Shown here piece by piece: positions 1-64,000 of a stretch of 64,000 nt of DNA. The notes below the pieces were generated by a model. That model had not been told where the DNA came from and made no database searches. It was given only the letters and a program-made list of their open reading frames with translations. The position numbers were made by a program, and so were the translations under genes. Numbering within the stretch: the first letter of the stretch is position 1; every line of letters begins with the position of its first letter. The DNA is from Telopea speciosissima (taxonomy: Eukaryota > Streptophyta > Magnoliopsida > Proteales > Proteaceae). The DNA is taken from positions 59,454,464-59,518,463 of the forward strand of contig NC_057917.1 of assembly GCF_018873765.1 (NCBI RefSeq), written 5' to 3'.

Positions 1-505
1 GAGCCCATGGGTCACTAGGACGGCGTCCTAAGAGGGCTGCCAGGGGTGTGGGGTGTGCAAGGGGTAGGGGTGGGGGTTAGGACCCAAAGAGGGTGGCAGA
101 GCAACTACCTCTCCGAATGTTGGGGGAGGACACGAACTTGAGACTGAGGCCAGCCTGCTATGAAAAGACAGGCCTTAAACCAACTGAGCAACTCAATTGT
201 CTACACTTCATGGTTACATTGGCTTACATCACCCTTCATTAAGTGAAGAATTTCAGCTAAACATCATATAAAGTGCTAGAACTTTGATTTTAAATAATTT
301 GGAATGCGCAATGAAAAGGGATACCTCTGCAAATCTAATAAGACAGAGTTGTCATAAGATAAAATGCATAAAACAATGAATAATGGCCTTCCCACTCGCT
401 TTCCATGCTTAATTTTGGCCTTCATCTAAGTGATTCTAGAAGGGTCAAAGGTTTTATGGGAAAAGACCCAAATATATTTTTGTTGTGCTCAAATTTTGTG
501 TTGTC
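1..505. other. Left flank without protein gene
   Basis: No open reading frame of interest is seen. The first 120 bases are G-rich. A tRNA-like unit on the minus strand lies at about 115-205 and is listed separately. The stretch ends with TTGTC at 501-505, the left target duplication of the copia element that follows. Confidence 0.6.
115..205 (-). repeat. tRNA-like pol III unit (SINE head or tRNA relic)
   Basis: Read on the minus strand, the sequence has a good internal A box (TTGCTCAGTTGG, complement of 180-191) and a B box resembling GTTCGxxTCC (complement of 128-138), at a spacing normal for a tRNA. Between them lies an anticodon-arm-like hairpin whose loop contains CAT. The loop is one or two bases too long and the acceptor stem is not convincing, so a tRNA-derived SINE head or a decayed tRNA copy is more likely than a working tRNA gene. 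What follows on the minus strand is a C-rich stretch down to about base 40. Confidence 0.45.
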
Positions 506-1419
506 TGTTCGGTAATTGTATTACAATTCCTTACAAATAATTGAAACAATACTAAGTGCAATAAATAGATTAAGCGGTGAACTAGGCTTGACCTTTGGCT
601 GAAATGAGAAGACCAAAGCTTGAATTTGATGTAGAACCACACCCGCAACAACTTGAACAAGCTTGAGGTTGAGTCACACTTATGGTGCTGCCTTTAAGGT
701 AATAGATGCCTCCTACTGCCAAGAAGTGTTCTACACCACTACCCCAAGATAAAACAACCTCCAACTAGAAGATGAAGCAGTCCTTCAGTCCTTGAAGGAG
801 CCAAGAGCTTCAACACGCAACCCTCAACACACTTAGAAGAAAAGAGAGAGAGAGAGAGAATAATACTCTTATTGATTGCTAAGTATGGGCATGAACATGT
901 ATCCAAAGATGTCTCTTACAAAGCAATTGGTTGGGTTTATATAGGTCCAAGACCAATCCTTGCACTCCCTTGGAATTCTCAAGAATAACCATTCACTTAT
1001 GACCAAATTGAAGAATAAGATTTATGGGCATGAATATGGACATGAATTGGAGGTTAATTCCAAATTCATGGTCATTCCCACTAAGGGTCATGAATGACCT
1101 TAAAATTCATTGGTCTCCACTAAGACCATAAAGGCCTTAAAACCCCATAAAATGGTCATTCTCCACTAAGGACCATAAATGCCTTAATACCCATAAAGGA
1201 GAGACATCACCTATGGCCATGAATTGAGAAATCAATCTCATTCAATATCCTTGACCCACCTTCCCACTCATGATAGTGACCATGAATAGACTTTAGGGTA
1301 CCCATAGAATGTTACAACCTTTGGAATTACTTCTTTGATCACATGGGTCTCACACCATAACAAAGCAATCAAAATATTTTGAAACTTAAAATAAAATAAA
1401 ATATATTTTAAATCTAACA
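506..1419 (-). repeat. 3' LTR of the copia element
   Basis: Matches 6064-6981 along its length with small indels. It begins TGTTCGG on the plus strand and ends AATCTAACA, so on the element's sense strand it starts TGTTAGATT. It contains an AG-dinucleotide run near 843-860, shorter in the other LTR. Confidence 0.9.
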
Positions 1420-1430
1420 ATCCCCCGCAA
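1420..1430 (-). other. Polypurine tract of the copia element
   Basis: On the sense strand GCGGGGGAT lies directly against the 3' LTR start (TGTTAG). This is the expected position and composition of the plus-strand primer of an LTR retrotransposon. Confidence 0.75.
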
Positions 1431-1999
1431 GTTTCAAAATGACACGAGACACACATGCTGTGACTGAATTAGACACTATAGGACACATCGTTGTAGGTGT
1501 CTTCCGGACTTGAACCTACACTAGGTCTAATGAATCGCGCTACAGAGTAGAGGTGGAGTCAAACTCCTTGAACCTTTTCTCATTGGTGTAGCTGACCGTC
1601 CCATCAACCATAGCCCATAGGTCGACTCTTGCGCTACCCATCATAAAATCACTTTGGACTTTTGAACCGGCCATATCCCTTATCTTGAACTCGTGAATGT
1701 TTTAGAGAACTCGCCTATAAGTTTTCATCGACGACGGCCACACCCCTACATTCACTTAGGTTAGTCCCTAGTGTGCACCACAACTAACACCCCCCACATT
1801 TCTCGGGATTAGACTAATTAAGAGCTTTACCGCTCAACCTCTTTCGTGTGGTAGTACTACTTTCACCATCTACGACTTGGAATGAATATTTATACAAGTA
1901 GTAGTACAAAACCGGTCAACCAGTTGATTTCGTTTGTACCCTTGAACCTAATTCGGACATTTAGCATTTTCACATAGGTAGGGTGTCCATCACATGACC

Positions 2000-4900
2000 T
2001 ATGGATTAGGTATTAACCCCATTCCCGTAGATGCACTACATAAGTTCTTGAGGACATAGGCTTTGTGAATATGTCGACTTGTTACTCGACTTCATATAAT
2101 CGATAGCTATTATTCCTTCATCTATGTCTTTGTCTCACAAGGTTGTGTCCGAGGCGTATGTGCCTCCTCTTCCCATGTATATCCGGTTCTTGGCTAGATG
2201 TATAGCCGCTTGGTTATCACAATGTAGTGATACCGATGGCGCGGTTTTGCCACAATGGAATACCCGCCATTAAATTTCTAAGTCATTAACTTCTGCCTTT
2301 TCCAAGGCTATGAACTCAGCTTCCATGGTAGAGCATGTCCCACAAGATTGCTTTGTGGACTTCCATGAGATTGCACCTTTGCTAGTGTAAACATATATCC
2401 ACTAGTAGCTAAGGACTCGTTTGTATCCAAAATCCAATTTGCATCACAATACCCTTCCAAAACATTGGTTTACCACTGTAGTGTAAACTATAGTTTATAG
2501 TGCCTTTTAGGTACCTTAATAACCTATCAACCGCGCTCCAATGTTCCTTATTTGGATTGTGAGTATGTTGACTCAACTTTCCTACCGCAAGGGCAATATC
2601 CGGACGCAGCGTACAATTCATTAAATATGTGACCGAACCAATAATTTGAGCATATCTTTTTTGATTCACTTTGGTTCATCTAGGTTCCTTTTCAAGTGAC
2701 ACCCCATATCAAAAGGTGTTTTAACCTTTGAAACTTCATGGTACCCATACTTTTTAAGTATGTTTTCGCATATCGGGCTTGGGATAATGAAATATGATTT
2801 CCTTGCTTGGTGATTTTGATCCCAAGGATCATATCAACCTCTCCTAAGTCTTTTGTGTCGAAACTAGACATCAAAAGTTTCTTAGTTTGATTAACCATTT
2901 TCAAGTTTGTTCCCATTATGAGCATATCATCTACATATAGTAGTATAAATACACCCCTACCACCATGAAACCTGCTATATAAGCATCTTTGTCGTCGTTT
3001 ACAATGAATCCATTTGAAATTAGAACCTTGTCCAATTTTTCATGCCATTGCTTGTGCTTGCTTCAATCCATATAAGGATTTCGAAGGTTGCAAACCTTTC
3101 GCTCTTGGCCAATTACAACACATCCTTCAGTTGCTTTATGTAAATTTCCTCCTCTAAGTCCCCATTAAGAAATGCCATTTTCACATCCATTTGATGGATG
3201 ACCAGGTTATATATTAGCGTCATTGCCAACATAACCCTTATCGTGGCAATTCTAGACACCGGGGCAAATGTGTCAAAGTAATTAATATTAGGCTTTTGCC
3301 TAAAACCTTTGACAACAAGTCCGGCCTTGAAAGCGATCAAGTGACCCATCACTTTTTAATTTCTTTTGAAATATCCACTTGGTTTCCAAAGTTTTGGATC
3401 CGAATGGTAAATCCACCAATTCCCAAGTGTTATTCGCCAAGATTGAATCTAGTTCACTATTGATTGCCTCTTTCCAAAAGACGACATCCAGTGATGTAAT
3501 AGCCTCTTTGTATGTAAGAGGATCCTTGTCTACTAAATAGACAAGCCACTCATCATCTGTATATTTGGATCTTTTGAGTCGCTTGCTCATCCTAGGCCGA
3601 CTTTCGTCATCATTACTCAATTCTTGATTGGTAACCCTTTCATTTGACTCCATTTCCCCATTAGTCAATTGACTATCCTTACTTATAGGTAATATGGACT
3701 TAAAGGAAAATAAATTTTCAAAAAGCTCAACGTCTCTTAATTCTATGATGCTATTTGGTTCAATAACATCATCCATGGCTTTGATCACTATGAACCGGTA
3801 TGCCGTACTATTTGTAGCATAACCCAAAAACACACAATCACATGTTTTTTGTCCCAATTTTCTTTTCTTGGAATCCGGTAACAATACCTTAGCCAAACAA
3901 CCCCAAACCCGTAGATGTTTTAGACTTGGTTTCCTACCAAACCATTTCTCAAATGGAACCATACCAGTCTTGCTATGTGGGATTCTATTTGATAGATAAC
4001 ATGCCGATAGCATGGCTTCCCCCCACATATCAAGTGGTACACCTGAACTCAATAACATAGAGTTCATCATCTCTTTAAGAGACCTATTTTTCCTTTCGGC
4101 AACCCCATTTGATTCCAATTGGTATGGAGTGGTTGTTTCATGGATAATTCCATTTTCCTCACAAAACTTATCAAGGTTAAAGTACTCAGCCCCTCTATCG
4201 GTTCTAAGTCTCTTAACCTTCTTACCAAGTTGATTTTCAACTTCCATTTTGTAAGATATGAACGCCTTTCTGCCTCATCCTTTGATTTGAGTAAATACAC
4301 CATGGTATATCTAGAGTGGTCATCTATGAAAGTTATGACATAGTTGTTTCCTCCCCTAGACTCATATGACTTGTAGTCACATAAGTCACTATGGATTAAT
4401 TCCAGAGATTACTCTTCCTATCCATAGTCTTGTGAGGTTTTTTGGTTAACTTTGCCTCTACATAAGTTATGCACTTGTTTCTTGGGATTCCACCTTATCG
4501 GTGATCATGCCTAACTTGCATAGTTTGGTGATATATTTCACACTACTATGACCCAACCTACCATGCCACAAATCAAAAAAGTTAGAAGAGACAATCATGT
4601 AAGCGGAAGAAGTACTAGTTTTCTCAATTACAATATTTCCAACACTTAGTACAAACAACCCCTCACTAAGGTATCCCTTCCCCACAAAACATTGTTTTTA
4701 GTGATAACCACCTTATCACTTTTAAAAGCTAATTTCATTCCTACTTTATTAAGCAAAGGAACTGAAATTAAATTGCGCCTAATATCCGGCACATGAAGAA
4801 CATTGGTGAGAACCATAGTCTTCCTTGAAGTGAGTTTCAAAGTCACTTTTCCTTTTCCCATAACAGAGCACTTTGGGAATTCCCCATAAATACCTTTTCA

Positions 4901-5060
4901 TCCTCTGTATTCATGGAATAAGAGGAAAACATCTTGAGATCACCACAAATATGTCTTGTGGCATCGGTATCAATACCCAATCTTTTGGTTTTTCAACCAA
5001 ATTTGCTTCCTTGACCATAGCAATAAAGGCGTTGTCTTCAACTAGGTTCACCTTTTAGAA
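2000..5060 (-). pseudogene. copia pol: protease, integrase, reverse transcriptase, RNase H (broken)
   Basis: Pieces of a copia polyprotein can be followed in shifting frames from about 5000 down to 2000. The protease active-site region reads IDTDATRHIC at about 4960-4990; the family has D(S/T)GA, so the glycine has become Asp. Next come the gag-pre-integrase segment (LWHGRLGH, near 4550), the integrase core and C-terminus (TDRGAEY, then VAERKNR and the VFLGY region, 4247-3750), and the start of reverse transcriptase (WELVDLP, near 3420). The frame then shifts to FAPVSR and QMDVKMAFLNGDLEE (3352-3113). The catalytic YVDD is intact near 2935, followed by LRPDIALAVGKLSQ (near 2590) and a decayed RNase H (STMEAEF, near 2310). 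The many frameshifts and stops exclude a working enzyme. Confidence 0.88.
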
Positions 5061-5099
5061 TTTTCTTCCTGAACCGACAATCTTTTTGAAGTGTCCTAG

Positions 5100-6056
5100 C
5101 TTACCACACACAAAACAAGTAAGTTTTTCTTCTTGAAAGAAGGCTCATCATTGTCTTGACGATTCTTCATTTTCTTGTTTTGTTTGTTGGTCTCTACCAA
5201 GTTCGCTTTTAGGCGTCTTTCCCCAAGGTCTTTTTCACCCTTGTCCTTGTGCGGTTCTTCTCCTCAATTTTGATCCTTACAATCAATTGGTCTAGAGTCA
5301 ACTCCGTCTTCTTATGTTTCATAGACGCCTTAAAGGCATCCCAAGAAGATGAAAGCTTTTCAATCAAGACACCGGTCACAAATTCTTCCGGTGAACCATC
5401 TTTTCCTTTGCTAGCTTTCCAACCAAAATTTGAAATTGATCAATTTGGCTTGAGACGGTGTCACTATCTTTCATAGCAAAGTTTAGAAAGTTAGCCACCA
5501 AGTACTTCCTTGAACCAGCATCCTCAAGAGAGTACTTCTTTACCAACGCATTCCAAATCGAACATGCATACTCCAAAGAACTATACACATGGTATAGGTC
5601 ATTTGATAATGCATTCAAAATTTAATTCTTGCCTGGTAATCCACTTGAATCCAAGCCACCCTTTTACCCTCCTTTTCGGGATCATTACTTTTTTCGGCAT
5701 GGGTTGATCAAGGCAAATACCACCCCAATTTGGGCTAATGCAAACAATATCATTTGCCTCCATCGTTTGAAGTTTTGACCTCCAAACTATTCGATCTTGT
5801 CAAATTCGAGAGATAATCCTCATCTTACCCAAACCGGATAAGCTCCATCACCGACGGGATAACATTGGTGGGAATTGAGTCAACGGTAGGAAAAAGAGGA
5901 ATCTCCTTACCATTGCGGCTAACGGGAACTCCGCCTTCTTGGTTGTTGATTGCTCCTTTAATACTTGTGTTTGAAGGATTTCCTTCATTGTGACTCCATC
6001 GGCGGTGTTGTTGTTGAAGCATCACCCTTGTTGCTTACGACTCCAAGATCAGCCAT
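5100..6056 (-). pseudogene. copia gag (UBN2-type capsid, CCHC knuckle), broken
   Basis: The first ATG after the 5' LTR is the complement of 6054-6056 (MADLGVV), but this frame stops after about 23 codons. Homology continues in other frames: a capsid segment of the UBN2 type at 5376-5618 (WNALVKKYSL, SSQIDQFQILVGKLA) and a zinc knuckle near 5125 reading CFVCGKLGHFKK. The last cysteine of CX2CX4HX4C is replaced by Val, so the knuckle is defective. The gene sits directly downstream of the 5' LTR as expected. Confidence 0.8.
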
Positions 6057-6063
6057 GAGATCT

Positions 6064-6981
6064 TATAATATCAATTACCCTAATACAAATAATTGAAACA
6101 ACACGAATTGCAATACAATAGATTAAGCGGTAGAAACTAGGCTTGACCTTTGGTGAAATGAGAAGACCAAAGTTTGAATTTGATGTAGAACCACACCCGC
6201 AACAACTTGAACAAGCTTGAGGTTGAGTCACACTTATGGTCTTTGCCTTTAAGGTAATTGATGCCTCCTCTTGCCAGGAGTGTTACGCACCACTACCCCA
6301 AGATAAAATAAATTCCAACTAGAAGATGAAGCGAGTCCTTCTAGTCCTTGAAGGAGCCAAGAAGCTTCAACATAGCAACCCTCTAACACACTTAGAAGAA
6401 GAAGAGAGAGAGAGAATAATACTCTTAGTGATTGTTAAGTATGGGCATGAACATGTATCCAAAGATGTCTCTTACAAAGCAATTGGTTGGTTTTATATAG
6501 GCCCAAGACCAATCCTTGCACTCCTTGGAATTCTCAAGAATAACCATTCACTTATGACCAAATTGAAGAATAAGATTTATGGGCATGAATATGGACATGA
6601 ATTGGAGGTTAATTCCAAATTCATGGTCATTCCCCTCTAAGGTGTCATGAATGACCTTAAAATTCATTCGATCCTCATTTAAGTACCATAAAGGCCTTAA
6701 AACCCCACGTAAAATGGTCATTCTCCACTAAGGACCATAAATGCCTTAATACGTAAAGGAGAGGAATCACTTTATGTAGGCCGTGAATTGAGAAATCAAT
6801 CTCATTCAATATCCTTGACCCACCCGCTAAATGATAGTGACCATGAATAGACTTTAGGGTACCCATAGAATGTTACTGACCTTTGGAATTACTTCTTTGA
6901 TCACATGGGTCCCACACCATAACAAAGCAATCAAAATATTTTGAAACTTAAAATAAAATAAAATATATTTTAAATCTAACA
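6064..6981 (-). repeat. 5' LTR of the copia element
   Basis: Near-copy of 506-1419. The outer end (TCTAACA at 6975-6981) is sharp and is followed by the target duplication TTGTC. The inner end is blurred: just inside it the sense strand reads TGATATTATAAG, a plausible decayed form of the copia primer-binding site TGGTATCAGAGC (8 of 12 bases agree). Confidence 0.87.
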
Positions 6982-6986
6982 TTGTC

Positions 6987-7558
6987 CATGTCATTATCAG
7001 TTCTTCCAGTGTGTTTTAATCCAATTCTACCTTTATTTCATATTAAGATATCAATCTCTAAAGTTGGTTGAAACTTCGAAGTGAAAACATTGAAGTGATA
7101 TTGGTTTTAAGATTGAAGATTAAAGGCTAAAACACAGGATTTTTCCTTCCAAGAAAAAACTATATTATGTTCAATGAGAAACAAAAAATAATATGATAAA
7201 TAGAAAGCAAAAAGAATAGTAGAAAAAAGCCCTTGGAGCATGATAAAGGGGACAAAAAAATTAAGAATAAGAAGCATGTGATAAAGTTAAAAGAACACTA
7301 TACTTCCAAGTTCCAAGGAGGTAGACTAGTTTTTCCCCCTTTTTCTTAGGAAACCAGAAAACAAAAACAAACATAAATAAAGGCTAAAAAGGCATTTACA
7401 TACAGAATAGGAAAACTTGGCCAAAAGAGCTAATAAAGACATGTCAAAGATTATTTATAGGAGAAAAAAGAAAGAAAACTCTTCAGAATGCTCCACCAAC
7501 AGTTTAATTCATCCACGGCCCCAGGACTGTGAACCAAATATTTAATATTATTGGCAAT
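6987..7558. other. Gene-poor stretch downstream of the F-box gene
   Basis: No gene is seen. From about 7230 the sequence resembles 13560-13780, so it forms the distal part of the segment duplicated together with the F-box gene. Confidence 0.55.
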
Positions 7559-8848
7559 CTAATCTGAAGGTGAAGAGGAACGGGGACGGGAAGCAAAGGA
7601 TAGGATCTTGTAGCTAGTATCTTTCTTTGACTTGCCACATGCAATAACAATAGGAGATAAAAGGCTTGGAACAAAACTTTTTGCTTGGAAAAAAACTGGA
7701 ATTGCTCCAGGCACCTGAACAGGCATCCATTGCTTCTTCTCTAAACAATATGCGAGAAGATGACTACAATTCTCTTTATCTTTGGAATAAGAATCCCTGC
7801 TGCCATTTACCTTGTACAAGAGCAATTGCTCGCTTAACATACCCACGAGATCGAAATTACGATATTCGTTAGGCCATGTTACAACCGCATTAATATGATC
7901 ATACTGGTACAACACATTGCCTTTGGACTTGTTAATCTCTATGAACCATATATGAATGAAAAATGATTCATAAATAGGATGACGATGATAATGCAAGGCC
8001 AAGTAACCCTTGATAACAGTTAGACCTAATTCATAAAAATTGGGTAATTTTATAGAAGGAGGGAACTCTATAGTGCAAAACTTCTCATCATGGAGATCGA
8101 AAAAAATGATGATCGATTGCTGCGAATTGGTGGTGGTGGTGGGATTATTGTTAATCCAATAGAGTGCCCCATTCATGAATACCATCTCGTTGACTGCAAA
8201 TTGGATAGAATTTGTCGGGTAAGGGTCTGTTATCTCTCTCCATGAACTGTCACCTAATGTGATAATCTCACCCTTCAACACAACATCATCATCATCGTCG
8301 TCGTCGTCGTCATCGTTGTCATCAACTCTATATATATTAATCACCTTGTAGTTGCCTGTGGAATCCACACCAAAACCAATTTGACTGCTACCGTTCCCAC
8401 CTCCTGGTGGCAACATCACACACTCTTTTGTGATTGGGTTGCATATAAATATTACAACAGTCTTCCTATAATCATAGGGTTTAGGAACCATGCAGAGTAA
8501 ACCATTGCAAGATCCAACAATTTGGAAATCATATCTATTTTCTTGCTTCCAATACTTCCATGTATATTCCGAAACAATTTCCCTCGCTTTCCACATATAT
8601 TTCCGTCTTAGATCTTTGTCCAACAAAATTACCTTATCTGCACACGGGTTTTCCCAAAGAATTAGGCGGTGTGGTAGATCCTTTGATATTTTAAGATGCA
8701 ATTCAAGGAATGATGGGTCTTCTTCTATCAAACTCAACCAACTCTTACACACGCTCTTGAATCGCATAAGAGACTCTATGGGGAGCCTTGATAATATGTT
8801 TGACACAATCTCACAAGGTACATACTTTTTATTATTAATTTCTTCCAT
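7559..8848 (-). CDS. F-box protein with FBA (F-box associated) domain
   Basis: An uninterrupted frame of 429 residues, intronless as is usual for this family. Such proteins are substrate receptors of SCF ubiquitin ligases: the F-box binds SKP1 and the FBA region binds the target, which is unknown here. Residues about 10-50 form the F-box (PCEIVSNILSRLP, then MRFKSVCKSWLSLI). Residues about 107-320 carry FBA hallmarks (VGSCNGLLCM, ICNPITKECVMLPP, GFGVDSTGNYKVI). Residues 166-178 are almost pure Asp, from a GAT/GAC repeat. The frame is open 27 codons further upstream, but that extension is mainly a GGAAA pentamer repeat (GKERKGKERK), so the ATG at 8848, which is followed by a normal F-box start, is preferred. 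The stop is TAG at 7559-7561. A truncated paralogue lies at 14041-15240. Expression cannot be judged; a recent pseudogene is possible but no lesion is visible. Confidence 0.85.
   Translation of the reverse strand: MEEINNKKYVPCEIVSNILSRLPIESLMRFKSVCKSWLSLIEEDPSFLELHLKISKDLPHRLILWENPCADKVILLDKDLRRKYMWKAREIVSEYTWKYWKQENRYDFQIVGSCNGLLCMVPKPYDYRKTVVIFICNPITKECVMLPPGGGNGSSQIGFGVDSTGNYKVINIYRVDDNDDDDDDDDDDVVLKGEIITLGDSSWREITDPYPTNSIQFAVNEMVFMNGALYWINNNPTTTTNSQQSIIIFFDLHDEKFCTIEFPPSIKLPNFYELGLTVIKGYLALHYHRHPIYESFFIHIWFIEINKSKGNVLYQYDHINAVVTWPNEYRNFDLVGMLSEQLLLYKVNGSRDSYSKDKENCSHLLAYCLEKKQWMPVQVPGAIPVFFQAKSFVPSLLSPIVIACGKSKKDTSYKILSFASRPRSSSPSD
8281..8324 (-). repeat. Trinucleotide run coding poly-Asp
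   Basis: Alternating CAT/ATC and CGT/GTC triplets within the F-box coding sequence give the Asp tract. Such tracts vary in length between alleles without breaking the frame. Confidence 0.85.
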
Positions 8849-8850
8849 AT

Positions 8851-8881
8851 CTTTCCTTTCCTTTCCTTTCCTTTCCTTTCC
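8851..8881 (-). repeat. (CTTTC)n pentanucleotide microsatellite
   Basis: Six perfect CTTTC units (GGAAA on the coding strand) end two bases before the chosen ATG of the F-box gene. Because the unit length is not a multiple of three, a change in copy number would shift any upstream frame. This supports placing it in the 5' untranslated region. Confidence 0.9.
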
Positions 8882-9140
8882 TAAAAAGAAATAAACGAAA
8901 TCAATAAAAACTAACATAATTATGCACAAAAAACAGTACTAACTATCACAGAAAAAAAAAAACAGCATCGATTGATCAATGCATTAGATCATAGATAATG
9001 AATGGTCAGTCAGTATGATCTTTTTAGCATTCAAGGTTGCTAGGTTTTTGTTACCCAAAAAAGAAAAACAAAAGGTTGCTAGGTTTTCGGTAGTATGTTA
9101 AAATTCTCATTTTACAGAGTCTCCATAATCTCTCCTACTA
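8882..9140. other. Presumed F-box promoter region
   Basis: AT-rich sequence upstream of the F-box gene. A short imperfect duplication (GGTTGCTAGGTTTT-like, near 9035 and 9073) is the only structure noted; no clear TATA box was assigned. Confidence 0.35.
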
Positions 9141-9371
9141 CTACTCCTCTTCCAGCTTTTTGGCTGAGGCTGCTAATTCCTGCTTCTTATCTTGGGCTAC
9201 CTTAAGTGCTCGAATTAGGTTTTCCAGGGAAGTCTTAGCATCTCCCTTGAAGGTCTTAGGCATCAAATTCTCTGCAACATCCGCAGGGTTCATCTGGGTT
9301 TCTTCCAGCAACCCACGAATCATGTCAAACAAAGGGTCTGAATCGAGGTCGAGGTGATTCGTTTCGAAGTA
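9141..9371 (-). pseudogene. C-terminal fragment of a BCS1-like AAA-ATPase
   Basis: The last 76 residues of this minus-strand frame resemble the C-terminal tail of plant AAA-ATPases of the BCS1-like (AATP1/ASD-type) group. The visible pattern is DPLFDMIRGLLEETQMNPAD, then VAENLMPK, a LENLIRAL helix and a Lys/Glu-rich end. In that family the segment follows the AAA module. Upstream of residue YFETN the frame runs into unrelated residues, and no Walker A or B motif is seen in the following kilobase on either strand, so the catalytic domain is missing. It is best read as a 5'-truncated relic. The end is TAG at 9141-9143. Identification is from recalled family pattern only. Confidence 0.55.
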
Positions 9372-9741
9372 TGTTATCTGGAAACTTGGTACAATCTGAT
9401 AGTGATATTTATATTTGGGAAATTTCTGATTTCTGTTTGTTCCCCTATCCGTTCTTTGGATTAATTTACTATGATCTTTGTTTATGATCTTCCCATTCCT
9501 TGTTAAAATAAAAATCACAAGTATGACCCAATCAGGTCTGATCTGAATCTGCATATGAGTTGAGTTTCATTGTATTCGTAATTTGTTCTTGCGGATTTGT
9601 TCCATTTCTACTCTGTTTTTCTTTCAATTTGGTGTTGATTTTTTTCATTATTGCTAAAAAGTCTCATAGATTTTTCTTTTAGATGTCTTTTAATCTGATT
9701 TAGATGTTTATTGTGTAAAGACCTGTAATTTTTCCCCTTTC

Positions 9742-9758
9742 AAACCCTAAACCCTAAA
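9742..9758 (+). promoter_or_regulatory. Telobox-like motif
   Basis: AAACCCTAAACCCTAAA, two and a half telomere-type units. In plants this motif occurs in promoters of translation-related genes, but no such gene follows here, so it may be a chance or relic site. Confidence 0.4.
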
Positions 9759-9759
9759 C

Positions 9760-12527
9760 GATTTGAAAAAGATGAGTTGCAGATTTTTTTTCTAGGTAAG
9801 GGCATTTTTATCATTTGACATAATCAAGGGTAGATTGGTCTAATCATGTTAAAAAAATGTCAGACGTTATGTTAGGACTAGAGTGATACATAGTTTGAAA
9901 ATAAAGAACAGGGATAGAACCACTGACCTTGTTTCGCATCCGTATGCACAAGATGATGAACACTAAATATCTCCCTCTATTTTCAGAATGAACTCCTCAT
10001 CAGAGATTGAGAATAATTATTTGTGATGGGTAGAGAGGGGACCTAGCTCTCTTTATATAGTAATTCGTAGAGGGTCTCTCTCATCATAGTCTTAGTAAAA
10101 ATCTATCTGCCCACTCCAAACCCAGTCCATATAGGAATCTTAAAACCACTAAATGACCCTCTTTATTAGACTACAATTAGAATTAGCTTGACTTAATTAA
10201 ATAAGGAGATTGTAATTTTAAAATCCTTACACGTTAGGAATTGATTGTAGGCACATGACATAAGAATCAAAGAGCAGATGAAACTCAATAAAAATGGCGG
10301 ATTTTATTCCTTTTTAATTATGAATTTTCTTTATAGTTATCTTTGAAGAGGATGATGATCTGTTAGTTGGAACTGTTGGTGAAGGAAGAAGAGGCGTTAG
10401 AGGCAAGCAGGAGTGAAATTAATTCCATAAATTAATTATAACTCAATTTTATAGCACATTTTCTGGACACGTGTAGTTAGCTCGTTCAGATAATACCGCA
10501 TAGAGAGAGAGAGCAGAGACGTGTTGTTAGGTTACTCACGAGAAGTCAAACAGATGGGGAAGGATTGGGTTAATAAAAGGGTTTTAAAACACGGAATCGG
10601 AGACGGAATTGATCATTGGCAATTCTGATCTGGATCGGATCAAAATCAGCTGAAATTAGTGATAAAAAACCTTAAAATTGGTCTTAAAATTCAAAAATAG
10701 GGAATTTCTAGGGTTTATGGGTGTAAATCGGTCATGTCGAATCAATAGAATTTGAGATCGATCATTGCCGATTCGCCAAGCTAATGGATCTATTATAGGA
10801 GACAACAATTAGATTAGCATTGTGTATTAGCGAGAGTAGGTGTCCACCAACTTCAAACCCTTCTTGCGCTCTCTGATATCCTGCAATTGTCACATACCCT
10901 CCTGGCCTGTCTCCTCATCCTCTTGGCTTCAAAACCTACAATACCAATGAACCGCTCCAGTATATATCATGAATTAATTACAAAATGGGACCGGCCTCCC
11001 TGGGTTCTAAGCAATAATAGTACCTTAAAAGATACAGATTGAAGCCAAGTTCAAGATCTACGGAACTCTTAATTTGCAGATTAAAGATTTTTCTGGAGGC
11101 ACAAACGATTATGCTTTGTGGTTCGTAATTAATGCCATTCATTGCAGGAATTAATTTAGAAGGTTAGGTTAAATCAGCCATTTTCAAGAGCCATCATCGC
11201 TCAATAGGGCAGGGCAGTTCATCTCACAACTTGCAGAGCACCGCCCCCATTGTTGCAGCTAATTATCAGAAAGAACGCTCCAGCGCCATCAAGATTCATC
11301 AGTGCTTGTTGCGTTTGTTTTTTAATAAGAACAAAAAAAACAAAGAGAGACGGTTGGGATCTTATTTTATTGATGAAGACTCATCAGTGCTGGTTTTTTC
11401 AATGGCGGAAGTTTGGAAAATCAAAGAGACAGAAGGAAGCCTATAATCAAACCGTATCACATGTATACGTATGACCTCGGTATACATGTCTGGGTCTCAC
11501 ACATAACTGCACCGGTCAAGGAACCGTAGACGATAATTGTCCATAACGTATTATACGTGTTTAATATAAGCCGCTTTATATCTTACCTCTCCTCCCCCCC
11601 CCTAAAAGTATTCTATGCAGCATCTTGCCCAGACTGCACGTGCAGTGCCAGACACAGTGAAACGTGAAAAAACCACCTCACCCCTGCATGTTGGAAAACA
11701 AATCAAATGTCACCAACATGGTGTCATGTTGTTTACATTGTTATGTCTTGTCATAGAACTATGTTGTAGTACAACCTACTAGATGACAATAATAGTTATT
11801 AATTTCACTTGAATTACCCCTTTTTTTTAAAGTAGAATACTTGAATTACCCTTTGTTGAAGTTTTGGATATGTCTTGCTCAACCTAGAGTTAATCTCTTG
11901 TTCATAAATATGGAAGCTGATTAAAGAGAATGCTCAGGCAGTTGAAAGAACTTAGTCGAAGGGTTTTTATTTTTTGGGTGTTGTCTATATAATCTGTTGA
12001 ATTATGTTTTAATTTAACCATTGTGAACATTTTAGGGTTTTCTGTAATTATGCAATAATGTGGGATGGTGTAGTACATGTCCTTTCCCAGACCCTAGAGT
12101 AGCGGGAGTCTCGTATCTCATGATGCATGACTTGGAATAATTTAACATATCTATGATGAAAGTCCGGTTTAACTGGTTGGATTGAGGTGTCTAATGCAAA
12201 TACATTGAGGCCTAAACTGAATGATGATATGGGTGGGTGGAGAGCTCTACTGCTACCTCATTCCACAACTGTTGTAACTTAAAAGGGACTCTGTGTGGCA
12301 ATTTCGGCTACATAAACAAGTCTTCCAATTAGTTTGGTGCATTCAACCCAAAAGGTTACAAGACCACTCATGGTTACTATGGCACGTTCGATACATTTCT
12401 CTTTTACTGGAAGAACAATGGAGAGTTTCATCTTGTTATTTTACCCAAAGTACATATGAGGCAGTGCTGATGCACTTTTTGGCTATGCCAGGGGATTGAG
12501 AACTTCAATTTGAATTTGGGGCAGATG
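9760..12527. other. Long gene-less stretch
   Basis: No convincing gene. At 9830-9895 a short segment (GAGTGATACATAGTTTGAAAA) resembles 54540-54565, which hints at a dispersed repeat. 10580-10790 is one of several stretches rich in ATCGGATC/GATCGAT words. Two short overlapping frames near 11231-11474 have no recognisable domain. 12290-12500 contains a short frame with no family match I can name; it may be the edge of an exon interrupted by the element at 12533. Confidence 0.4.
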
Positions 12528-12532
12528 GTCTC

Positions 12533-12627
12533 TGATAAGGATTAGCCATGTGTAATAACTATATTTGTGTTACTCGGTTATCCCTTCTCTCTAATATGTA
12601 TATATATGTGGTTAAACTCAATTAATA
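12533..12627 (+). repeat. Partial LTR copy (left, inverted)
   Basis: About 95 bases match the complement of 13144-13016. The match stops after AATTAATA at 12627, where the sequence switches to gag-derived DNA. It lacks the last 23 or so bases of the LTR. Confidence 0.8.
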
Positions 12628-12634
12628 GGCCAGA

Positions 12635-12960
12635 GATCGAGAATCCATAAGAGGATTCAGCCGTCGGACGAGGGTAACTTCCGTCAACAAAGCCAAGGAG
12701 ATCATAGCCTTTGAGAAGGGGCACAAATTTGTAGAAGATAACTTCAGAGGAAGATGCGGAGAGGCATTGAGAGTTACTAGAGAGGAAACATCACAGGCGG
12801 AGTTCGCCATGAAAGGAGGAGATGCCGCCACGAAAGAGCAGGAAATCAAGAAACAAGAATCTGAGAGAAGAAACAAGAAAGGCGGAAGAAAAGAGAACCA
12901 ACAAGTGCGAAACCCAAAGAAAAAGAACCAAGAAACAAAATAGACTCGTCAGAGCACTGA
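12635..12960 (-). pseudogene. copia gag N-terminal fragment
   Basis: On the minus strand, after a primer-binding-like site (TGGTATCGG, complement of 12969-12977) and a short leader, an ATG at 12816 opens MANSACDVSSLVTLNASPHL, then PLKLSSTN. This is the conserved start of copia gag (LxLNxSxxLPLKLxxTN). The frame then shifts and continues in another frame as PLLKGYDLLGFVDGSYPRPT, the next conserved gag block. About 20 bases at the junction are lost. The rest of gag and all of pol are absent. Confidence 0.7.
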
Positions 12961-12977
12961 AGGAAAGACCGATACCA

Positions 12978-13016
12978 TGTTATGAAATGAATCACACTTT
13001 ATTAATTGAGTTTAAC

Positions 13017-13087
<71 letters not shown>

Positions 13088-13144
13088 GGGAGGGAATAAC
13101 TGAGTAACACAAATACAGTTATTACACGTGGCTAATCCTTATCA
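12978..13144 (-). repeat. Complete short LTR (right)
   Basis: On the minus strand it starts TGATAAGG and ends CATAACA, directly followed by the primer-binding-like TGGTATCGG. At 167 bases it is very short, and about 63 of these are an expanded TA microsatellite. Confidence 0.78.
13020..13083. repeat. (TA)n microsatellite
   Basis: An uninterrupted TA run inside the right LTR. The left LTR has only about 10 bases of imperfect TA at the same place, so the expansion followed the formation of the element. Confidence 0.95.
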
Positions 13145-13149
13145 GTTTC

Positions 13150-13559
13150 CTTATCGGGCCACTGCTGCTTGCAACTGTTATGACCGGATTTGTAGGGCCA
13201 CATATGAGCTTGGGCATTGTGACCTTAAAAAGGCAGGACAAGTCAAGGTAATAACTGTTTGGGGATGACTCGAACTATGGCATCTTTTGTACGTGGCCCT
13301 CAAGTTGATAGCTTAATTATATAGTTGTCATTCTGCGCATCTTACAACTATATATATTTACCCAATTGCTTTATAAAATCAACCTTTTTCATCAATCTCT
13401 TATCTCTCCAAACAAGCTATTAATTTTATCCAAAAAAAAAAACAAGCTATTAATAAAGAATTATCACAAGCTATTAATAAATAAAAAAAAAAGAAGAAAT
13501 GAAAAAGGGAAACAGCACAAACACTTGACAGATTAGTAAGTGACAAAACTTCATGGTTT
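13150..13559. other. Stretch without assigned gene
   Basis: A short frame at 13150-13270 (containing ICRATYELGHCDL) ends near a possible splice donor, AAG|GTAATA. I cannot name a family. The rest is A-rich. Confidence 0.3.
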
Positions 13560-14040
13560 TTGAACATGATAAAGGGGAAAATTAAGAATAAGATGCACGT
13601 AATAGAGTTCAAAGAACTAACATAATATATTCCGTCACATTTGCTTCATGAAACACATGATACTTCCAAGTACCAAAGAGGTAGACAAGTGTTAAAAGAA
13701 AGTTGGCCAAAAGAGCTATAGACATGTTAAAAGATTAACTGTAAGAGAAAAGAAAGAAAGTCATCAGAATTCTCCACCATCAACGCATTGTTACTATGGA
13801 TGAACCACCAAAGAAATCTTGATTGTACAAATTCCAAGTCAAAGAAAACTCTTCCAACACTTGGTTTCGATAGCTAGCAAAGCAACCGGAGCACAATGAA
13901 ATTTTTGAGAAGAAATAGGCACAACTTACAATAGGAAATGGAGGAGACAATCACTTAATTAGTACTACCAGTAATTTGCATCCTCCACAGCTCCCAAAAG
14001 GACACTCTGAACCAAACATCTTACATTGTCGGCGCAATCT
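13560..14040 (-). repeat. Duplicated 3' flank of the F-box gene
   Basis: Shares several blocks with 7230-7500, among them GATACTTCCAAGT and TTGGCCAAAAGAGCTA, in the same order and orientation. It shows that the F-box gene was duplicated together with at least 300 bases downstream. Confidence 0.7.
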
Positions 14041-15240
14041 AATCTGAAGGTGGAGAGCAGCGGGGACGAGCAGAGAAGAATAGGATCCTGTAGCTACTAG
14101 CTAGTATCTTTCTTTGACTTGTCACAGGCAATAACAATAAGAGGAGACACAAGGATTGGACAAAAACTTTTTTTTGCTTGGGAAGTGAATTGGAATTTTT
14201 GCAGACACCTGAGCACGCATCAATTCATTCTTCTCTAATCAATAGACCAGAAGATGACTACGATTCGAGCTGAGTTAATCCTGGAGTCAGTTAGGATGTA
14301 CAAGAGCATGTGATTGCTTAGCATACCCACGAGTTTAAATTTATAATTTTTATCAGGCCATGTGAACATATCGGTACAACTCGATGATGCATGCCCTTAG
14401 ATTTGTTAATCTCTATGAACCATAAATATACGAATGACAAATGATTGAAAATCATGTTGATGCATGGCCAGGTAACCATTGATAACAACAGTTAGGCTCA
14501 ATTTATGAATATAATCGGGCAACTCTATAGAAGGAGGGAACTCGATCTATAGTGCAAAACTTGTCATCATCGAGATTGAACACACTGATGATTGGCTGCT
14601 GCTGCTGCTGCTGCTGGTTCGAAGAGGTGGTGGTGGGGTTGTCGATAATCCAATAGAGTGCCCCCATTCATGAATATCATCTCGCTGTCTGCAACTCGGA
14701 TAGAATGTGCGGGGTAAGCGATTGGCATCACTCTCCATGAACTTTCATCACCTAATGTAATAATCTCACCCTCCCACCACATCATAATCATCCCATTCAT
14801 CATCAGAGTAATCTATTTCTAGCTAGATACATTATAATCACCTTGTACTTTTCTGTGGAATCCATACCAAGACCAATTCTACCATAGTCATAGATCCCAC
14901 CTCTTATAGGTGGCAACATCACACTCTTTTGTGACTGGGTTGCAAATACATATGCGTTGATCTGTATATTCGTCTTTAGTAACCATGCAGAGCAAACCAT
15001 GGCAAGACCCAACAATGTCGAATTCCAATTCTAAATTCATTTCTCGCTGCCTATACTTCCAGGTATACTTTTCCTCCGACATCATTTCCCTTGCTTTCCA
15101 CATATATTTTCATCTTTTATCTCTGTAGTAGTCGTCCAACAAAATTAACTTATTTGCATGAAAAGGTTCCCAAAGAATTAGGCGATGTGGTCGATGCTTT
15201 CATCTTTCAAGCCGCAATGCAACGAATGATGTGTCTCTTT
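14041..15240 (-). pseudogene. Truncated F-box/FBA paralogue lacking the F-box
   Basis: Collinear with 7561-8725 of the intact F-box gene, but with many indels and stops that break it into short frames. Recognisable blocks are SCHGLLCMV (near 15000), CNPVTKEC (near 14935), IGLGMDSTEKYKVI (near 14850) and GEIITLGD (near 14760). Homology ends near 15240, the point matching codon 41 or so of the intact gene, so the SKP1-binding F-box was never copied or has been deleted. A CAG/CTG run (14596-14616) has expanded where the intact gene has only two Gln codons. The poly-Asp tract is reduced to a short ATC/TCA-rich run. It is clearly non-coding now. Confidence 0.83.
14596..14616 (-). repeat. (CTG)7 microsatellite
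   Basis: Perfect CTG/CAG run within the F-box pseudogene. It lies at the position of a two-Gln stretch in the intact paralogue. Confidence 0.85.
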
Positions 15241-15753
15241 CCATTTGATACAGTTTAGTCTGAATTAATCTTAGCCTGAAATTGAACCTAGAAATTAAGG
15301 AAAGGGGGGGAAAGATCAATTCAATTGGTGCCCAACAAATCCAAAGATGAGAAAATATATAATCAAATAAAAATAAATAAATTAAAATCTTCTTCTAAAA
15401 TTCAAAGAGGATTTTATGAGATGAAGAAACACTGTCTTGGGGTTGATGAGATGAAGGGATGAATTGAGAGAGAGAGAGAGAGAGAGGCACTTACCTAACA
15501 CCTATGCAATTCGCGATTCATACTATGCCCAACAACGAATCTGCCGATTGGAACTGGTTAATAAAACTCCATCTCTTTGCAAGATATAGGGTTTAAGCAT
15601 TAAAAAATTCCTATTTTACCCTCTTGATCCTATTGTACGAGCAATTATAGCCGCCAGGATTGAGAATGGAGATTAGGTCGGTGGAGTTTTATCCTTTTAT
15701 GTCAATATTATGTACGGAAATTTCTATTTTGCCCTCTTATTGCAATTGAGCCA
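15241..15753. other. Stretch without gene
   Basis: AT-rich with a GA run at 15468-15486. No coding or RNA signal is seen. Confidence 0.5.
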
Positions 15754-15762
15754 TTTTTTTTT

Positions 15763-15830
15763 GGAACAAATTACATGCACCCCCAGTATTTTGAAACAAT
15801 ATCAAATCATCCGAAATAGTTTCACTTTTA
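15763..15830 (+). repeat. Left terminal inverted repeat
   Basis: Pairs with the complement of 19910-19977. The best-matching part is the first 45 bases or so; similarity fades after ATCAAA. Confidence 0.72.
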
Positions 15831-16399
15831 ACATGCACCCACCTGGAATTTGGACGACTTTCAAATAAACCTCTATCGCACGTCAAGTGTAAAATGTTAA
15901 TTGTAGTTAAACATTTCTAAAACCCTATTTTATAGTTTAGTAATTGACATTAACTCTTTTACCCTTATGAGAGATAACCATAGCCCAAACCCTTCTCTCC
16001 CAAAACCAACTTTCCATTGTCCCCTTCATCCACCTATCTCTTTCTTCTCCGGCGATCTGAGCACAGTCACTGCAACTCATGTTTTTCTATTACCATTTCG
16101 TTTATCTGGGTTTTGAAGTACAAAGAAGCTGAGCACAGTCATGGCAGATGTCACCAATGTTCGCACAATTTCCTCCCCATCTCCTTCTCCACTCGGGTTT
16201 CCTCTTCTTCTATTTTTTTCGCTCCAAGCACCAAACCATCAGATCACCTCATTTCACACCTAACAGAGGAGAGGCTTGATTAGAAACCAGACACAAGCTC
16301 CAAGCACCAAACCACCAAGAAAAAAACGATAAGGTGAATTGTGACTGGGAATGTCATTTTTAACACTAATTCATTTCACAGATATATCCTAATTTCATT

Positions 16400-16623
16400 C
16401 CAAGTTTCCAGTGTCTGGTCTCCGATTCTTTGCTCCAGATAATTGCCAATGACATGTATAATTCCCATTGGCTAATGGCTCGAATCTCCCCATCCAGTGA
16501 TCTAGATTATCCCAACCAAACAAAAAATTGCAAAAAAAAAAAAAAAAACTCTCTCCCCTGTCACGCCAGAGAGACTTGGATGAGCACCTAACACAGCTTC
16601 TCTCTCCCTCGATTTCATGAATC
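16400..16623 (+). promoter_or_regulatory. Captured upstream region of the pTAC16-like gene (putative)
   Basis: Directly upstream of the captured ATG lies a sequence with CCCATTGGCTAATGG (CCAAT-type, near 16466) and GATTATCCC (I-box-like core on the other strand, near 16506), followed by a pyrimidine-rich leader. This organisation suggests that promoter and 5' untranslated region were captured along with the coding start. The assignment rests on position and short motifs only. Confidence 0.35.
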
Positions 16624-19600
16624 ATGGCTCCTACCTTCACCTCCAATTCATTTATTGTCACGCCCCCATCCCAACAAGGAATAAAATACAATACAAGGGG
16701 TGACTAGGACGACACGTGTCATCCTACTAATCTGCCAGGATCACTGACACAGTGTCCCAACGCACAGTCATAACCAATATTAAAACAATATAATATCAGA
16801 GTGCGGAAAGGGGAATATTATATTCCAAAAGATCAATAGTTTTGCGAAAGCGTATAAAATCAAATAGTTACAAAATAATCAAAGCTTAGATGATAAATAC
16901 TGCAATTAATCAATTTTTCATTACCATCTAATAATTATCAATAAGGGTATAACAGTAAATGTTTATACATGGGCCTACGCCCTAAAATAAACAAAAGGGG
17001 AACAAGTCCCTAGAATCCTCACGGCTCGTAGGCACAATCGTCACAAGGACACCCGTTGCCATATTCCTCTAACACAGCTTCCGGCTCCTCCGTACCTGCA
17101 TCATAATCTAAAAATTGTGTACACGAGGGGGTTAGCTCCACTGAGCCAGTGAGGGGATGGGGATGCACAAACACACAATTCACATAGTCCAATGATGCAT
17201 GCATATGTTAAATAAAATTTCCACCTAACATCACAACTAAGTCAGAGGTATATGCTACTGTGATAACTCGGGAGACACTGTGGGTCACTTAACTTATCGC
17301 CACAATGAAACCTCAATTGTCACCTGGGACCTACGCCGATTGAAGCCTCCAAGACCACTCAGTGGCAGACCCCTGATAACCAATACTACCATGACTGGCC
17401 TCTCCCACCTCCACAGAATCCGGTGTACTGATTACCCAACACCTAAACCCCTGTTGGTAAGGGTCGTAGCATAAGGGTGTAAAATCCTAGCCGCAGATAT
17501 ACTACATGCAAGTCCTATCATCCCGAGAGGTAATCCTGGCGCATCAACTTTTCATCTGGTTTAGTGCCCGGTTACCAGCACGGCACGGTACATACAGTTC
17601 AATATGACATTCAACATAATTACTTCATAAATGTATATAGTATCCGGGGTTCCAGCACCGGCACCCACCGACACCGAGACCCATCAAAGTAAAGCATCTC
17701 CAATTAACATCATAACATTCATATATAAAAGTATGCAATATGCGCAAGCATGCTTAATAATTTATAATGATGACATAATATACAATGCAATAATAATATC
17801 AAGCCCAAACAACCAAACCCACTCACTTTATGTGTTATGTCACGTAGTTATGAGTTGTCGCCGCGGTTAAGTAGCACGTTGCAAGAATGGAAGATTTATC
17901 CTAATGAAAGAGTGAGAATAGGGTTAATTATGTCAAAGGGGAGGGTTCCCAAAAGGTCCCCCCACAAATTACCTAAGGTGTAGATTTTAAAGGTAGGGTG
18001 GTTTTATGCCCAAACCTAAAACCATATGTAAAACCACCCTTAACAGGGGCTTAGGAAAGGTTCTACTAGGTGCGGTTTTACGTGTGGTTTTACCTCAGAT
18101 GTGAAACCGCAGGTAAAACCGACTTCAACAGAGAGCTTCTTAAGAGATGGTCTCAGGGTGGTTGCAGGGGCGGTTTCTCGTAGGTCTTGAAACCGCAGGT
18201 AAAACCGCGTATCTCCAAACCCCAAAATCAAAGGATTCTTCACCAAAGGTTCCATTTCCAAGTAGATTGGAGGAAAGGAATCACCAAGAGGGCTTTCTCC
18301 TTGGCACATTAGGGTCCTAAGACCCTATTAGGCCTATGCAACCCATGGATTCAATAAAAGAAAGCAAGGAGAATTTCATTTAGGGCATAATAGGGTAGAA
18401 ACCCTATGTCTATCGATGGGGATGGGATTGGGAGCTTTGAGGTTAGCCAATGGAGTCAAATAGCTCCACAAAATCAAAGCCATGAGTTCCCATCGATTTT
18501 TGGGTTCCAAAGTAAACCTTAGATCGATTCTCTCCCATCTCCCAACCCCAAAATCAAAATAAAAGAAGGGAGAGGGTCATAATGGCTTACCTACCTCAAG
18601 GAAGTGATACTCCACTTTGAGGCTCCAAGAAGCAAGATCCTCAAGCCCCCTTTCAAGCTCCTTCACACCTCTTCTCCTTTCTCCCCTTCCTCTTTCTCTC
18701 CTCTACGTTTTAGGCTTGGTGGAGAAGTAATGAGGGATGAGTGCTCTCTCCCCCTTTAGACTTATTTGTAAAAATGGGCCTTGGATCTTTTAAGTTAAAT
18801 GGGTCAAGAGGTAATGGGTCAACCCATGGTCTTATTTAGGGTAAAGGAATGGGTTAACCCATCTTTGGGTCAAATAGAATCAAATGGGCCCTCAAGTTAA
18901 ATGGGCCTGCCCACAGGTTTCAAATAGAAAAGAACCCACTTGGGGATGGATCCATCCACCATGGGATTATAAGCCCATCACACGCTCCCTTAAATAAGTG
19001 GGACCCACAAATGGAATATTCCCTACACCATTAAAATAGCTCGGACGGTTCAAACTTTGACCCGCACTTCGAGAACATTGAAGGAAAGGGTAAATAAATA
19101 AAATTAAGGGCTAAAACTTACCTCTTAGCCGTCATGGTGTGTCACCCATGACCCCGAATAGTTTTCTCCACAGGCAAACTCGTATCATGGTCAATAATTT
19201 GTAGCTGGGTTTGACCATCATCAAGAATAGGCCACCAGCATACAAGACAGCGGTATCTACACGTCATGAGGGAGAAATAATAATTAATTATACTCCCGGG
19301 GTACGGGTATAACATTTATTCTCAGTACTACACCTCGTTCCAAGTCGAGGGTCGGTCTCAAGAACCCTAAATTCACTATACTTGCGGAGGCCCAAACAGG
19401 AGGAGAAGGAGGAGCCCCCAGTAGAAAGCTCGGAAACTTACTCCATCTTCTCAATCTGGAAAAGATCGCCGATGTCAAGTCTCTGGTGCCGGTGGTTACT
19501 CAGCCAACTACGGCTCTCTCTTTTGTTAACAGGGGATGAAAGGATCCTGGCACTGTCTACGTTGCAGGTGCGATAGGTCAAGCCGGTGTTCGTATCGCCC

Positions 19601-19755
19601 AAACCCTCCTTCGCCAAGGCTTCACTATTAGGGCCGGCGTGCCGGAGCTCGCTGCCGCCCAAGACTTCAGATCATATCTCCACAAGAATCAAGGCGGTTA
19701 AACGCAGTCCAATCCACATTCGAAGACGCAGAAATCATCGCCAAGGAGATAGGCA
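16624..19755 (+). pseudogene. pTAC16-like gene start, captured and split by a solo LTR
   Basis: The frame opens at ATG 16624 (MAPTFTSNSF) and is interrupted after 16655 by the solo LTR. It resumes in frame at 19320 past the target duplication. The resumed part has a transit-peptide-like Ser/Thr/Arg-rich start and later a Rossmann nucleotide-binding motif, VYVAGAIGQAGVRIAQTLL (about 19558-19614), then GFTIRAGVPEL. After a lesion, RLNAVQSTFEDAE follows in another frame. This block order recalls plastid transcriptionally active chromosome protein 16, a chloroplast NAD(P)-binding protein. Lesions are TGA at 19537-19539, a deletion near 19680 and TAA at 19699-19701. Only about the first third of such a gene is present. 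The family name is recalled, not searched; another atypical short-chain reductase cannot be excluded. Confidence 0.6.
16656..19314. repeat. Long solo LTR (2.66 kb)
   Basis: Begins TGTCACGCCCCC and ends GGTATAACA, flanked by the exact target duplication TTTAT (16651-16655 and 19315-19319). No second copy of the ends, primer site or gag-pol is present, so it is a solo LTR left by recombination. The length and the TGTCACGCCCC start recall large Ty3/gypsy LTRs. The interior is unusually rich in AAACCGCAGGTAAAACCG-like words near 18080-18210. Strand is not assigned because no internal domain remains. Confidence 0.8.
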
Positions 19756-19909
19756 ACCAACAAAGCCCTAAATCGATTTAGGGATTTTTGGTTTGGAGGA
19801 GAAGATGTAAAAAGGGTAAAATGGTAATTGAATTAAGTTACTGATGGAATAGGGGTAAAATAGTCTTTTTACTTACAAAACTAACACCGTGAACGATTAG
19901 GAGGTTTTT

Positions 19910-19977
19910 TGAAATAATGAAACTAGGGGGTGGTTTGATATTGTTTCAAAATATTGGGGGTTACATGTAATTTGCTC
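19910..19977 (-). repeat. Right terminal inverted repeat
   Basis: Complement of the left repeat at 15763-15830; ends TTTGCTC against a T run. Confidence 0.72.
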
Positions 19978-19986
19978 TTTTTTTTT

Positions 19987-20488
19987 TTTTTTGGGAGGGG
20001 AGGGGATATAGGCACACCTCCTCAACTATGGCCCGTTTTCATTTACACTTCTCATTTTCAAAATCTTCTGAGTTAGTCCACCGAGTTAACTGACCATTAC
20101 TTAACTAACAAAAAACTTAAAGTTACTAAAATACCCTCCATACCTTAATACATTACAAAAAATTAAAGCAAAGTACCCTCAGTCCTCCCACCGTTCATCT
20201 CCGGTTGCCGTCTCCTCAAACCTCCACAGTTGCATTTTCGGTCGCCATTGCTACTCCGCTGTCTCACTTGTCTGTCATGCCACTGAAGTTCGATGGTTCT
20301 CTTTGTTCAAGTGAGAACCCAAAAATAACAAACAATGACTGAATCAATGGGAACCCATAAGTACGGAAGCAATGCAAGAGAAGCCATAGCTCTCAGTTTG
20401 GACAGCACGTATTACCAACAAAATCCAGAACCTGAGACCAATAGACAACACTTTCTCCAACAACCATTTAGGCATCAACAGCAGTGGA
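19987..20488. other. Stretch without assigned gene
   Basis: Starts with a G-rich stretch and GATATAGGCACACCTCCTC, which resembles another transposon end, but no partner was found. 20160-20330 is C-rich (TCCGGTTGCCGTCTCC) and could be a further captured fragment. A short frame at 20335-20556 has no recognisable domain. Confidence 0.35.
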
Positions 20489-20680
20489 TTCTCACGTTAA
20501 TCTTTTTGTTATTATTTCATCTGTCCTATCTTGATTCGGGCTCATGTGGATTATGACATCTTCCACACTGCCATTGGTATGGCATGAGAGATTCCTTTCA
20601 CGTTGGCATCGTGAAAAAACCCTTTACCATAAAATAATTACCTCGTGAGATTTTATGGTAGAGATTCACTCCTTCCAAAT
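20489..20680. repeat. Dispersed repeat, copy A (192 bp)
   Basis: Highly similar to 35938-36130 in the same orientation. Shared blocks include CTTGATTCGGGCTCATGTGG and ATAATTACCTCGTGAGATTT. The 3' half holds a short hairpin (CCATAAAAT ... ATTTTATGG). No coding potential; family unknown. Confidence 0.8.
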
Positions 20681-21461
20681 GGACTTTTAAATAAAATGCT
20701 GAATCTTTGGTAAAACAGAATTTGAGATTGATACCACAATATATGAGACAAGAGGTACCAATCAAAATTGAAAAACTTAAAAAAAAGAGGGTTTGACCTT
20801 AACTCTCATGACCTTTAGTCTTAAAAATTATATAATATATAGGATTATGCTATGGATTTGGTTTCGGTTCCAATGTTTTCTAGTTGGTCTATCAATTCTA
20901 GAACCATTGGAAGACCAATAACTTAATCAACAAATCCAGAACCATTAGATGTGGAATAAAAGACATTCCACTCAAATAGATGATCCACCAGTAATTTTGA
21001 ATTACTTATTCCTTTCACCTGCCTATCTAAAGGACTACAAATAGCCTGCCTATAAATTTAGGATGACAATGAATGACGAATGCACTATCAGTAATAAGTG
21101 TGTGAACCCAAGAGTAAACCCAACAAATTGACAACAATGGGGAATAACACACACAAATAATATAAGATAGAATGGACACAAATATAAGAAGATTTATTAA
21201 TGTTCTTAACAGTGTCACAAACTAAGATGAAAAACTTTTAACCATACAATTATACATGAGATCATCTCCGAAAACAAGGATTAAAGTTATAAGGATATGA
21301 CATGTCATCAATTAATAACAGGAATCACCAAAGCATGAACCAACATGAATGCATACAACACTATCTCTAAAACAGAAACACCAGCAAATAAAAAAAATAA
21401 AAAAAACCTAAACCCAAAAAATAAGGCACAAAATTACTAGAATTCATTAAATTTGATGAAG
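20681..21461. other. AT-rich stretch without gene
   Basis: No coding, RNA or transposon signal recognised. Confidence 0.5.
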
Positions 21462-21466
21462 GTAGA

Positions 21467-21925
21467 TGTTAAGAAAACAACACCCAGAATGACGATTTGC
21501 AGAAGAAAACGAAAAACAGAGAAGACACACAACACACAACACCAAGGATTTACGTGGTTCACCCCTAAGATGGGAAGCTACGTCCACGGCCGAACAATAG
21601 AATAGATTTCACTATCTTTTGAAAATGTTACAAAACCTCTGATATAACCCTCTCAGAGAAAAGAACATTATATAGAGAAGACCTAACCCAGAAAGTACAA
21701 AATTGCCCCTAGAGCCCAGAACTGACCAACTAGTCAAGGTCGGACCAAAACATAACATGTCTCAAAACATATCGATTCGAAGGTCTCGACGAGCTCTACA
21801 CAACCCACCGCCTTTGGCACAGATGTCTCCACTTTTTAGGCCATCCGAGATCGTTTTGAGGCCGAAATGACCCTCCAAAGATCCTCAACCACTCTCTGAA
21901 CCAAAATCAGGCTTCACCAATAACA
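21467..21925 (-). repeat. Solo LTR (459 bp)
   Basis: Begins TGTTAAGAAAACAACACCC and ends CACCAATAACA, flanked by the exact target duplication GTAGA (21462-21466 and 21926-21930). It contains GGATTTACGTGGTTCACCCC, a phrase common in plant copia LTRs, and no internal region. Orientation is set tentatively by that phrase. Confidence 0.82.
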
Positions 21926-21930
21926 GTAGA

Positions 21931-22560
21931 AACATAAAATCGAAATCTAATTCTTGACTTCAACTGAAACATACCCCAATTTTCAGCAGGACAGGCAGAA
22001 AATTAATAAAGAAAAGAAACAAACCAAAGGAACTATTAACTGAGAAACGTACATCCTGAAACAGAGTGAGAGGGAAAAGTAAATAAACTCACTGTTTGGA
22101 AGAGAGGACAGAGAAAAGATTGCCAGAATCCGTCTTGGCTCAAGAATTACGGACTTTGCATATTGCAAAAAATCCTTACAAATACCAATCGATTACTCTC
22201 CTTATCTGGAATCCTGTCCAGATACCAATGCACCATCGTTAATGAATACAGTAAATTAAACTAGATAAAGCAAATTTGTTTCCAATTGAACTAATTAATC
22301 ACATATATCACAGAAAATTGCTCTTGCCTCAGCTGTGAGAGGCTCTGTAGCTTTCTCTGTAATCAACAAATAGAGAGAAAATTTTTCATTTTTTCTTTGT
22401 ACAAAAGTACAATAGATCGACAAGAGTAAAATTTGTGAATACTTACATAATTTCTCTGAAACGGAAGCAAACTGTTCATATGTGATCTCTACTCCCTCTC
22501 CTCTTCTACTATTCTTCTTGCTATTTCTTATTATTACTTTCTAATCTTCGCCACCCGTAT
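21931..22560. other. AT-rich stretch without gene
   Basis: Short frames only; no domain recognised. Confidence 0.45.
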
Positions 22561-23726
22561 TTTCTTCTAAATTCAGGTTGCATTACTCTTAAAATATCTC
22601 TCTAGTTGGTGATCTATATTGTCTCAAATGTATTTCATCAGCTTTGGTATACTTCTGATTCCAGCAACTAGAATTATAGTTCCAGAACTATACACTATAG
22701 TCCTGTTTTCTTAGTACCATTAGGAATTGTTTATGTAGGTTAGACCACTACTCTATTTTCAGAGATAATTTGCACAGTTATTCTACTGATTCTAACTAAT
22801 ACTCAACCAGGTCAGTAGCTCGTTGTGAAATCTCAGGCGAGATAATGCAAAAGTCGACCTGAAACTAGGGAAACCAGTGGGAGATCGACTGCAGCAGGAT
22901 CGATACAATGAAAGGAACAGCAGCAGGGTTCAAGACTGAGATCTAGTGGGCTCCTTCTAGGTCTGAAACAGTCCTCCAAGAATCACTCTGATTGGGAGGA
23001 AGATTGCTGAGACCAAAACCTTCGAATCAGCAGCAGTGAATAAGGAACTGATGCAGCTGCAAGTGTGGAAAGTGGTCTTCTTTGCCTCTGGACAGCAACA
23101 GCAGATTCAGTTGTTGTTTAGGATGCTCTCTAGGTCTTCACACATGTAGTAGCAGGTAGCAGCACTTGATTGCAGTCACACAAGAGCAGGAACAGTAGGA
23201 AATCAAATAAGAGGAGAAGTAGAAGATAGGAGAAGAAGGGGACAGGGATAAGGAGATTCGGCTCTCTCAGCCCTTCATCCTCACAATAGGACAGAATATC
23301 TTTGCCTTCATCTCCCTTTGGCCTCTAAAAGCCTTACATATAAATAGGTAACAATGACTTGCTCCTCAAGTTACAAAAATTAGAAAGTTTTAAATTTGAC
23401 AAGTCCTAACATTGGAAACTATAAAAACAGAAACAATAAAATAGCAAGTCTCTTATAAGGCTGAGACTTGGATTACAAGCAATGAAACTAACTGAAATAG
23501 AAACTTCTAAATAAAAGCTAAGCAACTAAAATAGAAACTCTAATTTAGAAACGATTAGCTAACAAAATAGAAACTAGGCCTATGCCAAAATAGAAACTAA
23601 ATTAATAGCAGCTTCTAATAGAATATTCCACCATCATCCAGAACCTAATCTTCACACCAAGAAGTCCACATCAACCCCAAACCACTGTTCATGTGAACAG
23701 TATCTCGTGGTACTGTTCACGTGAAC
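22561..23726 (-). mobile_element. LTR retrotransposon remnant (LTR about 22907-23726)
   Basis: On the minus strand the right end begins TGTTCACGTGAACAGTACC, followed by a second near-palindrome (CTGTTCACATGAACAG, near 23690). Near 22906 the minus strand reads CCTTTCA then TTGTATCGATCC, a plausible LTR end plus decayed primer site. The following 350 bases carry no recognisable gag. No target duplication was found, so the limits are approximate. Confidence 0.45.
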
Positions 23727-24543
23727 ATAAATTATTTTTTTTTTTGGGGGGGGGGGGAATTTGTCCGTCTTCTTCATGCTTCGATGTACATCACGAAAAC
23801 TATAAATTTTCTCCTATTTCTAGTCTATAATCTCTGTTTCTGTGATCCTATCAGTACTAATCTCTTGCTGGATTTTTCTGGTTCAGGATTACTTTAAATT
23901 ACCAACCAATCTAAGAATTGCATGTTTGTGTCTTATGCTTGAAGCAGACTGAAGTAACACAGCACAACTACAAGCACATGGTTGTAAGTCTCCACCAGTA
24001 AGAAGAGTTAAATGAAAAATGAAATTAAGGCTCACATACAATTAATGGATAGTACCATATCAATAAAAAAATGGCATATTAATAATCAGTAAATTAAATA
24101 TTTTCTTAACAACCTTTGACATATTTAAGGCATGTATTCAACTTCAAATTTTCTCTAGAACCAGAAAGCCCTTGATAAATAACTTAGAGTTTTCTAAGAC
24201 AGCACAGCAACACGTATATACTCATAAGTCACTTCCAGTAGGAAGAAATACTACAAAAGGAAAATGAGACATTACAGTTGGTAGACACTGTCCAAAAATA
24301 ACAACAATGAATATCAGTTTTTTGAGTTCCTTCAACACAGTCTTCTCAACTTGTTAGATGGAGTTTAGAGCTTTGGAACTGCTGCTGTGGTGGATGGACA
24401 AGATTCTAATAGTGAGGACATGGATGCAGCAGTAGAGACCTGCAGACATTCTCATGCATGATGGACAAGTAAGGTACCAGTAGCACTGCATCCATTATTT
24501 GCATTTGTCTAGATCTTACATTTTTTGTTCAAATGAAACATAT
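23727..24543. other. Stretch without gene
   Basis: Contains a T/G homopolymer junction (23730-23758) and otherwise AT-rich sequence. Confidence 0.45.
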
Positions 24544-24561
24544 TCTGTTCCGCCACTGCAA

Positions 24562-24911
24562 CAACAACAAACTCAGCCTTATCCCAACCTAATGGGGTCA
24601 GCTACATGGATCCAAACAAAACAAAGGGAAACTGAGTTCTAACAAAAAGAATGGGGAAAGAGAAGATTAGTGGAAAATGGAAAATCGCAAATGACAAATG
24701 AAAGACACAATAAGAAAGAAGAAAGATAATAAGATAATAAGAGGGAAGAAGCCCAACCCAGCACGATGGGAGAAACACAGCTAAACGGGGTCCGCTACAT
24801 GGATCCTTGTCCCCAGTAGGCCCTATCCGAACTCATACTTGAAACAAGACCTAGGCTATGCATGTCCTTCCTCACCACTTCTCCTATGGTCATTTTAAGC
24901 TTGCCCCTAGC
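24562..24911 (-). mobile_element. 5'-truncated RTE-type LINE, 3' end
   Basis: Bounded by an exact 18-base target duplication, TCTGTTCCGCCACTGCAA (24544-24561 and 24912-24929). On the minus strand it begins with codons for the C-terminus of an RTE reverse-transcriptase ORF (GEVVRKDMHSLGL, then SSMSSDRAYW). It ends with two versions of the typical GGATCCATGTAGCxGACCCC, GGGATAAGGCTGAG and a short GTTGTT tail. The segment between the two versions suggests an internal partial duplication. About 90% of the element is missing. Confidence 0.82.
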
Positions 24912-24929
24912 TCTGTTCCGCCACTGCAA

Positions 24930-26319
24930 TCTTCATAATTGGTAACAGGGGTTTTCACATGGAGTGATGACACAAGAAGTTTTCATTGGATTGTCTTAAA
25001 CCACCCCCAAAATAAACAAGATGACGCAACTGTCTTTTTGCCGGTAGGCAGAAACCAAGCAATGAAAAGTGGTAACAAGGCAAAACAAATGAACCCATCC
25101 TTTGACATGACATTCAATGTAGGGGGTTTGAGGTGGATCTCTAAAAAGTAGATGTTTATATCTTTACTTCCAATGGAAAAAATTTATTGAATCTAAAACA
25201 AATCCACTAAAGCTGAGAACCAGGATATTACAATTGGAAATAACCATGGCTAGTTCAATTATATGAAATCTAAAACAAATCAGAATATTTTTAGGCAAAC
25301 TGAAATCTAAATACTAAAGGAAAAGGAAGTTGATATAGTTGCATCACTCATACAATTGGAGAAAACCATGGCTAGTTTAATCATATGAACCTATAAGAAA
25401 AATGCATAGTTTGTTGCATCAGTATTCAGCTAGTTTCAACCCTCTGATCTAGACAATTGGCCCACCCACAGTTCCAAATCTACCCTTGGATATTAGTTAG
25501 ATGCATAAACATTTTCCAAACAATTTCGTAGTCATCCTTCTACCATTTTATTCACAGACACACTATAGCTTAAATTTCAAATTCAGATTTCAGAAAATTT
25601 AAGCAAACAGTCCCAAAATTCATTCTTTCATATGAAAGGGTGACCGATCAGAAGTTAAGCAAAAAAGGAAATCACATTTCACCATTTCAGGAAATGGCAG
25701 TATAACAGGTGCATTTGGAAAGAAAAAAAAGTTGCAGAAACCCAAAGAACTTGAAATCAGATATAAGAACCAAACCTTTCAATAGAATTAAAAGTTTAGA
25801 GATACACGAACATGGTTTGCTCCCTACAACATAGGTAGTGAGACCTGCCGCATAATTGCCTATAGCTCGGACATGGTCAAGACCATGAGTATATGTAGTT
25901 TACAGAGCTTATAGTATTGGTACCTTCATAGACGTGCATGTCTCCCTATAATGAGTCACTGAGCAGTATCACCACTTATGATCGTTGAGGAATACTCAAA
26001 GGCCATATGGATTTAAATTGTTTGCATGTAGTGTGTGTGTGTGCACTAATGTAAAAACATGTCTCTCATTTTTCTTTTATATTTGGAAACACAGATATCT
26101 CAAATTCATTGAAAGAAAACAAAAAATCTAATTTGAAATATTTATATGGCCAATAATAGGTAAAGCTTTTCTTAACAGGATCCATCCATCTGATTAGGTT
26201 TAGTTTGCCATTCAGCACCAAAGAAAGCAAGTTCTTGAACATCATTTACCTGAATTTGGAGGAAGACTGAACGGAGGTATGCAGTAGATAGTGACCAAAA
26301 CCTGTGATCAAATGACAAT

Positions 26320-26322
<3 letters not shown>
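24930..26322. other. AT-rich stretch without gene
   Basis: A 60-base block around CCATGGCTAGTTxAAT occurs twice (near 25243 and 25366), a small local duplication. An unrecognised frame lies at 24939-25151. Confidence 0.4.

Positions 26323-26366
<44 letters not shown>
26323..26366. repeat. (AT)n microsatellite
   Basis: 22 perfect AT units. Confidence 0.95.
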
Positions 26367-26369
<3 letters not shown>

Positions 26370-26683
26370 AGGGGAAATTATAAATAAATAGTACATTTAT
26401 TTTCAATACTTCTTGAATGAATGCTCTTTTTGAGAAATTTTCTTGGCTTTCTTTTATTTTCTTATTCACTTGAGAAACACACTATTTTTTTTGGTAAATA
26501 AGGGGTGGGGGGGAGGGGGACAGGATTCGACTGGGAAAGATTGCTATTTGAAAATAAAATCTTAAGCTCCTAATCTTCAAAATTCCAATCGTATATTTTT
26601 TTTAAGCTACATAGTTTATAAGCACCTAATTCCTCATCAAGTTCAACTCATTTACCTCAGATTCAGCAAATTCACAATTCGCT

Positions 26684-27202
26684 TTGAACTCTGAACATAG
26701 GTTCTGACAATCTGTAATTCTACATCCTTAAAGTCCATTATGTATTATTCTTTCCTTTGCATCAATCCCTCCAAGACATTGATTTTTTTGTCTGTCACAC
26801 TACAATGATAAAGAAAATATATTGTTAAATAAATGCATCTCAAAACATATCAGAATGGATAACAATGGACAATAAAGAGTCCAAGTTTGGTGGGGAGAGT
26901 AAATAATATGAAGAGCTTCAATAAGGAAGTTACATAATATAAGGCCTTCAACTCTGAATATAGGTTCTGACAATCTGTAATTCTACATCGTTAAAGTCCA
27001 TTATGTATTATTCTTTCCTTTGCATCAATCCCTCCAAGACTGAATTTCTGTCACACTACAATTGATAAGGAACTATATAGTTAAACAAATGCATCTCAAA
27101 ACATAACAGAATGGATAACAGTGGACGATAAAGAGTCCAAGTTTGGTGGGGAGATTAAATAATATGAAGAGCTTCAGTAAGGATGTTACATAATATAAGG
27201 CC
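26684..27202. repeat. Tandem duplication, unit about 260 bp
   Basis: Copy 1 is about 26684-26946 and copy 2 about 26947-27202. They share long identical blocks such as GTCCATTATGTATTATTC and GAGTCCAAGTTTGGTGGGGA. A 15-base indel (near 26790) and scattered substitutions separate them. No coding role is seen. Confidence 0.87.
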
Positions 27203-27945
27203 ACTAAAATGCCCAAACTTCAGTAAAACTTATGTTTCGACTTTGCCCCATCAGAGTATGGCAAACAGAAGGTGGACGAGAAACCAATCCAAAGCCCAAT
27301 TAGCCATTAAATGGGCAGGGCAGGGTAGGACAACCCCTCCCCCATCAAACCCATCCAATTTTCATAGCCAATATTTGATGCAACCTCAAAAATAGAAAGC
27401 TCTATTATTGATTTTAATGTTCTGTTTTGTTCAAGGTAAAAGCTATGTATAATAGAAATTTGTAGATAAAATCAGTAAAAAAAACTTTAGATTTAAGTAA
27501 ATTTTATTTTTTTTAAGCGATTTTTACTTGGAATGAACTAAGCTTAAATTTAAGTCTAGGGATAAGAGTTAGAGCTATCAAAATTTAAGATGAGATCAAC
27601 AGTTAATAAAGAACACAACAGTCCTTGATAAATTGTACGATCCAATGCTCTTAATTGGGGGTAGAACAGTGACTACCTATGGAGTTTTGGCATCTTTTAT
27701 TTATTTATTTTTTAATTTCAAAGTTTAACTTCATTAGAAATAATTAAATAAATAAAGGATCCAAGAAATTAAAGAGGACATCAGTTGAAAAGCAAATAAA
27801 TATATATCAATGTAAATTAGAATTGCAGAGAAGTCATACCTTAGAAAATGCTTGTTTACTATTGAATGCATCACCTCCTCTTCTACTCCAAGAGACGGCC
27901 CCAACATCCACGGTTTTGTCTCATAGGTATTGGTGATATCTATGA
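27203..27945. other. Downstream flank of the NLR pseudogene
   Basis: No gene seen. AT-rich, with a T-rich stretch near 27500 and 27700. Confidence 0.5.
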
Positions 27946-30900
27946 TCAGAAGATGACCTTTGGAATGTGGGATATCTTGTGCCAGTCTTCTCCTCCTTCT
28001 TTACATCGTCTCTTTAAGACAGGGCAACCATTTATAGAAAGAGTTTGCAAGGCTGTAGTGTGTTTTAAGCTCTCTGGCAAAGACATCAACTGAGGTAGAT
28101 GGCCAATATGTAGTTCTTGAAGGGAAGTGAGGTGCCAGAAATCCTCCAATTGGAAGAGTTCTAACTCTGGACAATCATCAATCCACAAATCCTCGAGAGC
28201 TGTTAAATATCTCATCCCTGATAGAGATGATAGTCCATGACAAGAGTTAATTCTCAATGCCTTTAAAGAGCTCAACACCTGGAATTGGGTCTCATCCTCC
28301 CACAAACATTTCATAGCATAACACCTTTCAACCCAAAAGTCTTTAAGAGAGCTAAAGCCTAATTCCCCAGGCCTAATAGACAAACTTGGCAATGTGATGA
28401 GGTTGTAGCAGACAGAAAATTCAATTGATCTTGAAGAGCGGAGAGGTTCTGAATTTGTAGCAGTCCATCTGGAATGTTTTCATTTTGCGTTTTTAGTTCT
28501 AAACGCTGAAGAGACGGGAGCAATGGGAGAGTTGTCAACTTGTCACAATTCTTAATCTTCATTGACACAAGGCAACGGAGTACTTCTCTTCCTTCTGCAA
28601 CATTCAACAACAATTCTTCCAGATTTAGCATTTCTTCTAAAACTATGTCTTCCAGCAATGTGAATCCTCCTTTACCCAAGTCATCAACACCACCACTGTA
28701 GAACTCAACAGTACCCAAGTGTCGTACAGAATCTATTCTACTTAATTCAAGGAATTTAAGAAGTGGCAGATGCCCAAGAGGCGGGAGATGTTTACATCTC
28801 TGACAGTCTTTGAGTACGACACGAACCAAATTTTGGAGCGACAAATCCTCCATCCAACCAGGAAACTTCATGCCCTGGTAGTTTTCTATTTCCAATCTTT
28901 TTATGGTTGCTGGGGGCTGGAGGCCTTCTAGCACCTCTTCAGAAGATGCATTTTCTTGGATTATGGGAGTCTGGTCATCAATATATCGAGACCAAGACAG
29001 GGTTAAAGAGTCAAGGTTTCTCTTTCTTATCAAATTGGCTTCTTCAGCATCCATTGAATTCTTCATGTTCTCAAGACCTTTTATGTGTAGTGGTCCTCTA
29101 AGGTTGTTCAGTCCTTGTAACTCACTGATACCACATCCACCCTTCTTCCCCATAATGAACATGCTTAATGTCTGGAGGTGAATCAGCCGCCCTATCCCTA
29201 TTGGAATATGACTTAGTGAGTGACATTCACGAATATCCAGGTGCCTAAGGTTCCTCATGGTACTCATGTTTGCAGGCAACTTTTGAGGATATATACATCT
29301 GAACAGTATCAATATCTGCAAATTTTTTAGGTTGCTCAAGGATTCAGGTAATTTCGACATCAATCTTGGCCCAGAGAGGTTCAGGTACCTCAAGTGTATC
29401 AAATAGGCTACTGAAGATAGCCTATATCCATTATTTGATCTTGACTGACTCAAAGTTGAATTCTGCTGGCAGGGGGCCAACTAGGAGCAGGGTACGTAAG
29501 GTTTCAGATTTACGTAAGAATTCATTAATATTAGATGGAAATTCATACAAAGACAAGTGTCCAATCCTTGTCTTGTTAAGGCCAAACATTCATTATCCAT
29601 AACAGAACATGCAAGATCATGGACTAGATCATGCATCTTACAATACACTGCATTGCCATCACCATCTTCTTTTACATCTTGGAAGAAAGACCTTTGCAGT
29701 AACTCATTGAAAATTTTATTCCCCATGTCTTCCAACTCCATTTTACGCTTTTAACTTTTAGATGGAAAAAAACCATTAGCCATCCAGAGATGGACTAACT
29801 TTTCCTTCTTCATCCGATAATCCTTTGGGATTATGGAGCAATAAGCGAAACATTGCTTCAGATATGAAGGCAGATGATTGTAGCTCAATCTCAAGGCCGG
29901 CAAAATGGTATTTTCTTCATCTTCTGGAAGATCCCAAATTTCACTGTCTCTCACGAACAACCATTCAGTCTCTGTATGTTTGAAACGCATAAGCTTCCTA
30001 GAGCCTTTGCAGCCAGAGGTACACCTCTACACTTCTTCACAATCTCCTTACCTGTCACTTCCAAGTTTGAATTCTCACCTCTGCCATTGTCAAATGCGCG
30101 TTGCTTGAACAAAGCTCAACAATCGTCCTCTCAGAGTATTTTCAAATGGTGGCCAGGAAATGGGCCCATGAACGACGCTACTTTTTCAATACGAGTGGTT
30201 ACAAGAATTGAACATCCTTGAATTCCACATGTTAATGAAGACTTCAACATATCCCACTTGTTCTGATCTTCATTCCAAACATCATCTAGGACAAGCAAAA
30301 ACATCCTCCTACTCAACATCTCACGAAGCCGCCTTTGCATTGGATCCAAGTCCGAGAGATCACATGCAGTTCCACTCAGATTCTATGATTGCTTTGGTAA
30401 GCCTTTTCACATCGAAATCATCAGATACACAAACCCAAATTCTGGTTTAAATGATTTTTCACTCTTTCATCGTTGTAGACTAGTTGTGCAAGTGTGGTCT
30501 TCCCAAGACCACCTAATCCAATTATTATTATTGGATAAACCAGTAAATTTGGGTTGCTATTGTTGTCCAGCAATAGTTTAATTATCTCTTCTATGTCCTC
30601 TTCTCTGTCATAAATTGGGTGTTCAGTAGTCAGAATGGAGCTAGTCTCTCGTTCAGTACTGCTCTCATCAACAGTCCATTCCGCAGTTCCCCGCGGGTTC
30701 AAATGAAAATCGGACCTCTCTTAGCAATATCATCAAATCTCCCTCTAATATCTTTAATTCTCTGTCCAATCTTGCGACGAAACTTAAGTTGTTCATAATT
30801 AAACCAAGATAAGAAAGAGTGGCTTACCTGGTTGGTACAGTTGCCGCAGTTTCTCATCCGGTCTTCTTCTAATTGAAGTGCTTTGGCCTCACACTCATCT

Positions 30901-31130
30901 AAGATATCCTCTGCATCATAAGCCGCCTCCTTGAGTTTCTTTAACCAACCTCTGATCGTCTCTTCTTTGAATTGATTCTCGTCAGCATTCTTCAATACAT
31001 TTCGAATTGTGGCTAAGGCGCTAGAAAGCCTTTCCATCTCTCGATCGACTCCCCATATCAAAGCAAACTCCCCCTGAAGTAGGGAATTGATGCTCTCAAG
31101 AACAACTTTAAGAATAGCTGCATCAACCAT
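27946..31130 (-). pseudogene. CC-NBS-LRR disease-resistance gene, RGA type, multiply disabled
   Basis: A single-exon NLR layout. The ATG at 31130 opens an Rx-type coiled coil (to about 30750). The NB-ARC follows, with P-loop GLGGLGKTT (near 30505), kinase-2 LLVLDDVW whose final Trp marks the CC class (near 30285), RNBS-B ILVTTR (near 30205), [10 protein letters not shown] (near 30010), [12 protein letters not shown] (near 29840) and [10 protein letters not shown] (near 29620). Leucine-rich repeats run from about 29480 to the TAA at 27946. Such proteins act as intracellular pathogen sensors. Breaks are frameshifts near 30706, 30450, 30370, 29995, 29590, 29480 and 28390, and in-frame stops at 30131 and 29751. 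A full-length product is therefore impossible. The LRR part (29480-28359) keeps a 373-residue open frame, but no start context or domain suggests that it works alone. Confidence 0.92.
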
Positions 31131-31650
31131 CTTTTTGGCAGCCTAATTGTCTGATTTGATCAAAGTTGTTTAGGTCTGTGAATTGGAAGGAAACTCTGAA
31201 TCTGTTTTGTGGGTATGATGGAAATGTGATGCTCAAGATTACAGAGTATAAGCATTTTTTCTTTTCCTTCCGTTCACCTCGTGCTTCCTTCCATCTTATA
31301 GACTATTACAAGTCCAATCCAAGAACAACTGTGTCAATGGGATCTGTGTGAGTGGTTCACCTAATTTGGTGTGAGATGGAACCTGTGTGAACAGCTGTGC
31401 TCTGTCAATTGGTTAGTATCGTATAGACTGGCCCACCTCAGAGATTTCTAGCCAAAACATCAAGTATATATGGATGATCTCAAATGCACACTAGTGGAGT
31501 ATTTTGAAGCCCAAGGGCAAGGGCTCATCCTCTTAAGGAAAGAAGCTTACAAGTCAATGCAATGGACCAGCCTTGGGAGGTCAGGCAGTTGGAACCTCGC
31601 AGGTGGGAGGAGCCAAGAAAGTCTAAGAGATGGGACTATGGGAGGTGAAG
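31131..31650. other. Upstream flank of the NLR pseudogene
   Basis: The old promoter would lie here. A 60-base block at about 31277-31335 resembles the two tandem copies at 32763-32882. A weak frame at 31470-31742 has no recognisable domain. Confidence 0.4.
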
Positions 31651-31663
31651 AGGGTGAGGTGTT

Positions 31664-32168
31664 ATTTATTTTTTTGGTAAAAGCACTTTATTTAGAAAAC
31701 ATGAAAGCTCATGGCTTTATGACTAGGGGTGTAAATAAATAGTTGAAATCCGTTTTTGTATTCGTGTTCGACTATTCGTATCCGTTCAGCATTATCCGAA
31801 TCCGTTCGAAAGCTAAATAGATGCAGATACGGATAGGTTATAGCTATCCAAAAAGCTATATTTACATATAAACGGATAAAATATCCAGTCCATATCTGTG
31901 TCTGTATCCGTTTAGCACTATCCAAATCCGTCCAAAAGCTAATCGGATGTGGATGCGGATATAGCACTATCCAAGGCGAATCTGATCCGTTGACATCCCC
32001 ATGTATGACACAAATCCATTAGCCATGGATCAAAAATAGGCAACACCATCGTGTACATTACTGAAAAGGTCTTCCTTGCCTAAGAGTCCGCATAACTGTT
32101 AATCTCCCTTGAAACAAAACTGAAGACACAACTTTCAAAACAAGAAGATAGATATATAGCATCCTCCA
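31664..32168 (-). mobile_element. 5'-truncated L1-type LINE, interrupted by a MITE
   Basis: Flanked by an exact 13-base target duplication, AGGGTGAGGTGTT (31651-31663 and 32169-32181). On the minus strand the body encodes a decayed RNase H end (REINSYADS, near 32085) and finishes in an A-rich tail (complement of 31664-31680). The hAT-type MITE at 31724-32001 lies within it. Confidence 0.75.
31724..32001. mobile_element. hAT-type MITE (278 bp)
   Basis: Ends are TAGGGGTGT and its imperfect complement ACATCCCCA. Flanked by an 8-base duplication, TTTATGAC (31716-31723) and TGTATGAC (32002-32009), differing at one base. Inside, ATCCGTT/AGCACTATCC words are repeated several times. No coding capacity. 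Confidence 0.72.
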
Positions 32169-32181
32169 AGGGTGAGGTGTT

Positions 32182-32660
32182 GCTACCGTGCAAAAAATCT
32201 TAATTTGGCGATTCTGCAGCAACGGTCACTGCTGTCATCATCGACAAGATACCCTGGTGTTTTCTTCAGACTTGGTGGTTGATCTCTCCTTTCCTTGATT
32301 CAATTCAATGGAGAATCACCCATTGTTACCGGGAAGCAAACTCAGTAGCAGATGCGGTTAGCAAATCAAGCGGCAAAACAAAAAATCTCAAGCACTTGGC
32401 AAGTCACTCCTAATTTCATTGCTCAGACTATTTCTTCTGAAGCGCTAGGCAGGCCCTATTATAGACTTCCATAATTTTATTTTTTGGAGCATTGGGATTT
32501 TTCCAGTTATTCTCCAGTTTCACCTTTTGCTGATGGCAATGCCGAAGGTGAAAGGTCAGACTTCTGAGAAGGATTTTTTATAGTTTTCCAGTTATTTATG
32601 TAACATCATTTCATTTACATTAATACATACTTTGCTGACCTTTAGCAAAAAAAATATATT
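32182..32660 (+). mobile_element. L1-type LINE 3' end (RNase H fragment)
   Basis: On the plus strand, residues SIQWRITHCYREANSVADAV (near 32305-32365) match the last strand and active-site region of the RNase H domain found at the end of plant L1 elements. The frame stops at TAA near 32410, and the sequence ends in an A-rich tail near 32648. The 5' part is absent or lost. Confidence 0.6.
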
Positions 32661-32762
32661 TCTTCCTTTCCTTTCGTTCACAACTACGAGTCAGTCAGTA
32701 GTAATGTATAATGTTAGGTGCTTGACTTGATTTTTGCAGGTATGTGTGTGGACAGAAACGTT

Positions 32763-32882
32763 TCTCGTGCTCCCTTCGATCTTGGACTATTGTAATTCCA
32801 GTCCAAGAACAACTGTGTGGACAGAAATCTCATGCTCCCTTCCATCTTGGACTATTTTAAATCCAGTCCAAGAATAGTTTGT
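32763..32882. repeat. Tandem 65-bp repeat (two copies)
   Basis: Copies start TCTCGTGCTCCC (32763) and TCTCATGCTCCC (32828), each followed by a CTTGGACTAT and CCAGTCCAAGAA block. A third, more diverged copy lies at about 31277. Its presence on both sides of the LINE pair suggests that these lie within one older repeated segment. Confidence 0.7.
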
Positions 32883-35800
32883 CATATGGATTAGATGAAT
32901 TTCAACTCAAACTACTGCCCCAGACATGTTTAGTTTGTCACTTAAAGTATATGAATTTTAACTCAAACCACAGTCAGTAGTAATGTGTAATGTTGGTACC
33001 AAAGTATTCCAAATTAACAAAAACATAAAAAGTATTTGACTCAGAAATACTAATTTGGAACAGAAGTGCTGCCATACAGCCCCTTAAAGCACGCATGAGT
33101 AAAGAGTCAAGCCCATTACTAGAAGTCCAGGTAACCCACAAAGACCGACCAAGCAGAGTTTAGGTTCAGACTGGGCCAGGTCTTATTTGGCCCAAATTAA
33201 TTACCTTGAAAATCTTAGAATTCATAATACCTGGGTAATAGGTCTGCTATAAGTCCCACAACATTTTGGGACACCTATTCATCACCACTATCCGGAGTGA
33301 CAAAATGAGATCTATAATACCCAGTTCTCAACCGTTCCTCAAGACTTAGATTTTCTTGGTGAATTTTCGAAGTTTAATTTTAATGCATTGTCAATTTCAT
33401 TTGGGTTGACATTAATTGGGTTGAAATTTGACATGTGAATAAGGGCCTTGCGACCTACTTGTCCACCAAATTGATGTTTTACCCAACCTAACTCGTGACT
33501 GATACTAGGGTAATTCCTGGTTGCTCTGTATACGAAACAATTTCTTTACAAAAAAATAAATTTGACATTGAAGTAGCCACCTTCATCAAAAGTTGATGAA
33601 ACTGAAACCTTTGGCTTGAAGACTTCTATATAAGAGATACGGTAGGTTTATGATTAATGTTGGGGGAGATGGTTCTCTGAGAAAGTAGGCGCAGAGGCCG
33701 GACTGCACCAATGTGCTGCGCGTAATGGTTTCATACATAGAAGTGTAGTGAGGTCATTTTATGTGAAGAGAAGAGAGATAGATAGAGAAGGTACGTGGTC
33801 AACATAGCGTACCTTCCCCCAACGGCTCTAAGAATCTTTCTATAATGTTTGTGGATCCTAGACCCTAATCTCGGAGGTGACTCTTTGTCATTGAGACCTT
33901 AGACCTCCTCTCTCAAAAATGGGTCTTTCAAAACCCGTTGTTCTCAGAACGGGTTCCTCTAGGGTGGGATTTACAAACTCAGAGCCAAACAGGGTCTAGA
34001 TCTAGGCTGAGACCTTGGGTTGAGTTTGGCTCAGCCATGCGGTGTACTCTATACGTATCGTAAATGTATACATGATTGTTTTGCTTCTCTTCAAAATTAT
34101 GTTTTCTTATATATTGTAATGGTTTAATTGTGAGATCCTGGACATCCATTTTTTTTTTTTTTTTTAAAAAAAAAATCAGTTATGTTTTCAATAAGTAAAT
34201 TCAAGGTAATTTCCTTGAAAATAAAGGATGAATGGTGAAAGCATAGTCCACTTTACTATGTCTTTCCATTGTTTCATTAAATTTACATATCAATTATGAG
34301 CTTTGCCTTTTGATGATGAAGTCCATTCTTTGTATCAAGAGTCCTAGACAAAGTAATGATCTAGGACACACCTTAATGGCTAAAAGGGCCTACATATTTT
34401 TAGTAACTGGTTATATTACTAACTCACAAGTCACCTTCAAAACCAACTTGTTGGATTTTATGAATTTTGATGTAAGCTTTTCCTTTATTAGTGAAATATC
34501 ATTTGGATTTTCTACATAACAAATTTCATCACCTTTCTAAAAAAAAAATTATATAGCTTGGGCTGTATGGATGGGCCTAGGGGTACAACTGTTCTCTGGG
34601 TTTAGATAGCTTGGGCCCAACCCAAGGTGTGTGAAATCCCTCTCACAGGCCTACTTTTCTGGGCCCAAGATAAAAAAATTTTTAAAGCGGGCTTCCAGTG
34701 GGCTCATATCTAAGTTACTGTAACACAATAGTACAAGGGGACAAGGCACCTAGTAAAGTATACTTCTAAACTAGAGCTAAGTTTAGAATCACTTGGGAGT
34801 CAGGAGCCATTTTCTTCATTGTCTCTTTTATTTTCTGAGAGATGTGTGTGGTCGTTTCTTTTCTGAACAAATCGAAGAACCTATGGTTGAACTCATCCTT
34901 GGCTACTATGAAACATACTGGCCTTGCGTTGCAGAAGGAACGTTCTGTTTTGAATTGGAAGGTGACACTGAGAGCAAGCAACCTCGTTTTGCCCTTTTCT
35001 TCACGATACGGCCATGCTCACTTAGAGGAATCAAAACCTAGTGAAGTGAAGAAAACAAGCAAAAACATCTTTAATGGGTTAGAAGACTATTTCCCTTCAT
35101 GGGCCATGGGCTCGGTTGATGCACTAAAATTTTATTTCTTTAAAAGAATTTATTTCTCTATGAAAAAAATAAAAAGAGGCCCATTAGGTAAACTATATGA
35201 GAACAGTTTGGTCAACGCATCAAGATTTGTAGTGTAATGTGATTAGAGATCCAGGGATAAATTCCACGTGCAAAGTAGAGAAGGAATTTGGTTTTAAGGG
35301 TATTACATTTTTCTATATTGCCTAAACAAAGATATTATTGAATTGTTCTTCCACTATCCATTAACTATTATATTTAAAAGCTTCCATCTTCTCCTAATTA
35401 AACAATCTAGAAATTAAGCAAATAAGCAAATATAAATATTTAACCACTATAAGTAGATGGTCATTGTTGCAACTATTTTTTTTTCTCTTTTCCCCATAAG
35501 CTAATTTAGACAAGTTGGATTATGATAGTCTTGAAAAATGGAATTTGACCTAATGAAATCATTTAATATTAATTAAGAAATACTTTGTGAAGCTCTACCC
35601 TAATTTGTTTTGTTAGATTAATATAGGTGACATTGGTGGGTATGGAAAATACTAATTATTAAAAATCTCAAGAGTGTGATATGCAATTAGCTAGAACCTT
35701 GTGCCTTCCCAACTCAGGACCACATGCGTGCAAGAGAGAGGGAGAGAGAATATAAAAAATAGCATTAAAAGCCACAATTTAAAAAAAAATATTTAAAAAA

Positions 35801-35937
35801 AGGTCCCTTGTATCTCAGTAATGCACATGGTTATCTATTGATTAATAAGCCAATTAGGTTATAATATTTGCTTTTTCTTTTCAAGTATAAATAAAAATAT
35901 GGGAAAAAGTTCCCTACGATGCTAGTGTACTATCGAT
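32883..35937. other. Long stretch without assigned gene
   Basis: AT-rich. 33658-33826 has a weak inverted pair (GTTGGGGGA ... TCCCCCAAC). A poly-T/poly-A junction lies at 34151-34176. Overlapping frames at 34793-35041 and 34842-35237 are open for 82 and 131 residues, but no family is recognised. Confidence 0.4.
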
Positions 35938-36130
35938 TTCTCACGCTAATCTTTTTATTATTATTTCCTCTCTCCTATCTTGATTCGGGCTCATGTGGAT
36001 TATGTCATTTTCTACACTGCTATTGGTATGGCGTGAGAGAATCCTCCCACGTTGGCGTTGTGAGAAACCTTTTACCATAAAATAATTACCTCGTGAGATT
36101 TGATGGTAGAGATTCACCCCTTTCTAAATG
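35938..36130. repeat. Dispersed repeat, copy B
   Basis: Second copy of the repeat at 20489-20680, with scattered substitutions. Described there. Confidence 0.8.
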
Positions 36131-36350
36131 TGCATTAGGGATACAACCACCTCCAAATAACACTTAATGTAGGATTAAAAATGAGCCATGTGTTTGATTT
36201 ATATATACAAATTATTAATATTAACAATGCATGCACTCAATATGCCATGTGCCTCGACAATTATACTTTTTAAGGTATCAACAACTCCTCGAGTTCTGTA
36301 AAAAACAAATTCTTAGATTGAGAGCTGTGAATGAGTTTTTATCATATGCA

Positions 36351-36473
36351 GTTACTGCACGGTGCAGTACTGCATCGTGCGGCGGCTGCAGAGGTCATGT
36401 CCACCATGTGGGGTCCGTTGTGCCACATGGCCTCTGTTGCGCAGCACGATGCAGTACTGCACCGTGCAGTTAC
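36351..36473. repeat. GC-rich fold-back element (123 bp)
   Basis: Arms 36351-36399 and 36426-36473 form a hairpin with a perfect 27-base core ending in TACTGCATCGTGC. The arm itself contains the palindrome ACTGCACGGTGCAGT. It stands out sharply from its AT-rich surroundings and is related to the hairpin at 53768-53892. It is probably a small MITE. Confidence 0.8.
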
Positions 36474-37657
36474 AAGAGAGGACAACGATTCGCTGTGAAC
36501 AAGGTTTTCAAGGGATAATTAATCAAGTACCAAACATTTAAGAACAAGTTAAGTATTGGTTTATTAATTACTTAAGATGATCGAGGACCACATTGGTATA
36601 TCTTTTGACTATAAGTTGTGTTCATAAATATGAAAAGAATAATCTTATGTGGTCCCGATAAGAAGAAATATTTTTTTAGAAAGATTTTATTAAGGGTTGA
36701 AGAGGGGAAAAAATAGGGATGAAAAGCCCTCAAGTTATACAAAGCCCTTAAGAAACATGGCCAAAAAGCAATAGTATTAATTTTAAAAAAGATTGGGGAA
36801 GATATTTGTACATGGGAGATTTTTTTATCGATTTCGTCAAATAGAAAGAATAGGGGTATTTATGTCATTTAATATAAATTGTGCACATACACAATCATGC
36901 ATGAAAAGTTTTGCCTAAACTTTAATAGAATTGTATGCACAAGAAACCTTTCAATCTGGATGGAAATAGAAGGAAAATTCATGTTCTCAACCTTTGTCTA
37001 AGCTTTAATAGTATGTTAGCACAAGCCTACTGCTCTAATACTTGGCAATAGAGAAATGTAGAATAGATTCAATTCTAAGTTCATGATACACATTCTTATA
37101 GTTATACAAGAAGCCCTGAAAGGTACCTTCTCGCTAGAATACTGATTACCATGGATGCAAAAGAGTTTTAAGATTAAGTTTTCCTTCACCCATAGTAATT
37201 TTACGCCATATATAATTGGAGTACTCTTGGTTCATAATTCTCCCCTCTTCCCTCCCCCCTATTATTCATTGTTCGAAATGTCCTTCTCTAATCCAATCAG
37301 AGGGTCAAATATTAGAGTGGATAAAAAATCTCTCTTTGCCATGGGTGGAGAGAAACTAATCCGAAGACTTATTATCCCATACGGTTTTAAATAAAGAATT
37401 TTTTTATTGACACCCTTAACAAGTCAAAAAATTTAAAACCTTATTTTTTGTTTTTTTAGTACAACACTTTTTTTTTCTAATGAAGGTAAATAATGTTAAT
37501 TTCATATAAAAAAATACTACATTAAAATGAGTTTTAATTTTTTGAGAAAAGTTTTTATCTTTGCATTAAATAACTTTTGATAATGAGACAAGATGCAATT
37601 AAAATTAGGTTTCAAGGTCTAAGCAGACTTATAGAGGTATCATTCAAACACTCTCTT
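36474..37657. other. AT-rich stretch without gene
   Basis: Nothing recognised beyond short frames. ATTGACACCCTTAA at 37405 resembles a hAT-like end without a visible partner. Confidence 0.45.
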
Positions 37658-37787
37658 TAAATAAAACTATAGAAACACCAAGGAATTGAAGCTCACTTTC
37701 TTCATGCATTTTTTCCCCTCTGTAAATAAAACTATAGAAACACCAAGGAATTGAAGCTCACTTTCTTCATGCATTTTTTCCCCTCAC
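37658..37787. repeat. Perfect tandem duplication, 65-bp unit
   Basis: Two copies starting TAAATAAAACTATAGAAAC (37658 and 37723), identical over about 63 bases. The identity implies a recent duplication or an assembly artefact. Confidence 0.93.
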
Positions 37788-40700
37788 CCAACCCCCTCTT
37801 CCACCCCCATAACAAGTAGAGAATAGTCATTACAATGAATTGAGTCAGCAACTCCCCATAAATTTATGAACAATTCTATAACATTAATTTTTTTTTTTAT
37901 TGGTAAAAATTCTAAAACATTCATATGAGCAATGATAATTATATTCAATAAGAAGAATTTATTACTTAAACTTGGTACATGAATGTGATGATTAAAATAT
38001 GTTTTTTTTTCTTTTAGTTGCTTACAAGAATTAAGGAATTTGTTTCTTTATATAAATCAAAAAGCCAAATCTCTGGTTAATTTTTTTCTAAATAATTTAT
38101 TAGATCTGGTGGATGGGTAACTCAAATAAAATTTATATTGTAGGATGGTCCCGTGTACTTGTTATAATACTTTTTAATTGCACAACATGGGAGTGGGGTG
38201 AAGGCTATTCTTGTAAGGACCGACCTACGTTTAACCTAAAATTAAAGAAAAAAATAATTCTTGGTATAGAGATCACATGCAGGTGTTTGCCTGTTGTGTG
38301 GTACCAATTTGCATAGTCCATATTGAATGGCTTCTCCATATAAAGACTTGAACCCTATGGACCCGTTTGTTTGTTGGGGTTCTGAAGATCTTGAAGCTTG
38401 TGGCTGAAATGGTTTTCTTTAAAATGATCAAGTAGAAGTAGACTTAATGAGTAAAATCAAATGTTTCTAATTCAAGATTCAATTGGTCAATCATTCAAAG
38501 ACTACTAAATGGCCAACATATTTCTAGCAGTGTTGAAAACTTAATCTTCAAATTGCCCCCCATGTTGTTTACCAAAAAAATAAGTACCCCATGTTTGCTA
38601 AGTAATTCTTGATCTTCCACCACAAATATTTCATGGAATTTCAAAATTAACAAAAAATAAAATATTCTACCACTTGCTCAATTAATAAAGAGTTTTTTTT
38701 TTTTTGGGGTCCTTTTCTCTCTTTTTATGTTACACTTTAATCATATATATTTTTGTTTTATTGTAAGAGAAAAAGAGTAATGTCAAACTTGCTACTCCAC
38801 ACATAGGGATTTAGTTCACACTTCACAGTACTGGATCGGGTATTGGCTGATTCCGAAATTAATGTTGTTGATATGTAATATTTTATTGGGTTGGATCTCA
38901 TAGATTTGCCCCCCAAAACATTTTTATTCCCCTTTTTTTTTTTTTTTTTTTGACTATTTTTCCCTTCAAAATATAGACTAGTTATTAGTATCGATATTGA
39001 CATCGATCATGGTTGATTGTTACTTGTTACTGATACAAATCTGATATAATCCTAAAACCCTAAGTTCAAGACTCTGATTCTTATGAGGGCATTTCGATAA
39101 CTTTTTTTTAACTTGAAGTTAAATTTCAGAACAACATATGTTTAAAGGGATGTGAAATACATATGGCCATCCAATAAATAAAAGGCAATTAAAATTTTTT
39201 ATTCTATACCAGCATGTAATTTATTGTCGCTTATAATGTGATGCGACAATTTCAATCATGGTGTGAATTAGTCGCACATTATATTTCAGACTTAGATTAA
39301 ATCATATATTTTTTTGTAGCATATAATCATATATTCTCTCATGTATGTCCATGTGACTTCTTTCTATTAATTAGAAATTTTCAAATGCAATCTTAAATTC
39401 TTTAAAGGTTTTTTTTTTATCAATTGAAAAACTTTTTGCAAATTAAAACTTGAATTGTGAGCAAAAGAACTTTGTGGTTACCTATTTACAATTTTTTTCA
39501 TGCTTGTCCAATGTGTCATGTGTCATAACTTGCAATCAGGTAGTGTTCTTTACCAATAATAATTAGTAAAGGTTATCAGGTTGATATTACCATTGAGATT
39601 CTTGGCCTGTAGTACATTCATTATAAGAGTAATATAATGAAATGCATTGAAATTTACTCAAGCTAGCATTTTTTTTATTTGGTAAAGAAATTACTATTAG
39701 AAATTGATCTTCCATTATTTGGAACATTAAGTACAAATGTTTTAAAATAGGAAACCCAAAGAAAAAAAGGATGGGTTGAGCGATTATCATGCTGCACTCA
39801 ATTCACATGTTATCACATGGATTTGATACAAATCTAATGGTTGATAGACGAACTCAATTCAAAATTAATCGTTGAAAATAAAAAATATCAGATCGTCATC
39901 CACTAATTATTGGATTTACATCAAATCCACGTGATCGCCTTTGAATTGAGCACAGCAGGATGGTGCTCAACCCCACGCAGCAGAAGATTCAAATCCAAAG
40001 AAGAAAAAAACATCGTTTTCGATTCTCCACTTCAGAGTCTCAGACATGTGAGTGTAGAGTTGAAAACACGTCGCCTCTAACTTAAAATCGAAGGCTGACA
40101 CGTGTACTAGGTCCACCAAACCCCACAAACTTTTTCTAATACCGCATATCACCTGAACGTGGGTGATGGATCCCAAGTAAACCTAATTTCAAGGACCAAT
40201 AGAGTTTGAATATAAACCGTGAGATTGGAATCAATGTAGATGTTCGTTGTACCATCTATTTCAAAGCCCCCTTTAAATACCAAAACTACCCTATTCTATA
40301 ATAAAAGTCGTCAATTATAAAAAGTTGACCGTGCATGAATCCCTTCTTCTTTCTTAATCTAATAAGTACGGAAAACCACGTGGAGAGAAGGTGGAACCCT
40401 GGATTCCCGGCTCACGATAGCAAAACCCAAGGTTCGAAGTTGGTCGTCACGTTTCATCCGTTTTTACTACCTTCTACAGTGCGCCGGCGGGTAACGGATA
40501 AAACACCATCCCAAAAATAGGTAGGTACTTTATTGAACATGTGGTGCTGGTTAGTTAATGCCTCTCAAAATCTGACCAAAAGAAAATGCCTCTCCAAAAA
40601 CTAAAAAATAATCCACGTGACAGTACAGGCTGTATCCTTCCTTTCCCACGAGTCTTTGAAAGTCGGATCACACGTGCAGGGGACTCATAACCTTTCTTGG

Positions 40701-42808
40701 TTCAGCACTTGAGCTGGTTTGGTCTCGATCTGGTTTTATTTTTAAATGTTAAATCAGAATATGAATGCAAAGCACAAATTTTAGCAAAATTTTAATTAGG
40801 AGGTAGATTCCCTTCACCCATGGTGAATGTAGAATCCCTTATCTATAGGGTTTGGGTGTCTTGGATCCATCAGAATAGCAAGGAAGGTATTATCGACTTT
40901 GTATAGAAAGGACACTAATAACGAATCTAGATGAATGTATTTTTTCTTCACCTATCATGGTGGAAAACTTTCTCCTTTTAATTCAGTCCGTCATTACCTA
41001 GTATGACACACAGGATTATAATAAAAACATGGCATTGGGTACCGTATCGATCATTATCAATGTCGTCATACCAGAATGAATCAACTATACAAGGTTGATT
41101 CAAGATCAAAAAGCCACTTTTTTTATTTTTAAGTTTCATTTATATCTATTGCATCATTAAGTTGGGAATTTTGAATTTATATTTATTGTATCATTAAGTT
41201 GGGAATTTTAATCATGTATTTTAATTGTTTGAGTAGAATTGATTAAAAAAATAGGGTAGAAGAACATTGCCTAGTAGCCACGATCGATGGGATTTTTCAT
41301 TTTACAAGAGGATTAGGACAGTCATTTTAGGGTGAACTGTGTTTGGACATAGGGACCACCTAACCAAGCAACGTTGTTTTTCTCAACAAAAATTGTCATG
41401 TAACCAAAAAAAAAAAAAAAAGTGAATCATAAATGAAATCATCATTGTCATGGGTGCTAAAAATTTCCCTAAAAAATGTATTATAAAGTAATAAAAAACA
41501 TTATAGACTACCTCTCATTTCAAGCAGAAATTTGAAGCAATTACACTTGTCATGTGGTGAACTATTATGACAAGTTAAAGTATTACTTAATAAGTTAATT
41601 AACTTTTTTCCTAAAACCGGTCCAACCAGATCCCTTACATTACAAAACCGGACCTATTGCAACACATCAAAAAAAAGAAACCAAGGGATGAGCAGCACAT
41701 ATTCCCACGTGTAAGGGCAGAGTGTTCTCGGTCACAGCGGTCACACGAGCACGTTGTTTTGGCCCATTGGAAATTGGGAGATGAAAATTTTTTAATGAAC
41801 TTTTAGCCATTTTATTTATGAATTTAGATGTGGGCCCACTTACTCGTGGGGGACCAATACAGATAGTGATATCCGGTTCGTGACCCACTCCGTCCATCAC
41901 ATGTCTCATCTAACAATATTATAGCACATGCGCTACCACCCCTCCTCTTAAACAGCTGTCACACTTTTTTTCTTTCTCTTCTCATCTATAAAAATAGTTT
42001 CAAATCACACACGAGATGGGAAGGGAAAAGTGGTTTATGTTTATCCAAATAAACAAACAAAATCACAAAGTAGAGGCCGAGTCTTGGTTTGAGGTATTAG
42101 TATCAGTATCAGACTATCAGTACCAGTATTAGAATCGATATCAGTATCAAATTATCAGATAAAGAAAAATCAAGGGTGAATTTATTTGATACGATCGATC
42201 TATGCTGATACCGTATCAGTATCATATCAATTTTAAAGATAAGTGACAATCGATCTGATATCGTATACTAAAACCACGGGCCAAGTAGCTTCCGTAACGG
42301 GTTTAAAAAATTTGGATTGGATCAAATGTAGAGTTTTTTTTTAATTAATTTTTAATTTTATTTTTTCAAAATAGTTGGATAATTAAAGATAGAATTAAAT
42401 AATAATTTTGCTTTGTAAAACCTCTCTCTCTCTTTTTTAATTGTTGGTTCGTAGACCGAAAGGCTTTTTAATTTCAGGTGGTGTGGGCCTGTTGGGGCGA
42501 AGAAGTCTACATCAGTTTCTTTAATTTCCTTCTCCACCTACATTATTGAAACGTGGAAGGAAAATTTATTATTATGTTATTATCAGGACACGTGTGTAGA
42601 TTTTATAGGTTAACGATTCCTCGCCAACCTCTCTCGTTCTCCGCCGAGTACTAGGGTTTAAGCAACTTTGCAAAATTTATATTTATTAAGATTTTCTTAT
42701 TGCCCTTTCTTACTTCTTATAGTATGGAATGCAAAAGTGTGTTGCTGTGGGGACCGGGAGGACTTGAGGGGTTGTCAACATGTGATTTATTTATTGGAGA
42801 GGGTTTGG
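37788..42808. other. 5-kb AT-rich stretch without gene
   Basis: No protein or RNA gene was recognised on either strand. Homopolymer runs are frequent (38694, 38932, 41403). Stretches at 39000-39060, 41035-41100 and 42090-42280 are made of TATCAGTATCGATAT-like words, a diffuse repeat seen elsewhere in the window. 40560-40700 holds ACGTG-rich words but no gene start. Confidence 0.5.
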
Positions 42809-43346
42809 AAAGGGTGTCAATCGCTTCCGTTTTGATTTTTTATTTTATTTTATTTTATTTTAGTTCGATTCAAGATATAATATGTGAAAATTGAAATTGA
42901 ATAAAAAATTGAATAAGGCTCTATTTTCCAAATCATAAACGAACTAGATCGATTTGGTTTCAATTTTATTTTATTTTTAGTTTAGACCTTATTTGAGGTA
43001 TTTGGATCAATTTTTTACATTTCATCAAAATAAAATAAAACTCCTTTATTTATTAGGATAATAATCCACCAAACTTTTTTCAAACATTACAAAAGAATAG
43101 AATTTGTAATCCACATAATATATATGATTTGTTCACTTCTAAAATAGGTAACTTGGTTCGATTTGACAATTTCAATCATAAAATAAAAACTAAACCAAAA
43201 AGATTTTATATTTAGAAACCAAAACCAATCAGAATTTTTTTGTTCGATTTAGTTTTAAATGGTTGGTTTTGATTATGATTTGTTCGTTTCAAATCTAAAT
43301 TGACACCTTGAAGCAAATGACGAAAAAGGTGCTTGTCCACGTTTTG

Positions 43347-43374
43347 GAGAGAGAGAGAGAGAGAGAGAGAGAGA
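43347..43374. repeat. (GA)14 microsatellite
   Basis: A GA run in the leader of the LINE, 30 bases before its ORF1 ATG. Confidence 0.93.
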
Positions 43375-43557
43375 ACTCATGCTTGTCCTTTTAGTCCGGC
43401 ATATAATGGCCACTAGCAGCTCAAACTCAGTGGCCCATGAAACTTCTGTCACTCCACCAGTCCCTGTTGTGGGTGTGAACATCTCGTTTGTGGGTTAGCC
43501 TCTTTCCTGGAGGCCATATCAGTGAAGGTGAGGATTCGATTCCTTTTTTAACCTGAG

Positions 43558-44170
43558 ATGGTTAATGGTAAGACAGTAACATGTTGCAGTGATGAGGACC
43601 TGGCTGAAGAAAAGGATCGATGGGAGGCTTCACTGGTTGACTACGTCTTTGGCCCTAGACCTTCCTATGCAACCATGAAGCGCTTTGCTCGAGAGAAGTG
43701 GTCGCATATGGGAGCGGTGGAACCGTGGAAGTGTTTGGTATTTAAAGTGGAATCTTCGTCTTCGATTTCCAGACACTAGAATTAAACCATCAAGTCCTTG
43801 ACGAAAGTCCTTGGACCTTAGTGGCGAGGCCATTGATTTTAAGACCGTGGTCTTCGAATATCTCCCTATCTAAGAAAGATGAGACTCTATTACCACTATG
43901 GGTTGGACTATATGCCCTTAACCTCCACTTTTAGGGGTACCAAAGTCTGGGAAGAATTGCCAGTGTCTTGTCTTAGGCAAACCCACTTGCACTGATCAAA
44001 GAACATCTCAAAGGGAATGACACTCCTTCGCTTGCCTCTACATCGAAATGAAAGTGGTGGATGGAGTTCCTTCAAGCATACCCATCATGCTAGATGACGG
44101 GTCGATAGTAGAACAAAGGGTGGAGTATGACTGGACATCACTGATCTGTAACACTTACAAAGTTTTGGTC
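43558..44170 (+). pseudogene. LINE ORF1, DUF4283 domain, broken
   Basis: Main body of the nucleic-acid-binding ORF1 protein. It needs at least four frame changes and has an in-frame TAG near 43497. The zinc knuckle expected after the DUF4283 domain is not preserved (only CNTYKVLVIW follows). Part of the LINE at 43310-45302. Confidence 0.75.
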
Positions 44171-44664
44171 ATTTGGATCGTTCTTGCACTGTTGTTGCGG
44201 TTGAGCAGGCTATCAAACCTACCGAACAAAGTCAGGATGCAGAAATGGCAAGCAATGCTTGCAGATTTCGATGCGCTCGTCCCTACCAATTTTGCAACTC
44301 TGGTCAACAACAAGTCGACCCTGAGTTCCCGACACACCATAACTGTGAATGGAGGTGTTAGACTCCTTAGTCGTGATGTCGTGGTGCATGGACACACAGG
44401 GAATCATGGCTCTATTACGACGATCATGGATTGTGTCATGTAACCGGTTGATCAACTGAATACGTCATCATCAACGCATTCGTCCCACGTCCGATGGACA
44501 TGTAACTGAAGTTGAGGTGGACAACCCATCTAAACAGATTCATGAGAGACGGAACAAAGCCCGAATAGCAGGCCGTTTAATCAACGGTTCGAGCCATGAT
44601 CCGTGGTACTCCATTACTGGCTACCAGCAATGGAAACCGCTTCACAGTTTTGTAAGAGTCGAGT

Positions 44665-45192
44665 TTGCCGAGCTCTGACGATCGAGAGGAAGAGGCCAAT
44701 GATCGATGGAAGATTAAAATCTCATCCTTGTGTCATGGATCGATTCCGCACGCATGGCCTCGCCCTCCACATGATTGGGTGGCTATTTATTGTGATGGAC
44801 CAACACGGGGAAATCTTGGAGGTTATGGTGCTATTGCTCATGATGCTGTTAGATTATCGATTTTTACGATTGTTGGCACAACAATGGCTGATAACATTCT
44901 GCGAATGGACCTTCTGGTGATTAAACAAAGTCATATGAAAACTAGATCATTGAATCACACTCACATTCAGGTTTGTTCAGATTCGATGTTGTCAATACGG
45001 ATGATCATTGACCAATTCAATGTCCCATGGTGCACTCTAGGTTTTATAGGAGATATCTACGATCTGTGTGGGTGCTTTCAAAGATGTGTCTTCACACACC
45101 ATGTGAAAGAGATCAACAATTGTGCTGATTACCGGGCTGGACTTTTACTTTCATTTCAGGAACTTCATTTGTGTATTGACAGATTCCCATAG
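44665..45192 (+). pseudogene. LINE RNase H domain (RVT_3 type)
   Basis: A 175-residue frame still open. The first catalytic Asp region (IYCDGPTRG) and the SDS-type motif (CSDSMLS) are present. The usual Glu-containing helix region is altered (NILRMDLLVI where ELWAL-like is expected) and the last part reads VKEINNCADYRAG. It has no reverse transcriptase upstream, so this is a relic. Confidence 0.72.
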
Positions 45193-45317
45193 GCTCTCTT
45201 ACCGGTCTGATATGGGACGACGCCAATGGGAAGAAATTATTTAGATGGAAAATATCTGTATTATTTCCTTTATTAATATAACATCTCTTTTTTCCAAATA
45301 AAAAATTGACACCCTTA

Positions 45318-46680
45318 GTTCTCTCACCACTTAGGGATATATGTCACATCAATAGTGGTGTGGAAAAATGGTATGGTTCACATAGGTTCCATTTGATTAG
45401 AATAAGCGAGAAAAACTAATAAAAAACTTTTTTTATTAACAAAAGAGGTGCCTTAACAAAAATAATAAAAAAACTTATATGAGTGGAAAATAGTACTCTG
45501 GCAGTCTGGCAGTCTGGAATCGTAGTAAATATTTTTTTTTATTTTATTTAACAAAAGAAATTAAGAACTTTATTTTGCTGAAGTATATGAATTTGGGCGC
45601 ATGTTGGGATTGTCAATGTATGGTCTTCCCCGAAATCTCTACCTAGGGAAGATAAAACACCTTCCATGGTCCATTTTAAACTTCAAACGTTGAATCAATT
45701 TTCCTGAAGTCAATTTATTTTAATAAACTCAAAATTTGATTCCAAATAACAAAAAGAAGTATTTTGAAATAAGAATAAGGTCCACTCCTCGACTTGCAAA
45801 AGATATGAACAGCTTCCAGTTAACCACAAACATGGCCTTAAACAAAATAGAATGACAAACAGGATAGTGAAGTTTGTTTTAGAACCCTAATGTAGAGGAT
45901 ATACTTGGATCTCAATCTACAATCCATGGCGGTGTTTATTAATTTGTGATGCTATGAACTATGATATGAACCTTTTGATTGGTAGGTTTAATTGTAAGGC
46001 TTATGTTTAAGGAGGAAAAAAAAAAAAAAAAAAAAAAAAAAACAAAACTGGAAAAAGAACATTGCTTGATCGTGTGGCCGCTATGCCCAAACAAATGAGT
46101 ATGCAAATTTACCATCCTACCCCATGAAATTAAAAAAAATCTCTTCCATGTTGATGGTATCATTCGTAATCTTGGGATCAGTCTTGGTACTGCCTAGAAT
46201 TGGGCTGAATTGGATGGATTTGACCTTGTCTTGTAATAAAAAAAAAATCAACTTTTTATTACCTTTTTACCCTTGGTCGTATCAATGGATCGATATCGAA
46301 TCAGAATCAATCTCGGCTGATACTGATCCAAGTCCAATATTATGAACAGTATTTGATGCCTTTGCACACGCTTTCATTGATCTCAACATTGGTGCTGGGG
46401 CCACATGACTAAACAACTATTCTTGCAACAACGAAAAAAGAAAGACTTTGATTCACAAACAAATTTTTTTTTGTAATATACGTACATATTAATATTACAA
46501 TGCATATACCTTTTTTTTTTTTTTTAAATATTACAATGCATATACATTACAATATATATAATATATATATATTTTTGGTAGAAACAATATATATAATATA
46601 TTATGATGCATATATATATTACAATGTATATATATTACAATATATAGAAAAGATATAATATAACATATATAATATATATC
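45318..46680. other. AT-rich stretch without gene
   Basis: Poly-A near 46015-46042. 46050-46110 (GGAAAAAGAACATTGC ... GTGTGGCC) resembles the left arm of the fold-back at 46681. 46260-46340 is a TATCGATATCGAATC-type stretch. 46500-46680 is a degenerate ATATAATATATAT region. Confidence 0.5.
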
Positions 46681-46841
46681 GGAAAAAGAACTTTGTCCGG
46701 GAGTGTGGCCTACGCCAACACTCTTATGAGTCTACCTCTCTCCTCACCATATGAAAAGACATCTTTGTCCCCTTATTTTGAGGAGGAGAGAAATAGACAT
46801 ATGAGAGTGTTGGTGTAGGCCACACTCCTAGATAGAAAACC
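46681..46841. repeat. Fold-back MITE (161 bp)
   Basis: Arms 46700-46745 and 46783-46829 pair over about 45 bases around GGAGTGTGGCCTAC and CCAACACTCT. The outer 18 bases are less well paired. The loop is about 40 bases. A half-copy lies near 46050. Target duplication is not clear in the AT-rich surroundings. Confidence 0.75.
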
Positions 46842-46859
46842 AATTTCCAATATATATAC

Positions 46860-47027
46860 AAGGTCGGGCTGGGCTCAGTCCGAGGCTTCAGGCCTGGTCC
46901 GACCCTAACAACGCCAACAAAAGCCTCAACCCAACCTGATTCTGTGTTAATCCAGGCCTGGCCCGGCCCCGTCCGGACTTTGGGAGGGCCTGGGCTGACC
47001 AGGTTTTTTCGACACCCTACAAACAAC
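46860..47027. mobile_element. hAT-like element fragment (GGGCTGGGC-rich)
   Basis: The right end, TTTTTCGACACCCTA, fits the hAT-like ends seen elsewhere. The body is made of GGGCCTGG/CCAGGCC words. The left end is missing. Confidence 0.45.
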
Positions 47028-47469
47028 TTAAACATAAGAATTGTTTGCACTAAAATAAATAAATAAATAAGAATTATAGTTATTGAACAAAGGAAAGTTC
47101 AAGTGGAAGGTGCAATTAATGTCAAATAATGGCAAATGAAGAGATTCTATCACAACCCTAGGTGGGTGGGTAACAAAAAAGTTTTTGCCTTCTTTTTACG
47201 AGACAATTAAGTATGGTATTAAGTCAGGTCAAATTCCCATCATACTAGTCTACAAATTTATATGTTTAACTTATTGCTTCTACATCTAAATAAACGAGGA
47301 TCCAACGGCCTGAGTGAACTAGCTTAGAGCGGATTATCCAAGGTTTTTTGGCTTACCACTAATTCATAATAATGATATATATTTTTTTTGTTAAACATCC
47401 ATTAAGGGTTATATAAGATTAATAGGGATAAGACAACTCCAACCTTCTAATAAGAGGTTCTTCTAATTG
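47028..47469. other. Stretch without gene
   Basis: Nothing recognised. Confidence 0.45.
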
Positions 47470-47915
47470 TTAAGTGGGGGAGAGTTCTCAGAGCAAGCGA
47501 CATAGAAAACACATCAATAAGGAGCGATTAAACAGTTTTGTTTGTAGGGGTAGATGTCTTGTATTCTGTTACATACATTTGTAGGTTGATTTCGAAGGGA
47601 CTTGAAGAGTTCATAGGACGTGAAGGATTTTGGGGTGGCCATGGTGGGGGGTTCGGGGGCAGTAGCTCCCAAGAAAATTTTTGTAGGACTATATAGGTAT
47701 TTTTTTGGTAATGTGGCCTATATAGGTTTTCGCTATAAATTTGTAGGGATGATTCATTCTCTTCAATCTCTTAGAGGTGTGAGTACAAGCGGTTACAATC
47801 CTATTCTCCAGTGATAGTGAATTAGATCACATCTCACCGTGGATGTAGACAGTCCTACCAAACCACGTAAATTCTTGTGCGTAACCGTGTAATTGTTTGT
47901 TTGTAATTTTCATTC
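47470..47915 (+). repeat. Probable copia LTR fragment
   Basis: 47760-47900 (GTGAATTAGATCACATCTCA, CGTGGATGTAGACAG, AACCACGTAAATTCTTGTG) has the wording of the R-U5 part of many plant copia LTRs. No coding region or target duplication is seen, so limits are approximate. Confidence 0.45.
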
Positions 47916-48578
47916 ATTATTAAAAGTTACAAACTGTTTTCAAGTATGCATGTAAAATGACATAATTTATCCTGATTTAAAAAAAAATTATACTAAAAGA
48001 ACAAAAAGTAAAAAATTACAATTTTTTTTCTCCAACCTCTGTTACAACAAGATTTTCCCTTATTTAATTTGCATAACTATTTGTCATTATCACCTTGGTC
48101 TATTAATACATTTGAAGTTTTAACATAGAAAGGCTTCTAGACATGAAATTATCTTTCTTTCCATATATGACCAATTTTCCACAAAATAAATAATTTGTTC
48201 ATAAAAAAATCACATGTGTTAGTAGTGATTCAAATAGTAAAAGCTAATGACTTGGATCACTATCAATGTGGGGCCTACTTTTGGTTTCCAAATTGTAAAT
48301 CGCATCCTCCGAAAATAGTGGTGGTCCTGAGGAGCCAAAAGCATCTTCATCTACTTTTTTTTTTTTTTGCCCATAAAAAAACAACGTGGGTCCCACTTGA
48401 CCACTAGAGGATTCCTTTTGATAATTCTTCAAAAACAATCTCAAGAAATCATTTTGCATCGTTGGCCATGATTTGGGTTAGGAGATTCTACGTTTGAGAT
48501 CGAACGGATGAGAATTAAAGCAGCTGGCGGAGTTCACATAATTCATAAGCAATCCGTATGCTGAAAAAAACATAAATA
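47916..48578. other. AT-rich stretch without gene
   Basis: Poly-T at 48354-48368; nothing else recognised. Confidence 0.45.
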
Positions 48579-48800
48579 ACCAACCGTCGCGTAGTGCAGT
48601 TGGTGAGCTGTGGTGCACTTTATACCTATGCTCATCAGGAGGTCTTGAGTTTGAGTCCTCTGGTTGGTACTTTACTCCCTTCCTATCTCCCTCTCTCCCC
48701 ACCCAAAAGGGCTGATGTTCTTTGTGTCGCAGCTAGATCTTTTATGGGTGGTCCATCCTCAAATGCACATCTGGTCATCAGTTTTTTAGTTTAGAGTTAA
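48579..48800 (+). repeat. tRNA-derived SINE
   Basis: A 5' tRNA-like head with A box TAGTGCAGTTGG (48592-48603) and B box AGTTTGAGTCC (48648-48658). The acceptor arms ACCAACC (48579) and GGTTGGT (48662) are perfectly complementary over seven bases. An unrelated C/T-rich body to about 48790 follows, ending in a T-rich stretch. A plain tRNA gene is unlikely because the anticodon arm is not well formed and the body continues. No clear target duplication. Confidence 0.65.
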
Positions 48801-48899
48801 AGGGGGGGGGGGGGACGACAACATTTAATGATAAATTTGTTTTATGGTGACCTTTCTAGAAAAACATCGATAAATTTTTTCTTATTTTTATATACCTTA

Positions 48900-49075
48900 C
48901 AATATATGGTAGCGTTTTTCGAAAAATGCACGGCCGCATGAATAAAGCGCCACCAAAGGTCATTTGGCAAAAACGGCGGTGGATTCAGCGGTGTTTTCAG
49001 AAAACGCGCTCATAGCTCTTTAGCGGCGCTTTATGGACCTACGGCATTTTTTTTGGTAGTACATCAATGCCTTTT
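48900..49075. repeat. CACTA-like subterminal repeat fragment
   Basis: Clustered short inverted and direct words (GGTAGCGTTTTTCGAAAA, GCGGTGTTTTCAGAAAACGC, AGCGGCGCTTTA) resemble the subterminal arrays of plant CACTA transposons. Neither the CACTA terminus nor a transposase was found. Confidence 0.4.
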
Positions 49076-49347
49076 AGTGGTTGGTGTTAGATATTAGTAC
49101 AACATATTTGAGTGATATTTAGAAATTAATAACCGTTATGTGTTTGTCATTATTGATAAATATTCAAATAGTAATTGGTGTGTACCTTAGACTTGTTTTG
49201 ATTGATTTCTAGTAATTGTATTGTGTTGTTCCATGAAAAAGTAAGGGGTTTTTCTAATGCAAAATTCATAGTATTCTTCTGTTGCTTCTAGTTACCTATT
49301 CATTGTTCCTGATACACCTAAAATGGTTTGCCAATACTAACGCAATA

Positions 49348-49885
49348 TGTGGCAAGGCCACAACCGCATGAAGGGACTCCAGACTCGTTGAGTTGTACTT
49401 GCACCGGACTGACCCAGATCAGGAAGCCTAGTCATATAAGGATATGATCCACAGAGAAGGCAGCAAGCATATTCAAATCCTAATATAACACTGCAGCCAA
49501 CGAGTAAGTGCAATCCTATAAGGAAACAAGATCTCCAACCGATCAACAATATGAAAACTCCCATTAATGGTGGACTCTCCAATCATCACTTTCCTAACAG
49601 GACTCTTATCAAAATATGCTCAGCGTGGAGTGCAAGACTCATCATCTCCTAGTGAGGCATAACCTTTGCCTAATCTGGCATATAAATAGTAGGCTTAGAG
49701 GTCAAATAAATCATCTAACTTATTTTCTCTCAACCTCTCATAAATTGTCCGCTGCCAAAGAGACCTGAATTAGGCATTGGAAAGTCCCCCACTAGAGAAG
49801 ATCGGCTCTTCCTTGCTCATCTTTTCTTCTTTGCAGGTTCCATCTAGGAGGAATCAACTGAAGGTTTCTTGATGCAATAGTTACA
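49348..49885 (+). repeat. Probable solo LTR, gypsy-like
   Basis: Starts TGTGGCAAGGCC. It contains a TATA-like TGGCATATAAATAG (near 49677), a C/T-rich leader and GGCATTGGAAAGTCCCCCAC (near 49776), wording common in gypsy LTR 3' parts. CAATA occurs on both sides (49343-49347 and about 49881), a possible target duplication, but the 3' end does not give a canonical CA there. Limits are therefore uncertain. Confidence 0.48.
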
Positions 49886-52800
49886 ATTGTAACTTGGTGT
49901 TGTTTCGTTTTTTCAGTGTAAATAAAAATGAAGATTATGAAAAGTCTTTCAATGACTCAATATGTAACTTAAAAGGGAGATTACTTGTAATTTCCATTGA
50001 ATGACAAAGTTTAGATACTTCAATGCTGAGATTGTCATTAGGGTTAGTTTCTTTACATAATTGTGCAAATGGAGGAAGACTAGATATATTCCGTGCTTTC
50101 CTTTTCCCAATTAAAAGGTAAGTTAACTTCTTCTCTAAACCCCAAGTACCAATGGAAAGGATGCATTCTTTGATTGAAATACTACATTTGAGAAATACCC
50201 TTCGATTTAATCTCTCTCATCAATTTCGTACACTTGAGAAATCATCCATTGACTTGTTAATTAACTTCTAAACATTGTATACCTACAGAGTTAATAACAT
50301 GTATATAAGATTTGTAAAGAATTCTTTTTGAATTTTTATGTTCATTCTAGGAGGTTGGCTAACCACTTACTTTATTGTTTAGTTATTATATGATATTGAG
50401 CCCCCCTCCCTAACTTATTTTTGAAAGTAAACTTCAAAATTCAAACTGCATTTAAGAGGAATATAGCAATATCAATTATAAATAGATGATGAAACACATA
50501 TGCCTACTAAGAAGGGGAAAAAATCCCTTGTATTACATGCCATTGGCAAACAACTAGGAAGAGATAGAAAGAAAAAGAGAGACTAAATCATTATTCATCA
50601 AACAAAAGGAAGTTTGGGAAAGTTCAATTGTAGACATGTGCAATAACGGAAAACTTGGAAGAGAAAAGTAATAATTTATAATAAATAATTTTATTGAAAT
50701 AGCTTATTTATTTACTTGTAATACTTTTTAATAAAAAAAATTCTCAATGATTTTTTTTTAAAAAAATTCAACTCTATTTGTTAGAATACTTAATAGAAAT
50801 AGCAATATAACATGGACTAAAAACCACATGTTTGTTTTATCAAATGGAGAAAATATATCTTTAGGGAAAATGTTCTTTTTTTTTGGGGGGGGGGGGGTCA
50901 CGCCCAAACACAATAGGGGACGAAATGATCGCCCCGCCTCCGAGATGCCAGCACACACGCTCTCATTGGCTGCAACGCGTGTGGCCCCTGCGCTTCCCTA
51001 TGGAGAACGCTCCCCCATATCTTTATATTTAACTTACACAGTTAGTTTTGTCATTGACAAACAATAACAACCATAACATCATAAATGAGAGTGGATTTTT
51101 ACTCATCCTAATAGACAAGCATTTTGTTAAAATAGAATGACATAATAAGTAAACCATCCTTTATCGGAATATCTTTTTGTTTGGCATGATAATTACTTAT
51201 GTCAAAGAGCAATCTTTTTCGAGTCTTATCTATTTTAATTTTCTTGTTTTCATAGGAAAAATACTTTCTTAGTGGAATTGATTAGTATTAGGGAATTACA
51301 TAGCTAGAATGTATTTGTAAATATATGTTATGATGCATAAACATATTTCTTTGACTTAAATTTTAAGACTTCACTAGCACATAAGCTAGCGTTTTGCAAT
51401 ACAAGATGTCTCATTTTCGTTTTGGATAAGCATTGTTATGTTTGAATGATAGTAAAACTATACTTAGGCTAGAACCCTATTTAGTCATGTTGAATCAATT
51501 GAATCAACTACTTAATTTTATTTTGTTTTCTCACCTTTGAGAGGAAGAGGATTCAAAGCAAAGCAAATCTCATTGAGATAACTAAGGATTGCTATAGTTA
51601 CCAAAAAATAAAATAAAATAAGGATTGCTATATTATTTTCCACCCATTATTCAACAAGAAAGTTCTCTCTTTCTTCCACCCATTATTCGATGAGAATGCT
51701 ATATGTCTCTCTCTGTTTCTCTCTTTACATATACATACACACACAAATTTGTTGCCTCACTCGTTACCTTGCCCGTGCATGTGAATATACTTGCATCCTT
51801 AACTATTAAAAGGATGAGTGAGTATTATTTATCCAAAATAGTTTATAAATTGAACATGAATATTGGGTAATTGGCTTCCTTGCTAACCTTACAATTCCTA
51901 GATTTGTAGAACTAATAGTTGTGCATACTATATGCATGTGTTAAAAATTGATCAATGTAAGAAAATACCTTCTATAGTATATACATTTTGAAGAAAATGT
52001 TCCATATGTATTAATTTTTATATAAAAAGACCTCAACTCACTCACGAAGGCAAGATTTGATCCCCAGACCTTTGCGGCAACCAATTGAGTCCGTTATTGG
52101 ATATTTGGATGTGCTAAGTCAACACCTTTCCATATTTTATAATAGGTAAAAATTAACTTTAAGTAATTTATCAATATTTTTTATTGAGCATCTATTATGC
52201 TCAAAACTTTAAATATCATTATATTAATATTTGCACGTTGTATATAAATGTTATGATGCATATAGTGTATGAATCCCTAAATTGGGCTATGTTCATTTTA
52301 TAGTTTTATTAATTAATAAAAATTTTGTATTTAACAACTATTATATGATAAGCATCAATTAAAAAATATGCCTTAATAAATAATAATAAAAACGTTCATC
52401 TTATTATATATATAATTCCTTCCAAAAAAATCCATTTTATCTAGGGTCAAAGAATGTTAAACATATACAAAATGCTTGTGATATTAACTTTTCAAACATT
52501 GAGTAGGAAGCAAAGGGTTTTATTATTAAAATTTTTTTTTTCTTAACCTTAACTTCGAAATATATTGATTCTTTACCAAAAAAAATATATATATATTGAC
52601 TAATATTTTTTTTGTGCCGAGCACCCCAAAAAAATTATTTGTGAAATATATCATATTTTAATTCAAATTACTTGAGTGTTTGAGGGTTTTCGGGTGGGAG
52701 GGCCTTTATAGTAATTTGGAAATTATGGTGCCAATTTTTTTTTTATCAATAAATGTTTTTTTTTTTTTTTCCAGAACTAAGTGATACTAAAAGATGAATC

Positions 52801-53302
52801 TCTTAATTATGATCATCGATACCGTCAGATTGACATAAGAACGATAGTTCTAACGTTATCAATAGGAGTGAGAGTGTATTGATGATCTAAGAATTCAATC
52901 ACATGATCACATCATAGGTGAAAAAAGAAACATCAATTGAAGAAGAATCTAGTCCTTTCCTTTATGCTAAATGCAAGGTATTTGAAATATATCAATTTAT
53001 ATATATGCAAGAGAGTGGCTCCACCTGTTAGGAGATACCATCAACCCTTTTTGGGCCATCATCCTGAAATTCTCAAAAATATTTTGACCACCAAATCAAT
53101 TGTGGAGCTCAAAGCAAAAATAGTTCTGATTCTGATTTATAATCCTTGACCAAGTCGTGTCGTAGAAATAGAAAACTTGATAGGGACCACCACGGTCGTG
53201 TCATCTCACACAAAGTCTACACTCAATCCCTTTACTATCAAGAAGAACCAACCGGGCCCAACATATGTGGATCCTGTTCTTCCATTCGAATGTGAATCAA
53301 AT
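49886..53302. other. 3.4-kb AT-rich stretch without gene
   Basis: No gene recognised. 50887-51015 is a GC-rich island (GGGTCACGCCC ... GTGTGGCCCCTGCGCTTCC) inside very AT-rich DNA, probably part of a repeat. ACTCTTTC-type and ATATAT runs occur near 51650, 51720 and 52580. A short frame at 52937-53149 has no domain. Confidence 0.45.
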
Positions 53303-54128
53303 AAAGGGTGTCAATCTGTTTGATTTAGTTTTGTTTTTTTGTTTTTGGTTCTTGGTTTGGTTATGGTTCGTTTTAAGATGATTAATATGTACACATCGAA
53401 ATTGAATTGAAATCAAATACTTTTCATAACCTCAAATTGAAAACGAATCAAATCAGTTTGATTTTGTTCGGTTCCTATCTATTTGGTTTTTTGTATTCGG
53501 TTTGTATATGATCTGATAGTTCGATTTAACTTATTTGGTTCTATCTGTTTCACTTCTTTGATTCGTGCAAAACTTGAGAATGTCTCGTAGTGATTTTGAA
53601 GAAGGAAGATGGGAAAGAGGAAATAAAAAGAAGTGCAAAATTGCAAAATAGTAGTGAGAAGAGTCTATAATAAAAGATGAAGGTGGTAGAAATGAAGTAA
53701 AAACCGAGATCATAGAACACGTGTTTTAGTCTTCTGGGGTACATTTTATAGAAATTTTATCTGTTGCTGTAATTGGAGCGCTGCTGTGCGCATCGTGCGA
53801 TGCAACAGTAGCTATGTGTACACAACAGGCCTTACTATGCATACATGATCGTTGCTGCGCCGCACGATGCGCACAGCAGCGCTCCAATTACAACAGTGGA
53901 TAAAGGTCCCACTTTATATGGTTAAGTTTACTTCAATCAGATAATTTTTTAATTCAACAAGAGGACGTATAACTTATAAACTTCGCAACCAAGATTCCAA
54001 TGATTAGGTAATTTGAGTATAGTTTGAACCATTGTTTTGAGCCTAAAATTGAAATCAAACCAAATAAAATTTTAATTTTTAAAATTAAATTGAAGGATAT
54101 TTTGGTTCAATTAAAAAATGACACCCTT
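53303..54128. mobile_element. hAT-like non-autonomous element (826 bp) containing a hairpin insertion
   Basis: Ends AAAGGGTGTCAATC (53303) and ATGACACCCTT (to 54128) match those of the element at 42809-45317. The interior is rich in TTTGGTTCTTGGTTTGG-type words. ATGTGAATCA occurs just outside the right end (54129-54138) and four bases outside the left end (53290-53299), possibly a target duplication with a small insertion. The hairpin at 53768-53892 sits inside. Confidence 0.6.
53768..53892. repeat. GC-rich fold-back element (125 bp)
   Basis: Arms 53768-53799 and 53861-53892 are perfect 32-base complements ending in TGCGCATCGTGCG, with weaker pairing further out. The loop of about 60 bases holds TGTGTACACA. 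It shares the GCATCGTGC core and a GTAAxTG outer edge with 36351-36473. Confidence 0.85.
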
Positions 54129-54148
54129 ATGTGAATCATTCGGTTCCT

Positions 54149-54311
54149 ATCCTGCGAGCACCCCGTTTGGTGATTACCCAGGGATGCATCTAACGACAGG
54201 TTTGCTCACAACGTGCCATAATGTGTGCTTAGCCACACCTTGGCATGCGTAGCGTAACCCTATTGTTGGATGCTTCACTGGGCACTTACTGAACGGGGTG
54301 CTCGCTAGAGA
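54149..54311. repeat. Fold-back MITE (163 bp)
   Basis: Arms 54149-54192 and 54265-54311 pair around GCGAGCACCCCGTT and CCCAGxGAxGCATC. It lies 20 bases beyond the hAT-like element. The family is distinct from the other two fold-backs. Confidence 0.75.
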
Positions 54312-54770
54312 GGAGCCTGATCTGTGAATGTGTCGATCTTGATGGGTTGGACCAAGAATTGGTCTTAAATAACTTAACACATATGAAAAAATGGCCTAAC
54401 CAATTTTTGGTACATGGTTAGACCATCCTAATTAAGTGAGGTCAAATTGATCATTCTACCCTATCAAGGGCAGAATGGTCTGATCAGGTTTAAAAACTGA
54501 TAGACGTTAGAACATAACGTCTCAGATTAACGGGAACGACTTAGAGTGATATAGTTTGAAAAGTAGGAATGTATTTAGAATTAGTGTAAGTTCACGCGGG
54601 CATTTGTACGTTTGGGCAGATTGAGGTGGGCACTTGAACAAAACCCCCAAAAAGAAGGTGATAGTGAGCTGTATTATTTCACGATTAATCGGCGTAGTCG
54701 AACTCTTTCCTATTAAGTCACGAGTGAAACTCACTCGTCACGAGTCACGATACGCACGATTTGTTGAATC
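54312..54770. other. Distal upstream region of the JAZ gene
   Basis: No gene. 54470-54570 (GACGTTAGAACATAACGTC palindrome, then AGAGTGATATAGTTTG) resembles 9860-9895. Confidence 0.4.
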
Positions 54771-54776
54771 CACGTG
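54771..54776. promoter_or_regulatory. G-box (CACGTG), upstream of TATA-like site
   Basis: A perfect CACGTG 26 bases before a TATA-like stretch. MYC2-type factors bind G-boxes in JAZ promoters in known plants, giving negative feedback. Its action here is inferred from position. Confidence 0.55.
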
Positions 54777-54801
54777 GCAACCGCTAACTCATGAAATATG
54801 C

Positions 54802-54812
54802 TTTAAATATAG
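54802..54812 (+). promoter_or_regulatory. TATA-like element of the JAZ gene
   Basis: TTTAAATATAG about 400 bases before the ATG. It would imply a 5' untranslated region of about 370 bases, in line with the long GA-rich leader. Not certain. Confidence 0.4.
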
Positions 54813-54858
54813 CTCTTCCTGGACAACGATTTGAGAATGTGGGTTTTTATTGCTGGCG

Positions 54859-54864
54859 CACGTG
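54859..54864. promoter_or_regulatory. Second G-box (CACGTG)
   Basis: A second perfect CACGTG, about 50 bases after the TATA-like stretch and thus near the expected transcript start. Confidence 0.5.
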
Positions 54865-55053
54865 GCTCTCTCACTGGAACAACCGGTGACCAACGGTTTC
54901 ACCGGTAACCTATATTCCCAGATCCAACGGCCCAGATTTATTATCCAAATGCTAATAAAGTGACCTCCCACCCTTCTTTGCTTGTAAGAAGAGTGTAAGG
55001 CGGGAGTTGCGGGTCTGCAGCATTTCGGCGTTGTCCATCGAGAGACATACACA

Positions 55054-55058
<5 letters not shown>

Positions 55059-55087
<29 letters not shown>
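55059..55087 (+). repeat. (AG)n run in the 5' leader of JAZ
   Basis: About 14 AG units in the predicted 5' untranslated region. CT/GA runs are common in plant leaders near the transcript start. Confidence 0.9.
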
Positions 55088-55089
<2 letters not shown>

Positions 55090-55208
55090 TTCTGAAGCTT
55101 AATCAGTTTTAGGGTTTGTCTTTGAGGAAGAGAACGTGAAGAGGAGAAGAGCTCTGCTTCGTTAGATCTTCAAAAGTTTGGAAAATTTTAAAAGTTTGTA
55201 AATCTGAG

Positions 55209-58200
55209 ATGGAGAGAGACTTCTTGGGTTTGAATGCGAAGGAATCGTCGCCGGCGGTGAAGGAGGAGAGCAAGGAGGGATCGAAAGATTCTGGTATGTC
55301 TTTTATTCGATTATTTTCCACTTTAATTTGAGAAATTTTGTTTTCTCTGAAGTTGAATTGCCTTTTTTTTTTTTTACTTCAACCACTTTCTTTATTTGAT
55401 AATTGAGAGCTTTTGAACTGGTTTTACTGTGAATCTGCGTTTTTTTTAGCGAAGACACCGATTTTCTCGCAAATTTGTGATGTTTAACTGCTAAATATGG
55501 AAAATACTGGAGATCGAACTTTGGTTCGATTTGAATTAATCTTTAATAATTCATTTAAGAAACTTATGGTATTTAAATGGAAAGTAAGGATTTAGCTTAT
55601 AGAATTTGCACTTTGGAGGTACTGCCATGGGGTTGTGTAGTTGGTTGCAGAATCATGCGGCGTGTATTAGCCTTGTCCCTCATGGCTCACGTTAGAATGA
55701 CCATTTCTCCTAGAACTTGCTTTTTTTTTATCCTCGGAATATATTTACTTCAATCTTGAAATTTCTGCCCCCCCCCCCCCCCTTCCTGGTACTGGTTTCA
55801 GTCTTTCAGGTGCCTTTTCCCCCCTCCTGGTACCGGTTTCAGGTCCTTTAACACATGTTGATTAGGGTTTCAGACTTGCAGTACGGGGAATTGGGTCTCT
55901 CAATATTTTTTAATTAATTTCTCCCCCCCTTTCCGTATGTTCTTTAGTTGGATAAAGTTTTGCTAACATGCATGGTCCATGTGAGGAAGTCATTTAGGTT
56001 TAATTGATTTTGTTCAGTTCTCTACCAAATCCTTAAAAAGGATTATATAGGAGGAAAGAAACTCTTTTTAAAACAACTTGTTCAGTTGATGGAGACCAGA
56101 CATCAAACCTACCATTTAGCTACTACTTCTTCCTCTCCGGAAAAATTAGGTGAGAAATAAATATTCTTTTTCACAAGAAAGAAATAAAATTATTCTTAAC
56201 TGACATGGGTATCAAGTAAAATACTTTTTTGCTCTTACGAATATGTTGTTTGATTTTTTTCCCTTGGATAATACTTTTACTCCAATCATATCTATAACTA
56301 TTTTTAGCCAACAATTTGAGAATATTTCCCCACAATTATAGATGTGGTTCCCCATAAGGAATATCGAGATTCCTGTTATGGAGTTTTAACTTTTAATGGT
56401 CCATTCTGACTCTCTAATAAAGCATCTCATAACTTGCTGTACCCTAAGATCTTTGATATTAGCTAATTGAGCTTCATTTGTACTTCTGTTCGACCTTCAG
56501 CTTTCGTGAGGGGTTCAGGCATGCAGTGGCCCTTCTCACACAAGGTCTCTGCGCTTCCCCAGTTAATGTCTTTCAAGACTGCTGTGCAAGAAGATAGGTC
56601 AAAAAAGATAGTATTTGATCCCATGGCCTCCTCTGCATTTATGCCTACCATATCAACAGCAGATGCGTTTGATGCTAATCACAAACCGACTGCAAGCATA
56701 GTCCAGGTTCGATCTGAACCCTCTTGAGTTACAGGGATCTTTTGTAGAAATTTTGGTTTTTTTTGTTAGTTTTATAACAGATCTGATCTTGCAACCATGT
56801 ATTTTGCAGAAAAACTTGAATCTGGACAGGCAAGTTGGAGCTAATAATGCAGTGACCACTTACCCTGTGCAACATGTTGATGCACATCGTGCACACGAAG
56901 TTAGGGCGCTTCCCATTCGTAACCCGAGTATCTCGGTTTCTATGAGCAACCCTTTCTTCAAGACCCACGTCGCTCCCACAGGCCAAAGCTTGCCTGCTAC
57001 TGCTCTGAAGCAACAACCATATGGAGGAATTCCGGTTACCACCTCACATGCAATTTTCCATGCTAATGGGTCCATTGATCTAAGGTAATATATCTTTTCT
57101 CATTTGATAAATTGGTATGTCAGGGTATCATTCACTGTGAATGCTAAATTGAGTCTATTTTTGTAGGAATATCTCAAAGCCCTCAGGGACTCAATTGACC
57201 ATCTTTTATGCTGGGTCAGTGGTCGTCTATGATGATGTCTCTCCTGAGAAGGTATTTTTCTATCCTACACACACCCCCACATGCAGAGACAGCCAGGATT
57301 TTAATTGGTTATTTTGCTGAAAAATATCCTACTCTGTATCTAGGCTCAAGCAATTATGTTTTTGGCTGGAAACGGAGCTTCCATAACCAACCAAAGATCT
57401 CAAGTGCCAACGCCAACCTTAAAACCAGCAGTAGTTGAAGGTGTGCATGGGAACCAGTCCCATTCCCCATCCCCTTGTGCATGTCGTCCAAGCCTGCCCT
57501 CTGTTGCTTCGCATTCTGGTGCGCAATCAGGTAGTGGATCTAGCAACAGTGACGAAGGGATGGCTGCAAAATCCAAAGGAACTTTGACAACTCCTAGCAG
57601 CAGTCAAGCTGAGGCTCCTGTGATGGCCACTCCTATATCATCTACTGCCACAACTCTCATGCCAACAGGTAATTTTCTATATCCGTATCATGTTCATTTA
57701 TAATATGGTTATAAGTGGCATGAGATCTATACATTATTATCCTAAAAATTGACCAATTGATCTTTGGTTCTGCAGCTGTGCCTCAAGCCCGTAAAGCATC
57801 CTTGGCTCGATTTTTGGAGAAGCGCAAGGAGAGGTAATTTGTTGAACTCGTTACTGTTTTTTGTCAATGGAGAAAATTTCACCTGTTGGTAGTGGATTAG
57901 TTCCTTTCTTAGTTTTCTTCCTGAAAGTTATTGATTTCAATATGGTTGGGAAATTAGGTATGCCTTCAAAATGGGATTCTTTGATTTGGGAACTTATTTA
58001 CAAAAACTAGTTCCTAAATGGGAAACAGCTTCATGGGTCTTTTGCTTTGCATGGGTAGGAGCCCTTTATTGCAAGGGTTGCTTAGGGTTTCTGTTTAGCC
58101 TCGTACTAGATATGATGACATGGTTGTTGATGGATTCGATTCATTTTGATTGTTTATAGTAAATAGAACTTCCTGAATCCCTAACCAGTGAGTGGTAGTT

Positions 58201-58357
58201 GTGTTACTTTTATGATAGTTTTAATCGTTCCTTCAATTAATCCCCTTCTCTGTCCATTCAATGCAGGGTGATGAGTGTAGCTCCATACAGCTCCAGCAAC
58301 AAATCAACAGAAAGCACCACAGCCAGCAAGGAGCAGTCATGGTGTGTGGTTAATTAA
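55209..58357 (+). CDS. TIFY6/JAZ3-type jasmonate ZIM-domain repressor
   Basis: Seven exons with GT-AG introns: 55209-55293, 56501-56706, 56810-57084, 57167-57251, 57344-57668, 57776-57833, 58267-58357. They join in frame to 374 residues, with stop TAA at 58355-58357. The start MERDFLGL is the conserved N-terminus of the JAZ3/JAZ4 subgroup, followed by MQWPFSHKVSALPQ (residues about 35-48). The TIFY motif TIFYAG lies at 200-205, which in the family binds NINJA and other JAZ proteins. The Jas motif at about 328-352 includes SLARFLEKRKER and ends APY; it matches SLX2FX2KRX2RX5PY and binds MYC factors and COI1. A Ser/Pro/Thr-rich linker separates the domains. JAZ proteins repress jasmonate responses in the nucleus until COI1-directed destruction. 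The last intron splits the Jas motif. G-boxes upstream fit feedback control. No lesion was seen. Exon limits are by eye. Confidence 0.93.
57834..58266 (+). other. Jas intron of the JAZ gene
   Basis: This 433-base intron lies between the codons for RKER and VMSVAPY of the Jas motif, the position of the conserved Jas intron in plants. If it is retained, the frame reads AGG TAA: the protein ends directly after Arg345 and loses the PY end. Such truncated forms are known in other plants to resist jasmonate-triggered degradation. Retention here is a prediction. Confidence 0.8.
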
Positions 58358-58640
58358 CTAAGATCGAGGATTATAATACATAGTTGAATACTACATAGGA
58401 GATGGAAGCTGAAGAAGGATTCTTCTCCTTTCCTTTTTCCCCCCCCAACTTAAATTTAAGCCCTATAATTTTGTTCCCTCTTTAAAGATATCTATCTACT
58501 AGTCTCTCAATTCTTTTTCACCTTTGAATGTGATCGGAGCCTGTTCATCCAGCAACACTTTGTTAGAACAGTTTGTAACCATTTTAACTTGTCGTCGTGA
58601 TATTGTAAAAGAAGTTGAAGTAACGAGGTCTGGTGGATAA
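58358..58640 (+). other. 3' untranslated region of JAZ (approximate)
   Basis: T- and C-rich sequence after the stop, ending before the change to AT-rich intergenic DNA. No single clear AATAAA signal was found, so the end is a guess. Confidence 0.4.
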
Positions 58641-61600
58641 AAATACTTTTTTCCTTACTTCATTATAAGTGAAAAATAACTATCACTCCTTTATATTTAC
58701 CCTATATTTACTCAAAAGGAGATTAGAGGTGCCGGGCATTAAAGATTTGGTTAATACAAAAGATCGGATTATCTAAAATTGGGTTTTAGCTTTACCAAAT
58801 TACCCACCTAATGTTCCGATTAACTAAAAAATTACCTAAAATAAAGATAATTATTATTGCAAAACAACAAAAAACTTGTGCTCTTTCGTATCATGCATGT
58901 ATGCATTTTTGACCTTTTAACCTTTCCATCTTCATCTGCTTCTTGTTGCCCGTGCCTCTTCCACCGTCGGTGCTGCTGGTTCAAGTAGGTGGTCTACTCA
59001 TCCCCTCCCCTGGCTTCTCTCCTTCATCAAAGAAGCCATTGGCATCTCAGGTGTTAAACACAACCGCATCATCATTGCTGCCAAAGTATATATGCAATTC
59101 CCTTTTCAATCCAACTTCACCCTGAAATTCTCCTAGCCTTCAACATTGGTGGCACTGAGTTCATCAATGAGATCCATCTCCTCAATGCTGCTCATCGCGT
59201 AGAAACGCTTAGAGCCTTAGACACACACGAAGAAATTTGAGAAATACTGAAAATTTAATTGGGAGATCGCTCGGCGATGCCCAGACTGTTGTCGAAGGAT
59301 ATTCAGTAAACATCACTCGTCCTGTCGGACGGATATAAAGATGCAGAATTGGAGAGAGAGAGAGAGGCATGGATTTGAGAAGAATAAGAAGAAGAATCTA
59401 TTTATCAAAAAAAAAAAAAAAAGTAGAAGAATCAGTGTCAGCCGATTCTGATCCGAATAAGTTGATTCACCGATTCCCGACTTTTAAAACCATATACAGA
59501 TCCATTTGACCCTATTGTCTAATCAATATGAAAATAATCAAAGTTAGGAGTTCCGACTGCAATCTCATTCAAATATTTAATTGTACAGAATCCAATCTTC
59601 ATCATCCATCATTTGCTCTGCTCTACATTTGAGACAGAGATCTCTACCAAAAAAAAAAAAAAGAGACAGAGATCTCAAATTGTTTGATATCGTCATCGTC
59701 AATCCCGGAGTAGAGTAGGGAGGTTATGATCAATCAAATTGTTGCCAAATTTAACTGTCTTGGTAGTTATAGCTGAACCAGAGAGGTGGGATCTCTTGTG
59801 CCACCAAGAGCTTGTCCAGATCGGAAGACTGAAAACAAACAGCGCATTCATGGATTCTCCATTTGACAGCAGAAACGCCTGCATTACCTGGTTCGAACTC
59901 GATTACATGGATAGGAGCAGCATAGGAGGAAGATAAGTTCCGATCCAATCTGAAATGGGAATCGGTAGTGACGGGTTTTCTCCTCCTATTCTTGATTTTA
60001 TAACCCTGAAAGTAGGGGTTGAGGGTAATGTAAGGATCTTAAGTCATCGGAGAAAATGAGAATCCATGAAAGATGGATCGGTTTCAGAGAAGGGAATGCA
60101 CGAGAGGAAAGAGAAGAACTGGATCACAGTGAGGATCAGGTCGATCTGTTCGAAGAAGAACGATGATGATGAAATATTGAATAAAAAATTAATTAAATAT
60201 ATTGATTGAAGAAAAAAAAAACCCGAATGGAGTAAAAAACAGGAGAGAGAATCAAATGGAGTTAAAAAAAAATAGAAGAAGAATGGTAGGTTAAATAGAT
60301 TAGCAGGTTACTAGGTGAAAAGGAAGGACAATCTGGGACTTAAAAACATGAGGGTGGCAGGAGATGTAAAAGTTTAAAAGCAAGAGAGTATCAGAAAAGA
60401 AGTTTAAGATAGGGTAGTTTTAGAAAATATAGGCTAAATGTCGGGTAGTGATAGTAATTGCCCCATATTTTAATGACTTGGGTTCTTCTGCACCTACATG
60501 CATCCATGTGAGAGGCAATCACTTGTCCTATTTTTACCATTTATAAGGGGAGAAAGGGTATTTATGAAAATAAAATAAACATGTGCATGGTTCTTATATG
60601 TGCGTTCATCTGCATATTTGTGGAAATAAAATAAACATGTAGATGATCGATTTCCTATTTTGATAGTGGTTTGAAAAAAATAAATTGTTAGAGAAAAAGA
60701 ATTTTAGTAAACATAGAGTAAGTATAACTGTATAAGGTAACGAGTGATAGATTTGGGAATCTGTGTTGGATACGATATTGGCCCAAGTTGATACTGATCT
60801 AATATCAGTCTAGATCGATCCCTATTAGTCTGGAATCTGGATCTGATGGATTTACCTTTGGTGTTTTTTTCAAATATGAATTTTTTATTTTTTATTTTTT
60901 TAATATTTCTACGCTTAGTTCGTACCGATTCATGAATATGGAATCAATCAGAAATCAACATCAACCTTTGCCGATATCGATACAAATTTGCCGAATCAAA
61001 CGATCCGATATCGATTACTCAAACCATGTCCTAGCTAGACTGACAGTTAGAATTGAGATGGAATGTTAGATAGGAGCTGTTAGGTTGGATGAAGGTCTTT
61101 TTAACTGCTTTGGTTCTGTCAACTTCATCACTCATGGGCCATTCTTCTTCTTGGAATGAGCAAGTTGTGATGTCACAAGCTAAAAGTACTTTAAAAATGG
61201 AGGACAAAGGCCACAGGGCTTCTTATTTGGGGAAAAAAACAAGGATTGGTCGGTGGGAGTCTAATTGCCAAGTCATGAGCCATTTTCTGCTGTGTCGTCG
61301 TCTGCATTCACTGTGAGGTGCGTGACCCATCGACATCCATGGGTTGGAATTGATTATGGTCATAACCCATCATTCCCATCTAATGTAAGTCCTTCAATAC
61401 TAAGAGTGCATGGAATCATCACGTACGTGAAGAATTCACAGTCGTTTAGATGAAATCTATTTTGTGGGAAAGTTACATTTGAATTCACGTACGCTAACAT
61501 TCATCCCCCTCAAAAAATGCTTAAACTTACTTTATATCGACTCTAAAACCAGAAAAAGACTTTTCCAACTCCAAGTCTTCTTTAACCACTCATCCAACTG

Positions 61601-63999
61601 TGGGAGGACTTGGACATGCATCTCCTGCAGATGTTGGTAGGTAGTGTACTCCCTTTTAAGGGTAAGGGAGTCATTTCAAAAGATGGAAGAGAGAGAGATC
61701 ATACATAGGGTGCTAGCATACCTATCTCTTTCCCATTTGAATATTATCTAAAAAAAAATTAGAAAAAAAACTGCCATTGTAGTTTACAAAACAAACCAAC
61801 ACCAGGAAATTCTAAAAACTTCATCTTTTACAGAACCACATCTTGGTTCCAATCCAAAAATTTTAAGCCATGACAACCCTCTATATCAAGTCAGATGATT
61901 TGAGACAATTTTAAACAGAACTGATCCCAAATAAAAAGAAGTGGAGAAATCCCAAAGGGCATCCATTCACAAGAGTAAGCCATGGCAGCAATCTCATCAT
62001 TCCAAACAACCACGCACACCTCAATGAATGTAGGTAGGCCTGATTTGGTATAATTTCTATTTCAATTTTATAGGGTGAATTCTATTTCGGAAATTGTATG
62101 GTTTGATTTAGGCACCTTATTTAAGTGAAATAGAAATTTTGTTTCAATTTTGGAAGTCAAATTGATTTTACCCTTGCTATTTAATTAGCACATGGTTAAT
62201 TTGATGGGTAAAACAGTAATTTCATGTTAAAATTAAAACACCACCCTTCTTCTTTACCACCACCACCACCATGAGAGTTTTAATTGGCTAATAATCAAAC
62301 CACAACGTTTAATTAGATAAACGCATACGAGCGAAAATATTTTTCATCTGTATAAGGAGTCTAACTTTAAAACTGAATACTTTGGAACCACCCTTTTATC
62401 TTTTAGTCCTCATTAAGATCAGCTTCATTTTTTATTAGTCCTACTATCCCAACCAATAATTCATGTAGTTGTAGACATAGTTCAAGATCTCGTCTCGTCT
62501 TGCCATTTTAGGCAAGTCAAGTTTTCCGAAATATCCGAAATTCACTGAAATTTTGTCGAAATATGGTATTTATTCTGTTATATTTCAACAGTCCATCTCG
62601 GTGGGTTTTTGGCCATATTAAGACCTGATACTTCATATGCACCCTTATTTAAGCTAAATAAATACATTTAAACCTTCATATTGTAAAAAGGTGAACTCAA
62701 AGTGGTGTTTTGGGTTTGCACCTTTGATTGACAGTATACGGTCGGACCCTGATGTATAAATAGTTAAAGACACATTGTTTAACGAAATATATCAAAATTT
62801 TGATGAAATAAACCGAAATATTCTGAAATTTGAATATTTTTTATTTCGGAAGCCCATCTCATCTCGATAGTGTCAAAATTATCGAAATATACCAAAATTT
62901 CGGTGATATATCGTGAAATTTTGAACCATGATTGTAGAAGATTGAATACTGTGGACTTGAAGGATTAAGGTGACTATCATGGTTCTCCTTAGGTTACTGA
63001 ACTGGGTAATTAATGGTTTGTATTATGATGATGGAATTGTGTGGAGGATTGGGTTTCTTTCCATGCGGAGCTTGGGCAAGGGTCAATGATATATGCCTAA
63101 TTTTGTGAGTTTCTTTGGGGTTTCAATGAGACCAAAGTATAAAGGTAATGCTGCTGACGAATAATAGCCCCTCTCCCCTCCTTCCAAATTTTGTGTTTGG
63201 ATTCCATCTGTAAATGTTCTTACCTTGGTTGGTTTGTCCCTCCCTTCTCCTTGGCTACTACTCAGTTCGGTACCTTTCTTTTCACTTAAATCTTGCCTTC
63301 TTCCCTTAGTCCTACACATATTGGCCCCTATTTGTTTAGGTATTTTCCTTTACTAAGTGTTCTGTTTCCTTCAGAGTTTAGAGACCCAATAATTTTATAT
63401 GAAACTAGCAAAACTGAGATATTTCCAAAGAACTCCCCCACTCCTACTTTACCTTGTGTCCAACCTTCTCACGAAACACTATTCAAGTATTTCAATCATC
63501 TTCACTATTTCCAAGTGGACCATCGAAACTTACAGAGCAATTGTGCCAGCACTGTACCCAGTTCAGAGTCTAGACCAAGAAATATTTCTTCCATCCTTCT
63601 TACACCCTGTTCAGAGTCTGGACCAAGAACGATTTCTTCCATCCCCCATTCACATTGAACTTCTTGAAAAAGTTCTCAAGCTCCTCCTCCATCTGGCTCC
63701 TCACCTGCAGGAACAGCAACACAAATCCAACTTCAAATGGATTTCCTCCACTTTCAACCTCTTGAGTTCGTTGGGTTTTCTCATCCCGAGGAACTGTTCC
63801 TCAAGTAGAAGAGGAAGATAGAAGAGGAGGAGAATGTTTTCAAGAGGTTCCTTCCGCCACAAGTTGAGGCTGATACTTCTCATTGTTTATAAATGGGAGA
63901 GTGAGAGGCGTTTATTCAAGCGTCTCATTTATCTAGTGCTCCGTCCTAGGTTTTGTTTAACTTCAACTCAGTGTTTTACAATGTTTGTTCGACTTCTCT
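58641..63999. other. Right-hand stretch without assigned gene
   Basis: No intact gene recognised. 58930-59230 has a coding-like composition (SFIKEAIGISGVKHNRIII and AFNIGGTEFINEI in different frames), perhaps a decayed gene piece, but I cannot name it. 60760-61030 and 59440-59500 are GATATCGATAC/GATCCGAT-type stretches. 62500-62930 is full of CGAAATAT/ATTTCGG words. Short frames at 63293-63821 show no domain. Confidence 0.4.
63557..63652. repeat. Tandem 48-bp repeat (two copies)
   Basis: GTTCAGAGTCTxGACCAAGAA recurs at 63561 and 63609, each followed by ATTTCTTCCATCC. Several substitutions separate the copies. Confidence 0.85.
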
Positions 64000-64000
64000 T

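Follow-up and report, generated by a model that had tools for sequence, protein, structure and literature searches.

A 612-bp retroelement fragment in the genome of Telopea speciosissima very probably originates from one integration of a single aberrant cDNA, which carried the U3 terminus of its long terminal repeat (LTR) at both ends. The fragment was analysed within a stretch of 64,000 nucleotides of contig NC_057917.1 (hereafter the window). Its structure, taken together with an empty paralogous site elsewhere in the same genome, supports a single insertion with a 5-bp target duplication.

Anatomy of the unit and its copia relatives

The unit occupies window positions 12533-13144, has TG...CA edges and is enclosed by the 5-mers GTCTC (12528-12532) and GTTTC (13145-13149). 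Read on the minus strand, which is the sense of the element, it comprises a full LTR (13144 to 12978), a primer-binding-site-like TGGTATCGG with the leader and the start of gag (12977 to 12628), and an inverted LTR piece (12627 to 12533; Table 1). Both outer edges are formed by the identical LTR end, the U3 tip TGATAAGG, which starts 15 of the 21 LTR pieces tabulated across the family. The preliminary description had recognised inverted LTRs around a gag start, and this map bears it out together with the complementarity of the two arms: positions 12532-12607 pair with 13070-13145 (76 nt, 91%) and positions 12594-12627 with 13000-13033 (34 nt, 97%); the two overlap in the AT part. The AT run of the right arm extends over 64 nt without interruption, the left arm has a short run only, and the long run presumably expanded after the arms had been made.

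Coding capacity for pol is absent from the unit, which retains just 350 nt covering the primer site, the leader and the start of gag, and its gag part shows a gap relative to the relatives. A Pfam scan of the 42-aa gag piece of the window alone matched no family; the gag identity of the inner part is one of homology, as copia gag and RVT_2 domains are present in relatives that share this leader/gag region. The primer site is what we take it to be from general knowledge of such elements and from the placement of TGGTATCA behind the 5' LTRs of the relatives.

Table 1. Features of the inserted unit and its host flanks (window coordinates; L030 is the empty paralogous locus).
Feature	Position	Strand	Remarks
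Left host flank, decayed TLDc-domain gene copy	12192-12527	+	12192-12532 matches L030 2975-3328 at 72%
Target-site duplication, left copy GTCTC	12528-12532		
Left arm, sense LTR from U3 tip TGATAAGG to 22 nt short of U5 end	12533-12627	+	
Aberrant junction, LTR interior/gag interior	12627-12628		possible overlap 1-3 nt
Antisense copia gag start, leader and primer-binding-site-like TGGTATCGG	12628-12977	-	350 nt
Right arm, whole antisense LTR, U3 tip facing outward	12978-13144	-	167 nt
AT dinucleotide run, long only in right arm	13020-13083		
Target-site duplication, right copy GTTTC	13145-13149		
Right host flank, same TLDc gene copy going on	13150-13249	+	13148-13249 matches L030 3327-3422 at 75%

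A whole-genome search returned at least 64 matches from at least 23 candidates, and 17 regions of the family were taken for the mapping of LTR and inner pieces. The elements in loci L010, L016, L018 and L019 are about 4.5-4.7 kb long and have direct LTRs (107-119 bp), TGGTATCA behind the 5' LTR and a purine-rich AGGGAGGG ahead of the 3' LTR. The ORFs of L018 match Retrotran_gag_2, gag_pre-integrs, SH3_retrovirus and RVT_2 above the Pfam cut-off, and Retrotran_gag_3 and rve (integrase core) below it, which gives the family the gag and pol of a copia-type element. The unit shares with these four Ty1/copia relatives the LTR sequence, the TG...CA edges, the primer site behind the LTR, the gag start and the 5-bp duplication; in contrast to their direct LTRs, purine-rich tract and length, it has inverted LTRs and only the gag start is left. 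Because its LTRs are inverted, the unit is a copia derivative and not a standard member of the family. As two LTR pieces plus gag it is not a solo LTR either; solo LTRs were found at L013, L014, L015, L020 and L021.

Among nine family insertions compared, six have 5/5 duplications and three have 4/5, a count from which L009 was excluded (its other end is lost) and in which L013-L015, with nearly alike flanks, may be one event. At these three loci the solo LTRs (L013 3766-3881, L014 4453-4568, L015 4405-4518) lie between 8-nt flanks that are almost identical, with TAGAT as the duplication (4/5 in L013), and probably represent one insertion that was multiplied within a larger repeat.

Target site and age of the insertion

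The 5-mers flanking the unit match at 4/5 positions. Random 5-mer pairs from the window match at 4/5 or better in 2.1% of cases, so that the duplication taken alone is weak and is secured by the empty paralogous site. This site was found through the left flank, which matches the genome at one further place (C6:53298474-53298826, L030), with 72% identity over positions 293-632 of the 632-nt query and reaching its last base. Locus L030 contains an ORF (3005-3541) with a TLDc domain (Pfam, E 7.3e-12); the TLDc copy of the window has stops in all three frames. L030 runs through the insertion point, reading GGGGCAGATG-GGCTC-CTTATAGG where the window reads GGGGCAGATG-GTCTC-[insert]-GTTTC-CTTATCGG, and the window minus the insert and one 5-mer aligns to it gap-free at the site, with no host base lost. 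The flank alignments scored 315 (left) and 137.5 (right), compared with shuffle maxima of 59 and 63.5 (500 shuffles each). Since L030 is empty, has one 5-mer and lacks nothing, it points to one insertion and not to two followed by a deletion.

The single 5-base duplication around the unit, as originally claimed, is upheld by the 4/5 match and by the one 5-mer of the C6 paralog. The accompanying expectation that an empty site in a relative should carry one GTCTC came true in part: a site with one 5-mer and without any loss exists, but it belongs to a 72% paralog inside the genome and is neither allelic nor orthologous. The 5-mer there is GGCTC, one base off GTCTC and two off GTTTC.

A comparison within the window, also made in search of an empty site, yielded only the tandem duplication of an F-box gene (7526-8728 and 14004-15244, about 73% identical; Pfam F-box for 7559-8929 only), whose patchy homology starts at 7233 / 13559, roughly 400 bp beyond the right end of the insert. 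Other features of the window are a further copia-like piece at 3300-4247 on the minus strand (SH3-like retroviral domain above the cut-off, integrase core and RVT_2 below), a minus-strand ORF at 9141-9554 with an AAA+ ATPase lid domain (At3g28540-like), and pieces of a plant NLR-type resistance gene at 27946-31130 on the minus strand, with LRR domains by Pfam at 28359-29480 and the remaining ORFs assigned by eye only.

Outside the AT run the two arms differ at 6/80 sites, every one of them a transition, which is as expected if ordinary decay after insertion produced them. At an assumed substitution rate of 1.3e-8 per site per year the arm divergence would correspond to an age of about 3 Myr (binomial range 1.1-6.0 Myr). 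At two alignment columns the arms share a state that the closest LTR group lacks, column 41 (0/7 others) and column 78 (0/6); against all 20 other LTR pieces only column 78 stays private to the arms, with six pieces having a letter there. In a tree of short LTRs both arms form one clade with the close group (support 0.98), and the right arm groups weakly with other close LTRs and not with the left arm (0.46). The arms are close, and we infer from their comparison that one common source may have supplied both.

Inner junction, proposed origin and rival explanations

The break at 12627/12628 is sharp: a further 22 nt of LTR would be expected, and antisense gag starts instead. At least one and at most three letters are shared at the switch, depending on the parent sequence. 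Neither partner supplies an LTR terminus, as the LTR site lies 22 nt inside the U5 end and gag is cut internally. In the aligned relatives that reach the switch point gag runs on; L022 is the exception, its gag giving way to other sequence close to that point. No copy of the inner junction elsewhere was found among the matches of the whole-genome search, where only the window's own match crosses it; two further matches start at query 100 and 98 and so overrun the junction by 1 and 3 bases, no further than chance would extend an alignment. A search with the inner part (query ending at the junction) gave at least 7 matches from at least 7 candidates, that is the window and six loci; in the maps and the alignment an inverted LTR piece is seen there at none of these six. 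The best other match among these reaches 77% (the L009 element), and because there is no close donor among the matches found, a base-by-base comparison of parent and product is precluded.

The preliminary description also considered a self-propagating palindromic family. This we rejected, no second junction having appeared among the scored candidates (their numbers being lower bounds), of which only the window copy crosses it. A transcript from either LTR would end without a second R region at the 3' end, which is needed for strand transfer, and so the unit would hardly be able to propagate.

In the origin that we propose, a copia-type LTR retrotransposon would have made an aberrant cDNA starting from the U3 tip of one LTR and passing through the 350 nt that comprise the primer site, the leader and the start of gag. 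Synthesis would then have switched to the opposite strand within the U5 part of an LTR and run back to the U3 tip: the reverse transcriptase would have left the minus strand in gag for a plus-strand LTR template whose 5' end is the exact U3 edge. As a second choice for the joining step, two broken cDNA ends may have been joined, with the same anatomy as the outcome. The overlap of 1-3 nt does not tell strand switch and end joining apart; given a single aberrant cDNA, we regard the strand switch as somewhat the likelier of the two. The integrase of the element would finally have inserted the U3-to-U3 product once into the decayed TLDc gene copy, generating a duplication of 5 bp. That the joining preceded integration, and that the integrase accepted two U3 ends, would both follow from this reading.

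The preliminary description had named self-integration as the source of the rearranged cDNA. Only one half of that proposal stands: the empty C6 paralog speaks for a single insertion of an already rearranged cDNA, but self-integration itself, in which the LTR end of a cDNA attacks the cDNA, an inverted LTR part becomes joined to gag and the product is integrated, would place an LTR terminus at the junction. Such a fate of retroelement cDNA is known, and the parts of PMC4751563, PMC2644782 and PMC9694575 that deal with autointegration describe LTR ends attacking the cDNA to give inverted or truncated circles. An inverted LTR joined to an internal part is common to these products and to the unit, and at L009, in the same family, an LTR terminus does sit at a head-to-head junction. 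The products described in those parts are circular and result from LTR-end attack, however, whereas the unit is linear and has a U3 tip facing outward at either end, its left arm lacks 22 nt of U5 and its gag is cut internally. With no LTR terminus at its inner junction we rejected self-integration, which we consider very unlikely. Had two sibling elements landed separately and facing opposite ways, with everything between the U5 part of one and the gag of the other deleted afterwards, this would be in line with the resemblance of either half to an ordinary family piece, with the chance level of the 5-mer match taken alone and with the LTR tree, in which the arms are not sisters. The empty paralog with one 5-mer and no target loss would then require both insertions to have struck the identical spot, in a genome where few family loci were found in 823 Mb (lower bounds); this scenario was rejected on the empty site and is highly improbable.

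Equally far-fetched is a normal insertion that was later reshaped in the chromosome by inversion, fold-back synthesis or conversion. Inverted repeats and AT runs are capable of triggering chromosomal template switching, but a normal element would have a U5 tip at one side, and the event would have had to halt exactly at the U3 tip and retain the 5-bp duplication. The window flanks show 33% identity as a palindrome over 60 nt, i.e. they are not palindromic, and therefore a chromosomal fold-back did not create the inversion and was rejected. An assembly or library fold-back artefact has to be considered, as inverted repeats pose difficulties for assembly when they adjoin a 64-nt AT run. It would yield identical arms continuing into the flank, and the observed differences between the arms led us to reject this explanation, whose probability is close to nil.

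A second head-to-head junction lies in L009 (1045-1232; C4:65417444-65417631), the one region among the 17 mapped that, like the window, has LTR pieces in opposite orientation. Here the CA end of a 3' LTR meets, with a 2-nt CA overlap, a U3 tip in inverted orientation, 58-60 nt long; this tip is 96% identical to the element's own LTR over 56 positions, and the run TTCTCTCTCT is common to both. The gag side ends in other sequence, the other end of the copy is lost, and 24 kb of sequence around the element did not contain the missing part of the LTR. L009 may be another U3-to-U3 product, or it may be an insertion into a sibling LTR, for which the LTR terminus at its junction speaks.

Relation to other inverted retroelements and significance

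DIRS-like elements are not known to make a target duplication, and the unit has one of 5 bp. Like the unit, 5'-inverted LINE-1 insertions contain an inverted copy inside one target duplication that arises at reverse transcription, but by twin priming in target-primed synthesis and not in free LTR cDNA. The part of PMC5633606 that treats DIRS-1 describes inverted LTRs, a likeness to the unit. These retroelements nevertheless use a tyrosine recombinase and circular intermediates, the unit being a copia piece; the Pfam matches of the L018 ORFs include no such recombinase. The 5'-inverted class of LINE-1 insertions is named in PMC2912911. Among the open-licence literature matches listed, none reports an LTR element integrated with U3 at both ends, which is no proof of absence.

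For the host the unit is a single old insertion in a dead gene copy, and it looks like a one-off copying accident. That this copia family repeatedly makes linear U3-to-U3 cDNAs which its integrase inserts, as an overlooked class of LTR insertions, seems rather doubtful to us, although L009 hints at a possible recurrence. Tools seeking direct LTRs would miss such insertions, whose frequency could be counted. If our reading of a single aberrant cDNA is true, the unit would be a natural case of integration accepting two identical U3 ends, and not one U3 and one U5 end, and an aberrant cDNA joining other than self-integration would have found its way into a chromosome.
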